Part shown: positions 1 to 48,039 of the stretch, one piece after another
How the letters are laid out: every line of letters starts with the position of its first letter
How positions within the stretch are numbered: position 1 is the first letter of the stretch
From: Myxococcus sp.
GTDB lineage: Bacteria; Myxococcota; Myxococcia; Myxococcales; Myxococcaceae
Assembly: GCA_014879945.1 (NCBI GenBank)
Contig: JACSRE010000311.1
Span: 1 to 48,039, forward strand
Direction of reading: 5' to 3'
Length of the DNA stretch: 48,039 bases
The notes under the pieces: generated by a model
What the model saw: the letters and a program-made list of their open reading frames with translations, nothing else
Told to the model about the DNA's origin: nothing
Databases searched by the model: none
Position numbers and translations under genes: made by a program

Positions 1-19
1 AGATGTGTATAAGAGACAG
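1..19. other. Tn5/Nextera mosaic-end adapter (sequencing artefact)
   Basis: The first 19 bases are identical to the Tn5 transposase mosaic end used in Nextera libraries (AGATGTGTATAAGAGACAG). It sits exactly at the contig edge and has no other transposon sequence beside it, so it is untrimmed adapter, not a genomic insertion. It creates a false stop (10-12) in the frame of the first gene and false start peptides in the other two forward frames. Confidence 0.97.
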
Positions 20-771
20 GCACCTACTCGGCCGTGGCCACCGCCACCAACGCCACCGGCAACGTCAGCGCCGACAGCAACACCGTCACCTTCACCATCG
101 CCGCCGGCATGGCCGACGCGCCCACCGTCACCTCGCCCGCCAACGGCGCCCTCACCAACGACAACACCCCCCTCGTCGAGGGCACCGCCACGCCGGGCGC
201 CACCGTCACCGTGGTGCTCGACGGGCAGAGCGCCGGCGCCACCACCGCCGACGCGAGCGGCCGCTGGCAGCTCGAGCTCACCACCGCGCTGGCCGAAGGG
301 CCCCACGACGTGCGCGCCAACCAGCGCGTCGGCGGCGCCACCAGCGCCGACAGCGTCTCGAACCGCTTCACCGTGGACACCGTGGGGCCGCCCACCACCC
401 TCAAGGTGGACCCGACCGACACCTTCGACGGGACGCTCGTCACCGCCAGCGGCGTCACCGAGGCCAACGCCAGCGTCACCGTCTTCGTCAACGAGGTGAG
501 CGTCGGCACCACCCGCGCCGACGCGAACGGGCTGTGGACGGTGGCGCTCCCCCTCTCCTCGACGCCGATCGGCGAGCACCAGGTCTCGGCGCAGGCCACC
601 GACGCCGCAGGCAACGCAGGCCCGAAGGCGGCGGCGGTGGCCATCATCGTGCGCCGGGTGAATCAGGCCTGGGGCGGCGGCGGCATCGGCGGCGGCAACG
701 GGTGCTCGACGGTGGGCGGCCCGGCGCTGCTCGGGCTCGCGCTGCTGCTCAGGCGCCGTCGCCGGAGCTGA
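20..771 (+). CDS. Ig-like repeat surface protein, MYXO-CTERM type (5' truncated)
   Basis: This is the 3' part of a gene that enters from beyond the contig edge; genomic sequence starts after the adapter at base 20. The translation contains at least two bacterial Ig-like repeats of about 90 residues (P-T-V-T-x-P-A-N-G openings, G-x-A-x-P-G-A-x-V-T-V cores, A-x-G-x-W-x-x-L endings). The C-terminus is a Gly-rich linker, a Gly-Cys-Ser motif, a short hydrophobic stretch and a run of five Arg. That tripartite end matches the MYXO-CTERM sorting signal, which in myxobacteria directs surface or outer-membrane anchoring. Function beyond adhesion or surface structure cannot be read. The stop (769-771) overlaps the 3' end of the convergent kinase gene by 23 bases. 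Confidence 0.85.
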
Positions 772-2635
772 CGTTCGCCTTCGCCTCGCGCGCCGCCAGG
801 GCCCGCGACTGGCGCACGAAGACGACGAACATGTTCGCCAGCAGCACGCTGTTTCCCAGCGCGCCGATGGGGTACCGCCACTGGGGCCACTCAACGGTCA
901 GCAGCGCCGCGCCCAGGAAGCCGAAGGCCGACGGCCACATCTGCGGCACGATGGTCGAGGCGATCATGCCCGCCATCATGAACCAGTGGAACTGGAGCAC
1001 CGCGAGGGTGTGCTCGCCCAGGCCGCCCACGACGACCTTCAGGTAGAGCAGCGCGGCCGTCTGCACCGCCATGCCGAACACCAGCAGGTGCGCGATCTGC
1101 ACGTTGAGCGGCGTGCGGCGCTCGGGGGGCGTGCGCTTCATCACCACCAGCGTCACCCCCAGGCTGAGGAGGGTGATGGGGAGCGTCAGGAGCGTCTCGT
1201 CCTGGTCGGGGAAGGCGGCGTGGTACAGCCCGAGCAAGACGGGCGAGAGCACCCACAAGGTGCCCAGGGCCAGCGCCAGCAGCATGCGCATTCGGCTGCC
1301 GGTCAGCGGGTCTACCGCCTGGGCCAGCCGCTTCAGGCGCTCGAGCTCCTTCGCCTGCTCGGCCTCGGCCGCCTCGGCCTTCGCGACGGCCTCCACCAGG
1401 GCCGCGGGTGGCTCGGCCAGCTCGGCCAGCACGGCCTGCGCCGAGCGCACGGAGCCGTGGGCGAGCTCGAAGTGCACCACCTCGGCGGTGAGGCGGGCGA
1501 GCGCCTCGCGCGCGCGTGCGTTCTCGGGCCACACGCGCAGCGCCTGCTGAAAGCCGAACCGGCACTCGGCGAAGAGCCGCGAGACGCGCATCGGGTCGGG
1601 CGCGCCCTTCAGCACCACGCGCAGCGCCGCCGCCCGGCCCTCTGACTGCTGCTCGAGCTCGCGGGAGCCCTGGTGCTCGACGAAGGCTTCGAGCGCCTGC
1701 CGCACCTCGAGCGCGCTCGACGGGCGGTCTGCGGGCACGCGCGACAGGCAGCGGCGAATGAGCGCCGCCAGCTCGGCCGGCACGTCGTCGGGCAGCGCGG
1801 GCGTCGAGCGCATCACGCTCTCGAAGAGCTCGGCGGTGGTGGCGCGCAGGTGCGGCGGCCGGCCCGTCACCACCTCGTGCAGCACCGCGCCCAACAGGTA
1901 GACGTCGGTGGCGGCCGAGAGCACCGCGCCGTCGCCGCCGAGCATCTCGGGCGCCATGTAGGCGGGCGTGCCGGCGAACTGGCTCGTCGGCCCGGCCTGG
2001 GTCGCGATGCCCCAGTCCACCAGGTACACCTCGCCGAAGCGGCCCAGCATGACGTTGTCGGGCTTGAGGTCTCGGTGCACGACGCCGCGCGCGTTCGCGA
2101 AGTGCACCGCGTTGCACAGCTGCATCGCGACCCGCAGGTGCGCCTCGAGGCGGCTCCGGCCCGGGGCATAGACGGCGAGCTCGGCGTCGCCCGAGAGCAG
2201 CTTCGACCACGTCACGCCCTCGATGCGCTTCATCACCACCACCGGCAGCCCGTCGGCGTCGAGGGCCAGCGCGTAGATGGGCAGAATGCCGGGGTGCTCC
2301 AGCGAGCCGGCCAGCCACGCCTCGGACAACAGCGCCTCGACGTCTCCGGCGGCGCGCGCCTCGCGCAGCGTCTTGACCGCCACCTGCCGGTCGAGCGCCA
2401 CCTGCCGCGCCAGCTTCACCACCCCCATGCCGCCCTGGCCCAGCACCGCCTCTTCCACCAGCGCCCGCGGGTCGTGGGTCAGCCCCGCGAGCACCTCGAG
2501 GGCGCGGCGACCGCTCTTGATCTCCTGGGGCGGCTCCACGGTGGAGCGGGGGTTGCGCACCGCCGTTCGGGCGTCGGCGCTCAAGGTGTCGAGGAGCGAC
2601 GAGACGCGCTGCTCGAGGTCGGAGTCGGACGGCAT
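749..2635 (-). CDS. Membrane-anchored Hanks-type Ser/Thr protein kinase
   Basis: A eukaryotic-like Ser/Thr kinase of about 628 residues. Visible kinase motifs are the Gly-rich loop GQGGMG (66-71), the invariant Lys88, Glu105 of helix C, HRDLKPDN (187-194), DWG in place of DFG (207-209) and APE (228-230). A helical, Ala/Glu-rich linker follows. From about residue 450 the protein has several hydrophobic segments, consistent with five or six membrane passes, so the kinase is probably cytoplasmic and the C-terminus membrane-embedded. The ORF is open for another 129 codons upstream, but I chose ATG 2635 because the upstream extension is low-complexity and would run into the divergent lipoprotein gene at 2688. 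Substrate unknown; such kinases are abundant in Myxococcota. Confidence 0.9.
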   Translation of the reverse strand: MPSDSDLEQRVSSLLDTLSADARTAVRNPRSTVEPPQEIKSGRRALEVLAGLTHDPRALVEEAVLGQGGMGVVKLARQVALDRQVAVKTLREARAAGDVEALLSEAWLAGSLEHPGILPIYALALDADGLPVVVMKRIEGVTWSKLLSGDAELAVYAPGRSRLEAHLRVAMQLCNAVHFANARGVVHRDLKPDNVMLGRFGEVYLVDWGIATQAGPTSQFAGTPAYMAPEMLGGDGAVLSAATDVYLLGAVLHEVVTGRPPHLRATTAELFESVMRSTPALPDDVPAELAALIRRCLSRVPADRPSSALEVRQALEAFVEHQGSRELEQQSEGRAAALRVVLKGAPDPMRVSRLFAECRFGFQQALRVWPENARAREALARLTAEVVHFELAHGSVRSAQAVLAELAEPPAALVEAVAKAEAAEAEQAKELERLKRLAQAVDPLTGSRMRMLLALALGTLWVLSPVLLGLYHAAFPDQDETLLTLPITLLSLGVTLVVMKRTPPERRTPLNVQIAHLLVFGMAVQTAALLYLKVVVGGLGEHTLAVLQFHWFMMAGMIASTIVPQMWPSAFGFLGAALLTVEWPQWRYPIGALGNSVLLANMFVVFVRQSRALAAREAKANVSSGDGA

Positions 2636-2687
2636 CGAGGCGCCAGCGTAGACCAGCCGAGGCTTGCGACCGTGAAACCTCGAGTGC

Positions 2688-3701
2688 ATGAAGGCCGCCA
2701 TGGCTCGCGTCGCGTGCTGGTGGTCGGTCGTCGTGCTGGCAGCGTGTGGGCGAGGTGGCGCGACGCCCGACGGCGGAGCGCTCCCCGGGGTGCGCTCCGA
2801 TGGCGGGCCCCGCGCGGCGCTGCGCCCCTGCCCTACCTCGGGCCCGGGCGCGATGGAGGGCGACGTCTGCTTCGTGATGACGCCGGCCGAGACGGGGCTC
2901 CCGGCTGAAGGCGGCGGGGGCACGGTGGAGCAGTACGCGCTCAGGCCGTCGTCGAGCGCGAAGGGCCAGCTGCTGCTCTTCTTCAACGGCAGCGGCGGCT
3001 CCCCGCGCGCGGGCGCGGGCACGGCCGACGGGAGCTTCTACGGCGTGGCGCGGGCCCAGGGCCTGCACGTGCTGGCCCCCAGCTACCTGAGCGCCTCGGC
3101 GGTGGGCGTCTTGTGCGGCAACGACGACGCCTGCTTCGAGCCGACCCGCGCGACCATTCTGACCGGCGCCTTCCAGCGCGGCGCGGCGAACATCCTCACC
3201 GACGTCACCTACGAAGAGGGCGCGTTCAGGCGCATCGTGGCGGCCCTCGAGACGCTCAGCGAGCAAGACCCGGCCGGCGGGTGGGGCGACTTCCTCGACC
3301 GCACCATGCTGCTCGACGCCGAGGCCGCCATCCGGTGGGACAAGGTGATCGTCTCGGGCCACTCGCAGGGCGGCGGCCACGCGGCGCTCGTCGGCAAGCG
3401 GCAGGCGGTCAAGCGCGTGGTGATGCTGGCGTCGCCCTGTGACGGCGTCAGCGGCGCGGCGGCGACGTGGCTCGGCAGCGCCGCCGGCTACCGCACCAGC
3501 CCCGCGACGGCCTTCTTCGGCGTGGCGGCGATGGGCGACGTCATCTGCCCACGCGCGCCGGCGATCTGGCAGGCGCTGGGCCTTCCTTCCGAGGCGCAGA
3601 CACGCGACGCCAGCCTCTGCGCGCTTGAGAGCGCCCACGGCGCCCCGCTCGGCTGTCGCCAGAACGCGGCCCGGTGGGCGGCGCTGCTCACGACGCCGTG
3701 A
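2688..3701 (+). CDS. Secreted lipoprotein, alpha/beta-hydrolase-like
   Basis: Predicted lipoprotein of about 337 residues. The N-terminus has a basic start, a hydrophobic core and a lipobox V-L-A-A-C with Cys20, followed by a low-complexity Gly/Pro/Asp-rich spacer typical of exported myxobacterial lipoproteins. The motif G-H-S-Q-G-G (224-229) is a nucleophile elbow with Ser226 as the likely catalytic residue of an alpha/beta-hydrolase fold, followed by a strand and S-P-C-D-G. Several Cys residues in the mature part could form disulfides. Start may be Met1 or Met5 (base 2700). Divergent from the kinase, with 52 bases between them; convergent 14-base overlap with the glycosyltransferase gene. 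Substrate unknown (esterase, lipase or peptidase possible). Confidence 0.78.
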   Translation: MKAAMARVACWWSVVVLAACGRGGATPDGGALPGVRSDGGPRAALRPCPTSGPGAMEGDVCFVMTPAETGLPAEGGGGTVEQYALRPSSSAKGQLLLFFNGSGGSPRAGAGTADGSFYGVARAQGLHVLAPSYLSASAVGVLCGNDDACFEPTRATILTGAFQRGAANILTDVTYEEGAFRRIVAALETLSEQDPAGGWGDFLDRTMLLDAEAAIRWDKVIVSGHSQGGGHAALVGKRQAVKRVVMLASPCDGVSGAAATWLGSAAGYRTSPATAFFGVAAMGDVICPRAPAIWQALGLPSEAQTRDASLCALESAHGAPLGCRQNAARWAALLTTP

Positions 3702-4785
3702 CGGTGTCCCACTCCACGCCCTTCTTCTGGGCGGCGGCCGCCAGCTGCGCGTCGAGCGACGACAGGAGCAGCCGGTTGCCGTCTTGCGCGTAGCCCGCCA
3801 GTGACCGCTGCGCCCCGGGCACCCGCTCGAGGAACCGCTGGAGGACGTCGCCCTCGAGCGACTTCGCGTGCATGCCGTAGTTCAGCTTCTCGAGGTACAG
3901 GGCGTTGAGCACCTGCTCGAACTGGCCCCCGATGGGCACCGAGAGCATCGGCTTGTGCAGGTACACCGCCTCGCTCATCAGCGTGTAGCCGCCGCCGCCC
4001 ACCACCGCGCGGCAGGTGCGCAGGTCGTCGATGAAGCCGGCCTCCGAGAACGGGCGGAACAGCAGGTTCCCGTCGCGCACGTCTTCGGTGAGGTCACGCC
4101 GGTAGCCGTAGATGCGGCACTCCTGGCCCGAGCGCTTGAGGTCGTCGATGAGCTGCGTGTTGCTCGTCATCGTCTGGTACACGAGCAGGTGCTCGCCCGG
4201 CTCGCTCTTCGCCGCGAGGATCTCGGGACGCAGGATCGACGGCACCAGCGAGGTGCGCTCCTTGCGGACGCGTGGGTAGAAGAACGTGGTGATGAGGTAG
4301 TGGAAGCAGCCCGGCGCCTTCGACTTCACGATGCCGCGGGTCAGCTCGAAGCTGTCTTCATACCCGGCGAGCAGCCCGGCCTCGTGCTCGCAGCGGTTGA
4401 TGATCTGCATGTTGTCGACGCTGATGACGGGCAGCCGGTGATTGCGCCCGTAGAGGTAGCTGAACGACTCGAAGTCGCTGATGACGACGTCGGGCTCGAA
4501 GGTGTCGACGAGCTCGAAGTACTTCTTCACGTTCTGCGGCCAGCCGGTGACGGCGCCCTTGAGGTTCTGCAGCAGCGTCTGCCACTTCGAGACCGAGTTG
4601 CCCTCGTAGCTGATGCTGAAGCCCCAGATGTTGTGCACGTTCTCGAAGCGCTTGGCGAGGTAGTCGCGCGCGCGGCCCGACACCACGATGTGCACGTCGT
4701 GGTACCTGGTGAGGTGCTCCAGCACGACGCGGGAGCGGGTCGCGTGGCCCATGCCTTCACCGACGACGCCGTAGAGGATCTTCAT
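3688..4785 (-). CDS. MJ1255/VC2487-type glycosyltransferase
   Basis: Protein of 365 residues resembling the MJ1255/VC2487 family of putative GT-B glycosyltransferases. The start reads M-K-I-L-Y-G-V-V-G-E-G-M-G-H; the early G-x-G-x-G-H is the acceptor-side loop of GT28/MurG-like enzymes. Around residue 260-290 there is a V-G-G-G-G-Y-T-L-M-S-E-A segment followed by K-P-M-L-S-V-P and F-E-Q, the usual donor-nucleotide-sugar end of this fold. ATG 4785 was chosen over the ATG at 4806 because GGAGAG lies about 7 bases upstream and the homologous N-terminal strand begins there. Sugar and acceptor cannot be read from sequence. Confidence 0.82.
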   Translation of the reverse strand: MKILYGVVGEGMGHATRSRVVLEHLTRYHDVHIVVSGRARDYLAKRFENVHNIWGFSISYEGNSVSKWQTLLQNLKGAVTGWPQNVKKYFELVDTFEPDVVISDFESFSYLYGRNHRLPVISVDNMQIINRCEHEAGLLAGYEDSFELTRGIVKSKAPGCFHYLITTFFYPRVRKERTSLVPSILRPEILAAKSEPGEHLLVYQTMTSNTQLIDDLKRSGQECRIYGYRRDLTEDVRDGNLLFRPFSEAGFIDDLRTCRAVVGGGGYTLMSEAVYLHKPMLSVPIGGQFEQVLNALYLEKLNYGMHAKSLEGDVLQRFLERVPGAQRSLAGYAQDGNRLLLSSLDAQLAAAAQKKGVEWDTVTAS

Positions 4786-4912
4786 GTGCGGGCTCTCCTT
4801 CTTCAAGAAAAGACGAGCCTACCGAGTTGCACGCCGAAGGCCCTGGCCGAAAGCGCCGGGTGATGATGAGGGACCATCGACGGCTGCGCAGGGCTCTGCG
4901 CATGAGGTGCGC

Positions 4913-5170
4913 ATGACTGACGGTCCCATCGGCAAGCGGCTGCTGCGCGCGGTGGCCTTCGGGCTGCTCGGTGGGCTCGCGGTCGCGGCTGTGGTACTGG
5001 CGGCGCTGGCGGTGCTGCGGCTGCAGGTCGACTGCGCGGCGCTCTCGGCCGAGGAGTGCGCCTTCGAACGGTCGCTGGCCTCCTCCATCGCGCGGCTGCA
5101 GGCCTTCGCGGCGGCGGGCTGCGCGGCGGTGGCGGGGGGCGGCCTGGTGCTGCTGCGCCGGCGCACCTGA
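4913..5170 (+). CDS. Small two-helix membrane protein
   Basis: An 85-residue protein with two hydrophobic segments (roughly residues 10-32 and 60-78) separated by a short loop containing two Cys, ending in a basic R-R-R-T tail. The reading frame is open further upstream, but ATG 4913 is the first start giving a compact two-helix protein; the longer form adds a low-complexity basic leader. It precedes the CoA-ligase gene by 41 bases and may be co-transcribed. No family recognised. Confidence 0.55.
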   Translation: MTDGPIGKRLLRAVAFGLLGGLAVAAVVLAALAVLRLQVDCAALSAEECAFERSLASSIARLQAFAAAGCAAVAGGGLVLLRRRT

Positions 5171-5211
5171 CGCATCCTCCGCCCGGCAAGACGCGCTACC
5201 TTCCCGCGCCC

Positions 5212-6756
5212 ATGACGCTCGACCCGCACCACCTGCCCGAGTCGCTCAACCTCGCCGAGGTGTTCCTCTACCAGCAGGCGGCCCGGCGCCCTGACGCGCC
5301 GGCGCTGTACTTCGAAGACCAGGTCATCACCTACGGGCAGCTGGCCGAGCAGACCAACCGCGCGACGGCCGTCTTCAAGGGCCTGGGCCTCGAGCTGGAG
5401 CAGCGGGTGCTGCTGATGCTGCCCGACGTGCCGCAGTTCGCCTCGGCGTGGCTGGGCGCGGTGAAGGCCGGCGGCGTGGTGAGCGCGGTGAACCCGGGCC
5501 TCAAGGCGGAGGAGGTGGAGTACTACCTCAACTACACCCGCGCGAAGGTGCTGGTGGTGGACGACGGCACCGTGCCCACCGTCGAGGCGCTGCGCGCGAA
5601 GTGCCCGCACCTGAAGCACGTGCTGGTGGTGGGGCCCGCGAGCCGAGACCTCTCGTACGACGCCGAGCTGGCGCGGGTGACGCCCGACGCCTCGTTCGCG
5701 CCGACCCACCGCGACGACGCCTGCGTGTGGCTGTACACCTCGGGCTCCACCGGCTTCCCCAAGGCGGCCGTGCACAAGCAGCACGACTTCGTCTTCAACG
5801 CCCTCACCTACGGCCTGCCCGTCATCGGCTACTCGGAGCGCGAGGTCTGCCTCTCGGTGCCGCGGCTGGCCTTCGGCTACGCGCTGGGGAGCAACCTGCT
5901 CTTCCCGCTGATGGCTGGCGGGGCGACGGTGCTGTTCAAGGAGAAGCCCACGCCCGAGAAGCTGTTCGCGCTCATTCAGAAGCACCGGCCGACGATGCTG
6001 ACGGCGGTGCCGACGGCGCTCAACCAGCTGCTCAACGCCGAGGGGCTGGAGCAGGTGGACTTCTCGTCGCTGCGGCTCGCCATCAGCGCGGGCGAGGCGT
6101 TGCCGGCGGAGCTGTACCAGCGGTGGAAGCAGCGCACGGGCGTCGAGATCCTCGACGGCATCGGCTCGGCCGAGATGTTCCACATCTTCATCACCAACCG
6201 CCTGGGCGACGTGAAGCTGGGCTCCCTGGGCAAGGTGGTGGACGGGTACCGCGCGAAGGTGTGTGACGACGAGGGCCGGGAGCTGCCGCGCGGTGACGTC
6301 GGCACGCTCTGGGTGTCGGGCGACTCGATGGCGCTGGAGTATTGGCAGCAGCACGAGAAGTCGAAGGCGACGTTCCGGGGTGACTGGTGCGTGTCGGCCG
6401 ACAAGTTCCAGCACGATGAGGACGGGTACTTCTTCTTCTGCGGGCGCGGCGACGACATGTTGAAGGTGGGCGGCAAGTGGCTGTCGCCCGTCGAGGTGGA
6501 GAACGCGCTGCTGCAGCACGCGGCGGTGCGCGAGGCGGCCGTCATCGGCTTCAAGGACGCCGATGGGCTCGAGAAGCCGAAGGCCTTCGTGGCGCTGCAC
6601 GCGGGGCAGCCGTCGAGCGAGGCGCTGGCCGAGGCGCTCAAGGCGCACGTGCGTGAGGTGCTGGCTCCGTTCAAGGCGCCGCGGCAGGTGGTGTTCGTCG
6701 ACGCGCTGCCCAGGAGCGACCGCGGCAAGGTGCTGAAGACGGCGCTGCGCGGCTGA
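5212..6756 (+). CDS. Benzoate-CoA ligase family acyl-CoA synthetase
   Basis: Adenylate-forming enzyme of 514 residues. Typical ANL motifs are the phosphate loop Y-T-S-G-S-T-G followed by F-P-K (175-184), a G-E-A-L-P substrate-pocket segment, D-G-I-G-S-A-E-M (A5 region), and G-R-G-D-D-M-L-K-V-G-G-K-W (411-423), the hinge into the C-terminal domain, with a C-terminal R-G-K-V-L-K supplying the catalytic Lys. The pattern E-M-F-H-I-F-I-T and the length fit the benzoate-CoA ligase branch (TIGR02262-like): ATP-dependent CoA activation of an aromatic or similar acid via the acyl-AMP. ATG 5212 gives the family's usual N-terminus. Exact substrate is not determinable. Confidence 0.85.
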   Translation: MTLDPHHLPESLNLAEVFLYQQAARRPDAPALYFEDQVITYGQLAEQTNRATAVFKGLGLELEQRVLLMLPDVPQFASAWLGAVKAGGVVSAVNPGLKAEEVEYYLNYTRAKVLVVDDGTVPTVEALRAKCPHLKHVLVVGPASRDLSYDAELARVTPDASFAPTHRDDACVWLYTSGSTGFPKAAVHKQHDFVFNALTYGLPVIGYSEREVCLSVPRLAFGYALGSNLLFPLMAGGATVLFKEKPTPEKLFALIQKHRPTMLTAVPTALNQLLNAEGLEQVDFSSLRLAISAGEALPAELYQRWKQRTGVEILDGIGSAEMFHIFITNRLGDVKLGSLGKVVDGYRAKVCDDEGRELPRGDVGTLWVSGDSMALEYWQQHEKSKATFRGDWCVSADKFQHDEDGYFFFCGRGDDMLKVGGKWLSPVEVENALLQHAAVREAAVIGFKDADGLEKPKAFVALHAGQPSSEALAEALKAHVREVLAPFKAPRQVVFVDALPRSDRGKVLKTALRG

Positions 6757-6881
6757 GTGGCTGGCCGGGCCGCGCGGCGTGCTCGAGCCGAGGGGCCGGT
6801 GCCTGGCGGTGGGTCGCTCCGCGCCTCGCCGCACCGCTGGGAGGCGCGCTTCACCCGTCGCCGAGGCGTTGCGTCGGCTCG

Positions 6882-8090
6882 TCAACGGCGCTGGCGGAGG
6901 CGGACCGCGAAGAAGCCGTCGGTGCCGTGGCGGTGCGGGAAGAGGCGCAGGGCGCCGTCGGCGTCGAGCAGCTCGTCGGGGAGCGCCGGGCGCTCGCGGG
7001 TGAAGTCGGGGTGGCGCTCGAGGAAGGCGGCGACGACGTGCTCGTTCTCTTCGGGGCGCAGGGTGCAGGTGGCGTAGGTGAGGGTGCCGCCGGGCTCGAG
7101 GTGCGCGCGGGCCTGCTCGAGCAGGGCGCGCTGAATGGGCGGCCATTGGGAGAAGGTGGCGGGGTCGAGCCGCCAGCGGAGGTCGGGCCCGCGGCGCAGC
7201 GCGCCCAGCTCGGAGCACGGGGCGTCGATGAGCACGTGGTCGACCCGCAGGTCGGGGGGGAGCGCGTGGTGGAGGCGCACCGAGGCGCCGGCGCGGCTGG
7301 CGCGGAGGCGGAGGCGCTCCACGCGGGCGTGGTCGACGTCGGTGGCGTGGAGGGTCGCCGTGGGGAGGCGTGCCGCGAGCGCGAGCGTCTTGCCGCCGGC
7401 GCCGGCGCAGAGGTCGAGCAACGTGTCGCCCTCGGGCACCAGCGCCGCGAGGAGCTGGCTGCCTTCGTCCTGGAGCTCGAAGAGGCCCTCGCGCCAGGGC
7501 TGGGTGGCGGTGAGGTTGGCGGGGCGAATGGTGAGGTGGAGCGCGTCGGGGCTCCAGCGGCCCGGCGTGGTGGGGCGGTCTTCGGCGGCCAGGCGGGTGG
7601 CGAGCGCGTCACGGGTGGTGCGGGCGGTGTTGGCGCGCACGGTGATGGGGCCGGGGGTGTTGAGGGCGTCGGCGAGGGTCGGCGCGTCAGCGGTGCCGAC
7701 CGCGGCCTCGAGGGCCTCGGCCAGCCAGTCGGGCAGCGAGGTGCGGTCGCGCCAGTCGGTGAGCGGCTGGCTGGGCGGGAGGTCGACGCCGAGCCGTTGC
7801 GGGGCGGTGGCGTCGCCGCCGAGGTCGCGCGCGAGGCAGGCCAGGAGCTGGAGCGGGCTGGCGGTGGGGCCGGCGTGGGCGCGGAGGCGGCGCCTCCAGA
7901 GGCCGACGCCGAAGAGGGCCTCGGCGGTGACGCGGCGCTGGTGGGCGGAGAAGTGGCGGTTGGCGCGCAGGAGGCGGTCGAGCTCGGTGTCGGCGGCGGC
8001 GCCCGAGAGGATGCGGGCGAGCGCGGGCTCGAGGGTGGAGGCGAGGCCCTCGAGGGCGGCCCAGGGCACCTCGCGCAGGCGGGCGCTCAT
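6882..8090 (-). CDS. rsmB: RsmB-type 16S rRNA (cytosine-C5) methyltransferase
   Basis: NOL1/NOP2/Sun-family m5C methyltransferase of 402 residues. The N-terminal third is the NusB-like RNA-binding region of RsmB; the C-terminal half has the SAM-binding motif C-A-G-A-G-G-K-T (228-235), motif IV D-A-P-C-S-E-L-G (Cys292) and motif VI T-C-T-L (Cys342). These are the two cysteines of the RsmB mechanism (nucleophile and release). Expected substrate is C967 (E. coli numbering) of 16S rRNA. ATG 8090 overlaps the stop of the HD gene by 4 bases (ATGA), so the two genes are translationally coupled. Confidence 0.88.
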   Translation of the reverse strand: MSARLREVPWAALEGLASTLEPALARILSGAAADTELDRLLRANRHFSAHQRRVTAEALFGVGLWRRRLRAHAGPTASPLQLLACLARDLGGDATAPQRLGVDLPPSQPLTDWRDRTSLPDWLAEALEAAVGTADAPTLADALNTPGPITVRANTARTTRDALATRLAAEDRPTTPGRWSPDALHLTIRPANLTATQPWREGLFELQDEGSQLLAALVPEGDTLLDLCAGAGGKTLALAARLPTATLHATDVDHARVERLRLRASRAGASVRLHHALPPDLRVDHVLIDAPCSELGALRRGPDLRWRLDPATFSQWPPIQRALLEQARAHLEPGGTLTYATCTLRPEENEHVVAAFLERHPDFTRERPALPDELLDADGALRLFPHRHGTDGFFAVRLRQRR

Positions 8091-8677
8091 GCGAGGGCGC
8101 GGCGCAGGTTGGCGCGGGCGGGCGCGTCGTAGAGGGCGTGGAAGTGGTCGGAGTGGAACAGCCGCGGGGCGTCGAGGAGCTTCGAGAGGAAGCGGCGGCG
8201 GCCGAGGCGGTAGAGGAGCGCGTTGGTGACGGGGCGGTATTCCTCGGCGATGGCGGCGTCGTAGGCGTCGAAGGTGGCGGGGTCGCTCCCGAGGATGGCC
8301 AGGTCGGCGTCGAGGAAGTGCGCGGCGTCGGGGTCGGTGGGGGTGACGGCGCCGTGCCGGGCGGTGAGCTCGATGAGGGTCGCCACGCGGTCGACGTCGA
8401 GCCTGGCGGTGGGGAGGAAGGTGGCGATGGCCGTGCGGGCGAGCTGGGCGCTCCTGGCCTCGTTGTCCTTCTGGCCGGCGACGTAGACGGCGTCGTGGAA
8501 GAGGGCCGCGAGGTAGACCTCGTTCGGGTGGGTCCAGGTGGGGACGGTGGCGAGGTGCCGGAGGGCTTCCTGGACGTGGGCGAAGCCGTGGTACGCGCGC
8601 GGTGGGGTGGCGTAGGCCGCGATGACGGCCCGCATCAGCCCCTCGGGGACGTCCATCGGCGCGAAGTGCCCGGGCAT
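8087..8677 (-). CDS. HD-domain metal-dependent phosphohydrolase
   Basis: A 196-residue protein with an early Y-H-G-F-x-H-V pattern (His30, His34) and A-L-F-H-D-A-V-Y (His61-Asp62), the metal ligands of the predicted HD-superfamily phosphohydrolases that begin with Y-H-x-x-x-H. These are small cytosolic hydrolases of uncertain substrate. Overlaps rsmB by 4 bases and lies upstream of it, so the pair forms one operon. Met8 (8656) is an alternative start. Confidence 0.82.
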   Translation of the reverse strand: MPGHFAPMDVPEGLMRAVIAAYATPPRAYHGFAHVQEALRHLATVPTWTHPNEVYLAALFHDAVYVAGQKDNEARSAQLARTAIATFLPTARLDVDRVATLIELTARHGAVTPTDPDAAHFLDADLAILGSDPATFDAYDAAIAEEYRPVTNALLYRLGRRRFLSKLLDAPRLFHSDHFHALYDAPARANLRRALA

Positions 8678-8705
8678 GGGGAGATTGTGGCGGTGATCGT
8701 CAGGG

Positions 8706-8734
8706 TTGACACGCTCGAACGTGGAACGTAGAGA
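8706..8734 (+). promoter_or_regulatory. sigma-70-type promoter of tRNA-Asn
   Basis: Perfect -35 TTGACA (8706-8711), 17-base spacer, -10 TAGAGA (8729-8734), placing the transcription start near 8741, a few bases before the tRNA. Confidence 0.65.
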
Positions 8735-8748
8735 CCCGCGCGTCGTAT

Positions 8749-8821
8749 TCCTCGATAGCTCAGTCGGTAGAGCGGCGGACTGTTAATCCGTAGGTCCTTG
8801 GTTCGAGCCCAAGTCGAGGAG
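8749..8821 (+). tRNA. tRNA-Asn (GTT)
   Basis: Complete 73-base cloverleaf without encoded CCA. The acceptor stem TCCTCGA (8749-8755) pairs with TCGAGGA (8814-8820), with discriminator G8821. D-arm stem GCTC/GAGC (8758-8761/8770-8773). Anticodon stem GCGGA/TCCGT with anticodon GTT at 8782-8784 and T-loop GGTTCGAGCCC. It lies at the border between chromosomal backbone and accessory DNA. Confidence 0.97.
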
Positions 8822-8827
8822 CTACTC

Positions 8828-8863
8828 GGGGCCGGTTGCTAACCCAACCGGCCCCTTGGTTTT
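8828..8863 (+). terminator. Intrinsic terminator after tRNA-Asn
   Basis: Perfect 10-bp inverted repeat GGGGCCGGTT (8828-8837) / AACCGGCCCC (8846-8855), 8-base loop, followed by TTGGTTTT. Confidence 0.85.
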
Positions 8864-8980
8864 ACAGGTCGCCGGTTCGTTCCCCCGAGGGAACGCTCTC
8901 TGCGGGCTTCGAACAGAGAATGCTGCGGCGCATGGTGGTCGCGCTTGGGACAGCAGAAGCTCTCCGTTCTCGTCCTTCCG

Positions 8981-9006
8981 GGAGAGAGTTTCGCAGAGCG
9001 TTTAAC
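8981..9006 (+). repeat. Left copy of imperfect 26-base direct repeat
   Basis: Matches 17789-17814 at 22 of 26 positions, including identical GGAGAGAG at one end and GAGCGTTTAAC at the other. An 11-base word AGGTCGCCGGT also occurs at 8866-8876 and 17565-17575, in the same order relative to the repeat. Candidate end of an integrated block beside tRNA-Asn. The 8864-9131 interval holds no gene that I can support; it also contains a small hairpin CGTTCCC/GGGAACG (8878-8895) and AGCGTTTA/TAAACGCT (8997-9023). Confidence 0.45.
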
Positions 9007-9131
9007 TGCTTCTGCTAAACGCTAAACGTTGGGTCCGGCGAACCTCGCGATTTTTCGTGGTGCTCGCAAGCGGCGACCAACGACCCTGAAGGGCGCTGCT
9101 CACCAACTTCGACGCACTGCCGGAGGTCGCG

Positions 9132-9905
9132 GTGCCGAAGCACACCCTCACGCTCGGTCGTGTCCCGGCGAAGGCGCTGATCGAGGCAGTGTCTGCGCTC
9201 GTCGACGGGGCTCGCGCGGCGTCGCGGCTCGTTGGTGCTCCGGACTCCGAGATTGAAGTCGTCAGCCTGGCTGGCGGCGTGGTCGAACTCGGCGCGCCCT
9301 CCGTGCTCGATGGCGAAACGGCCATCGATGTGTTCGCCCACGCGCTCTCTGCGGCGCTCTCAGAGAAGAGAGAGTCCGTGTTCGCCGACGGGCCGTTGCT
9401 CGAAGTCTTCGTTCGATTCTCTCGGTCGACCACGGCTGGGCTCGAGCTGGCCCGCTCGAACGGCAACGTTCTGAGCCTCGGGCCTGCCGATGTTGCGGTG
9501 CTCGAGCACCTGCTTCGCGTCACGCCCGGGAACCGTGCGGTGCGCGTCGTCGGAGACCTGAAGCCCGAGTCCACTCCGGGAATGGCAACGCTCGTCGTTC
9601 CCAACGGCGACTCGGTGCGGGTGCGATTCACTGGGCTGGTTCCCCTGAGCGCTCGCACGGTCGTCTCGGGCATCGGCCACTTCGGTCCCTCGGGGGCGTG
9701 CTTCCTCGTCGATGCGGAGTACATCGGCAACGCGGTCCCAGGAGATGAAATCTTCGAGGAAGTGCCCCGCTCCCACCCATGGGACTTCGTGCCGCCGTCG
9801 GTCCCGCAGGACGCGCTTACCGGTGTGAACGCTTTCTTTGGAACCTGGCCCGGCGATGAAACAGACGAGGAGCTCCTCGCTGCGCTCAAGGCCATTCGAC
9901 GATGA
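9132..9905 (+). CDS. Hypothetical protein upstream of PIN toxin
   Basis: A 257-residue protein starting at GTG 9132 with GGAGG 7 bases upstream. It has alternating beta-strand-like hydrophobic segments and no recognisable enzyme motif. Its stop overlaps the ATG of the PIN gene (ATGA, 9902-9905), so the two are coupled. Position suggests an antitoxin-like or target-recognition partner of the PIN protein, but it is much longer than usual VapB antitoxins and I see no AbrB, RHH or Phd fold. Function is not assigned. Confidence 0.75.
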   Translation: MPKHTLTLGRVPAKALIEAVSALVDGARAASRLVGAPDSEIEVVSLAGGVVELGAPSVLDGETAIDVFAHALSAALSEKRESVFADGPLLEVFVRFSRSTTAGLELARSNGNVLSLGPADVAVLEHLLRVTPGNRAVRVVGDLKPESTPGMATLVVPNGDSVRVRFTGLVPLSARTVVSGIGHFGPSGACFLVDAEYIGNAVPGDEIFEEVPRSHPWDFVPPSVPQDALTGVNAFFGTWPGDETDEELLAALKAIRR

Positions 9906-10435
9906 CCGAGCGGTACCTGCTCGACACCTCCGTGATGATGTTGCTGGTCCGGGGCGAAGAACCAGCCCGAGTCATTGACCAGCGGTTCGGCCTGAGTTCG
10001 GCGGCCGAGCGTCCGCTCGTGAGCATCGTGACCCACGCCGAGCTTCACCTGCTCGCGCTCAGCAACGGCTGGGGAGTGAAGAAGATGAGTGCGCTCGCTG
10101 CGACACTGGCGAACGTGGTCACCGTCGAGATCCTCAGTGGCTCAATCCTCGAGGCGTACGTCGCACTGTCGCTCGCCTCTCGGAGGCACCGTCCGAGCGC
10201 GCGCGCGATGAGCGACAATGACCTCTGGATCGCCGCGACGGCGAAGGTCGCCCATGCGACGCTGCTGACGACGGACAAGGACTTCACGCACCTCTCGCCG
10301 AACCACTGCCGCGTGGTGCTCATCGACCCGCACACAGGGACGCCTCAGGAGATTTCGAATGGCCAGGAAGAAGAAGGGAATCGAGTGGGTCGGCGGCATC
10401 GCGGTGATGCCGGGCTACGTCACGGGCGAAGGTGA
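9902..10435 (+). CDS. PIN-domain ribonuclease (VapC-like)
   Basis: A 177-residue protein with the PIN acidic constellation: Asp8 in L-L-D-T-S, Glu47 in T-H-A-E-L, Asp105/Asp107 in M-S-D-N-D-L-W-I-A-A-T-A and Asp125 in L-L-T-T-D-K-D-F. VapC toxins of this type are Mg-dependent endoribonucleases that act on tRNA or rRNA and are neutralised by a cognate antitoxin. The last 25 or so residues (from about base 10359) are basic, look unstructured and are encoded in the 77-base overlap with the next gene, so they may be an incidental tail. The true partner may be the 257-residue protein encoded immediately upstream. Confidence 0.82.
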   Translation: MTERYLLDTSVMMLLVRGEEPARVIDQRFGLSSAAERPLVSIVTHAELHLLALSNGWGVKKMSALAATLANVVTVEILSGSILEAYVALSLASRRHRPSARAMSDNDLWIAATAKVAHATLLTTDKDFTHLSPNHCRVVLIDPHTGTPQEISNGQEEEGNRVGRRHRGDAGLRHGRR

Positions 10436-11984
10436 GCCGTATCGACCAGAGGCGCTGCTCTGGCTCGACAACCGCCAACTGGTCCTCGGCGTCAGCGTCG
10501 AGAAGGCCGGCCAACTTCTGACGCGCGCTTCGGCGAACCTCTCGGAGACGATGGCGAAACCGATGGTGGGCAAGGCCGACCAGCCGACCCGCATTCGCGT
10601 CGCGACGACCGAGCTCGCCGAAGTCCTCCGTGCGGGGCACCCGAACCTCGACATCGTGGTGGGCCCCACACCTGAGGTCGACGCGGTGATGGCGAGCATG
10701 CGCGAGCACATGGGCGACCACGCGGACGAGGAGCAGACCTACCTCGGTCCCGGTCTCCCCCCCGACGCGGTGGCGTCCTTCTTCCGCTCGGCGGCCACGC
10801 TCTACCGGGCACACCCCTGGGCCCACATCCCCGCCAACCGAAGCGTCTTCTCAGTCACCATCGAGCAGCTCGGCCTCCGCGACGCCGCGCTCGTCGTCAT
10901 CGGGCAGATGGGCGAGAGCCACGGCTTCATCCTCTTCGGGAGCTTCGATGAGTACCTGCTCTTCCACGAGGCGGCGAGCGCGCTCGAACGCCCTGAGGAC
11001 ATGACGCTGCCGCGCCACTTCGCGCTCAACTTCGAGCGTGGCGCCGACCTCTCTCCGTCGCTGCGCAAGGAAGTGTCGAAGCACCGTTGGGAGGTCGCGG
11101 GCGCCGAGGCGTGGCCATGGCCTGTCGCCGTCGACCCGGACCTCGTCGCGCGTCCGCCCTCGGCGAAGGAGCTCACCTTCACCGAGGCCATCTGCCTGTC
11201 GCTGCCACAGCTGCTGATGCAGAGGGCAGCGCTCGAGGTCGCGTGGAAGGGCGCGAGTCCCCCCATCACCACCACCGTGAAGGTGAGCACGCACGCCGGG
11301 GACGTCGAAGTCACGCTCCGGGCTCCGCACCAGCCCGTTGTCGAACGCCCGCCGGTCCAGCTGATGGCCGACCTGTTCGAGGTCGGCATGCAGGAGGAGG
11401 TCGACGACGAGTCTCGCGCCGAACTCGAGGACGAGCTTCTCGAACGCTTCGAAGATTCGCCTGAAGCCCAGGCGCTCGCAGAGCTCAGCATCGCGCCTCT
11501 CGTCCTCGACTACGCGGCGAGCTACTTCAACGCGACCATCGCGACGCTCGACGCGCATGAACTCCGCGAAATCGTCTTCGGCATCATTCCCCGAAAGGTC
11601 AGCATCGACGCTGCGGCGGCGAGCGGAATCATCGCCGAGCTCCGCGCCTTCTATTCGTTCCTCAAGCGTGAGTTCGCTCTGAAGCAGGCCGACGCGTGCC
11701 TGCGCGAGCTGGGCAGCGACGCCGTGAAGAAGCTCTCCGCGGCGCTCTCGGACAAGCGCAACTTCGGCATGGCCAAGTCGCTCTTCATGGCCGGCGCCGA
11801 AGCGGGGTTCGACATGCGCAGCCAGAAGGGCATCGACGCCTGGATGCGGCAGGCCTCGTCCATGCCGCCCGACGCCTTTCCTCTGCCCTTCGGAATTCCA
11901 GCACGCCCCGCTTCCCGCGCGGACGCGGTCGCCAAGAAGAAGCAACGGAAGGAAGCGAAGAAGGCTCGCCGGAAGAACCGGTAG
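10359..11984 (+). CDS. Large unknown protein (DUF6930/DUF7309-like N-terminus)
   Basis: A 541-residue acidic protein with a strongly basic Lys/Arg-rich C-terminal tail. The opening P-Y-R-P-E-A-L-L-W-L-D followed by V-L-G and later I-x-V-G-P-T-P-E-V-D resembles a repeated bacterial domain of unknown function that I recall as DUF6930/DUF7309; the DUF number is from memory and uncertain. No catalytic motif is visible. ATG 10359 lies inside the PIN gene; ATG 10407 is an alternative start that would reduce the overlap. It ends convergently 2 bases before the small minus-strand gene. It probably belongs to the PIN operon. Confidence 0.72.
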   Translation: MARKKKGIEWVGGIAVMPGYVTGEGEPYRPEALLWLDNRQLVLGVSVEKAGQLLTRASANLSETMAKPMVGKADQPTRIRVATTELAEVLRAGHPNLDIVVGPTPEVDAVMASMREHMGDHADEEQTYLGPGLPPDAVASFFRSAATLYRAHPWAHIPANRSVFSVTIEQLGLRDAALVVIGQMGESHGFILFGSFDEYLLFHEAASALERPEDMTLPRHFALNFERGADLSPSLRKEVSKHRWEVAGAEAWPWPVAVDPDLVARPPSAKELTFTEAICLSLPQLLMQRAALEVAWKGASPPITTTVKVSTHAGDVEVTLRAPHQPVVERPPVQLMADLFEVGMQEEVDDESRAELEDELLERFEDSPEAQALAELSIAPLVLDYAASYFNATIATLDAHELREIVFGIIPRKVSIDAAAASGIIAELRAFYSFLKREFALKQADACLRELGSDAVKKLSAALSDKRNFGMAKSLFMAGAEAGFDMRSQKGIDAWMRQASSMPPDAFPLPFGIPARPASRADAVAKKKQRKEAKKARRKNR

Positions 11985-11986
11985 GG

Positions 11987-12244
11987 TCAGCCGCCCCGGT
12001 CTTGTGCCTTGGTGCGCATTTTGAGCGCCAGCTCGTCGTCGGTGAGCGAGCGGCGTTGGACACCCTCAGGATCGATCAACACTCCTCGCTTGAGCAGCTC
12101 GCGCGTTGTGGCTCGCGCGACATCGCGGATGCACAAGGCCTCGAACACGGTCTGCGGCTGCTGCGCAAGCAGGCGCCCTCGGGCGGCAATGCGAAGCCCC
12201 CTGAGCCCGAGCAGGTCCTTCTCGGTGATGGGCGTCGCGCGCAT
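11987..12244 (-). CDS. Small hypothetical protein
   Basis: An 85-residue basic, helical protein. It starts 8 bases after the stop of the 257-residue gene on the same strand and is likely the last gene of that operon. Not recognised. Its length and the tight spacing, more than any motif, support it as a gene. Confidence 0.5.
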   Translation of the reverse strand: MRATPITEKDLLGLRGLRIAARGRLLAQQPQTVFEALCIRDVARATTRELLKRGVLIDPEGVQRRSLTDDELALKMRTKAQDRGG

Positions 12245-12252
12245 CGCAGAGT

Positions 12253-13026
12253 TCAGCGTCGGACGAGGCCCGATGGCGAAAAGCCCGAGGCGACGATCTG
12301 CTCGATGACCTCGGTGAGCGTGACCTTCTCGCCGGCCCAGTGTCGCGAGGCCCGAACGAAGCGGAAGTTCAATGTGTTCGCCAGGTCCCCCATCTGATCG
12401 TTCTCGTCCTCAGGGTGACACGGGAAGTCCTCGACCAGCGGCACGTCGACCTTCCGCCGCGCGTCGTGCCACTGCGCCCAGAGCGCCTGCCGTTCTTGAG
12501 GGGTCTTGCCGCGGTTGATGAAGGCGTCCATTTCGTCGGCAGCGTCTTCCCAGCGGATGACCGTCACCTTCCGGTCGAGCCACTTGTCGAGCTCCGCGAG
12601 CCCGTCGGCCAACTCACTCGCCGCAAACCAGCGGTTGACGACGCGAGCGCGAACCAGTTTGCCGCTCGCACCGAGCAACGGCCGCAGCATGCGGGCGATC
12701 TCGGTCGCACGCGCAATTGAACGGACCTCCAACACCATCGACTTCACGTCGGGAAACCGGAAGATCCCGAGAATGACGAGTCGACCATCAAGGGGACTCG
12801 GAGGGCCGCCTGGCATTCCGTGTGAAGTTCCGAGCTTGAGCGCTTTCGCCTCGGCGATGTTCCAGAACGTCAGGAGGTTCGTCTCGGCGTCGAGACCAAC
12901 GCACTCCAGCTTCTTGAGTCTCTGGAGGCAGTACGACTTCGAGGGGACGGCCCACTTCAGACGCACGGGCTGGTACGGCTCGCCCGTGGTCGTCACGAGC
13001 AGCGTCTTCTTCTCGCTCATCGACAT
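12253..13026 (-). CDS. Hypothetical protein in pRiA4b-ORF3 operon
   Basis: A 257-residue protein, start at ATG 13026 or 13020 (M-S-M-S or M-S). The start overlaps the end of the pRiA4b-ORF3-like gene by about 10 bases, indicating translational coupling. It contains mixed alpha/beta sequence with several Trp and no catalytic pattern I recognise. Codon use resembles its neighbours. Confidence 0.7.
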   Translation of the reverse strand: MSMSEKKTLLVTTTGEPYQPVRLKWAVPSKSYCLQRLKKLECVGLDAETNLLTFWNIAEAKALKLGTSHGMPGGPPSPLDGRLVILGIFRFPDVKSMVLEVRSIARATEIARMLRPLLGASGKLVRARVVNRWFAASELADGLAELDKWLDRKVTVIRWEDAADEMDAFINRGKTPQERQALWAQWHDARRKVDVPLVEDFPCHPEDENDQMGDLANTLNFRFVRASRHWAGEKVTLTEVIEQIVASGFSPSGLVRR

Positions 13027-13592
13027 CGCTCGCGAAGCCCTGAATTGGTGCGATTGACGTCGAAGCCCTCGGGGTCGAAATGGCCGCCGACCCAGGTGAC
13101 GAGGTCGTCGTGCTCTTCGTCCTTCTCGTCCTTGAGAACCTCGAGCAGGTGCTCGTACCCACCCGCGCCTCCACAGTCTTCAGGCGGACACGCGCGCGAT
13201 CCCCCGACACAGAGCGGGTACGGCAGGCGAGCATCAAACTCGAGCTTCTTCTCGACCTCGACGTGGTGGAGCCACCCGTCACCGAAGTCGTACTCGTACC
13301 CGATGCTCTGCTTCTCGCCGATGAGGGCATCGAGACGCACCTTGCGCTCGTCCTCCAGCTCGAGTTCCTCCGAATCGGGCATGGTCACGTCGCCGAAACG
13401 GCGATCCCGCAGGATGAACTGGTGAAGGTGCGAGTTCGTCCACCCCATCAGCTCGTTCAGCGCGGTGTGAAGGTCGGCGAGCGTGATGTTCGATGGCACC
13501 AGCAGCTTGCGCCAGATCTGCGGGGTGACCTCCTCGAGCTCGACGTGGAGTCGGAACACTGCGGCGGGCTTCTTTGTGGCTCGCTTGGGCAC
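13017..13592 (-). CDS. Plasmid pRiA4b ORF-3 family protein
   Basis: A 191-residue protein with the family's hallmarks: an N-terminal P-x-I-W-R-K-L motif, A-L-N-E-L-M-G-W-T-N-S-H-L-H-Q-F, then Y-E-Y-D-F-G-D-G-W-x-H-x-V, and a C-terminal C-V-G-G-x-R-A-C-P-P-E-D-C-G-G segment. The family (related to the IS1096 TnpR passenger) is common on plasmids and mobile elements and has no settled function. First gene of a three-gene minus-strand operon; it starts 19 bases downstream of the serine recombinase stop. Confidence 0.88.
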   Translation of the reverse strand: MPKRATKKPAAVFRLHVELEEVTPQIWRKLLVPSNITLADLHTALNELMGWTNSHLHQFILRDRRFGDVTMPDSEELELEDERKVRLDALIGEKQSIGYEYDFGDGWLHHVEVEKKLEFDARLPYPLCVGGSRACPPEDCGGAGGYEHLLEVLKDEKDEEHDDLVTWVGGHFDPEGFDVNRTNSGLRERCR

Positions 13593-13610
13593 CGGCGGAA
13601 GGTACGCGAC

Positions 13611-15086
13611 CTACTCGTCGCTCGTCACGCGGAAGCGCTCGAGCCACTCAATCAACGCCTGCACCCGGGGCTCGAGTGGCTGCGCTTCGCTCGGCGGCGG
13701 TCTCGGCCTCCGCGGGGCACGGGGACGCGGCGTTCGCGGCACCACGGGCGCCCTCGTCAACTCCGACAGGACGTGGCGCATCGAGAGCGCGACGCCCAGC
13801 TTTGACGACCAGTCGAAGTCGGAGGGCTCGACGATGAAGACGCTGGCCGCGACGTCCCACGCGAGGAAGGAGAACAGCAACTCGGCGCTGCGGCGTCGGT
13901 TGAGCGGCGTGAGGTAGGCCCAGAGCGAGGAGCGAATGAGCCCCTCCTCACGCTGCGCGTCGGTGAAGGTGGCTGGCAGCTGCGCGAGGAGGACGCTGAA
14001 GCGCTGCTCCACCTCGGCGGCGCTGAGCGGCTCGCCCTCGCAGCCGAGGGTGCGGCAGCGGTAGTAGCGCGGCGTGGCCGCCTTGAGGGCGCGCATCGGC
14101 ACGTTCGCCGCTGGAATCATCGCCTTCCGGCAACGCGCGCACTTCAGCGTCTTGCGGAGGATGAACGGGTCCTCCTCGGTCGAGAGACGCCGCATCTGCG
14201 CGCGAGCCGTTCGGCGCCCGGCGATGGCCGCTCCTGCGCGCTCGAAGAGGTCCGCGGAGACGAGGGGCTCGTGGTCGCTCGGAGCGCCGTCTGGATGGCG
14301 GCCCATGTACACGGGGTTCCGGAGCATCCGCGTCACCGCGCGGGCCGACCATCGGGCGAGCGCCCCGCCCCGCCGCTGCCCTTCGGCTGCAAGCCCGGCG
14401 GGAAGTGTTCCAGCCGCCGCGCGCGTGAAGCACGACCTCACGAAGGCGGCCTGCTCCGGGTGAGGCACCAACTGCTTCGTTTCAGGCGATGACGTGTAGC
14501 CGAAGGGCAGGCGTCCCGCCGAGCGGAGCCCCTGGGCGCGTCGTGCCGCATGCGCATCTCGCAGTCGCTCGGAAATCATCGAGTGCTCGAACTCGGCGAA
14601 GGTGGACAGCATGCTGAGCTGGAGGCGGTCGAGGGCGCCTCCGCCAGACGCGAGCGCCCCGTCGACGAAGGAGATGCCGACGTTGAGCTGCGTGAAGAAG
14701 TCGAGCAGGTGGACGAAGCCGGTGAGGTTCCGCGAGAGGCGGTCGACCCGGTGCACCACCACCTGGTCGATGTCCCCGTTCTCGGCGGCGAGCATGAGGT
14801 CGATGAGGCCGGTGCGCCCGAGCGTCGCGCCGCTCTCACCCTCGTCGTCGAAGCGCTGCACGAAGTGCCACCCGGCCTCGCTCCGCTGCTCGATGAAGGC
14901 GAGGCACCGCTCAGCTTGAAGTGCGCACGAGGTGACCGCGGCGTTGACGCCAGGCCGCGCCACGGACTGGCGCGTATAGATGGCGCAGCGAACGACGCTG
15001 GGGGTTCGGGAGGCCAGGCAACGGTGAAGGGTATGTGAGGCATGTCGTCTCCAAAGCCGGAACTTCGCGGCTGCTGGGGACCACAC
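13611..15086 (-). CDS. Large serine recombinase (site-specific integrase)
   Basis: A 491-residue resolvase/invertase-family recombinase. The catalytic domain begins R-C-A-I-Y-T-R-Q-S with nucleophile Ser41, then D-E-G-E-S-G, V-V-H-R-V-D-R-L-S-R-N and E-F-E-H-S-M-I-S-E-R. A recombinase domain (L-P-F-G-Y; R-M-L-R-N-P-V-Y-M-G) and a zinc ribbon (C-A-R-C ... C-x4-C) follow; the C-terminus is Pro/Arg-rich. Large serine recombinases integrate or excise phages and elements at short att sites. I give GTG 15086, but about 30 residues precede the conserved core, so a later start is possible. It lies just 15 bases after the preceding gene. Confidence 0.88.
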   Translation of the reverse strand: MWSPAAAKFRLWRRHASHTLHRCLASRTPSVVRCAIYTRQSVARPGVNAAVTSCALQAERCLAFIEQRSEAGWHFVQRFDDEGESGATLGRTGLIDLMLAAENGDIDQVVVHRVDRLSRNLTGFVHLLDFFTQLNVGISFVDGALASGGGALDRLQLSMLSTFAEFEHSMISERLRDAHAARRAQGLRSAGRLPFGYTSSPETKQLVPHPEQAAFVRSCFTRAAAGTLPAGLAAEGQRRGGALARWSARAVTRMLRNPVYMGRHPDGAPSDHEPLVSADLFERAGAAIAGRRTARAQMRRLSTEEDPFILRKTLKCARCRKAMIPAANVPMRALKAATPRYYRCRTLGCEGEPLSAAEVEQRFSVLLAQLPATFTDAQREEGLIRSSLWAYLTPLNRRRSAELLFSFLAWDVAASVFIVEPSDFDWSSKLGVALSMRHVLSELTRAPVVPRTPRPRAPRRPRPPPSEAQPLEPRVQALIEWLERFRVTSDE

Positions 15087-15101
15087 CTCTGGTGGCCAAC
15101 G

Positions 15102-15794
15102 TCATCCAGTCGTTCTGCGCGGCTCGACGGAGCGCAGGAGCTTGAAGTCCTGAACGACTTGCCATGCGGTCGCGAAGGAGCATGAGGCCCGGCGCGCGAC
15201 CTCGGCGACGCTGAGCTCCGGCGCGCGCTCGAGCACGGTCCACACGTCGGCTCGCCACGTCGGGCCCATCAGGAGCCGGTTGCGGTAGCCGGCGTGGCGT
15301 CGAGCGAGTGCCTCCGGCGTCAGGACGTCGTCCTCGCGGTCGCGGAGTGTTCCAGCGGGAGCCTTCAACTTCGAGCCGATGAAGCGTGGGTCCTCACCAC
15401 GGCGCTTGAGCTGGAAGTCCGTGCCGACCGGGAGCAGGTCGACACGAGGCCCGTCGTACGCAGTGTTGAGACGCGCGAAGCGGCGGTCCTTGGCGAGCCA
15501 GGAGGCGATTGCGGCCCAATAGGCGCGGACCCGAGCTGACGTTTCAGCCGTCGCGAGGCGCACGAGTCGGTCAGCGTTGACGTGCGCGTGGTGAACGCCG
15601 AGCCAGGTCGTCAGGACCGAGAGCACGCGGAGGTCGCCGTCATCCATGCCGAGCTGCGAGGCGTGGACGAGCGTCGACTCCAGGTCGGCGTCGCGCTCCG
15701 GCGAACCGGCGAAGTTCATGCCGATGCCCACCATGCGCGCGGTGAGCACGTCCCCTGCGGGCCGAGGCTCGGGAGGTGTTCGGCTAAACGCCAT
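15102..15794 (-). CDS. Hypothetical protein with C-terminal helix-turn-helix
   Basis: About 230 residues from ATG 15794. The C-terminal segment L-S-V-A-E-V-A-R-R-A-S-C-S-F-A-T-A-W-Q-V-V has the spacing of a helix-turn-helix; the rest is helical and unrecognised. The start overlaps the stop of the 69-residue gene by 11 bases, so the two are coupled. Its position just upstream of the serine recombinase suggests a regulatory or accessory role. The longer open frame to 16091 is out of keeping with the overlapping small gene. Confidence 0.68.
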   Translation of the reverse strand: MAFSRTPPEPRPAGDVLTARMVGIGMNFAGSPERDADLESTLVHASQLGMDDGDLRVLSVLTTWLGVHHAHVNADRLVRLATAETSARVRAYWAAIASWLAKDRRFARLNTAYDGPRVDLLPVGTDFQLKRRGEDPRFIGSKLKAPAGTLRDREDDVLTPEALARRHAGYRNRLLMGPTWRADVWTVLERAPELSVAEVARRASCSFATAWQVVQDFKLLRSVEPRRTTG

Positions 15795-15993
15795 GACCGA
15801 GCCTCCTGCCGAGGTCGGCGAGCGTCGCGGCGACATGCGCGGGCCAGTCGGGGTTTGCGTCTTGAAACGAGACCCAGGGCAGCGCTTCGGCCAGCTCTGC
15901 GGCAGTGGGTGCCAGGTTGACGCAATCGGGGAGGTCCGTGCCGCGGTCGCAGAGCGCGAAGAGCTTGGTCTCGAGCAACTCGGTGCGGAGCAT
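15784..15993 (-). CDS. Small hypothetical protein coupled to HTH gene
   Basis: A 69-residue protein, ATG 15993, overlapping the downstream gene by 11 bases. It is acidic to neutral with an L-P-W-V-S-F-Q-D-A-N-P-D-W core. First gene of a small operon leading into the recombinase. The upstream gap to the divergent receiver-Phd gene contains GTATC/GATAC half-sites (15998-16002, 16012-16016). No family recognised; antitoxin-like size. Confidence 0.6.
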   Translation of the reverse strand: MLRTELLETKLFALCDRGTDLPDCVNLAPTAAELAEALPWVSFQDANPDWPAHVAATLADLGRRLGHGV

Positions 15994-16084
15994 GACAGTA
16001 TCAGCTTAACAGATACCCAGCCTCCTGACCCCAGCTTGGGTTTCCTCTCGAAGCGCAGGCCAAGTAGCTGAAACCATGGGCTCG

Positions 16085-16113
16085 CTGGCAATAATGGCCA
16101 ATATGGCTATTCT
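16085..16113 (+). promoter_or_regulatory. Leaderless promoter with operator-like dyad for receiver-Phd/zeta operon
   Basis: -35 CTGGCA (16085-16090), 17-base spacer, -10 TATTCT (16108-16113); the predicted transcript starts at or next to the ATG at 16120. The spacer carries an imperfect dyad AATGGCC / GGCTATT (16093-16111) that fits an autoregulatory antitoxin operator. Confidence 0.5.
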
Positions 16114-16119
16114 CTCTGC

Positions 16120-16833
16120 ATGCAGCTTCAGCCAAAGGGTCGAGTGCTTGTTCTTGAAGGTACGCCGAGCGCCGCGAGCGCCATGGCGCGTTCGGGCTTC
16201 GAGCTGAGGAGCGTCGCGAAGGAGAAGGACGCGCTCGAACTCGCGGGCCAGGAGGCGTTCGACGTCGTCGTCGTCGACCTCGACCTCCCGCTCGATGGTG
16301 TCTCTCTGGTTCGTCGCCTGCACGAACAGGGCGCCGCGGCGTCAGTGGTGTGGATCACCTCGAACACCTCGAACGAGCTGGCTGCGACTGCGGCCGAGGT
16401 CGGGGTGGTGCAGGTGCTGCACAAGTCTGCAGACTCGAAGGCGCTGACGCGGGTCGTGTCACTCGGCGTTGAACAGAACCGAAACCTCTTCTCGATGCTC
16501 CGCGCCATCACCCGGTCAGCGGCGACGACGCAGTCCGTGCCGGCGACGAGCGCAAAGAATGGGTTCGCCTCGGTGCTGGACACCGCCGTCCAGGATGGGG
16601 CGGTCGTCATCACGAAGCACGACGCTCCCAAGGCCGTGTTGGTCTCCATCGACCGAATGAGCGAGCTGCTCGCCAGACACGAACCGAACCTGAAGGCGTT
16701 GACGCAGGAGTTCGACGAGATGGTCGCTCGGATGCGAACGACCAAGGCGCGCGCCGCGGCCCGCTCGCTCTTCACCGCGGCTCCCGGAGCCTTCGGAGAG
16801 GCCGCCGTCGCCGGCGCCAAGAAGCATGGCTGA
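16120..16833 (+). CDS. Receiver domain-Phd/YefM-type antitoxin fusion
   Basis: A 237-residue protein with two recognisable parts. Residues 7-120 follow the response-regulator receiver fold: acidic Glu13 (canonical acidic pair reduced to one), phospho-acceptor candidate Asp53 in V-V-V-V-D-L-D-L-P-x-D-G, Thr80 in W-I-T-S-N and Lys102 in V-L-H-K-S. Residues about 143-185 (N-G-F-A-S-V-L-D ... A-V-V-I-T-K-H-D-A-P-K-A-V-L-V-S) match the Phd/YefM antitoxin N-terminal fold that binds operator DNA; the C-terminal helical tail would contact the toxin. It overlaps the zeta-like toxin gene by 8 bases. Likely role: antitoxin and autorepressor whose activity might respond to phosphorylation (inference). 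Confidence 0.78.
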   Translation: MQLQPKGRVLVLEGTPSAASAMARSGFELRSVAKEKDALELAGQEAFDVVVVDLDLPLDGVSLVRRLHEQGAAASVVWITSNTSNELAATAAEVGVVQVLHKSADSKALTRVVSLGVEQNRNLFSMLRAITRSAATTQSVPATSAKNGFASVLDTAVQDGAVVITKHDAPKAVLVSIDRMSELLARHEPNLKALTQEFDEMVARMRTTKARAAARSLFTAAPGAFGEAAVAGAKKHG

Positions 16834-17455
16834 GCGCGCACGCATCACGGTCATCGCCGGCGTCAACGGAGCGGGAAAGAGCAGCGTCGTCGGGGAGAAG
16901 CTGCGTCAGAGCGGAGGCGAGTACTTCAACCCTGACGAGGTGACGCGGAGGTTGCTGGCCGCGTCGAAGTCGATGACGCAGGACGAGGCGAACGCGCGCG
17001 CGTGGGACGAAGGGCGGCGCCGGCTCGAAGACGCCATTCGTGAGAAGTCGGACTTCGTTTTCGAGACGACGCTCGGCGGCTCCACCATCACGGAGTTGCT
17101 GGTCAAGGCGCTCGATGAGGGGCTCGAGGTGGCCCTCTTCTTCGTGGGCCTTGAGAAGGTCGAGTTGCACATCGAGCGGGTGCGCTCCCGAGTGCAGGCC
17201 GGCGGGCACGACATCCCCGAGCCGAAGATTCGCGAGCGCTACACCTCGAGCATCAAGAACCTGGTGAAGCTGGCGCCCCGGCTCACGGAGCTGCGCGTGT
17301 TCGACAACAGCATGCAGGCGGATCCGAAGACGGGCAAATCACCAGCCCCCCGGGAGCTGCTTCACAGTGAGGGTGGGCGGATTACCTCGCACTGCGAACT
17401 CGCGAACTGCCCCGACTGGGCGAAGCCCGTGCTGGCGGTCCTGCTCCGAACCTGA
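16826..17455 (+). CDS. Zeta-type toxin kinase
   Basis: A 209-residue P-loop protein. Walker A G-V-N-G-A-G-K-S (12-19), N-P-D-E (35-38), F-E-T-T-L (79-83) and the arginine-rich lid R-V-R-S-R-x-x-x-G-G-H-D-I-P-x-x-x-I-R-E-R-Y (118-139) match zeta toxins and their UNAG-kinase relatives. Family members phosphorylate UDP-N-acetylglucosamine or related nucleotide sugars and so block wall synthesis. The ATG lies inside the antitoxin gene (16826). The partner here is not an epsilon-type antitoxin but the receiver-Phd fusion. Confidence 0.85.
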   Translation: MAERARITVIAGVNGAGKSSVVGEKLRQSGGEYFNPDEVTRRLLAASKSMTQDEANARAWDEGRRRLEDAIREKSDFVFETTLGGSTITELLVKALDEGLEVALFFVGLEKVELHIERVRSRVQAGGHDIPEPKIRERYTSSIKNLVKLAPRLTELRVFDNSMQADPKTGKSPAPRELLHSEGGRITSHCELANCPDWAKPVLAVLLRT

Positions 17456-17606
17456 GCGCGTCCCCGCTCGATTCGGCCGTCGCCTTTGCCGTGCGCGTAG
17501 GCCAACCTTGGGTGACTGACCGGCGAGTTAACAGCTCGAACTGGGCGGACAGATTTTGAGCTGAAGGTCGCCGGTGACCAACGGTAGCCTCATGAAAGTT
17601 AACCGA

Positions 17607-17643
17607 CGGCCCCGCGGAGAAATCCCCGGGGCCGTTTCAGTTT
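17607..17643 (+). terminator. Candidate intrinsic terminator downstream of TA operon
   Basis: Inverted repeat CGGCCCC (17607-17613) / GGGGCCG (17628-17634) followed by TTTCAGTTT. About 150 bases after the toxin stop. Confidence 0.55.
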
Positions 17644-17668
17644 CTGCCCACTTCTCCCCGGGGATTTC
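17619..17668. repeat. 13-bp perfect inverted repeat
   Basis: GAAATCCCCGGGG (17619-17631) and its exact complement CCCCGGGGATTTC (17656-17668) separated by 24 bases. The left arm overlaps the right arm of the terminator hairpin, so two alternative foldings are possible. Confidence 0.7.
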
Positions 17669-17674
17669 GACGCA

Positions 17675-18103
17675 GGCCGAGCGTGTCGAGCTTGTGGACG
17701 GTGCTCGCGCAGAGAGCGGTGACCGCCCGCTTCCTCGGCGTCTTCTTGCGGCCGGGACGGCGAAACGCGGTCGAATCGCGTCCAGAGTGGAGAGAGAGAC
17801 GAAGAGCGTTTAACGCGCCGCCTCGATTCGCTGGACGGCTCGGCGTGAGTTTAACTGGCCATCACAGCTCGACACTGAGGCGCCCTGGGCAGACCTCAGC
17901 ACTGCGGCGCAGGGCGGATAGGCGGCCGAGAGCCCATCAATACGGCCACTTAGGACGAGTCTCTGATTCTCTAACCCACAGAGGTGTGTGGTCGGGAGCA
18001 CGGCAGCGCGCTCTGCCCTCGAACCGCAGGGAACTCCTCAACGTCGTGCTCGACGCCGACCTTGCGCTCGGAGCCAACGACGCGGAGCTGCCGAAGGGGG
18101 CGG
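17675..18103. other. Intergenic region without a supported gene; right copy of direct repeat
   Basis: About 430 bases with short open frames only, none with a family pattern or convincing start. Positions 17789-17814 carry the right copy of the 26-base direct repeat described at 8981. The forward frame near 18020-18110 has some protein-like character and may be a decayed gene fragment, but I cannot identify it. Confidence 0.4.
17789..17814 (+). repeat. Right copy of imperfect 26-base direct repeat
   Basis: 22 of 26 positions match 8981-9006; see that entry. Confidence 0.45.
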
Positions 18104-21100
18104 TCATGCGAGTCCTCCGATGCGTCCCTGCAGTTCCAAACCCGCGGCGTTTTGTCGCTCAACAAGCCACGTGAGGATGCCGCGAAAAGCCTCGAATGCC
18201 TCATTCGATGCGCGCAGCCGACTCTGGTCCTGGTCCCACGCCACATTCAAGAGCTTCGCAAGATCGTCGGCAGCATCCCCCTCACGGTCAGGTGAACGAT
18301 CCCCTTCCGGCCGGAGGTTCTTCAGGAACCACGCGAGCGTGCGCAGGCGAATGCGTTGTGCAGGCGGCGTCGACAGCCATCGAGCGAACTTCCCAAGCCG
18401 GCGCCCGTCCATTGGAACCCGCTCCATCCACAAGCTGATGACGTCCCAAATGGAGTCGACGTGGTCGGCGTGACGCTCTGCCCACGTGTCCTTGACCCAC
18501 CAATCGATGCCGAGCAGCGCATCCCATACCTCCTCATGCCAAGGCCACCGCAAGTCGCCGTCGATCTCAGCAAAGGCACGCTCCGTGATCGCACGCAGGA
18601 GCGGCGCGTAGGTTGCTGGCGTTTGTTCGGCCGCGAGCGCCAGACGGTGCAGCGCTGTGAGGAACTTCTCCGGCCAATCGTGGGCCTCGCTGTAAAGATC
18701 GACAATGGCCTTCCAGAACCGCTCGGGGTTCTCAATCGGTCGCAGCTGCAACACTACCGCAGCCACTCGCTCAAGAACCCACACCTCATCCTCGTGCGGG
18801 TACTGATGATCTCGCCGGTGCAGATCCGCGCGCGGCCGCTCGGCGACGATCTCGAGCGCGCCCCACCAGAACTGGACTGCTCTGGTCCTCTCTTCTGCGT
18901 TCTGCGCTTCGTCGGGCAGAGGCATCCACTCGTGGCTGCACCGCACGAGATGGAAATCCAGCCCCTTGAACCCGTCCCACTTGCGGCGAACTTCATCGAG
19001 TTCAGCGAAGCGACCTGCTTCCTCGAACCGACTCCAATCCTCTGCCAGAGCATCCAACGAGCCCTCAACGAACGATGAGACCGACTGCTCGCCCCATTTC
19101 GTGACTTCGCCCGCCAGTCGATCGAGTACCGCTTGATCGAACGGAGGCTCGGCGTGCTGCAAGCTGCGCAGTGCATTGATGCGGTCCCGCACGTGGGCCC
19201 AGCCGATGACGAGTCGGCGAAGACGCTCGAAGTCGGCGCCCAGAGACGCGCGGTGCTCCGCACATCGAGCGAACAACAGGCGCACCGCCGCGTACTTCTC
19301 TGTGAAGACCATCTCGGCAACGAGACGCCGCCACCGACCATCCTGCGGCTGACGTGCCCACAACATGGCAGCGGACTCGGCGACGAAGCAGTCCCATGTC
19401 CACGTCGAAACGTCGCGCTCCGATCGGAGTCCATCCCGCTCTGGCAAATCACTGCTGATGATGACCTCGATCGTGCGTTCAACCTCTGGACGCCGACGAA
19501 GGTCTTGGGCAAGCCAGTCGGCGTGCCAAAGGAAGACGGCGACGCCACCCGCGATCGCGTTGAGGTACTCATCGCCAAAGCGCTCCTCACCGAGCGCGGG
19601 CCTCGACTTGGCAAGCTCCTGAATACGCGCCCAAGTCTTCCAGATTTCATCCAGCTGCTCGTGGGTCTGGACCTTCCGCTCGTCGAGGATCTTCCTGCAC
19701 CTGAACGGGAAGCCCGTGACGAGCATCCGATCGTTCATCTCCTGATGCTCGTCTGCTCTCTCGGCCTGGACGCGTTCAAGGGCAACATTCACGATAAGGT
19801 GCCCCTTCGGGTGTGTTCTCACCTCGTAGTTGGCTGGGTTGAGCCAGAGATCGAGTTGCTCTGCCATCTCGATGAGTTCTTCACCGTTGGCTTTTCGCTG
19901 CTTCCACCAGTCGCGGACGGTCCCGAAGAAGGAACGCATCTCCCCACTCTTGAGCAGCCGCTCCGTCGCGACATGTCGCAGGTCTTGTTTCCGGTGCTCC
20001 AACCCGTGGAACTGCTGCGCGAGCTTGATGAACTCCAGCCCTCGCATAACCGCACCGATCAGAAGGTGGTCGCGACCGTGAACGAGCTTCTCGATCTCCC
20101 AGGCGTACAGCTCGGGGGCCGTCAGCAGTGGTTTCAGAGCGCCGTCGAACAGGTTCATCTGGCGCTTCCCGATGTCGCAAAGGACGCCCAGGATCGCTAC
20201 TGAGTGAGCACGCGCGAGAACAGCGGAGATCTCCTCAGTGATGTCTTCGCCTGCATCGAGGCGCAGATAGAAATACTGTTCGAGCGCCATGAGCGACGCC
20301 TCGATTGCGTCCGGAGGAGTTCCGAGCCCGGAACTCCAACCGTAGGCGATTGCGTCACCCTCAAAGGTCAGAACGCTTGCGCCATCATCGAGAAGGAGCA
20401 GACGGTGCGCAGGCGCGGCACCCATTGCCTGGTCGACTTCTGCTTCCGTGCGCCCCTCTGCGATAGCCCGCGCGCGCCACTCTCTGCGTTCTTCCTCGGA
20501 CCGCTCGACAGCACGTGACGTGGCGAAGTCGACGAGCTGCATGATCAACTCAAGACCCTCCACAAAGTTGCCCCGAAGACACCCCAGGAATGGGCCCTGC
20601 GTGTAGAGGGCTGGGTGCCATTTGTGTCGGCTCACGAGATCCAGTTCTCGCTCGTACAACCCGCTGGATCCCCAGTACTCCTCACGCGGCGGGTTGATCA
20701 GCGTTGCGAGGACAACCTCGCGAGCGACCGCCGGGCGTACTTCGTAGAGGTACTTGATACTTGGGGTGTCGAGGACAACGTCTTGAAAAACCTCGTCAAC
20801 GCGCACCAGTGGGCCGTCGGGCCAAGGGCCCCGCATGATCCCAGTGCTGACGATACTTCGTCGCCGTATTCGAGGACGCGTCAACTCGGCCTCGGGGACG
20901 ACCGGACGGGGAATGCGCTCCCCAGCAGTTCTCGCGATCAACGCCACTTCGTCAGGCCGCTCGAGCGCAGCCATCAAGGCGCATTTGTAGAATCGCCCAC
21001 GCGCCTCACGCTCTCGGTAGTCCTCGCGTGAATCAACAGCACGCTGACCGAGCGCGACAGCAATTTCGGCGGCTTCGTGTCTTCGAGGAGCCCCCCTCGG

Positions 21101-21580
21101 AACAAACTCCAGCCACATTTCGACGATCTTGGCGACCTCGGGCGCGGCGACGCGAAGCGCGTCGACACGATGAGCGTGCAGGACTGCCAGAACATCGAGC
21201 CAATAAGGCCAATGGGGACGTCGGAATGCTGCGCGTGCCTCGTTCCCGTCCATGCCGACGGCGCGAGCGATCTCCTGCATGCGCTCGTCGGGAACCGTGG
21301 CGAAGGCCAAGAAGCGCGTGAGAAGTCGGCGAAGTAGGTCGCCGTCCCCAGCGACGAGATCCGGGAAGACAACCCCGAGCAGCTGCCCCGCGTTCATCGC
21401 GAACGCAGGAGCTTCGAGGAGGAGATCTCGAACGATGGTCAGATTGCCGCTGCTGAAGGACGCCATGAGCGTCCTCCATTCCGCGACTCCGTTCGCCCGC
21501 TCGAGCAGGTGAATGCCGAGGAGGCGAATTGCTCGATGCCAGAGCGGCGACTCGTGGCGCGTCTTAACCCCACTGATCAC
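18104..21580 (-). pseudogene. STAND NTPase, C-terminal sensor part (separated by IS insertion)
   Basis: An open frame of up to 1,158 codons that is the downstream remainder of the NTPase gene starting at 24472. It is a long, Trp/Leu/Arg-rich alpha-helical repeat protein without catalytic motifs, as expected for the target-sensing solenoid of STAND ATPases. The junction codons read ...V-K-T-R-H-E; joining across the element at the TA gives L-K-T-R-H-E in the same frame, with no stop. The first codons of the present ORF (M-I-S-G-V, reading from 21580) come from the IS end, so the ORF as it stands has no native start. Its GC content looks lower than the 1-8.8 kb backbone. Confidence 0.8.
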
Positions 21581-22161
21581 CTGTGTTGAACGGCGTATCC
21601 AGAATGCGCGAACCAGTTACGACAGTGCCGCGGCGTGATTCGGTGCCGCGCGCGCTTCGCGACGCGGACGAGTTCGGCGCTCGTTCGAGGCGCATGCTTC
21701 CTGACGTACTGCTTCTGGAGGCCCCAGCCGGGCTCGATCGGGTTGAAGTCGTGCGAGTAGGGCGGGAGGTACAGCACCCGAACCCCGTAGAGCTTGCACC
21801 ACGGCTTCACGCGCGCATCGTGATGGGCCTTCAAGTTGTCGAGGATCAGGATGTCGTCTCGCTTGAGTCGCGGCAGCAGCTTGTGGACGAGCCAGGCGAC
21901 GAACCGGTCCTTGTTCGTCGAATCGAACATCGTGCTGAGGAGCACCCAGCCACTGAGGCGCATCGCGCCCAGCAGCGTGAGGTTCTTCCCCCAGTTCATC
22001 GGGGTGCGCTCGATGAGTTCGTGGCCCTTCTTGACCCATGCGTGCGTCCTCGTCATCGATGCGTTGAGACCCGATTCGTCGATGAAAACGAGCCGGTCAG
22101 CGGGAAGCCGACGCATCCTGCGAGCGAACGCGTCGCGCTTTGCGGCAACGTCCGGTCGCAA
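21577..22161 (-). CDS. IS630 transposase, DDE catalytic part (orfB)
   Basis: About 194 codons from TTG 22161, with the catalytic triad D-E-S-G (first Asp in F-I-D-E-S-G), L-D-N-L-K-A-H-H (second Asp) and D-F-N-P-I-E (Glu). [12 protein letters not shown] is the IS630 signature. The frame is open further upstream through K-R-L-R-A-L-E-Q, so it is most likely expressed as a -1 frameshift product with the HTH ORF and not from its own start. The stop lies inside the left terminal repeat. Confidence 0.9.
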
Positions 22162-22175
22162 CTGCTCGAGCGCCC

Positions 22176-22532
22176 TCAGCCGTTTTTTTTCACCACGTAC
22201 CCAGCTCGATGCAGCGCGCGCTTGATGCTCGACGCATGTCGGCGGGCCTTGCCGCGACGGCCGACGTTGTACGCGGCGGTGAGCTCTCCTGCGTTCGCAT
22301 CAGGATGCTTGTCGAGAATCGCCTCGAGCTCCTTCACCGAGACGTCGGAACGGGTACCTCCGCCCTTCTTGCGCGGCAGGACGTGGTCCACGTCCCGGAA
22401 CTGCCCCACCCAGCGGCGTACGCTCGCCACACCAACCCGGAACCGCGCGGCGATCGTTGGATACGAGCCCTCGCCAGACTCGTACGCGCGAACCACGCGC
22501 TCTCTCAGTGCAACTGGATGTGCCTCAGCCAT
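22176..22532 (-). CDS. IS630 transposase, N-terminal HTH part (orfA)
   Basis: A 118-residue protein with the paired helix-turn-helix of IS630 transposases: A-L-R-E-R-V-V-R-A-Y ... T-I-A-A-R-F-x-V-G-V-A-S-V-R-R-W-V, then a second HTH-like part from about residue 68. It ends V-V-K-K-N-G at an A8 run (GTGAAAAAAAACGG on the minus strand). A -1 slip there joins it to orfB, giving a full-length transposase of about 320 residues. Confidence 0.9.
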   Translation of the reverse strand: MAEAHPVALRERVVRAYESGEGSYPTIAARFRVGVASVRRWVGQFRDVDHVLPRKKGGGTRSDVSVKELEAILDKHPDANAGELTAAYNVGRRGKARRHASSIKRALHRAGYVVKKNG

Positions 22533-22573
22533 CGCCCCTTCAGATCAAAGCGCGATCGTTGCGGCAAGCAGGA

Positions 22574-24472
22574 TCAACTCAGGCGAGCAGTGGGGTTAAG
22601 GAAGGCTGCGAGGTCGCCTCGATGGTTCAGAAGGACTCGAAGACGCGCCCAGTCGCCGTAGAGGTCGTGCGCGAACGCGAGGCGATCGTCGGGTACCTGC
22701 ACGAGAAGCTGATCAGCGGTGAGAGACTGCGCAGCGGGCAGCGAACTCGCCTCAAGCGCGTCAACCGAGACGGAGACTACGAGTTGGTCGGCCTGTGCCT
22801 GAGCAAGGCTGCGCGCGAATTGCCCGCGCGCGAGACGGTCTGAACCTCGGTCGATTTCTGCATTCCAGAACCACTCCGCGACGCTCGACTCGCCGACCCA
22901 GCCAGAAGCGTCGATGGCTGTTCCCCCATTGAGACGTCGGACCACCAAGTCCAACAGTTTCAGGTTCGTGAGTAGTGATCCCACCTGGGGCTGGAGAAGG
23001 AGCCGAGCCAGCGCGGGAACAGCATTTCGGACCGGCCGGAGGTCTGCTGCTCGCAGCGCCTTCGCTTGGTGAGTATGCCAGCGACCTACCGGTACGCCCG
23101 CGCCGGCGCGCTGCAGGCCCTCGAGCACTCTCGGCCACTCCTGCGACTGGCAAACGGCAAGGATACGCCACTTGGTTGCTTGCGGGCCGCCACCTGCAGT
23201 TCGAAGCAAGGTCGCGACCGTGCGAAACGCGTGGTCTGCGTACAGACGATCGAGCCCGTCCAGGATGATGAGCGGCTCGCGGCTGGTCTCGCTCGCCAGA
23301 AGTTCCGAAAGCGGATGTCGAAGATGGAGCGATGACTCGACCGCCCCGAAGTCTGCGACGTGGTCGAGCGAGGTGGCATCGACCCACAACGTTCGCTCAC
23401 GGTTCGTGATGCGCTGGTCAAAGATGGCCTTGGCGAGCGCCGATTTCCCGACGCCCGAAGAACCAAGCAGCGCGACCTGCGGATGCTCGGCAATCGACTG
23501 GAGGGCTCCAGCAACCTGCTCGTCACGGGGAAGGCGAACGTGGTCAGCGATCGAGTCTCGTACGAGGCCAGCTTCACGCGCCGAGCGCGCATCGAGCGTC
23601 GCCCAGTCACCTGCGTGATCGGGGTAGTCCCCGAGCGCGATGCGCGCGCGCAACCTGTTGACGAGGTCGAGCAGAGTGAGGCTTCCGGCCTGCGGGCGCA
23701 GCTCCTCCGCGATTTCGCGCAAGATGCTCCACAGAGCCTGGGCGTCGGCAATGACCTGGCTTCGTACCGCCCGTCGACACAGCTCGAGCGCGCGGTTCCG
23801 TGACTCGGAAGCAACGGCTCCGAAGTCATGCTGGATGAACCGAAGGCGTTGAAGGAGGCGAGTCGTATCGACGCCGGTGGTGGATTGGCCCAGCGACGTC
23901 GGGCACGAGAAGGTCGCGAAAAGTGCTCGCTCGTCTGCGCTAGCCCAGTTCGCCGTCGCGAGGCGGGATGGGAACAGCGAGGGGTCGTTGGAGCGCGCCT
24001 TCTCGGTCAGGCCGGACACCGAACCCGCGGCTGCACCCGACAGCGGGGCGGTCACAAGCCCCAAGAAGTCGAGAGCGACGTCGAACACGTTCGATCCGAT
24101 GTGGAGCCACTGCTCCCAAGCCGCCTCGACAAAGTCTGACGGGGCAGACGTCGCCGTGAACTGCGCATTGCTCTTCACTGAGAGCGCGAAGCGATGGTGA
24201 ATGGCACCGACCGCTGTCGTCACCAGCACGTCATCGAGGAACCAACCATCGGGCCGCGTTTGGAAGTCGAGGCGAATCGGCGGACCGTTCTCCACGCCGA
24301 AGACCGGCTCTCCCACCAACATTGCAGCGAGCAGCCACGAGCAGACGTCGTCCTCGAAGACGAAGCCGCCTCCACCGGTGTTTTTCGGCGGCGCGACGCT
24401 ACTGGCCACAAACAACTCCGCGGAAGCGACGCGAGCAACGCTGCTCCTCAAGCTGGCGCCAGTCGGGGACAT
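22574..24472 (-). pseudogene. STAND NTPase with nuclease-like N-terminus, N-terminal part (interrupted by IS630)
   Basis: The present ORF has 632 codons; the last ones belong to the IS, so native sequence ends near 22597. Counting from 24472, residues 34-102 show [11 protein letters not shown] (Glu40), F-L-D-D-V-L-V (Asp80/81) and F-A-L-S-V-K-S-N (Lys100), a PD-(D/E)xK-like layout as in Cap4/DUF4297-type effectors. A STAND-type ATPase follows: Walker A G-S-S-G-V-G-K-S (337-344) and Walker B L-I-I-L-D-G-L-D (401-408). With the downstream part, the intact protein would have about 1,780 residues, as in Avs-type phage sensors. GTG 24409, overlapping the upstream stop by 11 bases, is an alternative start. 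Confidence 0.8.
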
Positions 24473-24737
24473 GGGCGCTCATGAGCGCCTTGAAGAGCCG
24501 CCCGTGTGTAGGCACGCGCAGGTGCAGCAGCTCATGGGCGATGACGAAGTCCTGGAAGCGTGGGGATTGATCGGCGAGGTCGCTGGCCAGCGTGACGGTC
24601 CCCGCCGACGAACACGAGCCCCACTTCCTTCGCATGTCCTGCACGCGGATCACCCTCGGGTTGACGCGTAGCTTCACCGCCCAGGACAAGGCGCGGCGTC
24701 GAAGCTCCTGTGTGGGGTAGAGGGAGGTTTTCATCAT
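24399..24737 (-). CDS. YgjP/DUF45-type zinc metallopeptidase of type I RM locus
   Basis: A 112-residue protein with K-W-G-S-C and, after 25 or so residues, [15 protein letters not shown]: an H-E-x-x-H-x5-H zinc site characteristic of the YgjP/WSS1-like DUF45 peptidases. Short versions of this family are regularly encoded next to hsdR genes. It starts 3 bases after hsdR and ends inside the start region of the STAND gene, which physically links the restriction operon with the STAND gene. Substrate unknown; a role in turnover of the restriction complex or DNA-protein adducts is only inference. Confidence 0.83.
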
Positions 24738-24740
24738 CGG

Positions 24741-27673
<2,933 letters not shown>

Positions 27674-27677
<4 letters not shown>

Positions 27678-28996
27678 GACACCGCCTCCTGCGGCTGAGA
27701 CGCGTCGAGCGCGGACAGTGTCAATTGGTCGACGCGAAGCTCGCCAGTCATCAGCTTGTGCAGCAGCGCCTTGAACAGCTCTTCGAGGATTGCGCGCCTC
27801 TTCTGATGCAGCTCGATCTTTCGGTCGAGCGCATCGAGGATGGTGACGATCTCGTGCTGCACCTCGAGGTTGGGGGGCAGCGGGAGAGGCAGCGAGTCAA
27901 TCGTGCCCGTATTCAGGTTGTACTTGCCATCGGCAGCCGGAGTGGCGCGGCCGGCGACCAACGAGGTGCCCAGTGCCGATCCGTAGAAGTACGCAACGTA
28001 GCGGGGATCGACGCTATCCTTGAGGCGCGCGCGAATGAGGTACGATGCGAACAGCGCGGCTTGTGGATCGCCACGATAGACCGCGCAAGCTCCCAAGCGT
28101 TCGATGACCCCGTTGGTGCGAATGAACAGAAGGTCACCGGCGCGGAGAAGATACTTTGCGGCCTCGTCGTCGGAGAGATCACAGTATTTGAGCTCCGATG
28201 CATCGACTCGACCCGGCTCCACATTGGGGATGCGCAAGACCGGGTAACGCTTCTTTTCGAGAGAGCAGTGGACCGATGTGCCGTACTGCAGCCATTCCCG
28301 AACGCTCTTGAAGTCGACGACATCCCAACTCTCTGGAACTGGCCCAATCTCGGTCTCCTTCTGCGCTTCCCCTGACATTCCGCGCGTAAAGAGCTCGCTG
28401 AGGGTCGTGAGCTTGAGCGATCGTGAGCGATCTTCGAGCTCGAACTCTTGCACAATGTGCCCGCGCACTTTGCGGAGAACTTGAGCAATCGACTTCTGCT
28501 CCCGAAGACTCGGAAGATGAACTGAGAACTCCTTCAGCTTACTTGCGCTGATGTTTGCTTGGCTCACGCCTCGGCTCGCAAGCTTCTTGAGCTCGTTCTG
28601 TGCCACGTCCCAGTTGATCAAGAAGTTGAGGAAATGTGGATCAACGCGCGTTCGGTCCACTGCAAGCCGAACGAGGTACGAGGCGAACACCGCTTTCACG
28701 TCGTGGTCGAACACGGCCGATCGCCCGACCAGCTCGTAGCTATTGGTCCGGTTGAAGAGGATGTCTCCTCGGTTGAGCGCGAATGCAGCGAGGGTGCGCT
28801 CGTCGATGTCGACGTACTGCAGGTCCTGGAGCGAGACCTCTCCATCCACTTGGCAGTTCATCCGCAGGATCGGATAGGAACCGGCGGATTCACCGCGAAT
28901 CGACAGACCGTACTGCGCGGCCAGAGTAAAGTCCCCGATCGCGCACGTATCCCAGTCCTGCGGGATTGTGCCCAAGCTGGTCTCCTTACGAAGCAC
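27674..28996 (-). CDS. hsdS: Type I restriction-modification specificity subunit
   Basis: A 440-residue HsdS starting at GTG 28996, overlapping the hsdM stop by 11 bases. Two target-recognition domains are visible, each introduced by a P-x-x-W-D/P-x-S-W-D motif (residues about 12 and 220) and followed by helical central and C-terminal conserved spacers with L-P-L-P-P and E-Q-x-x-I-A-type segments. It decides the bipartite DNA target of the M and R subunits. The recognition sequence cannot be predicted by reading. Confidence 0.92.
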
Positions 28997-30830
28997 GATG
29001 AGCCTCGTTGACCTGATCTACGAGCGGGCGGAGGAGAGAAATGAGCACCTTCGAGGCGCGCGCTTGCTCAGCGCCAAGTTGTTCCAGCTCCGACACCAGC
29101 GCCCCAATGTCACGGTGACTGCTCTCGGTCGTGTTCCCCACCCAGCGACTCGGGCTCAGATTGTAGTCCTTCGCCGCAGCCTGCTCGCGAGTGATGACAG
29201 CGATCTCGCCCTCTATCGGGTCGCCCTTCAGAAAGCTGGCCGCCAGCGCGCGGATGTCGTCCTCAGGCAGGTAGTTCTTGGGCTTGCCCTTCTTGAAGTG
29301 CCGACTCGCGTTGAGCAGGGTGATGCGGCCCTTGCGCGCGGCGGGCTTGCGCTTGTTGAGCACGATGACCACGCCCGCCGCGGTCGTGTTGTAGAAGAGG
29401 TTGTCGGGCAGAAGGATTACGCCATCGATCAAGTCGCGATCGACGAACCACTTGCGGATGTTCCGCTCCTTGTCCTCGTTCTTCGAGCCCGAGCCGCGCG
29501 TGACAGCGCCCGTGTCGAGAACGACGGCGGCGCGACCCTTATCGTTCAGGGAGGCCAGAGTGTGCTGCAGCCACGCCCAGTCTCCCTTGCCGGTCGTGAT
29601 GCCACCCGTCGTGCGGAAGCGATCGAAGGGGTCGTTCGCGAACACGTCAGGGGCGAACGGCTGGTTCCACATCGGGTTCGCGACGACCACGTCATGCGTT
29701 TTGATCTTCCCCTCGGGCGTGCGGAACTTGGGATTGATCATCGTGTCGCCGCGCGCGAGCTCGATCTGCATGTCGTGGATGATCGCATTCATCTTCGCGA
29801 CGGCGTAGCTCTCGGCCTGCAGCTCCTGAGCGGTCAGCTTGAGCGGCACCTTGCTCGTCGGATCGAGTTCACGTGCGACGATCTGGAGCTTCACGAGCAG
29901 GCCTGCCGACCCGCAGGCGTAGTCGTGGCAGTCCTCGCCTGGCTTCGGCCGCAGGATGTGGGCCATGAGGAAGCCCACCTCGGTCGGCGTGAAGAACTCG
30001 CCCGCGCTCTGGCCCGAGCCCTCCGCAAACTTCCTGAGCAGGTACTCGTAGGCGCGACCGAGGAAGTCTGGCTGCACGTCTGCGAGGCCGAGGCGGTAAC
30101 GGGGATCGGAGAACGTCTCGACGACGCCGCGCAGCTTTGCGGGGTTGATGTCGCGCTCGCCGTTGCGCTCGGCGGCGAAATCGACGACGTCGATGACGCC
30201 CGAGAGTGAAGGGTTTTTCTTTACAACGGCGCGTACGGCCTTGGTGAGGTGCTCGCCGATGTCGCGTGGCTTGTCCTTGGCGGGCCAGTCCAACGTCTCG
30301 CGTCCGGCGAGTACCGCCCACCGCGCTTCAGCCGGAAGGTAGAAGCGAAGAAGCGAGTGATCACCCTCGGCGATCTCGAGCGCGGTTTCGCGGTCGCCGT
30401 ACTCCTCGGCGAGCCTATCGATCTCGTCGTCGAAGACGTCCGAGAGGCGCTTCAAGAAGAGAAGTGGGAGCAGGTAGTCCTTGAACTTCGCAGCGTCCTT
30501 CTCTCCGCGAATGGAACAGGCCGCATCCCAGAGCATCTGTTCCATGGGCTTGGTGCTGGGGCCGGTGTCGGGGGAGGACGCCTTTCGGCGCCGTCGGGTA
30601 ATGTCGGCAGCGGGAGCGTCGGCTCCGCCACTACCCGCCTCATCGACGCCCGCGTCCCTGGCGAGCGCGGCAATGACTTCGCGCGCCGCCTTCTGGGGCA
30701 CGTTCGCGCCGCCCTCCCAACGATTGACAGTTGCGAAGGAGACGCCCAGCTTCTCGGCGAGCTGCTCCTGGGTCAGGTTGAGCTTGGAGCGGAGCGCTCG
30801 AAGGACCGGGGCGACGTTCGACATTGCCAT
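28986..30830 (-). CDS. hsdM: HTH-HsdM fusion: type I N6-adenine methyltransferase with N-terminal XRE domain
   Basis: About 614 residues from ATG 30830 (ATG 30824 is equally possible). The first 55 or so residues are an XRE helix-turn-helix ([19 protein letters not shown] ... V-N-R-W-E-G-G). After an Ala/Arg-rich linker comes a standard HsdM, with an N-terminal helical domain (W-D-A-A-C-S-I-R-G), SAM motif D-Y-A-C-G-S-A-G-L and the catalytic N-P-M-W in place of N-P-P-F/Y. The methylase protects host DNA at the sites set by HsdS. The DNA-binding head and the palindrome just upstream suggest autoregulation of the operon. The codons upstream of 30830 lie in the operator and are probably not translated. 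Confidence 0.9.
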
Positions 30831-30832
30831 AT

Positions 30833-30855
30833 GTGCTATATATGCTATATAGCAC
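30833..30855. promoter_or_regulatory. Palindromic operator/promoter of the hsdMSR operon
   Basis: Perfect 10-bp inverted repeat GTGCTATATA (30833-30842) / TATATAGCAC (30846-30855) with a 3-base spacer, 2 bases before ATG 30830. On the minus strand TATATA motifs could serve as -10, with CTGGAC about 18 bases upstream as a weak -35. It would suit binding by a dimer of the XRE domain of HsdM. Confidence 0.7.
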
Positions 30856-30904
30856 GACATGTCCAGAGGCCTTCTTTCAGTGACTTGGACGGACAGGAAG
30901 GCAT

Positions 30905-30935
30905 GGGTGTCGGCGGAGTTAGTCCACCGACACCC
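30905..30935 (-). terminator. Strong hairpin after glycine-zipper gene
   Basis: GGGTGTCGG (30905-30913) / CCGACACCC (30927-30935), extendable to 12 pairs with one G-U, 7-base loop. It starts 10 bases after the stop of the 65-residue gene. No clear T-run, so either a hairpin protecting the transcript or a weak terminator. Confidence 0.5.
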
Positions 30936-30945
30936 TGCCCAAGAC

Positions 30946-31143
30946 TCAGTCCGCCGCCGCTGCGCCGAGGCCAGCCATCACGCTCGCGCCGATAACGGCG
31001 CCAACGGGCCCGCCGATCATCGAGCCGATGGTGGCGCCGATCACCGCGCCGATCCCTGCACCCCGCGCAGGCTTGCGGTGCTTTTCCGGAATGAGGGCCC
31101 AGGTTCCCTGGGCCAGCAACTCCTTTGCTTGCTTGTTCTGCAT
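30946..31143 (-). CDS. Glycine-zipper small membrane protein
   Basis: A 65-residue protein. After a polar, basic head (about 28 residues) comes a long helix rich in G-x-x-x-G steps ([21 protein letters not shown]), a glycine-zipper that packs tightly in membranes and is known from membrane-perforating and pore-like small proteins. The ribosome site is exceptionally strong: AAAGGAGGTGATC ends 5 bases before the ATG, close to a full anti-SD complement. It lies divergent to the dynamin operon and has its own sigma-54-type promoter. Role as a membrane effector or stress protein is inference. Confidence 0.8.
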
Positions 31144-31174
31144 ATTCGATCACCTCCTTTCTGTGCGCCGGTAG

Positions 31175-31190
31175 AGCAGCCGGCGTGCCA
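31175..31190 (-). promoter_or_regulatory. Sigma-54-type promoter of glycine-zipper gene
   Basis: On the minus strand TGGCACGCCGGCTGCT: 15 of 16 positions of TGGCACRNNNNTTGCW, with the invariant GG and GC exactly 10 bases apart. Predicted start near 31164, giving a leader of about 21 bases with the strong Shine-Dalgarno site. Confidence 0.75.
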
Positions 31191-31234
31191 CGCGGCTGGC
31201 GCTCGGACGGACCCGAGAAGACCGCCCAAGTCGC

Positions 31235-31269
31235 CAACGCGAGCGTTGCCAACGCCAACGGGAGCGTTG
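31235..31269. promoter_or_regulatory. Two tandem dyad sites, candidate shared enhancer (UAS)
   Basis: CAACGCGAGCGTTG (31235-31248, perfect 6-2-6 palindrome) and CAACGGGAGCGTTG (31256-31269, 5-bp arms) spaced 21 bp centre to centre, two helical turns. They lie about 70-105 bp upstream of one predicted sigma-54 start and 95-130 bp upstream of the other, the classic place for enhancer-binding proteins. The likely binder is the activator encoded at 33361. Confidence 0.7.
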
Positions 31270-31336
31270 CCTCTTTCGGTGGCAGAACGAGGGGACAGGC
31301 CGAGCATCTCCCTCCATCGCTACCTTCCGGTTCAAC

Positions 31337-31353
31337 TGGCACAACGGGTGCTT
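31337..31353 (+). promoter_or_regulatory. Sigma-54-type promoter of dynamin/activator operon
   Basis: TGGCACAACGGGTGCTT: 15 of 16 consensus positions, GG and GC exactly 10 bases apart. Predicted start near 31363; the ATG follows at 31385 with GGAG about 10 bases before it. Confidence 0.78.
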
Positions 31354-31384
31354 CAGGCCACGAACACACTGGAGATCTCAAACC

Positions 31385-33364
31385 ATGTCCGACCATTTCA
31401 AGACGTTCGAACTCAGGAAGAAGCAGGTCGTCCGATTCGGTGAGCGATTGACGTCGCTCGCACGCGACGGCCACGACGAAGAAGCGGCCCGCGTTCTCGC
31501 CGAATTCATGGCGCGGTTCGGGAGCAACCGGTTTCTCGTTCTGACCGTGGGGGACTTCAAGAGCGGCAAGTCGACGCTCGTGAACGCTCTAGTCGGCAAG
31601 ACCGTGTGCCCTGTGAAGGCGACGCCTCGAACTGCAAAGGTGACAAGGCTCAGCGCGACAGCCGTGGCCGATGAGCCTGAGTTCGTCGAAGTGGTCTTTC
31701 GAGAAGACCGTCCGCCGGAGCGGCTGCGCCTCGAGGATGGGCCGCTGGATGAACTCGTCGCGGTTGGGGGAAAGCGAACGAACGAAGTGGAACTCGTCGA
31801 TGTCTATCTTCACCCACGCGAGACCATCCTCCGACACCCCGTGCGGCTCGTGGACACGCCTGGTATCGGATCAGGAGAGTCCGAGCACTCGAAGCTCACG
31901 CGCGAGTACTTGAAGCACGCGGACGCAGTCCTCTTCGTCTTCTCCGGATCGAAGCCCTACAGCGAATCCGAGCGCGACTTCCTCCTCACGTTTCGGAGTC
32001 TGCTGGAACGAACCGTCTTCGCAGTGAACCGCATGGATGACGTCCCGCCCGAAGACCGCAACGACATCATCGAGCACATTCAGACAAGTCTCGTGCGAGA
32101 CATTCTGGAAACGGGCGCACCAGTCCCGACCATCTTTCCTGTCTCTGCCACGAAGGAGTTGGCGGCAATGAAGACGGGCGAGTCTTCCTCCGACTCTGGG
32201 GTTCCGGCGCTCGTGGCCGCTCTTGAGGAGCGCATCGCTGGGACCCTTGCGCTTCGGCTGCTGAGTGAGATCGGGGGACAGCAGGCGCAGGTGTGCGAAG
32301 GACTGGTTGAGCGCGCGCAACTCTCGCTCGAGGCCCTGGCTGTGAGCGCGGAATCGGTTCAAGTGAAAAAGCCCAAGGTGGCCGAAGTCCGCGCCGCGCT
32401 GCGGACGATCGCCGGCAGCGCCACTCGGATCGAGCAGGCCGTTCGTGACCGAGAGGCCCGCGTGGTGGAACAAGTGCCGGCGCGGATGTCGCGCCTGCGC
32501 AGCGAAATCGTCAATGCAACGTGGGCCTGGATTCAACACTGTCCAACTGAGAGTGCCTGCAAGCAACAGCTGCCGGGCGTGGTCGCCAAACTCGTTTCGG
32601 ATCAGCTCGCTTTGCTCGACCGCGAGCTGCTCTCGGTCCTCGTGGAGGCGCAGAACGTTGCCGAGGCGGACCTCCGCCAGCTCTTCGAATCGCTTGAGAA
32701 GAAGGCGAGGCAGATCCTCATAGCGGACAAGGCCGTTCCGCAGGCTGGCCGTGGAGGGTTGCGCAAGCGCGCGGCAGCACTTTCACGGCTCGCGGCGATC
32801 GCTGACGGCGTAGGTGGACCGACAGAAGGCTACGGTGTTGCGGCCGCGGCGATCGCCGGTGCTCTCGCACCGTCCTCCACGGTGCGCTTTCTCTCAGTCA
32901 CTGCCGCGGTCTCCCTCTTGATCGCGACGCTCGGTGGCCCTGTGGGCTGGCTTGTTGCCGGCGTAGCGAGCCTCTTCGCGGCCCTCGTTGGCTACGATCA
33001 CGCTTCGACTTGGCGGGAGCGCGTGCTCAAGCACATGGCAGAAGCCTTTGATCGGGAAGTAGTACCCCGGACTGAGCAGGCAGTGGAGGAATCCCTACGC
33101 ACCTACTTCGTAGGGTTGGCGGCCGAGATCCAGCAGCGGGCTACAGCCTTTGTCGATCAGCTTCAATCCATTGCTAACGAAGTCGAGCGAGAGCTGGAAC
33201 GCGAATCACGGAGCCGCGATGCGGAGTTGAAGCGGCTGGGACTTCATGTCCAGCAACTCGAGGCCCTTCAAGGGGAGCTGGCTGATTTCGTAGCGGACGT
33301 TTCGCCTCAATCGACAGCAGCATCGGAGCCCCTGGCACTCGCAACAGGGAGTCCGGCCACGTGA
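31385..33364 (+). CDS. Bacterial dynamin-like GTPase
   Basis: A 659-residue dynamin-family protein. G1 G-D-F-K-S-G-K-S (56-63), switch region P-R-T-A-K-V-T, G3 D-T-P-G (157-160), G4 N-R-M-D (215-218). A long helical stalk follows, and a hydrophobic hairpin at roughly 490-535 (T-A-A-V-S-L-L-I-A-T-L-G-G-P-V-G-W-L-V-A-G) would insert into membrane; a coiled-coil tail closes the protein. Bacterial dynamins remodel or protect the inner membrane, and some act against phage lysis or membrane-pore stress. The stop overlaps the GTG of the sigma-54 activator gene by 4 bases, so the two are coupled and share the sigma-54 promoter. Confidence 0.9.
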   Translation: MSDHFKTFELRKKQVVRFGERLTSLARDGHDEEAARVLAEFMARFGSNRFLVLTVGDFKSGKSTLVNALVGKTVCPVKATPRTAKVTRLSATAVADEPEFVEVVFREDRPPERLRLEDGPLDELVAVGGKRTNEVELVDVYLHPRETILRHPVRLVDTPGIGSGESEHSKLTREYLKHADAVLFVFSGSKPYSESERDFLLTFRSLLERTVFAVNRMDDVPPEDRNDIIEHIQTSLVRDILETGAPVPTIFPVSATKELAAMKTGESSSDSGVPALVAALEERIAGTLALRLLSEIGGQQAQVCEGLVERAQLSLEALAVSAESVQVKKPKVAEVRAALRTIAGSATRIEQAVRDREARVVEQVPARMSRLRSEIVNATWAWIQHCPTESACKQQLPGVVAKLVSDQLALLDRELLSVLVEAQNVAEADLRQLFESLEKKARQILIADKAVPQAGRGGLRKRAAALSRLAAIADGVGGPTEGYGVAAAAIAGALAPSSTVRFLSVTAAVSLLIATLGGPVGWLVAGVASLFAALVGYDHASTWRERVLKHMAEAFDREVVPRTEQAVEESLRTYFVGLAAEIQQRATAFVDQLQSIANEVERELERESRSRDAELKRLGLHVQQLEALQGELADFVADVSPQSTAASEPLALATGSPAT

Positions 33365-34479
33365 AACGGATAGGCGCAGTGCCTTCAAGCGATGAGTTCG
33401 TCACGGGCAGCAGCCCCGCCTTGCGCTCGCTGCTGGACGAGGTTCGCACCATCGCGCGAACGCGGGAGCCGATTCTGCTGCTGGGTGAGACCGGGACTGG
33501 CAAGGAGCGGCTTGCCCGCTCGATCCACGCCATGAGCAGTCGCGCCAACGGACCTTGGGTTCCTGTGAATTGCGGGACGCTCACCCCGGAGCTGGCGGAT
33601 AGCGAGCTCTTCGGGCACACGCGCGGCGCCTTTACTGGCGCTGCCGGGCCCCGCGATGGCCTCCTCGTTACGGCGAACAAGGGAACGATCTTCCTCGATG
33701 AGATCGGCGACCTCCCGGTTCCGACCCAGGTGAAGCTTCTGAGGGTCTTTGAGGACCCGCGAATCCGGGCAAAGGGCGCTGACCAGGAGACTGTGATCGA
33801 CGTCCGAATAGTTGGGGCGACGAGCGTCGATGTCACCCAGGCCATGAGAGACGGGAAGTTCCGCCGTGACCTCTTCCAGCGGTTCCAGTCTGCGCACCGG
33901 ATTCCTCCGCTTCGCGAACGACCAGAAGACATCGAAGCGCTCGCTACGCACTTCCTCGCGCTTCACGCTGGCGGTGAGGGCCTCAACCCCGCGGCGACCA
34001 TGATCTCCGAGCCGGCACTTGCTCGGCTTCGCGCAGGCCGATGGAAGGGCAACGCCCGCGAGTTGGAGAGTGCAGTCAAGGGCGCCCTTGCGCGCACGTT
34101 TACGTCATGCACTGAGCAGCTCGACGTCACCGACTTCGTCGTCAGCGCCACCGAGCAAGACGCCCCCCAAGCTCCTTCGATGGTGACTGCCATCGACGCT
34201 GTCCGATCGCTCGCGGCGTTCCTACTTGAGGAGCTGCAGGGCCAGCGTGTCCCCGCGGCAAGCATCGAGAACCTAGCGAAGCAATTCTCTGCGGTTTCGC
34301 TCAAGCGGCAGCTCGCAGAGGTCTTCCTGTCGAGGTACCAGGGCGCCGTCGCCGACGACAATGCGCGACGACTATTTGGGTACTCGTCTGCGGAGAGCGT
34401 GCGCCGCCTGCTCCGCACGTCGGCCCGTCGAGCCAACGCGGCCCCAACCGCCCCAGACTCGTTCGGGGACGAAGAGTAG
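33361..34479 (+). CDS. Sigma-54 enhancer-binding protein without sensor domain (PspF-like architecture)
   Basis: A 372-residue AAA+ activator starting at GTG 33361. Walker A G-E-T-G-T-G-K-E (42-49), the sigma-54-contacting G-A-F-T-G-A loop (89-94), Walker B F-L-D-E-I-G (111-116) and an R-R-D-L-x-x-R segment with the arginine fingers. The AAA+ domain begins almost at the N-terminus (V-T-G-S-S-P-A-L), so there is no receiver, GAF, PAS or FHA sensor. The C-terminal 50 residues (A-D-D-N-A-R-R-L-F-G-Y-S-S-A-E-S-V-R-R-L-L-R) form a Fis-like HTH. PspF has the same layout and is controlled by a protein partner. It probably activates the two sigma-54 promoters at 31175-31353. Confidence 0.88.
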   Translation: MKRIGAVPSSDEFVTGSSPALRSLLDEVRTIARTREPILLLGETGTGKERLARSIHAMSSRANGPWVPVNCGTLTPELADSELFGHTRGAFTGAAGPRDGLLVTANKGTIFLDEIGDLPVPTQVKLLRVFEDPRIRAKGADQETVIDVRIVGATSVDVTQAMRDGKFRRDLFQRFQSAHRIPPLRERPEDIEALATHFLALHAGGEGLNPAATMISEPALARLRAGRWKGNARELESAVKGALARTFTSCTEQLDVTDFVVSATEQDAPQAPSMVTAIDAVRSLAAFLLEELQGQRVPAASIENLAKQFSAVSLKRQLAEVFLSRYQGAVADDNARRLFGYSSAESVRRLLRTSARRANAAPTAPDSFGDEE

Positions 34480-34490
34480 CTTGCAGGGGC

Positions 34491-34921
34491 TCAACATCTG
34501 AGCCGGCACTCCCAGACCGCCACCTGATGCTCCCAATTGCCGACGTGCGCAACATCTCGAAGCGACTTCTCGCTGAAGAGTTCGACGCCGTCGACGGCCT
34601 GGAGAGCCAAGACGGCCTCCTGGATGTGGGGCGCCAGAAGCAGGAGGTCGAGGAGCTGGGTCACCCGCGCGCGCGTGAGCCCGAGCTTCCTCGCGAGTGC
34701 GGCGCGGTCTGCAACCAGGCCCTCGTCGATCAACCGCTGCAGGTGGTGCGCGAGAGCAAGCATGCGCGCGACCTTCGCGGGACGGCGCACCGGCGCTCGA
34801 GGTTCGGGTGGCGTCGGAGGCGTGTTGGTAAGCTCGACACGTCGCCCCTGTCGCCGAAACAGCGTGCCCTTCAAGACGAGCCGGTCCGCGAGCGTCTTCT
34901 CGACTGATTCCTTCGTGTCGG

Positions 34922-34925
<4 letters not shown>
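34491..34925 (-). CDS. ParB/KorB-like HTH protein of recombinase operon
   Basis: A 144-residue protein with an HTH (D-R-A-A-L-A-R-K-L-G-L-T-R-A-R-V-T-Q-L-L-D-L-L-L-L-A-P) like the DNA-binding domain of ParB/RepB-type proteins. The 4-base overlap (ATGA) with the recombinase stop shows translational coupling. It probably acts as accessory DNA-binding factor or regulator for the recombinase. Ends 11 bases from the convergent activator gene. Confidence 0.75.
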
Positions 34926-36465
<1,540 letters not shown>

Positions 36466-36469
<4 letters not shown>

Positions 36470-36636
36470 CGCGGCGTCTCCGAGGTGGTGGCCTTCGGTT
36501 CAGGCTTGCGCTCCAGAACGACCAGCAACCGCTCGAGGTTCGAGTTCAGCTTCGCCAGTTCGCGAACCAGCGTCGGCATGGTCGCCTCGTAGAAGCGTTG
36601 GCCCATCTGCGTTCGGAAGAAGGGAATGTCGCTCAC
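36466..36636 (-). CDS. Small helical protein of recombinase operon
   Basis: A 56-residue protein from GTG 36636, overlapping the DUF2924 stop (GTGA) and the recombinase ATG, with GAGGAG 9 bases upstream. The sequence (F-Y-E-A-T-M-P-T-L-V-R-E-L-A-K-L-N-S-N-L-E-R-L) looks like an amphipathic helix. The longer open frame to 36900 is a shadow of the DUF2924 gene. Not recognised as a named family. Confidence 0.7.
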
Positions 36637-37160
36637 GCGGCACGCTCCTCGCCGCGCTTCTTGAGCCCGAAGAAGAGGAAGCCGTTCCACGGCGTTCCCG
36701 TGATGTGCCGAGCGATGGCCGAGAGCGTCTTGTAGCGCTCGCCTTCGTAGACGAAGCCCTCGGCGCAGATGGTCACCTCGTGCGTGGCCCCCTCGAAGAT
36801 GCGCCGGAGCACGGTGCCGACCGGCGGGACGCGACTGTCGCGCGGCTCGAGCGCGACCTGCGCCGCAGCCCGAACCTTCGCGTCCTGCTTCATGCGCCAC
36901 CGCTCCGGCATGTCGTCGCCGAGTTCCTCGATGCGCTTCGTGGCGCTCGCCGGCAGGCCTCCGTACGCGAGTTCCTGGATTCGCCAGCCCAGGCGCTTCT
37001 GCAGGTACGGCTTGTTCCTCGCGCGCGTCGGCGTGCCGTAGAGCTCGAGGAACTTCTGCGCGAGCTGCGAGACGGTCATCTCGTTGAGCTCGGCCAACTG
37101 CGAGGGGACGTCCTTCAGCTCCCCCCGGTTCTCTCTCGCGCGCTCCAGTGTCTTCGACAT
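36633..37160 (-). CDS. DUF2924 family protein
   Basis: A 175-residue basic protein. N-terminal half: Q-L-A-E-L-N-E-M-T-V-S-Q-L-A-Q-K-F-L-E-L-Y-G, N-K-P-Y-L-Q-K-R-L-G-W-R-I-Q-E-L-A-Y-G-G-L; C-terminal half: G-T-V-L-R-R-I-F-x-G-x-x-H-E-V-T and Y-K-T-L-S-A-I-A-R-H-I-T-G-T-x-W-N-G-F-x-F-F-G-L, all DUF2924 hallmarks. Family members accompany phage or element recombinases; function unknown. ATG 37160 preferred over earlier starts because GGAGG lies about 8 bases upstream. Confidence 0.9.
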   Translation of the reverse strand: MSKTLERARENRGELKDVPSQLAELNEMTVSQLAQKFLELYGTPTRARNKPYLQKRLGWRIQELAYGGLPASATKRIEELGDDMPERWRMKQDAKVRAAAQVALEPRDSRVPPVGTVLRRIFEGATHEVTICAEGFVYEGERYKTLSAIARHITGTPWNGFLFFGLKKRGEERAA

Positions 37161-37248
37161 CGTGCCTCCTTCGGCGTGAGCGGCATGCCCACGCATCGGA
37201 GTCATGGACCCTTCTTCCCCGGAGGAAGACAAGCTGAGAACCAGAGAG

Positions 37249-37461
37249 TCACTCGGCATTGGGCACCTCGCCCTGCGCCGCGCGGCGCTCCTTGAGCCAG
37301 AGGTTGAGCAGCGTCTCGGCCAGGACATCGGCTGCTTCGCGACGACGCCGACGGAGATCAGCGAGCCGCTCTTCGGCGGTCTGTGAGGGGTCGGGGACGG
37401 ACGGTTCGGTGCGCATGGTGAGTTGAAAACGCGGTCGGCGAGTTCGTGGTGGGACGCGCAT
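37249..37461 (-). CDS. Small helical hypothetical protein
   Basis: A 70-residue (or 55 from ATG 37416) protein, highly charged and helical (E-E-R-L-A-D-L-R-R-R-R-R-E-A-A-D-V-L-A-E-T-L-L-N-L-W-L). Possibly the first gene of the recombinase operon, 88 bases upstream of DUF2924. Divergent from the XRE gene. Confidence 0.5.
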   Translation of the reverse strand: MRVPPRTRRPRFQLTMRTEPSVPDPSQTAEERLADLRRRRREAADVLAETLLNLWLKERRAAQGEVPNAE

Positions 37462-37497
37462 GGCCCAAACGAATCGCGAAGGCCGCGAGATCGCTAC

Positions 37498-37554
37498 CGA
37501 GGCGGCAAATCGGCCTCGCCCGCACTTGACAACTGAACGCCCGTGCAGTATTCA
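37498..37554 (+). promoter_or_regulatory. sigma-70 promoter of XRE/ImmA operon with adjacent dyad
   Basis: Perfect -35 TTGACA (37526-37531), 17-base spacer, -10 TATTCA (37549-37554). A dyad CGAGGC (37498-37503) / GCCTCG (37513-37518) ends 7 bases upstream of the -35 and may be an operator for the XRE protein. Confidence 0.65.
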
Positions 37555-37580
37555 TCAAACGCCATTTCGGAGGGGACGCC

Positions 37581-37925
37581 GTGCAGAGAGAACAGCTTGG
37601 AGAGCGCATCAAACGGCTCCGCAGGGGCCTCGAACTCGGTCTGCGGGAGACGGCGACAAAGCTCGGCATCTCGGCCAGCTACCTGTCGCAGATCGAGACC
37701 GGCCAGTTGAAGACGCCGCCGGCGCCAAAGGTGCTCGAAGACCTCGCGAAGTTGCTCGGCGACAACTTCGACACGCTGCTGCTGCTCGCTGGTCGTGTGC
37801 CCGAAGACATCTCGGTGAAGCTCGTATCCGACCACGTGCTCACCACGTTCCTGCGGACCGCCGGTGAGCAGGGCTACTCGGGCGAGGACCTCATGGACCT
37901 CCTCGCGCAGAACGGGAGGAAGTGA
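37581..37925 (+). CDS. XRE-family regulator
   Basis: A 114-residue protein starting at GTG 37581 with GGAGG upstream. Residues 6-60 form an XRE/Cro helix-turn-helix (I-K-R-L-R-R ... L-R-E-T-A-T-K-L-G-I-S-A-S-Y-L-S-Q-I-E-T-G). Its stop overlaps the ATG of the ImmA/IrrE gene (TGATG). XRE-protease pairs of this kind are usually a repressor and the metalloprotease that removes or inactivates it. Confidence 0.9.
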   Translation: MQREQLGERIKRLRRGLELGLRETATKLGISASYLSQIETGQLKTPPAPKVLEDLAKLLGDNFDTLLLLAGRVPEDISVKLVSDHVLTTFLRTAGEQGYSGEDLMDLLAQNGRK

Positions 37926-38614
37926 TGGCCGCCCTCCCCGTTCCCTTCATGCTCGCGAAGGATGTGGAGCGCGCTGCCGAGTCGCTGTTGCACGACTACG
38001 TGCGTGCGCGCGGTGGTGGCGCTCTTCGTGGCGCGGTCAACGTCGACTTCATCGTCGAGAACATCCTCGAGCTCGACCTCGCGGTCATCGACCTCAAGGG
38101 GCTGCTTGCGAACCCTTCGGTGCTCGGGATGACCAGCGTCGAGGACCGGCGCATCTGCGTCGACCAGAGCCTCGAGAGGATCCCCGGTCGCTTCGCCTTC
38201 ACCCTCGCCCACGAGATTGGGCACTGGCAGCTGCATCGGCAGATCCTCGAGCAGCGGCAGCGGGAGGACACCCTGTTCGACCTCGAGCGGCTGCCCTCCC
38301 CCGCCCCGCGGCCTGGTCGACGTCGCAAGGCTCCCGTGGAGTGGCAGGCCGACCAGTTCGCCGCCTGTCTGCTGATGCCCGCCCGTCTCGTTCGCGAGGC
38401 CGTGCGACTCGCGTTCGGCGAGCGGCGCCCTTCGTGGGAGGGCATCGAGGCCCGCCTCCTGACTGGCGAGCCGGATGAACGCTTCGTCGAGGTCGCCGAG
38501 CAGGTCATCGCAGCCGGCAAGTTCGACAACGTCTCCAACATGGCGATGCGCATTCGACTGCGCGACCTGAAGCTCGTGGTCGACGCGTCGGACCCGCAGC
38601 GCTCCCTGCTGTAG
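37925..38614 (+). CDS. ImmA/IrrE-type metallopeptidase
   Basis: A 229-residue protein with the zinc motif H-E-I-G-H (96-100) and downstream E-W-Q-A-D-Q-F-A-A-C-L-L-M-P (Glu139 as third ligand), the COG2856 signature. Proteins of this family cleave a cognate XRE-type repressor in response to damage or element signals (as ImmA cleaves ImmR). Coupled to the XRE gene by TGATG overlap. Confidence 0.92.
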   Translation: MAALPVPFMLAKDVERAAESLLHDYVRARGGGALRGAVNVDFIVENILELDLAVIDLKGLLANPSVLGMTSVEDRRICVDQSLERIPGRFAFTLAHEIGHWQLHRQILEQRQREDTLFDLERLPSPAPRPGRRRKAPVEWQADQFAACLLMPARLVREAVRLAFGERRPSWEGIEARLLTGEPDERFVEVAEQVIAAGKFDNVSNMAMRIRLRDLKLVVDASDPQRSLL

Positions 38615-38677
38615 CGCTCTTCGTCGTTTGCCTTCCCTGTTCGACGTTCACTGAAACCCCAACGCCACGAGACCTCG

Positions 38678-39862
38678 ATGCACCACAGCGAATGGAGTCC
38701 GAAGCCGTTCTTCCGTCATCTCAGCCCGACCGCGCTGATCGAGCTGTGCGCGTGGGCGTCCGACCTTCGACCGGAGGGTCCGGGGAAGCCCTGGGAGCAG
38801 CTCTACCGTGCCTGGGCGCGCCTTCAGCCCGACGTGCGGATGAAGCTCGAGTCGTCGCTGCTCCCGGTCAACGACCTGTCCGTGCCTGAGGCTCGGCCCC
38901 GTCTCACCGAGCTCGCTGCCGCAGTGTGGCCGCGCGGGCAACTGGCCGAGGACAGCCGCTCGTGGAGCTCGCAGGACCTCGCGCTCCGTCTCTTTCTCGC
39001 GTCGCCGGGAGCGTTCCAGCAACTCCATCAGGGCTGGGTGGTCGACTCGCTCCAGCACATGAAGGAGTACGCCGGCCGGTACCCGCTTCGGCCGAAGCCG
39101 AGCGCACAAGCGAAGGCGGAGCTCAAGGACGCGTTGCGCGCGTACCTTCAACGCACCGCTTTCGGACCCCGCTGCCACGTCGAGGACTTCGCGAACGAGG
39201 AGAAGTTCGCGCTCTTCGTGTTCCTCGAGGACGAGCTCAAGCCGACCGACAAGTTCACCGAGAGCGAGGACCTCGAGTCCGTGTGGGAGCGCGAGGTGGT
39301 CCGTCTCGCGGCGGTGTTCGACTACGAGACCAACGTGCTGTCGGTGAAGGCCGCCCACCGCGAGGAGCGCGAGCAACTGCGCGACCTCTTCGCCGAACAC
39401 GTCATGCAGGACCCGCTGTACTTCATCGACGCGTACTCGGCGCCCCGCTACGCCTTCGGGCGCATCGCTGACCCGCGGTTTCACTTCACGCCGATTGCGG
39501 GCAGTGAGGTGGTGGCGGTGACCGTGCAGAAGCTCGTCGTTCACCCCGCCGACGGTGACGTGCGGCGCGTGACGCTCGAGTTCAAGGGGACACCGACGCT
39601 CGAGCAGGTTCGAGCGGGGCTGCAGGCGCACGGGCTGCGCGTGCCCGGAGACACCATCGATGGCGTTCACCTTCGGTTCGTCTTCGAAGGCACCGGGCGT
39701 TCGCGGACTCGGACCGTGAGCCTGTTCAACCCGAACTCGACGAACCTGAGCGACACGCCTCGCGATCGCGTTATCCGTCGGCACCTGAAGGTCTGGGGCT
39801 TCGATGCAAACTCCCGTCGACAGGCTGTGGGCACAGGCCCTCTCCAGGCTGCAGCGCACTGA
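38678..39862 (+). CDS. Unknown protein 3 of XRE/ImmA operon
   Basis: A 394-residue protein, ATG 38678, 63 bases after the protease gene. Mixed alpha/beta; D-P-R-F-H-F-T-P and V-V-A-V-T-V-Q-K-L-V-V-H stretches suggest a beta-rich C-terminal half. No family or catalytic motif recognised. It overlaps the next gene by 59 bases, which argues for co-expression. Confidence 0.75.
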   Translation: MHHSEWSPKPFFRHLSPTALIELCAWASDLRPEGPGKPWEQLYRAWARLQPDVRMKLESSLLPVNDLSVPEARPRLTELAAAVWPRGQLAEDSRSWSSQDLALRLFLASPGAFQQLHQGWVVDSLQHMKEYAGRYPLRPKPSAQAKAELKDALRAYLQRTAFGPRCHVEDFANEEKFALFVFLEDELKPTDKFTESEDLESVWEREVVRLAAVFDYETNVLSVKAAHREEREQLRDLFAEHVMQDPLYFIDAYSAPRYAFGRIADPRFHFTPIAGSEVVAVTVQKLVVHPADGDVRRVTLEFKGTPTLEQVRAGLQAHGLRVPGDTIDGVHLRFVFEGTGRSRTRTVSLFNPNSTNLSDTPRDRVIRRHLKVWGFDANSRRQAVGTGPLQAAAH

Positions 39863-41006
39863 CTCCCCGCGGTTCTCGTTTGCCGAGGTTCGCGGACTCG
39901 GCCTCGAGGCCGATGAACTCATCGGTGGAGGAGCGTTCACCTACGCCGGCTTCGACGCGGTACGCGCCGACTGCGAATGCGGCGTTATGCCGGCGTTCGA
40001 CTTCCAGACCCGAGCGGCCGAGGGGCTGGTGGGGCTCGCGTGCGCGGGTTCGCCGTCGTGCTCCCGCGGGTGGCAGTGGGTTTCGAGGGGCGAGCACGAG
40101 CACGTTCGTACCGATGCACAGGCGGTGTTCTCTGCGATCGCCGGCGCCAACGCGCTTCAACCGATGGCGGCCGCGGTTCCTGAGCCCTTCATTCCAGTCG
40201 GCCGACTGCTCCGCCGCGGGCTCGACATCGCGGTCGTCTGGTGTCGGGTTGCCGGACCGATGCTCCAGGTCCTGGGTCGAGGGCTCTCCGCTTCGCTTCG
40301 CCAGCCAATGATCATCGTTGTTCCCTCGTCGTCGGGGAACGAACGCACCGAAGGCTTCGAGGTCATCTCGCTTCGACATGAAGAGACCACGCGACTCGAT
40401 CTCCTGGCCGGCGTGGAGCGGCTGACTCCGAACCACCGCGAGCGCGTGCTCGAGGATCCGACTCTCGACCTCGACTACGTGAGCGTCCGCTTCGCGACGA
40501 GGCCGGGCGACCGGCATGTGCTCGAGATCAACGGGCACGACTTCGGCGGGTTCCGAAAGAGCGACGTGAAGTTCCTGCGCATGCTGCTGCTGGCGGCCGC
40601 GAGAAAGAACGGGGCGAACGAGGGGTGGATCGACAAGTCGCGCCTCCGAGACGGCGACGACAAGGACCGCGCGCTTGAGCGCATGCGTGAGGAGTTGGTG
40701 ACCTACGACGTGCCCGGCTTGTCGGAGGGCGAGCGGAAGGCGCTCGTTCGTGCACACAAGGGTCAACTGCGCCTTGGCGTGCCTCCTGCGAACATCGAGT
40801 TCGATGCGTCCCTCGCATCGCTCGAGTTCATCGCGCCGACAACCACGCAGACGAAGAGCGGTACAACAAGGGCAACCGCCAAGCAAGCAGAGGGGCTGCA
40901 AAACGCGGGCGTGCTCCTACGCGACTGCCGAAGGCTGACGTTCGCCTCGACATCACCGATGGCCACACCGTTCAGTCATTCGACGTCGCGCATCCGAGGC
41001 CCCTGA
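39804..41006 (+). CDS. Unknown protein 4 of XRE/ImmA operon
   Basis: A 400-residue protein, ATG 39804. The N-terminal half has several Cys (D-C-E-C-G and C-A-G-S-P-S-C), a possible metal site. Around residues 230-300 a winged-helix-like part appears (F-G-G-F-R-K-S-D-V-K-F-L-R-M-L-L-L-A-A). The C-terminus is low-complexity. Not recognised. Ends convergently, overlapping the next minus-strand gene by 31 bases. Confidence 0.72.
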   Translation: MQTPVDRLWAQALSRLQRTDSPRFSFAEVRGLGLEADELIGGGAFTYAGFDAVRADCECGVMPAFDFQTRAAEGLVGLACAGSPSCSRGWQWVSRGEHEHVRTDAQAVFSAIAGANALQPMAAAVPEPFIPVGRLLRRGLDIAVVWCRVAGPMLQVLGRGLSASLRQPMIIVVPSSSGNERTEGFEVISLRHEETTRLDLLAGVERLTPNHRERVLEDPTLDLDYVSVRFATRPGDRHVLEINGHDFGGFRKSDVKFLRMLLLAAARKNGANEGWIDKSRLRDGDDKDRALERMREELVTYDVPGLSEGERKALVRAHKGQLRLGVPPANIEFDASLASLEFIAPTTTQTKSGTTRATAKQAEGLQNAGVLLRDCRRLTFASTSPMATPFSHSTSRIRGP

Positions 41007-41566
41007 AGCAGGCCTGCCCCAATTAGGAACTCATGTCCGACCAGCATCGGTCGATAGGTCATCCCGACAACTTCATCAGCCTGCTTGAGCAAGACCGATC
41101 CCAGCCTCTCGGGGATTCCTTGCACAAGCGCGATGGTCGTCAGAAGGGATGCGTCAACGATCTCCATGCTTGGAAGTGTGAGCCACGCATGCACGTTGAT
41201 GTCGGCGGCATGGTGTCCCGCGGTGAGCGATTTCGAAATAAACGCGTCGTCGAAGCGAAAAATGCCGTGGTCGGTGCCGTCGTCGATCCATCCCAGCGTG
41301 AAGTGAGCGGAACACCCCAGCCAGGCGCTGACCACGGGGCGAAGGCGGAGGTGAAGCGCAAGGCACTGCGCGGCAAGATCAGCGACGCTCAGAGGACCCA
41401 GGACCCGGAGCATCACCGTTGGAAACTCTGCACAACGCTCATCGGTGAGGTATCTCAGTTTCCCTGAGTTCCACGAGACTCCGCACTCCAAACCCGGATC
41501 GAGGCCAAAGCGCCGCGTGCGCTCGATCGCCGCCTTCCACTCTGTGGCGTAGGTTCCAGCACTCAT
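40976..41566 (-). CDS. Hypothetical protein downstream of primase-helicase
   Basis: About 196 residues from ATG 41566 (TTG 41599 in frame adds 11). Contains conserved-looking C-S-A-H-F-T-L-G-W-I-D-D-G-T-D and H-A-W-L-T-L-P-S segments. No family recognised. Last gene of the minus-strand replication operon. Confidence 0.65.
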   Translation of the reverse strand: MSAGTYATEWKAAIERTRRFGLDPGLECGVSWNSGKLRYLTDERCAEFPTVMLRVLGPLSVADLAAQCLALHLRLRPVVSAWLGCSAHFTLGWIDDGTDHGIFRFDDAFISKSLTAGHHAADINVHAWLTLPSMEIVDASLLTTIALVQGIPERLGSVLLKQADEVVGMTYRPMLVGHEFLIGAGLLQGPRMRDVE

Positions 41567-41586
41567 CACCAGAACACGAAGATATG

Positions 41587-44508
41587 TCAGTCGAGCCAAC
41601 GTGAGGGCGACTTCAGACCTGTCTGCCCCCCAAGCTCGCTCTCACTGTCAGAACGCGGGAAGTCGTCGGCGCTGATGCCGGTGATCTTCCCCAAGTCGAG
41701 GAGAGCAGCGCGTCGACGTGAATCGCGTCCGTCAAACGTGACCCGTTCGCTCTCCGCCACCACGAAGCCGCCCTGCTTTTTGTTCTCGGTGATGAGCCGG
41801 CGCAGAGCCTTCAGGTCGACGACCTCTCCCTGGTAGTCGATGCGTTTGCAGTGGGCGCGAAACGCGTCGTACGAACTCTCGAGGTGTACCGCGAGGCGTC
41901 CCTCGTCGAAGACGTAGTGGACCCGGTGCTTGAGGTGCCCCTGCACGGCCATCACGCCCAACATCTCGAGGAAGTGGTCGAGCGCGTTCTTCACCCCGTG
42001 GTCGGTCTCCAACACGTCGGCGATGACGGCGTCGACCGCGGCCGCGACTCCGAGGTCGTCGGGGAGCTCGCAGCCGCAGGCCGTCGCGAACTCCTCGAAC
42101 AGATGAACGCCGAGCAGCATCGCCGTGAGGTTCTCGACGATGCGGATCGGTACCTTCCGGTCGCCGAGCAGCGCCTGTGTCACTGAGCGCGCGAGCTCGA
42201 GGTCGGTCTCGAAGTCGCGACCGAGACAGAACTGGATGTACCTCGGAGCAAACAGCGCCAGGTCGACCGCCCGGAGTTCGCGGTGCGCGTGCTGGTACCC
42301 AGCCTTCTCCCGAAGCGTCGTCTTCTCCGGGTTCGAGGTCAGGATGCGCTCGAGCAGCGCGGCCTCCGTCGGTCGCGTCTCGCCCGCGACGCAGACCGGC
42401 GCCTGCAGGTGGTAGCTGTTCACCTTCAGGTCGGGCCTGCCCCGCTCCTCGGTTTCGCCGCGGTAGAGCCGACGCAGGTACCGGTGAAGCGTGTTCAGCC
42501 GGTGCTTCTGCATGTCGTACGGCTTGTACTCGTCGATGAAGACCGGCACCGAGCGCGTCGACGTCAGCAACTTCAAGAGCGCAAACTCGGTCTCGGTCGC
42601 GCTGTAGGGCTCCGCGTCGCGAACTCCGAAGAGCGGCCACATGATGTCGATGCAGAGGCTCGACTTGCCCGAGCCCTGCGTGCCCCAGATGAACAACGAG
42701 GGGAACGAACCGACAGCCTTCATGAAACTCGCCTTCAGCGGCGTCGCGAAGAACCACCCGAGCACAGGGAGGATGACCGCCGGCGTGTTCACCTGCGGCA
42801 GGTAGCGGAACACCACACGCGCGATGGATAGGAAGGTCTCGTCGTCGGTCGGCATGTACGAGAGACGCTTGTCGAGCGACGCGCCGCTCGGGACGTAGAC
42901 CACCGGCGGAGGGTCGACGAAGCCGGTCTTGTCGATGGCGCACTCGGGGCCAAGCCAGAGGTGCTGGTCGCCCTTTCGGTAGTCGCCGAGCATGCTCGAG
43001 CCCTTTCGGCGGGGAACCGGCCGACGAGCCAACACTCGAAGCAGTCCCTGGACGTTGTTGTCGCTCCCGGTCCACTGCAGGTCTGCCGATGGCAGTTGGC
43101 GAATCAGGTCTCGCTTCGAATGGAAGGCCGAGAGCGGCAGGCGCAGCGGCACCGTCGTGCCCCGGTCGGTGAGGGCATCGCCGACGATGATTTCTCCGTC
43201 ATCAGTCGCGATGCGGCTCGTCGGCGAGATGGTGAACGAGGAGACGACCTTCGACTCTCCCCGCGCGGTGAGCGTGTAGTAGCAGCGCGCGTCTTCGATG
43301 ATCTCTCCCTCGATGGCGTCGTCGCGGCCCTCGTCCTCGTCATCGCGCTCATCGGTCCGCAGCTTCCGTGGAGGTGCTGGTGGCGTTTTCGGCGACGAAA
43401 GCTGCGGGAGGTCGCAGCGGGTCACGGACTCCTGGCAGAGGCCCAGTTTGCGGAGCGCCTGACACGGAGGGGCGATGGCTCCGGTCTTGTCGGCGGTCGC
43501 CTGAATCTTCTCCCACGCCTTGCGCACGTAGCCGGGTCCATCACGACCGCCGAGCTTGCCCAGTCCGCGCCGGTCGTACTCGAGGATGAGCTCGGTCACC
43601 TCGTCGAGCCCGAGTCCTTTGTGCGCGAAGAAGCGCACCATGTTGAAGATGGCGAGGCTCCGGTCCTCAGCGCCCTCCTGCCAGAGCTTTCGAACGGCTG
43701 GACACATGTCGACCGGGTTCGCCCAGTCGTATTGCCCGTCGGCTGTCCGCCGCGCCTTGCTTGTCGTCTTCGGTGCGAGCAGCGGGAGCGTCGACGCCAG
43801 CTTGCGGAGTCGAGCCATGAGCCGTGGGTCTTCGAGTCGCTCGTACGGGCTCCGCCACTCGCTGACGCGATGCGGGCGATCGCCACGCCCGTCGCCCTTG
43901 TGACTGACGGTGCCGATGACCTTGATGATGCGCGCAGCGTCGTGGATCGAATCGACGTGGACCTGCGCTGTCTGGAAGCGCGCGCGCAACTCGGCTTCGA
44001 ACGCCTTGAGCCCGCGCTGGAGTTCTTCGTCAATCGGCGTTGCGGGAAGCGCGAACCAGAGCTGAGCCCCGTTCCCGCTCATCATCAGCCGCGGCGGCGC
44101 CAGCCCCTCCTCGATGCACCAGTCCACGGCGAGCTCTGCGGCCTGGACCGCCTGGAGCAACTCGGCTTCGGTGCTCGCGGTGTCCTTGGGTCGGACCGGG
44201 TCGAGGTCGATGACGGTCGCCGTGAGAACCTCGAGGTCCTTCTTCGTCGCGCCGGCGTGCAGCGGCCGAATCGCGTTCCGAGCCGTCGCAAGTAAGCGTC
44301 TGGGGCGAGGTTGAATGCCGACGTAGACGTTGGCGCTCGCGTTGCTCCGGGCGCACTCGCGAACGAACGATTCCTCATCATCAAAGAAGCCGATACCGAC
44401 GACTCCACCGCCTGGCCGAATGACGCGAACCTCCGACACGCCGTGCGCTGCATGAGCGAGCCAGCGCCAGGTCGCGCGAATGGCGTCGAGGTTCGGGGCA
44501 AGGCTCAT
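41587..44508 (-). CDS. Primase-helicase of mobile element (AEP-like N-terminus)
   Basis: A 973-residue replication protein. N-terminal part resembles archaeo-eukaryotic primases: D-L-D (Asp101/Asp103) in T-V-I-D-L-D-P, S-G-N-G-A-Q-L-W-F-A-L-P, and a basic A-A-R-I-I-K-V-I-G-T-V-S-H-K-G stretch near 190-205. A Cys-containing C-x6-C-x5-C-type linker (about 370) may bind zinc. The C-terminal half is a AAA+ helicase-like ATPase with Walker A W-G-T-Q-G-S-G-K-S near residue 608 and F-I-D-E-Y acting as Walker B. Such proteins prime and unwind DNA in phages, plasmids and ICEs. ATG 44508 overlaps the helicase stop (ATGA). Confidence 0.83.
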   Translation of the reverse strand: MSLAPNLDAIRATWRWLAHAAHGVSEVRVIRPGGGVVGIGFFDDEESFVRECARSNASANVYVGIQPRPRRLLATARNAIRPLHAGATKKDLEVLTATVIDLDPVRPKDTASTEAELLQAVQAAELAVDWCIEEGLAPPRLMMSGNGAQLWFALPATPIDEELQRGLKAFEAELRARFQTAQVHVDSIHDAARIIKVIGTVSHKGDGRGDRPHRVSEWRSPYERLEDPRLMARLRKLASTLPLLAPKTTSKARRTADGQYDWANPVDMCPAVRKLWQEGAEDRSLAIFNMVRFFAHKGLGLDEVTELILEYDRRGLGKLGGRDGPGYVRKAWEKIQATADKTGAIAPPCQALRKLGLCQESVTRCDLPQLSSPKTPPAPPRKLRTDERDDEDEGRDDAIEGEIIEDARCYYTLTARGESKVVSSFTISPTSRIATDDGEIIVGDALTDRGTTVPLRLPLSAFHSKRDLIRQLPSADLQWTGSDNNVQGLLRVLARRPVPRRKGSSMLGDYRKGDQHLWLGPECAIDKTGFVDPPPVVYVPSGASLDKRLSYMPTDDETFLSIARVVFRYLPQVNTPAVILPVLGWFFATPLKASFMKAVGSFPSLFIWGTQGSGKSSLCIDIMWPLFGVRDAEPYSATETEFALLKLLTSTRSVPVFIDEYKPYDMQKHRLNTLHRYLRRLYRGETEERGRPDLKVNSYHLQAPVCVAGETRPTEAALLERILTSNPEKTTLREKAGYQHAHRELRAVDLALFAPRYIQFCLGRDFETDLELARSVTQALLGDRKVPIRIVENLTAMLLGVHLFEEFATACGCELPDDLGVAAAVDAVIADVLETDHGVKNALDHFLEMLGVMAVQGHLKHRVHYVFDEGRLAVHLESSYDAFRAHCKRIDYQGEVVDLKALRRLITENKKQGGFVVAESERVTFDGRDSRRRAALLDLGKITGISADDFPRSDSESELGGQTGLKSPSRWLD

Positions 44509-45929
44509 GGCGCCCTCAGCTCGGACGCCGCGATGCCCAGCACCTCGGAATAGAGGCGCCGACGCTCGAGGTGGTGCCGTCGAAGGATAGGCACTCGCTT
44601 GTCCACGAAGTCGAAGAGCACCGGCGCCGCCTTCGACGGGTGCGGACGCATGAGCCTGCCGAGGCGTTGAATGGTGCGCGCGCGCGAACGCCCGGGGAAC
44701 GCGAGGAACACTCGAGAGAGCCGCGGCAGGTCGAGCCCTTCGTCAGCCAGGCTCGTCGCCACGAGGACCTGCAGTCGACCCCCGCGTGCGTCGTCGAGGA
44801 GCGCTTTCCGTTGCTCGCGAGTGACCTTTCCTGTCAGGGCGGAGGCGCGGATGCCGGCAGCGCGCACAGACTGCGCGAGGTGTTCGCAGTGGTCGACGCG
44901 GCCTGAGAGGACCAGGCAGGTGTTGCCCTCGGTCGCCTCGCGCACCACCGACTCGACGACGAGGCTGTTCCTCGGGACATCGGCGGCGATGGCGCTCAGC
45001 AACCGCGAGTAGTCCCTCGCCGAGCGGTACTGGAAGGTGAAGCTCGTCGAGACGGTGCGAATCAACGGCACGGTGAGCACTCCCGCGGCCACCAATTCGT
45101 CGTGGGTGACAACCAGGAGCGGTCTTCCAAGGAAGAGCTCGAGGAGCGGCGTCAGACCGTCCTCCCGCTCAGGAGTCGCGGTGAGGCCGAGCCGGTAGCG
45201 CGCCGGGCAAAGGTCGACGACGGCGTGAAAGGTGCTGGCAGCCACGTGATGCGCCTCATCGAGAATCAGCAGGCCGAACTTCGACAGGAACGACTCGAGC
45301 TCAGCGCTCGGCCACTGAACCAACGCCTGGATGAGGGCGACGGTGATCGGCCCCTCGGAAACCTCGCCTGCGCCCACCAGACCCGCGCTCACTCCCAGCC
45401 GCTCAAGGGCTTCGCTGCGCCACTGCTCCGCGAGGTCGTGGGTGTGCACGAGGACGAGCGCTGGCGTCTTGAGGCGGGTGATGGCCCCGAGCGCGACGCG
45501 AGTCTTCCCGCCTCCGCAGGGAAGCACGACGGTCCCCTGCGTCACCGTAGCGAGCGAGTCGACCGCGCGTGATTGGTAGGCGCGCAGCGGAACGGTCGGA
45601 AGCTCGAGCCGCTCACGAGGCAGCACCCGCGCGTCGTCGAACGTCAGCTTGAGCCCAGCGCGGTCCGCCTCGCGCCGGAGCACATGAACGGCGCCACGCG
45701 GCAGCCGCACTCGCCCCTCTCGTTCCTCGAGGAAGCACATCAGCGCGTCGTCTGTGCGAGCGAGCCGGAGTCGTGCCCGAACTCGAACCTGCGGGTTCTC
45801 TAACGACAACGCCCGGCGCAGGCGCTCGACGAACTTCGCCGAGACCTGGCCGGACTCGAAGCTCAAACCCGCGTCGACTCGAACACGCACGGGACTCACC
45901 TCGGCGAGGCGTCGGCCGTCTTCAGGCAA
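44505..45929 (-). CDS. SF2 helicase, XPB/UvsW-like
   Basis: A 474-residue DEAD/DEAH helicase. Motifs: R-A-Y-Q (Q-like), Walker A P-C-G-G-G-K-T (137-143), D-E-A-H (224-227), L-T-A-T-P, and motif VI T-I-Q-R-L-G-R-L-M-R. The small size and layout match XPB/Rad25-like or T4 UvsW helicases of mobile elements. Starts at TTG 45929, overlapping the stop of the ssDNA-binding-like gene; GTG 45902 is an alternative. Part of a coupled replication operon. Confidence 0.87.
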   Translation of the reverse strand: MPEDGRRLAEVSPVRVRVDAGLSFESGQVSAKFVERLRRALSLENPQVRVRARLRLARTDDALMCFLEEREGRVRLPRGAVHVLRREADRAGLKLTFDDARVLPRERLELPTVPLRAYQSRAVDSLATVTQGTVVLPCGGGKTRVALGAITRLKTPALVLVHTHDLAEQWRSEALERLGVSAGLVGAGEVSEGPITVALIQALVQWPSAELESFLSKFGLLILDEAHHVAASTFHAVVDLCPARYRLGLTATPEREDGLTPLLELFLGRPLLVVTHDELVAAGVLTVPLIRTVSTSFTFQYRSARDYSRLLSAIAADVPRNSLVVESVVREATEGNTCLVLSGRVDHCEHLAQSVRAAGIRASALTGKVTREQRKALLDDARGGRLQVLVATSLADEGLDLPRLSRVFLAFPGRSRARTIQRLGRLMRPHPSKAAPVLFDFVDKRVPILRRHHLERRRLYSEVLGIAASELRAP

Positions 45930-46644
45930 ACGGGTCGACCTCGACCGGCGTGGTCGCTGGAGCGTCGAACTCCGCGACGAGCTTCTCGATGAAGGCCTTC
46001 GCGCGCTCCCACTGGGCAGCCGGCAGGTCCTTGATGCGCTTGATGCCGAAATGCTCGAGGAAGCGGTCGACCGCCTGGCGCGGCATCGTCTTGAGCTGGG
46101 TGACGATGGCCGTCGCCAGCTTCGGGTCGATGGGCCCCTCGGGCGCGGCCTCGTCCGACTCCGGCTCCTTCTCGAGCTCGCCGGCGTACAGCTTCGGCAG
46201 GTCGAGCAACTCGACGGCCTGGAAGGACTTGCGCTCCTCGGCGGTCAGCTGCCGCTCGGGGAGAATGGAGTAGGTCGTCTTCGGGTCCTTCGCCGCGCCG
46301 TGGCGCTGCACCTCGAAGGCCCACTTCTCAAGGCCGTACTTCTCGCGCACGCGCACGAGGTCCTTGAAGAACATGACGCCCTGCTCGAGCACCTTCACCT
46401 CGCCCGTCTCGGGGAGCGCCACGTTGTACGCGACGCGCAGCGACACCTTGTGACCGGCCGCCCGCACCGCGTCGTCCGCGGGAACGTACTTGCCGTCGAC
46501 GAAGCTGACCTCCCGCGGGTACGGCTCGCCGAGGAACACGACCACCGCCTTGTCCTCGTCGTTCGCGAGCTTGAGCCAGGTGCTCGAGTCCGCGTCGTGC
46601 TTCTTCGCCATCTCTTCGGTCTGCTCCCACATGTTCGTCGCCAT
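45922..46644 (-). CDS. Candidate single-stranded DNA-binding protein
   Basis: A 240-residue protein, ATG 46644 with AAGGAGA upstream. N-terminal about 140 residues are beta-rich (V-V-V-F-L-G-E-P-Y-P-R-E-V-S-F-V-D-G-K-Y), compatible with an OB fold. A helical acidic middle follows, and the C-terminus is V-E-V-D-P-F-A, resembling the acidic-Pro-Phe tip by which SSB proteins dock partners. Gene position between sigma-like gene and helicase supports a replication role. I cannot assign the family by eye, so the SSB call is inference. Confidence 0.55.
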   Translation of the reverse strand: MATNMWEQTEEMAKKHDADSSTWLKLANDEDKAVVVFLGEPYPREVSFVDGKYVPADDAVRAAGHKVSLRVAYNVALPETGEVKVLEQGVMFFKDLVRVREKYGLEKWAFEVQRHGAAKDPKTTYSILPERQLTAEERKSFQAVELLDLPKLYAGELEKEPESDEAAPEGPIDPKLATAIVTQLKTMPRQAVDRFLEHFGIKRIKDLPAAQWERAKAFIEKLVAEFDAPATTPVEVDPFA

Positions 46645-46647
46645 GGT

Positions 46648-46905
46648 TCAGCTCTCCTTGGTGGTGTTGCGGTTGGGGGTGGTCCGCTCGCGCCGGTACA
46701 CGGCGAAGAGCGGAGTTCCGTCGGAGGCGTCGCCCGCCTCCTCGAGGTGAAAGTCGGCGCCGAGGTCGACGACCTGCTCGATTTCCCAGCGTCGAAAGAG
46801 CCCGGGGAGGCGAACGAAGTCCTCGTCTTCGGAGAGGCGTGTTCGCGCTGCGTCAGGGTGTTCCGTCTGCATCGTTGGTGGCTCCAGCTCGGGTGTTGGT
46901 CTCAA
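46648..46905 (-). CDS. Small hypothetical protein
   Basis: An 85-residue protein (Met12 at 46872 is an alternative start). Contains L-P-G-L-F-R-R-W-E-I-E-Q-V-V-D-L-G and F-A-V-Y-R-R. Packed between coupled genes (4-base overlap with the sigma-like gene, 3 bases before the next start). No family recognised. Confidence 0.6.
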   Translation of the reverse strand: MRPTPELEPPTMQTEHPDAARTRLSEDEDFVRLPGLFRRWEIEQVVDLGADFHLEEAGDASDGTPLFAVYRRERTTPNRNTTKES

Positions 46906-47687
46906 ACGCGTGGGGACGCCGCCGCCTGGGACAGCGCTCGAACGAGGTGCGGGCGAACTCGACGCAGCGCGCGTTGGAAGCGCTTCCTCGCGGCGTCGTG
47001 GGAAAGACCCAGACGAGTGCCCGCCTCCCGCTGCGTCTCTTCGAGGACGGCCACCGCAATCAGCAACTCGGCATCGTCACCGGCGACGGCGCGGAGCCAG
47101 TCCCGGAGCGAACTGGTCTCCTCGTCGTCAGACACGGACGGCGGCAAGCCCAGGACCGAGCCGGTCGAGAGCGTCAACTCGACAGCGGCCTCGGCTTCGG
47201 CCTGGCCGGCGCCCTCTTGAATGCGCTGCGCTCCCGCCCAGAAGCGCTTCCTCGCGGCCATCACGTCGCGCTCCGTGCTTCGAACGAGTGTCGCCGCCAC
47301 CCGCGTGACGTTCGTGAGGTTGAGGCGCTCGACGAGGGCGACGAAGGCGCTGGCCAATTCCGAGACCAGTTCGTCGGGGTCGCAGAAGTACTTGAGCCGT
47401 CGCCGATAGACCGCGTCGAGGCCGGGCCAGAGGCCGAGCCACAGAAGCGTCGTCGCGAGGTCGCGGTGCTGTCGTCGTTGCGCGAGGTGTACGAGCAGGC
47501 CGAGCAGCCGGTCCTTCTCGTCGAGGTCGCCCTCGTGACGATGCAGGTACGCGATGACGCGGCCCGGGTCGCTGAACGCCGCGAGGAGCGCGTGATGTCG
47601 TTTCGCTTCATGGAACTCCAGGTCGAACTGCAGGGAACGAACTGCTGCACGGAGGCTCGAGTGGAGAGCCGCCCAACGCGCGCGCAT
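46902..47687 (-). CDS. Sigma-70-family-like factor of mobile element
   Basis: A 261-residue protein. The C-terminal 50 residues (A-V-L-E-E-T-Q-R-E-A-G-T-R-L-G-L-S-H-D-A-A-R-K-R-F-Q-R-A-L-R-R-V-R) look like sigma region 4 of ECF-type factors; the middle (about residues 70-150) has region-2-like character. May direct transcription of element genes. The reading is moderate: it could also be a sigma-like HTH regulator without core-binding ability. Confidence 0.65.
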   Translation of the reverse strand: MRARWAALHSSLRAAVRSLQFDLEFHEAKRHHALLAAFSDPGRVIAYLHRHEGDLDEKDRLLGLLVHLAQRRQHRDLATTLLWLGLWPGLDAVYRRRLKYFCDPDELVSELASAFVALVERLNLTNVTRVAATLVRSTERDVMAARKRFWAGAQRIQEGAGQAEAEAAVELTLSTGSVLGLPPSVSDDEETSSLRDWLRAVAGDDAELLIAVAVLEETQREAGTRLGLSHDAARKRFQRALRRVRPHLVRALSQAAASPRV

Positions 47688-47778
47688 GACGCGCCGCCTT
47701 CCCGGCCGGCGTCAGGGCGCTCGATGGGGCCGAATCAGGGCGTCGTGCGCTCGGTGGGAATGTGGTGGGGCGCGGAGG

Positions 47779-47985
47779 TCAGGCCGCGGTCTGCGGGGCG
47801 AACGCGCGCGACGGGGACGTCACGACGCTCAGCGTCTTGCAGCGGTAGCAGGTGATGGAGACGGTGAACTGGCCGCCGGTGATGGTGGCCTGCAGGTCGC
47901 CGCGGCGAATGCAGAGGCCCCCGGCGTCATGCTTCGCCAGGAGGGCGTGGCACTGCTTGCAGCGGAAGTCGGTCGTCGAACCCAT
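47779..47985 (-). CDS. Com-like zinc-finger protein
   Basis: A 68-residue protein with R-C-K-Q-C-H-A-L-L-A-K (Cys9, Cys12) and I-T-C-Y-R-C-K-T-L (Cys46, Cys49), the two knuckles of the phage Mu Com family. Com in Mu is an RNA-binding translational activator of mom. GAGGAG precedes the ATG at 47985. First gene of the visible operon, with 91 bases to the sigma-like gene. Confidence 0.78.
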   Translation of the reverse strand: MGSTTDFRCKQCHALLAKHDAGGLCIRRGDLQATITGGQFTVSITCYRCKTLSVVTSPSRAFAPQTAA

Positions 47986-48039
47986 GGGTGCTTGCTCCTC
48001 GTGCTCGCGAGGCGTTCGCGAGTGGGCGCAAGGTCGCTT

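Follow-up and report, generated by a model that had tools for sequence, protein, structure and literature searches.

Tandem dyads between divergent sigma54-type promoters as the probable shared enhancer of a dynamin-like GTPase operon and a glycine-zipper gene in Myxococcus sp.

The window analysed here is a stretch of 48,039 nucleotides of Myxococcus sp. DNA, in which two transcription units diverge from a common intergenic region. The plus-strand unit opens with the gene for a dynamin-like GTPase of 659 amino acids (31385-33364), which carries a Dynamin_N domain and is LeoA-like. Directly downstream, and overlapping the GTPase stop by four bases, starts the gene for a 372-residue sigma54 activator (bEBP) without a sensor domain (33361-34479, plus strand), in the same operon, as the initial annotation had it. 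On the minus strand lies a gene for a glycine-zipper protein of 65 amino acids (30946-31143), which has a strong ribosome site, AAGGAGGTGATC, and was absent from that earlier account. The locus lies within an apparent defence and mobile island (22574-36469), where it is flanked by a weakly matching STAND-like NTPase (22574-24472), type I restriction genes (24741-30860), a weakly matching ParB-HTH-like protein (34491-34925) and, at 34922-36469, a large serine recombinase.

The intergenic region contains two tandem dyads. Dyad 1 (31235-31248) reads CAACGC-GA-GCGTTG, with 6-bp arms, and dyad 2 (31256-31269) reads CAACG-GGAG-CGTTG, or CAACGGGAGCGTTG, with 5-bp arms. Both 14-mers are present as first described, and their start-to-start spacing is exactly 21 bp. 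The description of CAACGCGAGCGTTG as a perfect palindrome requires amendment; its arms CAACGC and GCGTTG match perfectly, but the central GA is asymmetric, making this an interrupted dyad. The direct repeat formed by the two dyads reaches 19 bp, CGCCAACGSGAGCGTTGCC, of which 18 positions are identical. As 21 bp corresponds to two helical turns, both dyads are expected to lie on one face of the DNA.

The dyad pair is not a random occurrence. Chance is excluded because the sequences concerned are rare genome-wide and because shuffled sequence almost never reproduces the pair. CAACGNGAGCGTTG has only two copies in the 7.7-Mb genome, both of them in the pair at 31235-31269, and the looser pattern CAACG-N4-CGTTG occurs eight times, with two of these occurrences again in this pair. 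When the intergenic region was dinucleotide-shuffled 20,000 times, only one shuffle produced two dyads with the same arms 20-23 bp apart, and none produced the motif-specific pair. Furthermore, none of the other genomic CAACG-N4-CGTTG sites has a TGGCA-N8-GC element within 350 bp, which suggests that the site is dedicated to this locus.

The dyads are flanked by two sigma54-type promoters. A search of both strands of the window for TGGCAY-N6-TGC returned two sites only, and these face outward around the dyads: TGGCACAACGGGTGCT (31337-31352, plus strand) ahead of the dynamin-bEBP operon, and TGGCACGCCGGCTGCT (31175-31190, minus strand), which serves the glycine-zipper gene. In both, the GG and TGC elements are separated as the -24/-12 consensus demands, and the promoters invoked in the initial annotation are thus real matches. 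Relative to the inferred transcription starts, the dyad centres lie at about -121 and -100 for the dynamin-bEBP operon and at about -77 and -98 for the glycine-zipper gene. Enhancers are typically found some 70-150 bp upstream (PMC3844500), and for both promoters the dyad centres, at 77-122 bp ahead of the inferred start, fall within this range, as had been proposed.

The activator encoded in the operon possesses an AAA+ domain with a Walker A motif (GETGTGKE), the GAFTGA motif and the AAA+ lid domain. In this 372-residue protein the Sigma54_activat domain starts as early as residue 15, leaving no room for a sensor domain. The C-terminal domain has proved harder to classify. It matches no known HTH family, and searches against Pfam, NCBIfam, PADLOC, PDB sequences, Foldseek and VIA-align returned nothing usable. 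It likewise failed to match HTH_8 or the 27 HTH_8 sequences of the same genome, and a profile comparison with the 27 Fis-type HTHs of that genome scored no better than shuffled columns. The helix-turn-helix ascribed to the 33361 protein in the initial annotation therefore finds no backing in searches by family or by fold. Among the three orthologues described below, this C-terminal stretch of ~100 residues shows 33-35% identity, and a structural model of it, at moderate confidence (pLDDT 73), has five helices, with a possible HTH in the final three; the full-length model is poor (pLDDT 44). The domain could be an HTH that has diverged, or a domain of some other type.

Related loci were sought in 195 genomes of the phylum, and two orthologous ones were identified, in genomes G059 and G102; their GTPases are 45% and 43% identical, respectively, to that of the window. 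Both contain a divergent glycine-zipper gene (63% protein identity in G059, 51% in G102), the GTPase gene, a downstream activator gene and both TGGCAY-N6-TGC promoters, again facing outward. The initial annotation had suggested looking for the dyads upstream of orthologous operons, and had named their absence from related loci as a refutation; paired dyads are present in both loci, and the proposal therefore withstands this test. In G059, read in the direction of the GTPase gene, these are CAACGCCGGCGTTG and CAACGCCGACGTTG, with a spacing of 21 bp, and in G102 they are CAACGAAACCGTTG and CAATGAGTTCATTG, 22 bp apart. The orthologous dyads take the form CAAYG-N4-CRTTG; their N4 cores and most of their flanks differ from those in the window, but the CAACG/CGTTG arms are kept. 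Conserved arms around variable cores are the pattern that would be expected of protein half-sites, and on the strength of sequence and conservation we predict that the dyad arms serve as half-sites for the activator. Across the 195 genomes the paired pattern CAACGNNNNCGTTG-N6..9-CAAYGNNNNCRTTG was found at the three orthologous loci and nowhere else, with the reversed pattern, run as a control, matching in one genome. The sigma54 gene rpoN is present in all three genomes (G000, G059 and G102), and apart from the bEBP no recognisable transcription regulator is common to the three loci.

The two orthologous loci also show rearrangements. In G102, an insertion of 210 bp whose ends are 20-bp inverted repeats (L018:9670-9879) separates the dyads from the GTPase promoter. 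It puts them 350-380 bp apart, a distance that looping can still bridge. The activator gene of G059 is interrupted by ~1.6 kb of other DNA (L017:2017-3657), and both halves still match.

A paired site, its flanking promoters and a single sigma54 activator have thus been kept together in three diverged genomes, and the paired form of the site is unique to this locus. The simplest reading of this arrangement is that the dyads are an upstream activating sequence. Like half-sites spaced 21-22 bp apart between divergent -24/-12 promoters in the orthologues, and absent elsewhere in the 195 genomes, support the suggestion of the initial annotation that the two promoters share an enhancer to which the activator of the operon binds, controlling itself as well. 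We consider it highly probable that the dyads form the shared upstream activating sequence of the operon's own bEBP, which would provide both bidirectional control and positive autoregulation.

In the mechanism that we propose, dimers of the activator would occupy the two neighbouring CAACG-N4-CGTTG sites, both on one face of the helix, and assemble into an oligomer. Looping of the DNA would bring this oligomer to the sigma54-RNA polymerase held at each flanking -24/-12 promoter, and ATP hydrolysis, coupled through the GAFTGA loop, would then open both promoters. Transcription to the left would yield the glycine-zipper protein, and transcription to the right the dynamin-like GTPase plus more activator. 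Positive feedback is expected, since the activator gene belongs to one of the two transcription units. As the bEBP has no sensor domain, a partner acting in trans would have to switch it on and off. Of the co-regulated products, either the GTPase or the glycine-zipper protein would be an obvious candidate for this role, and the control of PspF by PspA provides a precedent (PMC9650030).

Other explanations of the dyads deserve consideration. They might be the operator of a different DNA-binding protein, acting as repressor or activator, and candidate genes do lie nearby: HsdM carries an Xre-type HTH (HTH_3/HTH_31) fused at its N-terminus, and the product of 34491-34925 weakly matches a ParB HTH. 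We regard this as very unlikely, given that inspection by eye of the ORFs in ~20 kb around the G059 and G102 loci revealed no counterpart of either the HsdM-HTH or the ParB-like protein although the dyads are kept there, and given that a sigma54 promoter requires a bEBP in any case. Alternatively, the activator could play a dual role, with the dyads serving chiefly to repress or restrain the operon that encodes it, and with only the glycine-zipper promoter being activated. PspF is able to downregulate its own gene, and the spacing from the dyads to the glycine-zipper promoter is the shorter of the two in both the window and G102. In G059 it is the GTPase side that has the shorter spacing; moreover, all three loci conserve the -24/-12 promoter of the GTPase-bEBP operon, which cannot fire without a bEBP, all of which makes a dual role very unlikely in our judgement.

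A regulatory role for the 21-bp repeat could also be denied altogether, if it reflected chance, a coding repeat of seven codons, or a structural DNA or RNA element. Paired patterns with a 21-bp period do occur in several viral contigs with no bEBP or glycine-zipper gene nearby, where they are probably seven-residue coding repeats. A non-regulatory origin is nonetheless extremely improbable here, as the pair is intergenic in all three loci and unique to them among the 195 genomes. The coding-repeat reading in particular was rejected on account of this intergenic position and of the 22-bp spacing in G102, which cannot be in-frame. As a separate observation, the paired pattern in the viral contigs (L060-L070) mostly has the 21-bp period, and three of these contigs carry one identical repeat.

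The shared upstream activating sequence that we favour has parallels among characterised sigma54 systems. E. coli PspF lacks an N-terminal sensor domain and acts from upstream sites in a divergent intergenic region, on a -24/-12 promoter and membrane-associated targets. The window locus resembles the psp system in the absence of an N-terminal regulatory domain from its bEBP, in the location of its sites in a divergent intergenic region, in its -24/-12 promoter and in having membrane-associated genes as its predicted targets. It differs in that neither PspA nor any other Psp gene lies beside it, the targets being a glycine-zipper protein and a dynamin-like GTPase, and in that the activator is encoded inside its target operon, has CAACG-N4-CGTTG as its predicted site and has a putative DNA-binding domain that is not recognisably Fis-type. 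With a score of 208 bits against the PspF model, whose cut-off is 444 bits, the window protein is not a PspF orthologue. Among the NCBIfam and PADLOC models, its AAA+ domain is closest to RtcR, the activator of the RNA repair operon, but the match begins only at position 180 of the 530 in the model and reaches 272 bits against a cut-off of 650 bits. Unlike RtcR, the window bEBP has no CARF sensor domain, and no rtcBA genes were recognised beside it. The autoregulated one-component EBPs of Desulfovibrio, whose genes are co-localised with sigma54 promoters and whose motifs were derived from orthologous upstream regions, offer a further parallel (PMC4641369). There, as here, the activator gene lies beside sigma54 promoters and comparison of orthologous upstream regions yields the motif; the motif and genes of the window are different, and its two tandem dyads, with helical-phase spacing, are common to two divergent promoters.

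For the GTPase itself, the closest known systems are the LeoA-family and DynA bacterial dynamins, as it is related to LeoA models as well as to structures of bacterial dynamins. Its similarity to the LeoA and LeoBC models is only partial (PADLOC E-values of 5e-27 and 3e-20, respectively), and its score against the NCBIfam LeoA model is 36 bits, with a cut-off of 325 bits. A scan of a genome collection recovered the G059 contig and one remote relative only. Plasmid and phage records contained weak dynamin matches only, and orthologues were not found in viral contigs. Distant dynamin relatives (L006-L014, 26-33% identity) were accompanied by neither a GAFTGA activator nor a glycine-zipper gene, as judged by motif, and the literature library that we searched held no paper on a sigma54-controlled dynamin or on a sigma54-glycine-zipper system. 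Enhancers of this type are well known; the locus that this one would control is rare and appears undescribed.

A more speculative picture of the whole locus, which we put forward as a tentative possibility, is that of a self-contained and rare stress- or phage-response switch. The GTPase or the glycine-zipper protein might hold the bEBP inactive until the membrane is disturbed, whereupon its release would fire both sides of the enhancer with positive feedback, and the DNA-binding domain of the bEBP might belong to an undescribed family. The predicted pairing of activator and site is precise and testable, for what is apparently an undescribed sigma54 locus, and it would connect all-or-none, enhancer-dependent transcription with a bacterial dynamin. 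Should control in trans prove true, the locus would represent a second PspF-like design, with a dynamin in place of PspA. As the locus is rare, the immediate reach of these findings is modest.

The 65-residue product encoded opposite the GTPase is a small membrane-type protein whose gene is very probably switched on from the dyads. Its matches to the glycine-zipper families of Pfam are weak and under the curated cut-off, and a comparison with plasmid records gave no match. Members of the glycine-zipper family also accompany sigma54 activators of a second, larger type in three other genomes of the phylum (G062, G085 and G097). At the corresponding loci (L053, L055 and L056), an activator gene encoding 650-695 amino acids is followed by the glycine-zipper gene, and a conserved promoter-like site of the TTGGCA type lies near the activator start. 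This second arrangement, with its TTGGCA-type site, raises the possibility that control of small glycine-zipper proteins by sigma54 activators is a recurrent theme. The glycine-zipper gene of G062 is followed by a GIY-YIG-like ORF; a similar ORF of 123 amino acids, also GIY-YIG-like with Pfam matches under the cut-off, lies directly downstream of the glycine-zipper gene of G102 (L018:8603-8974, minus strand).
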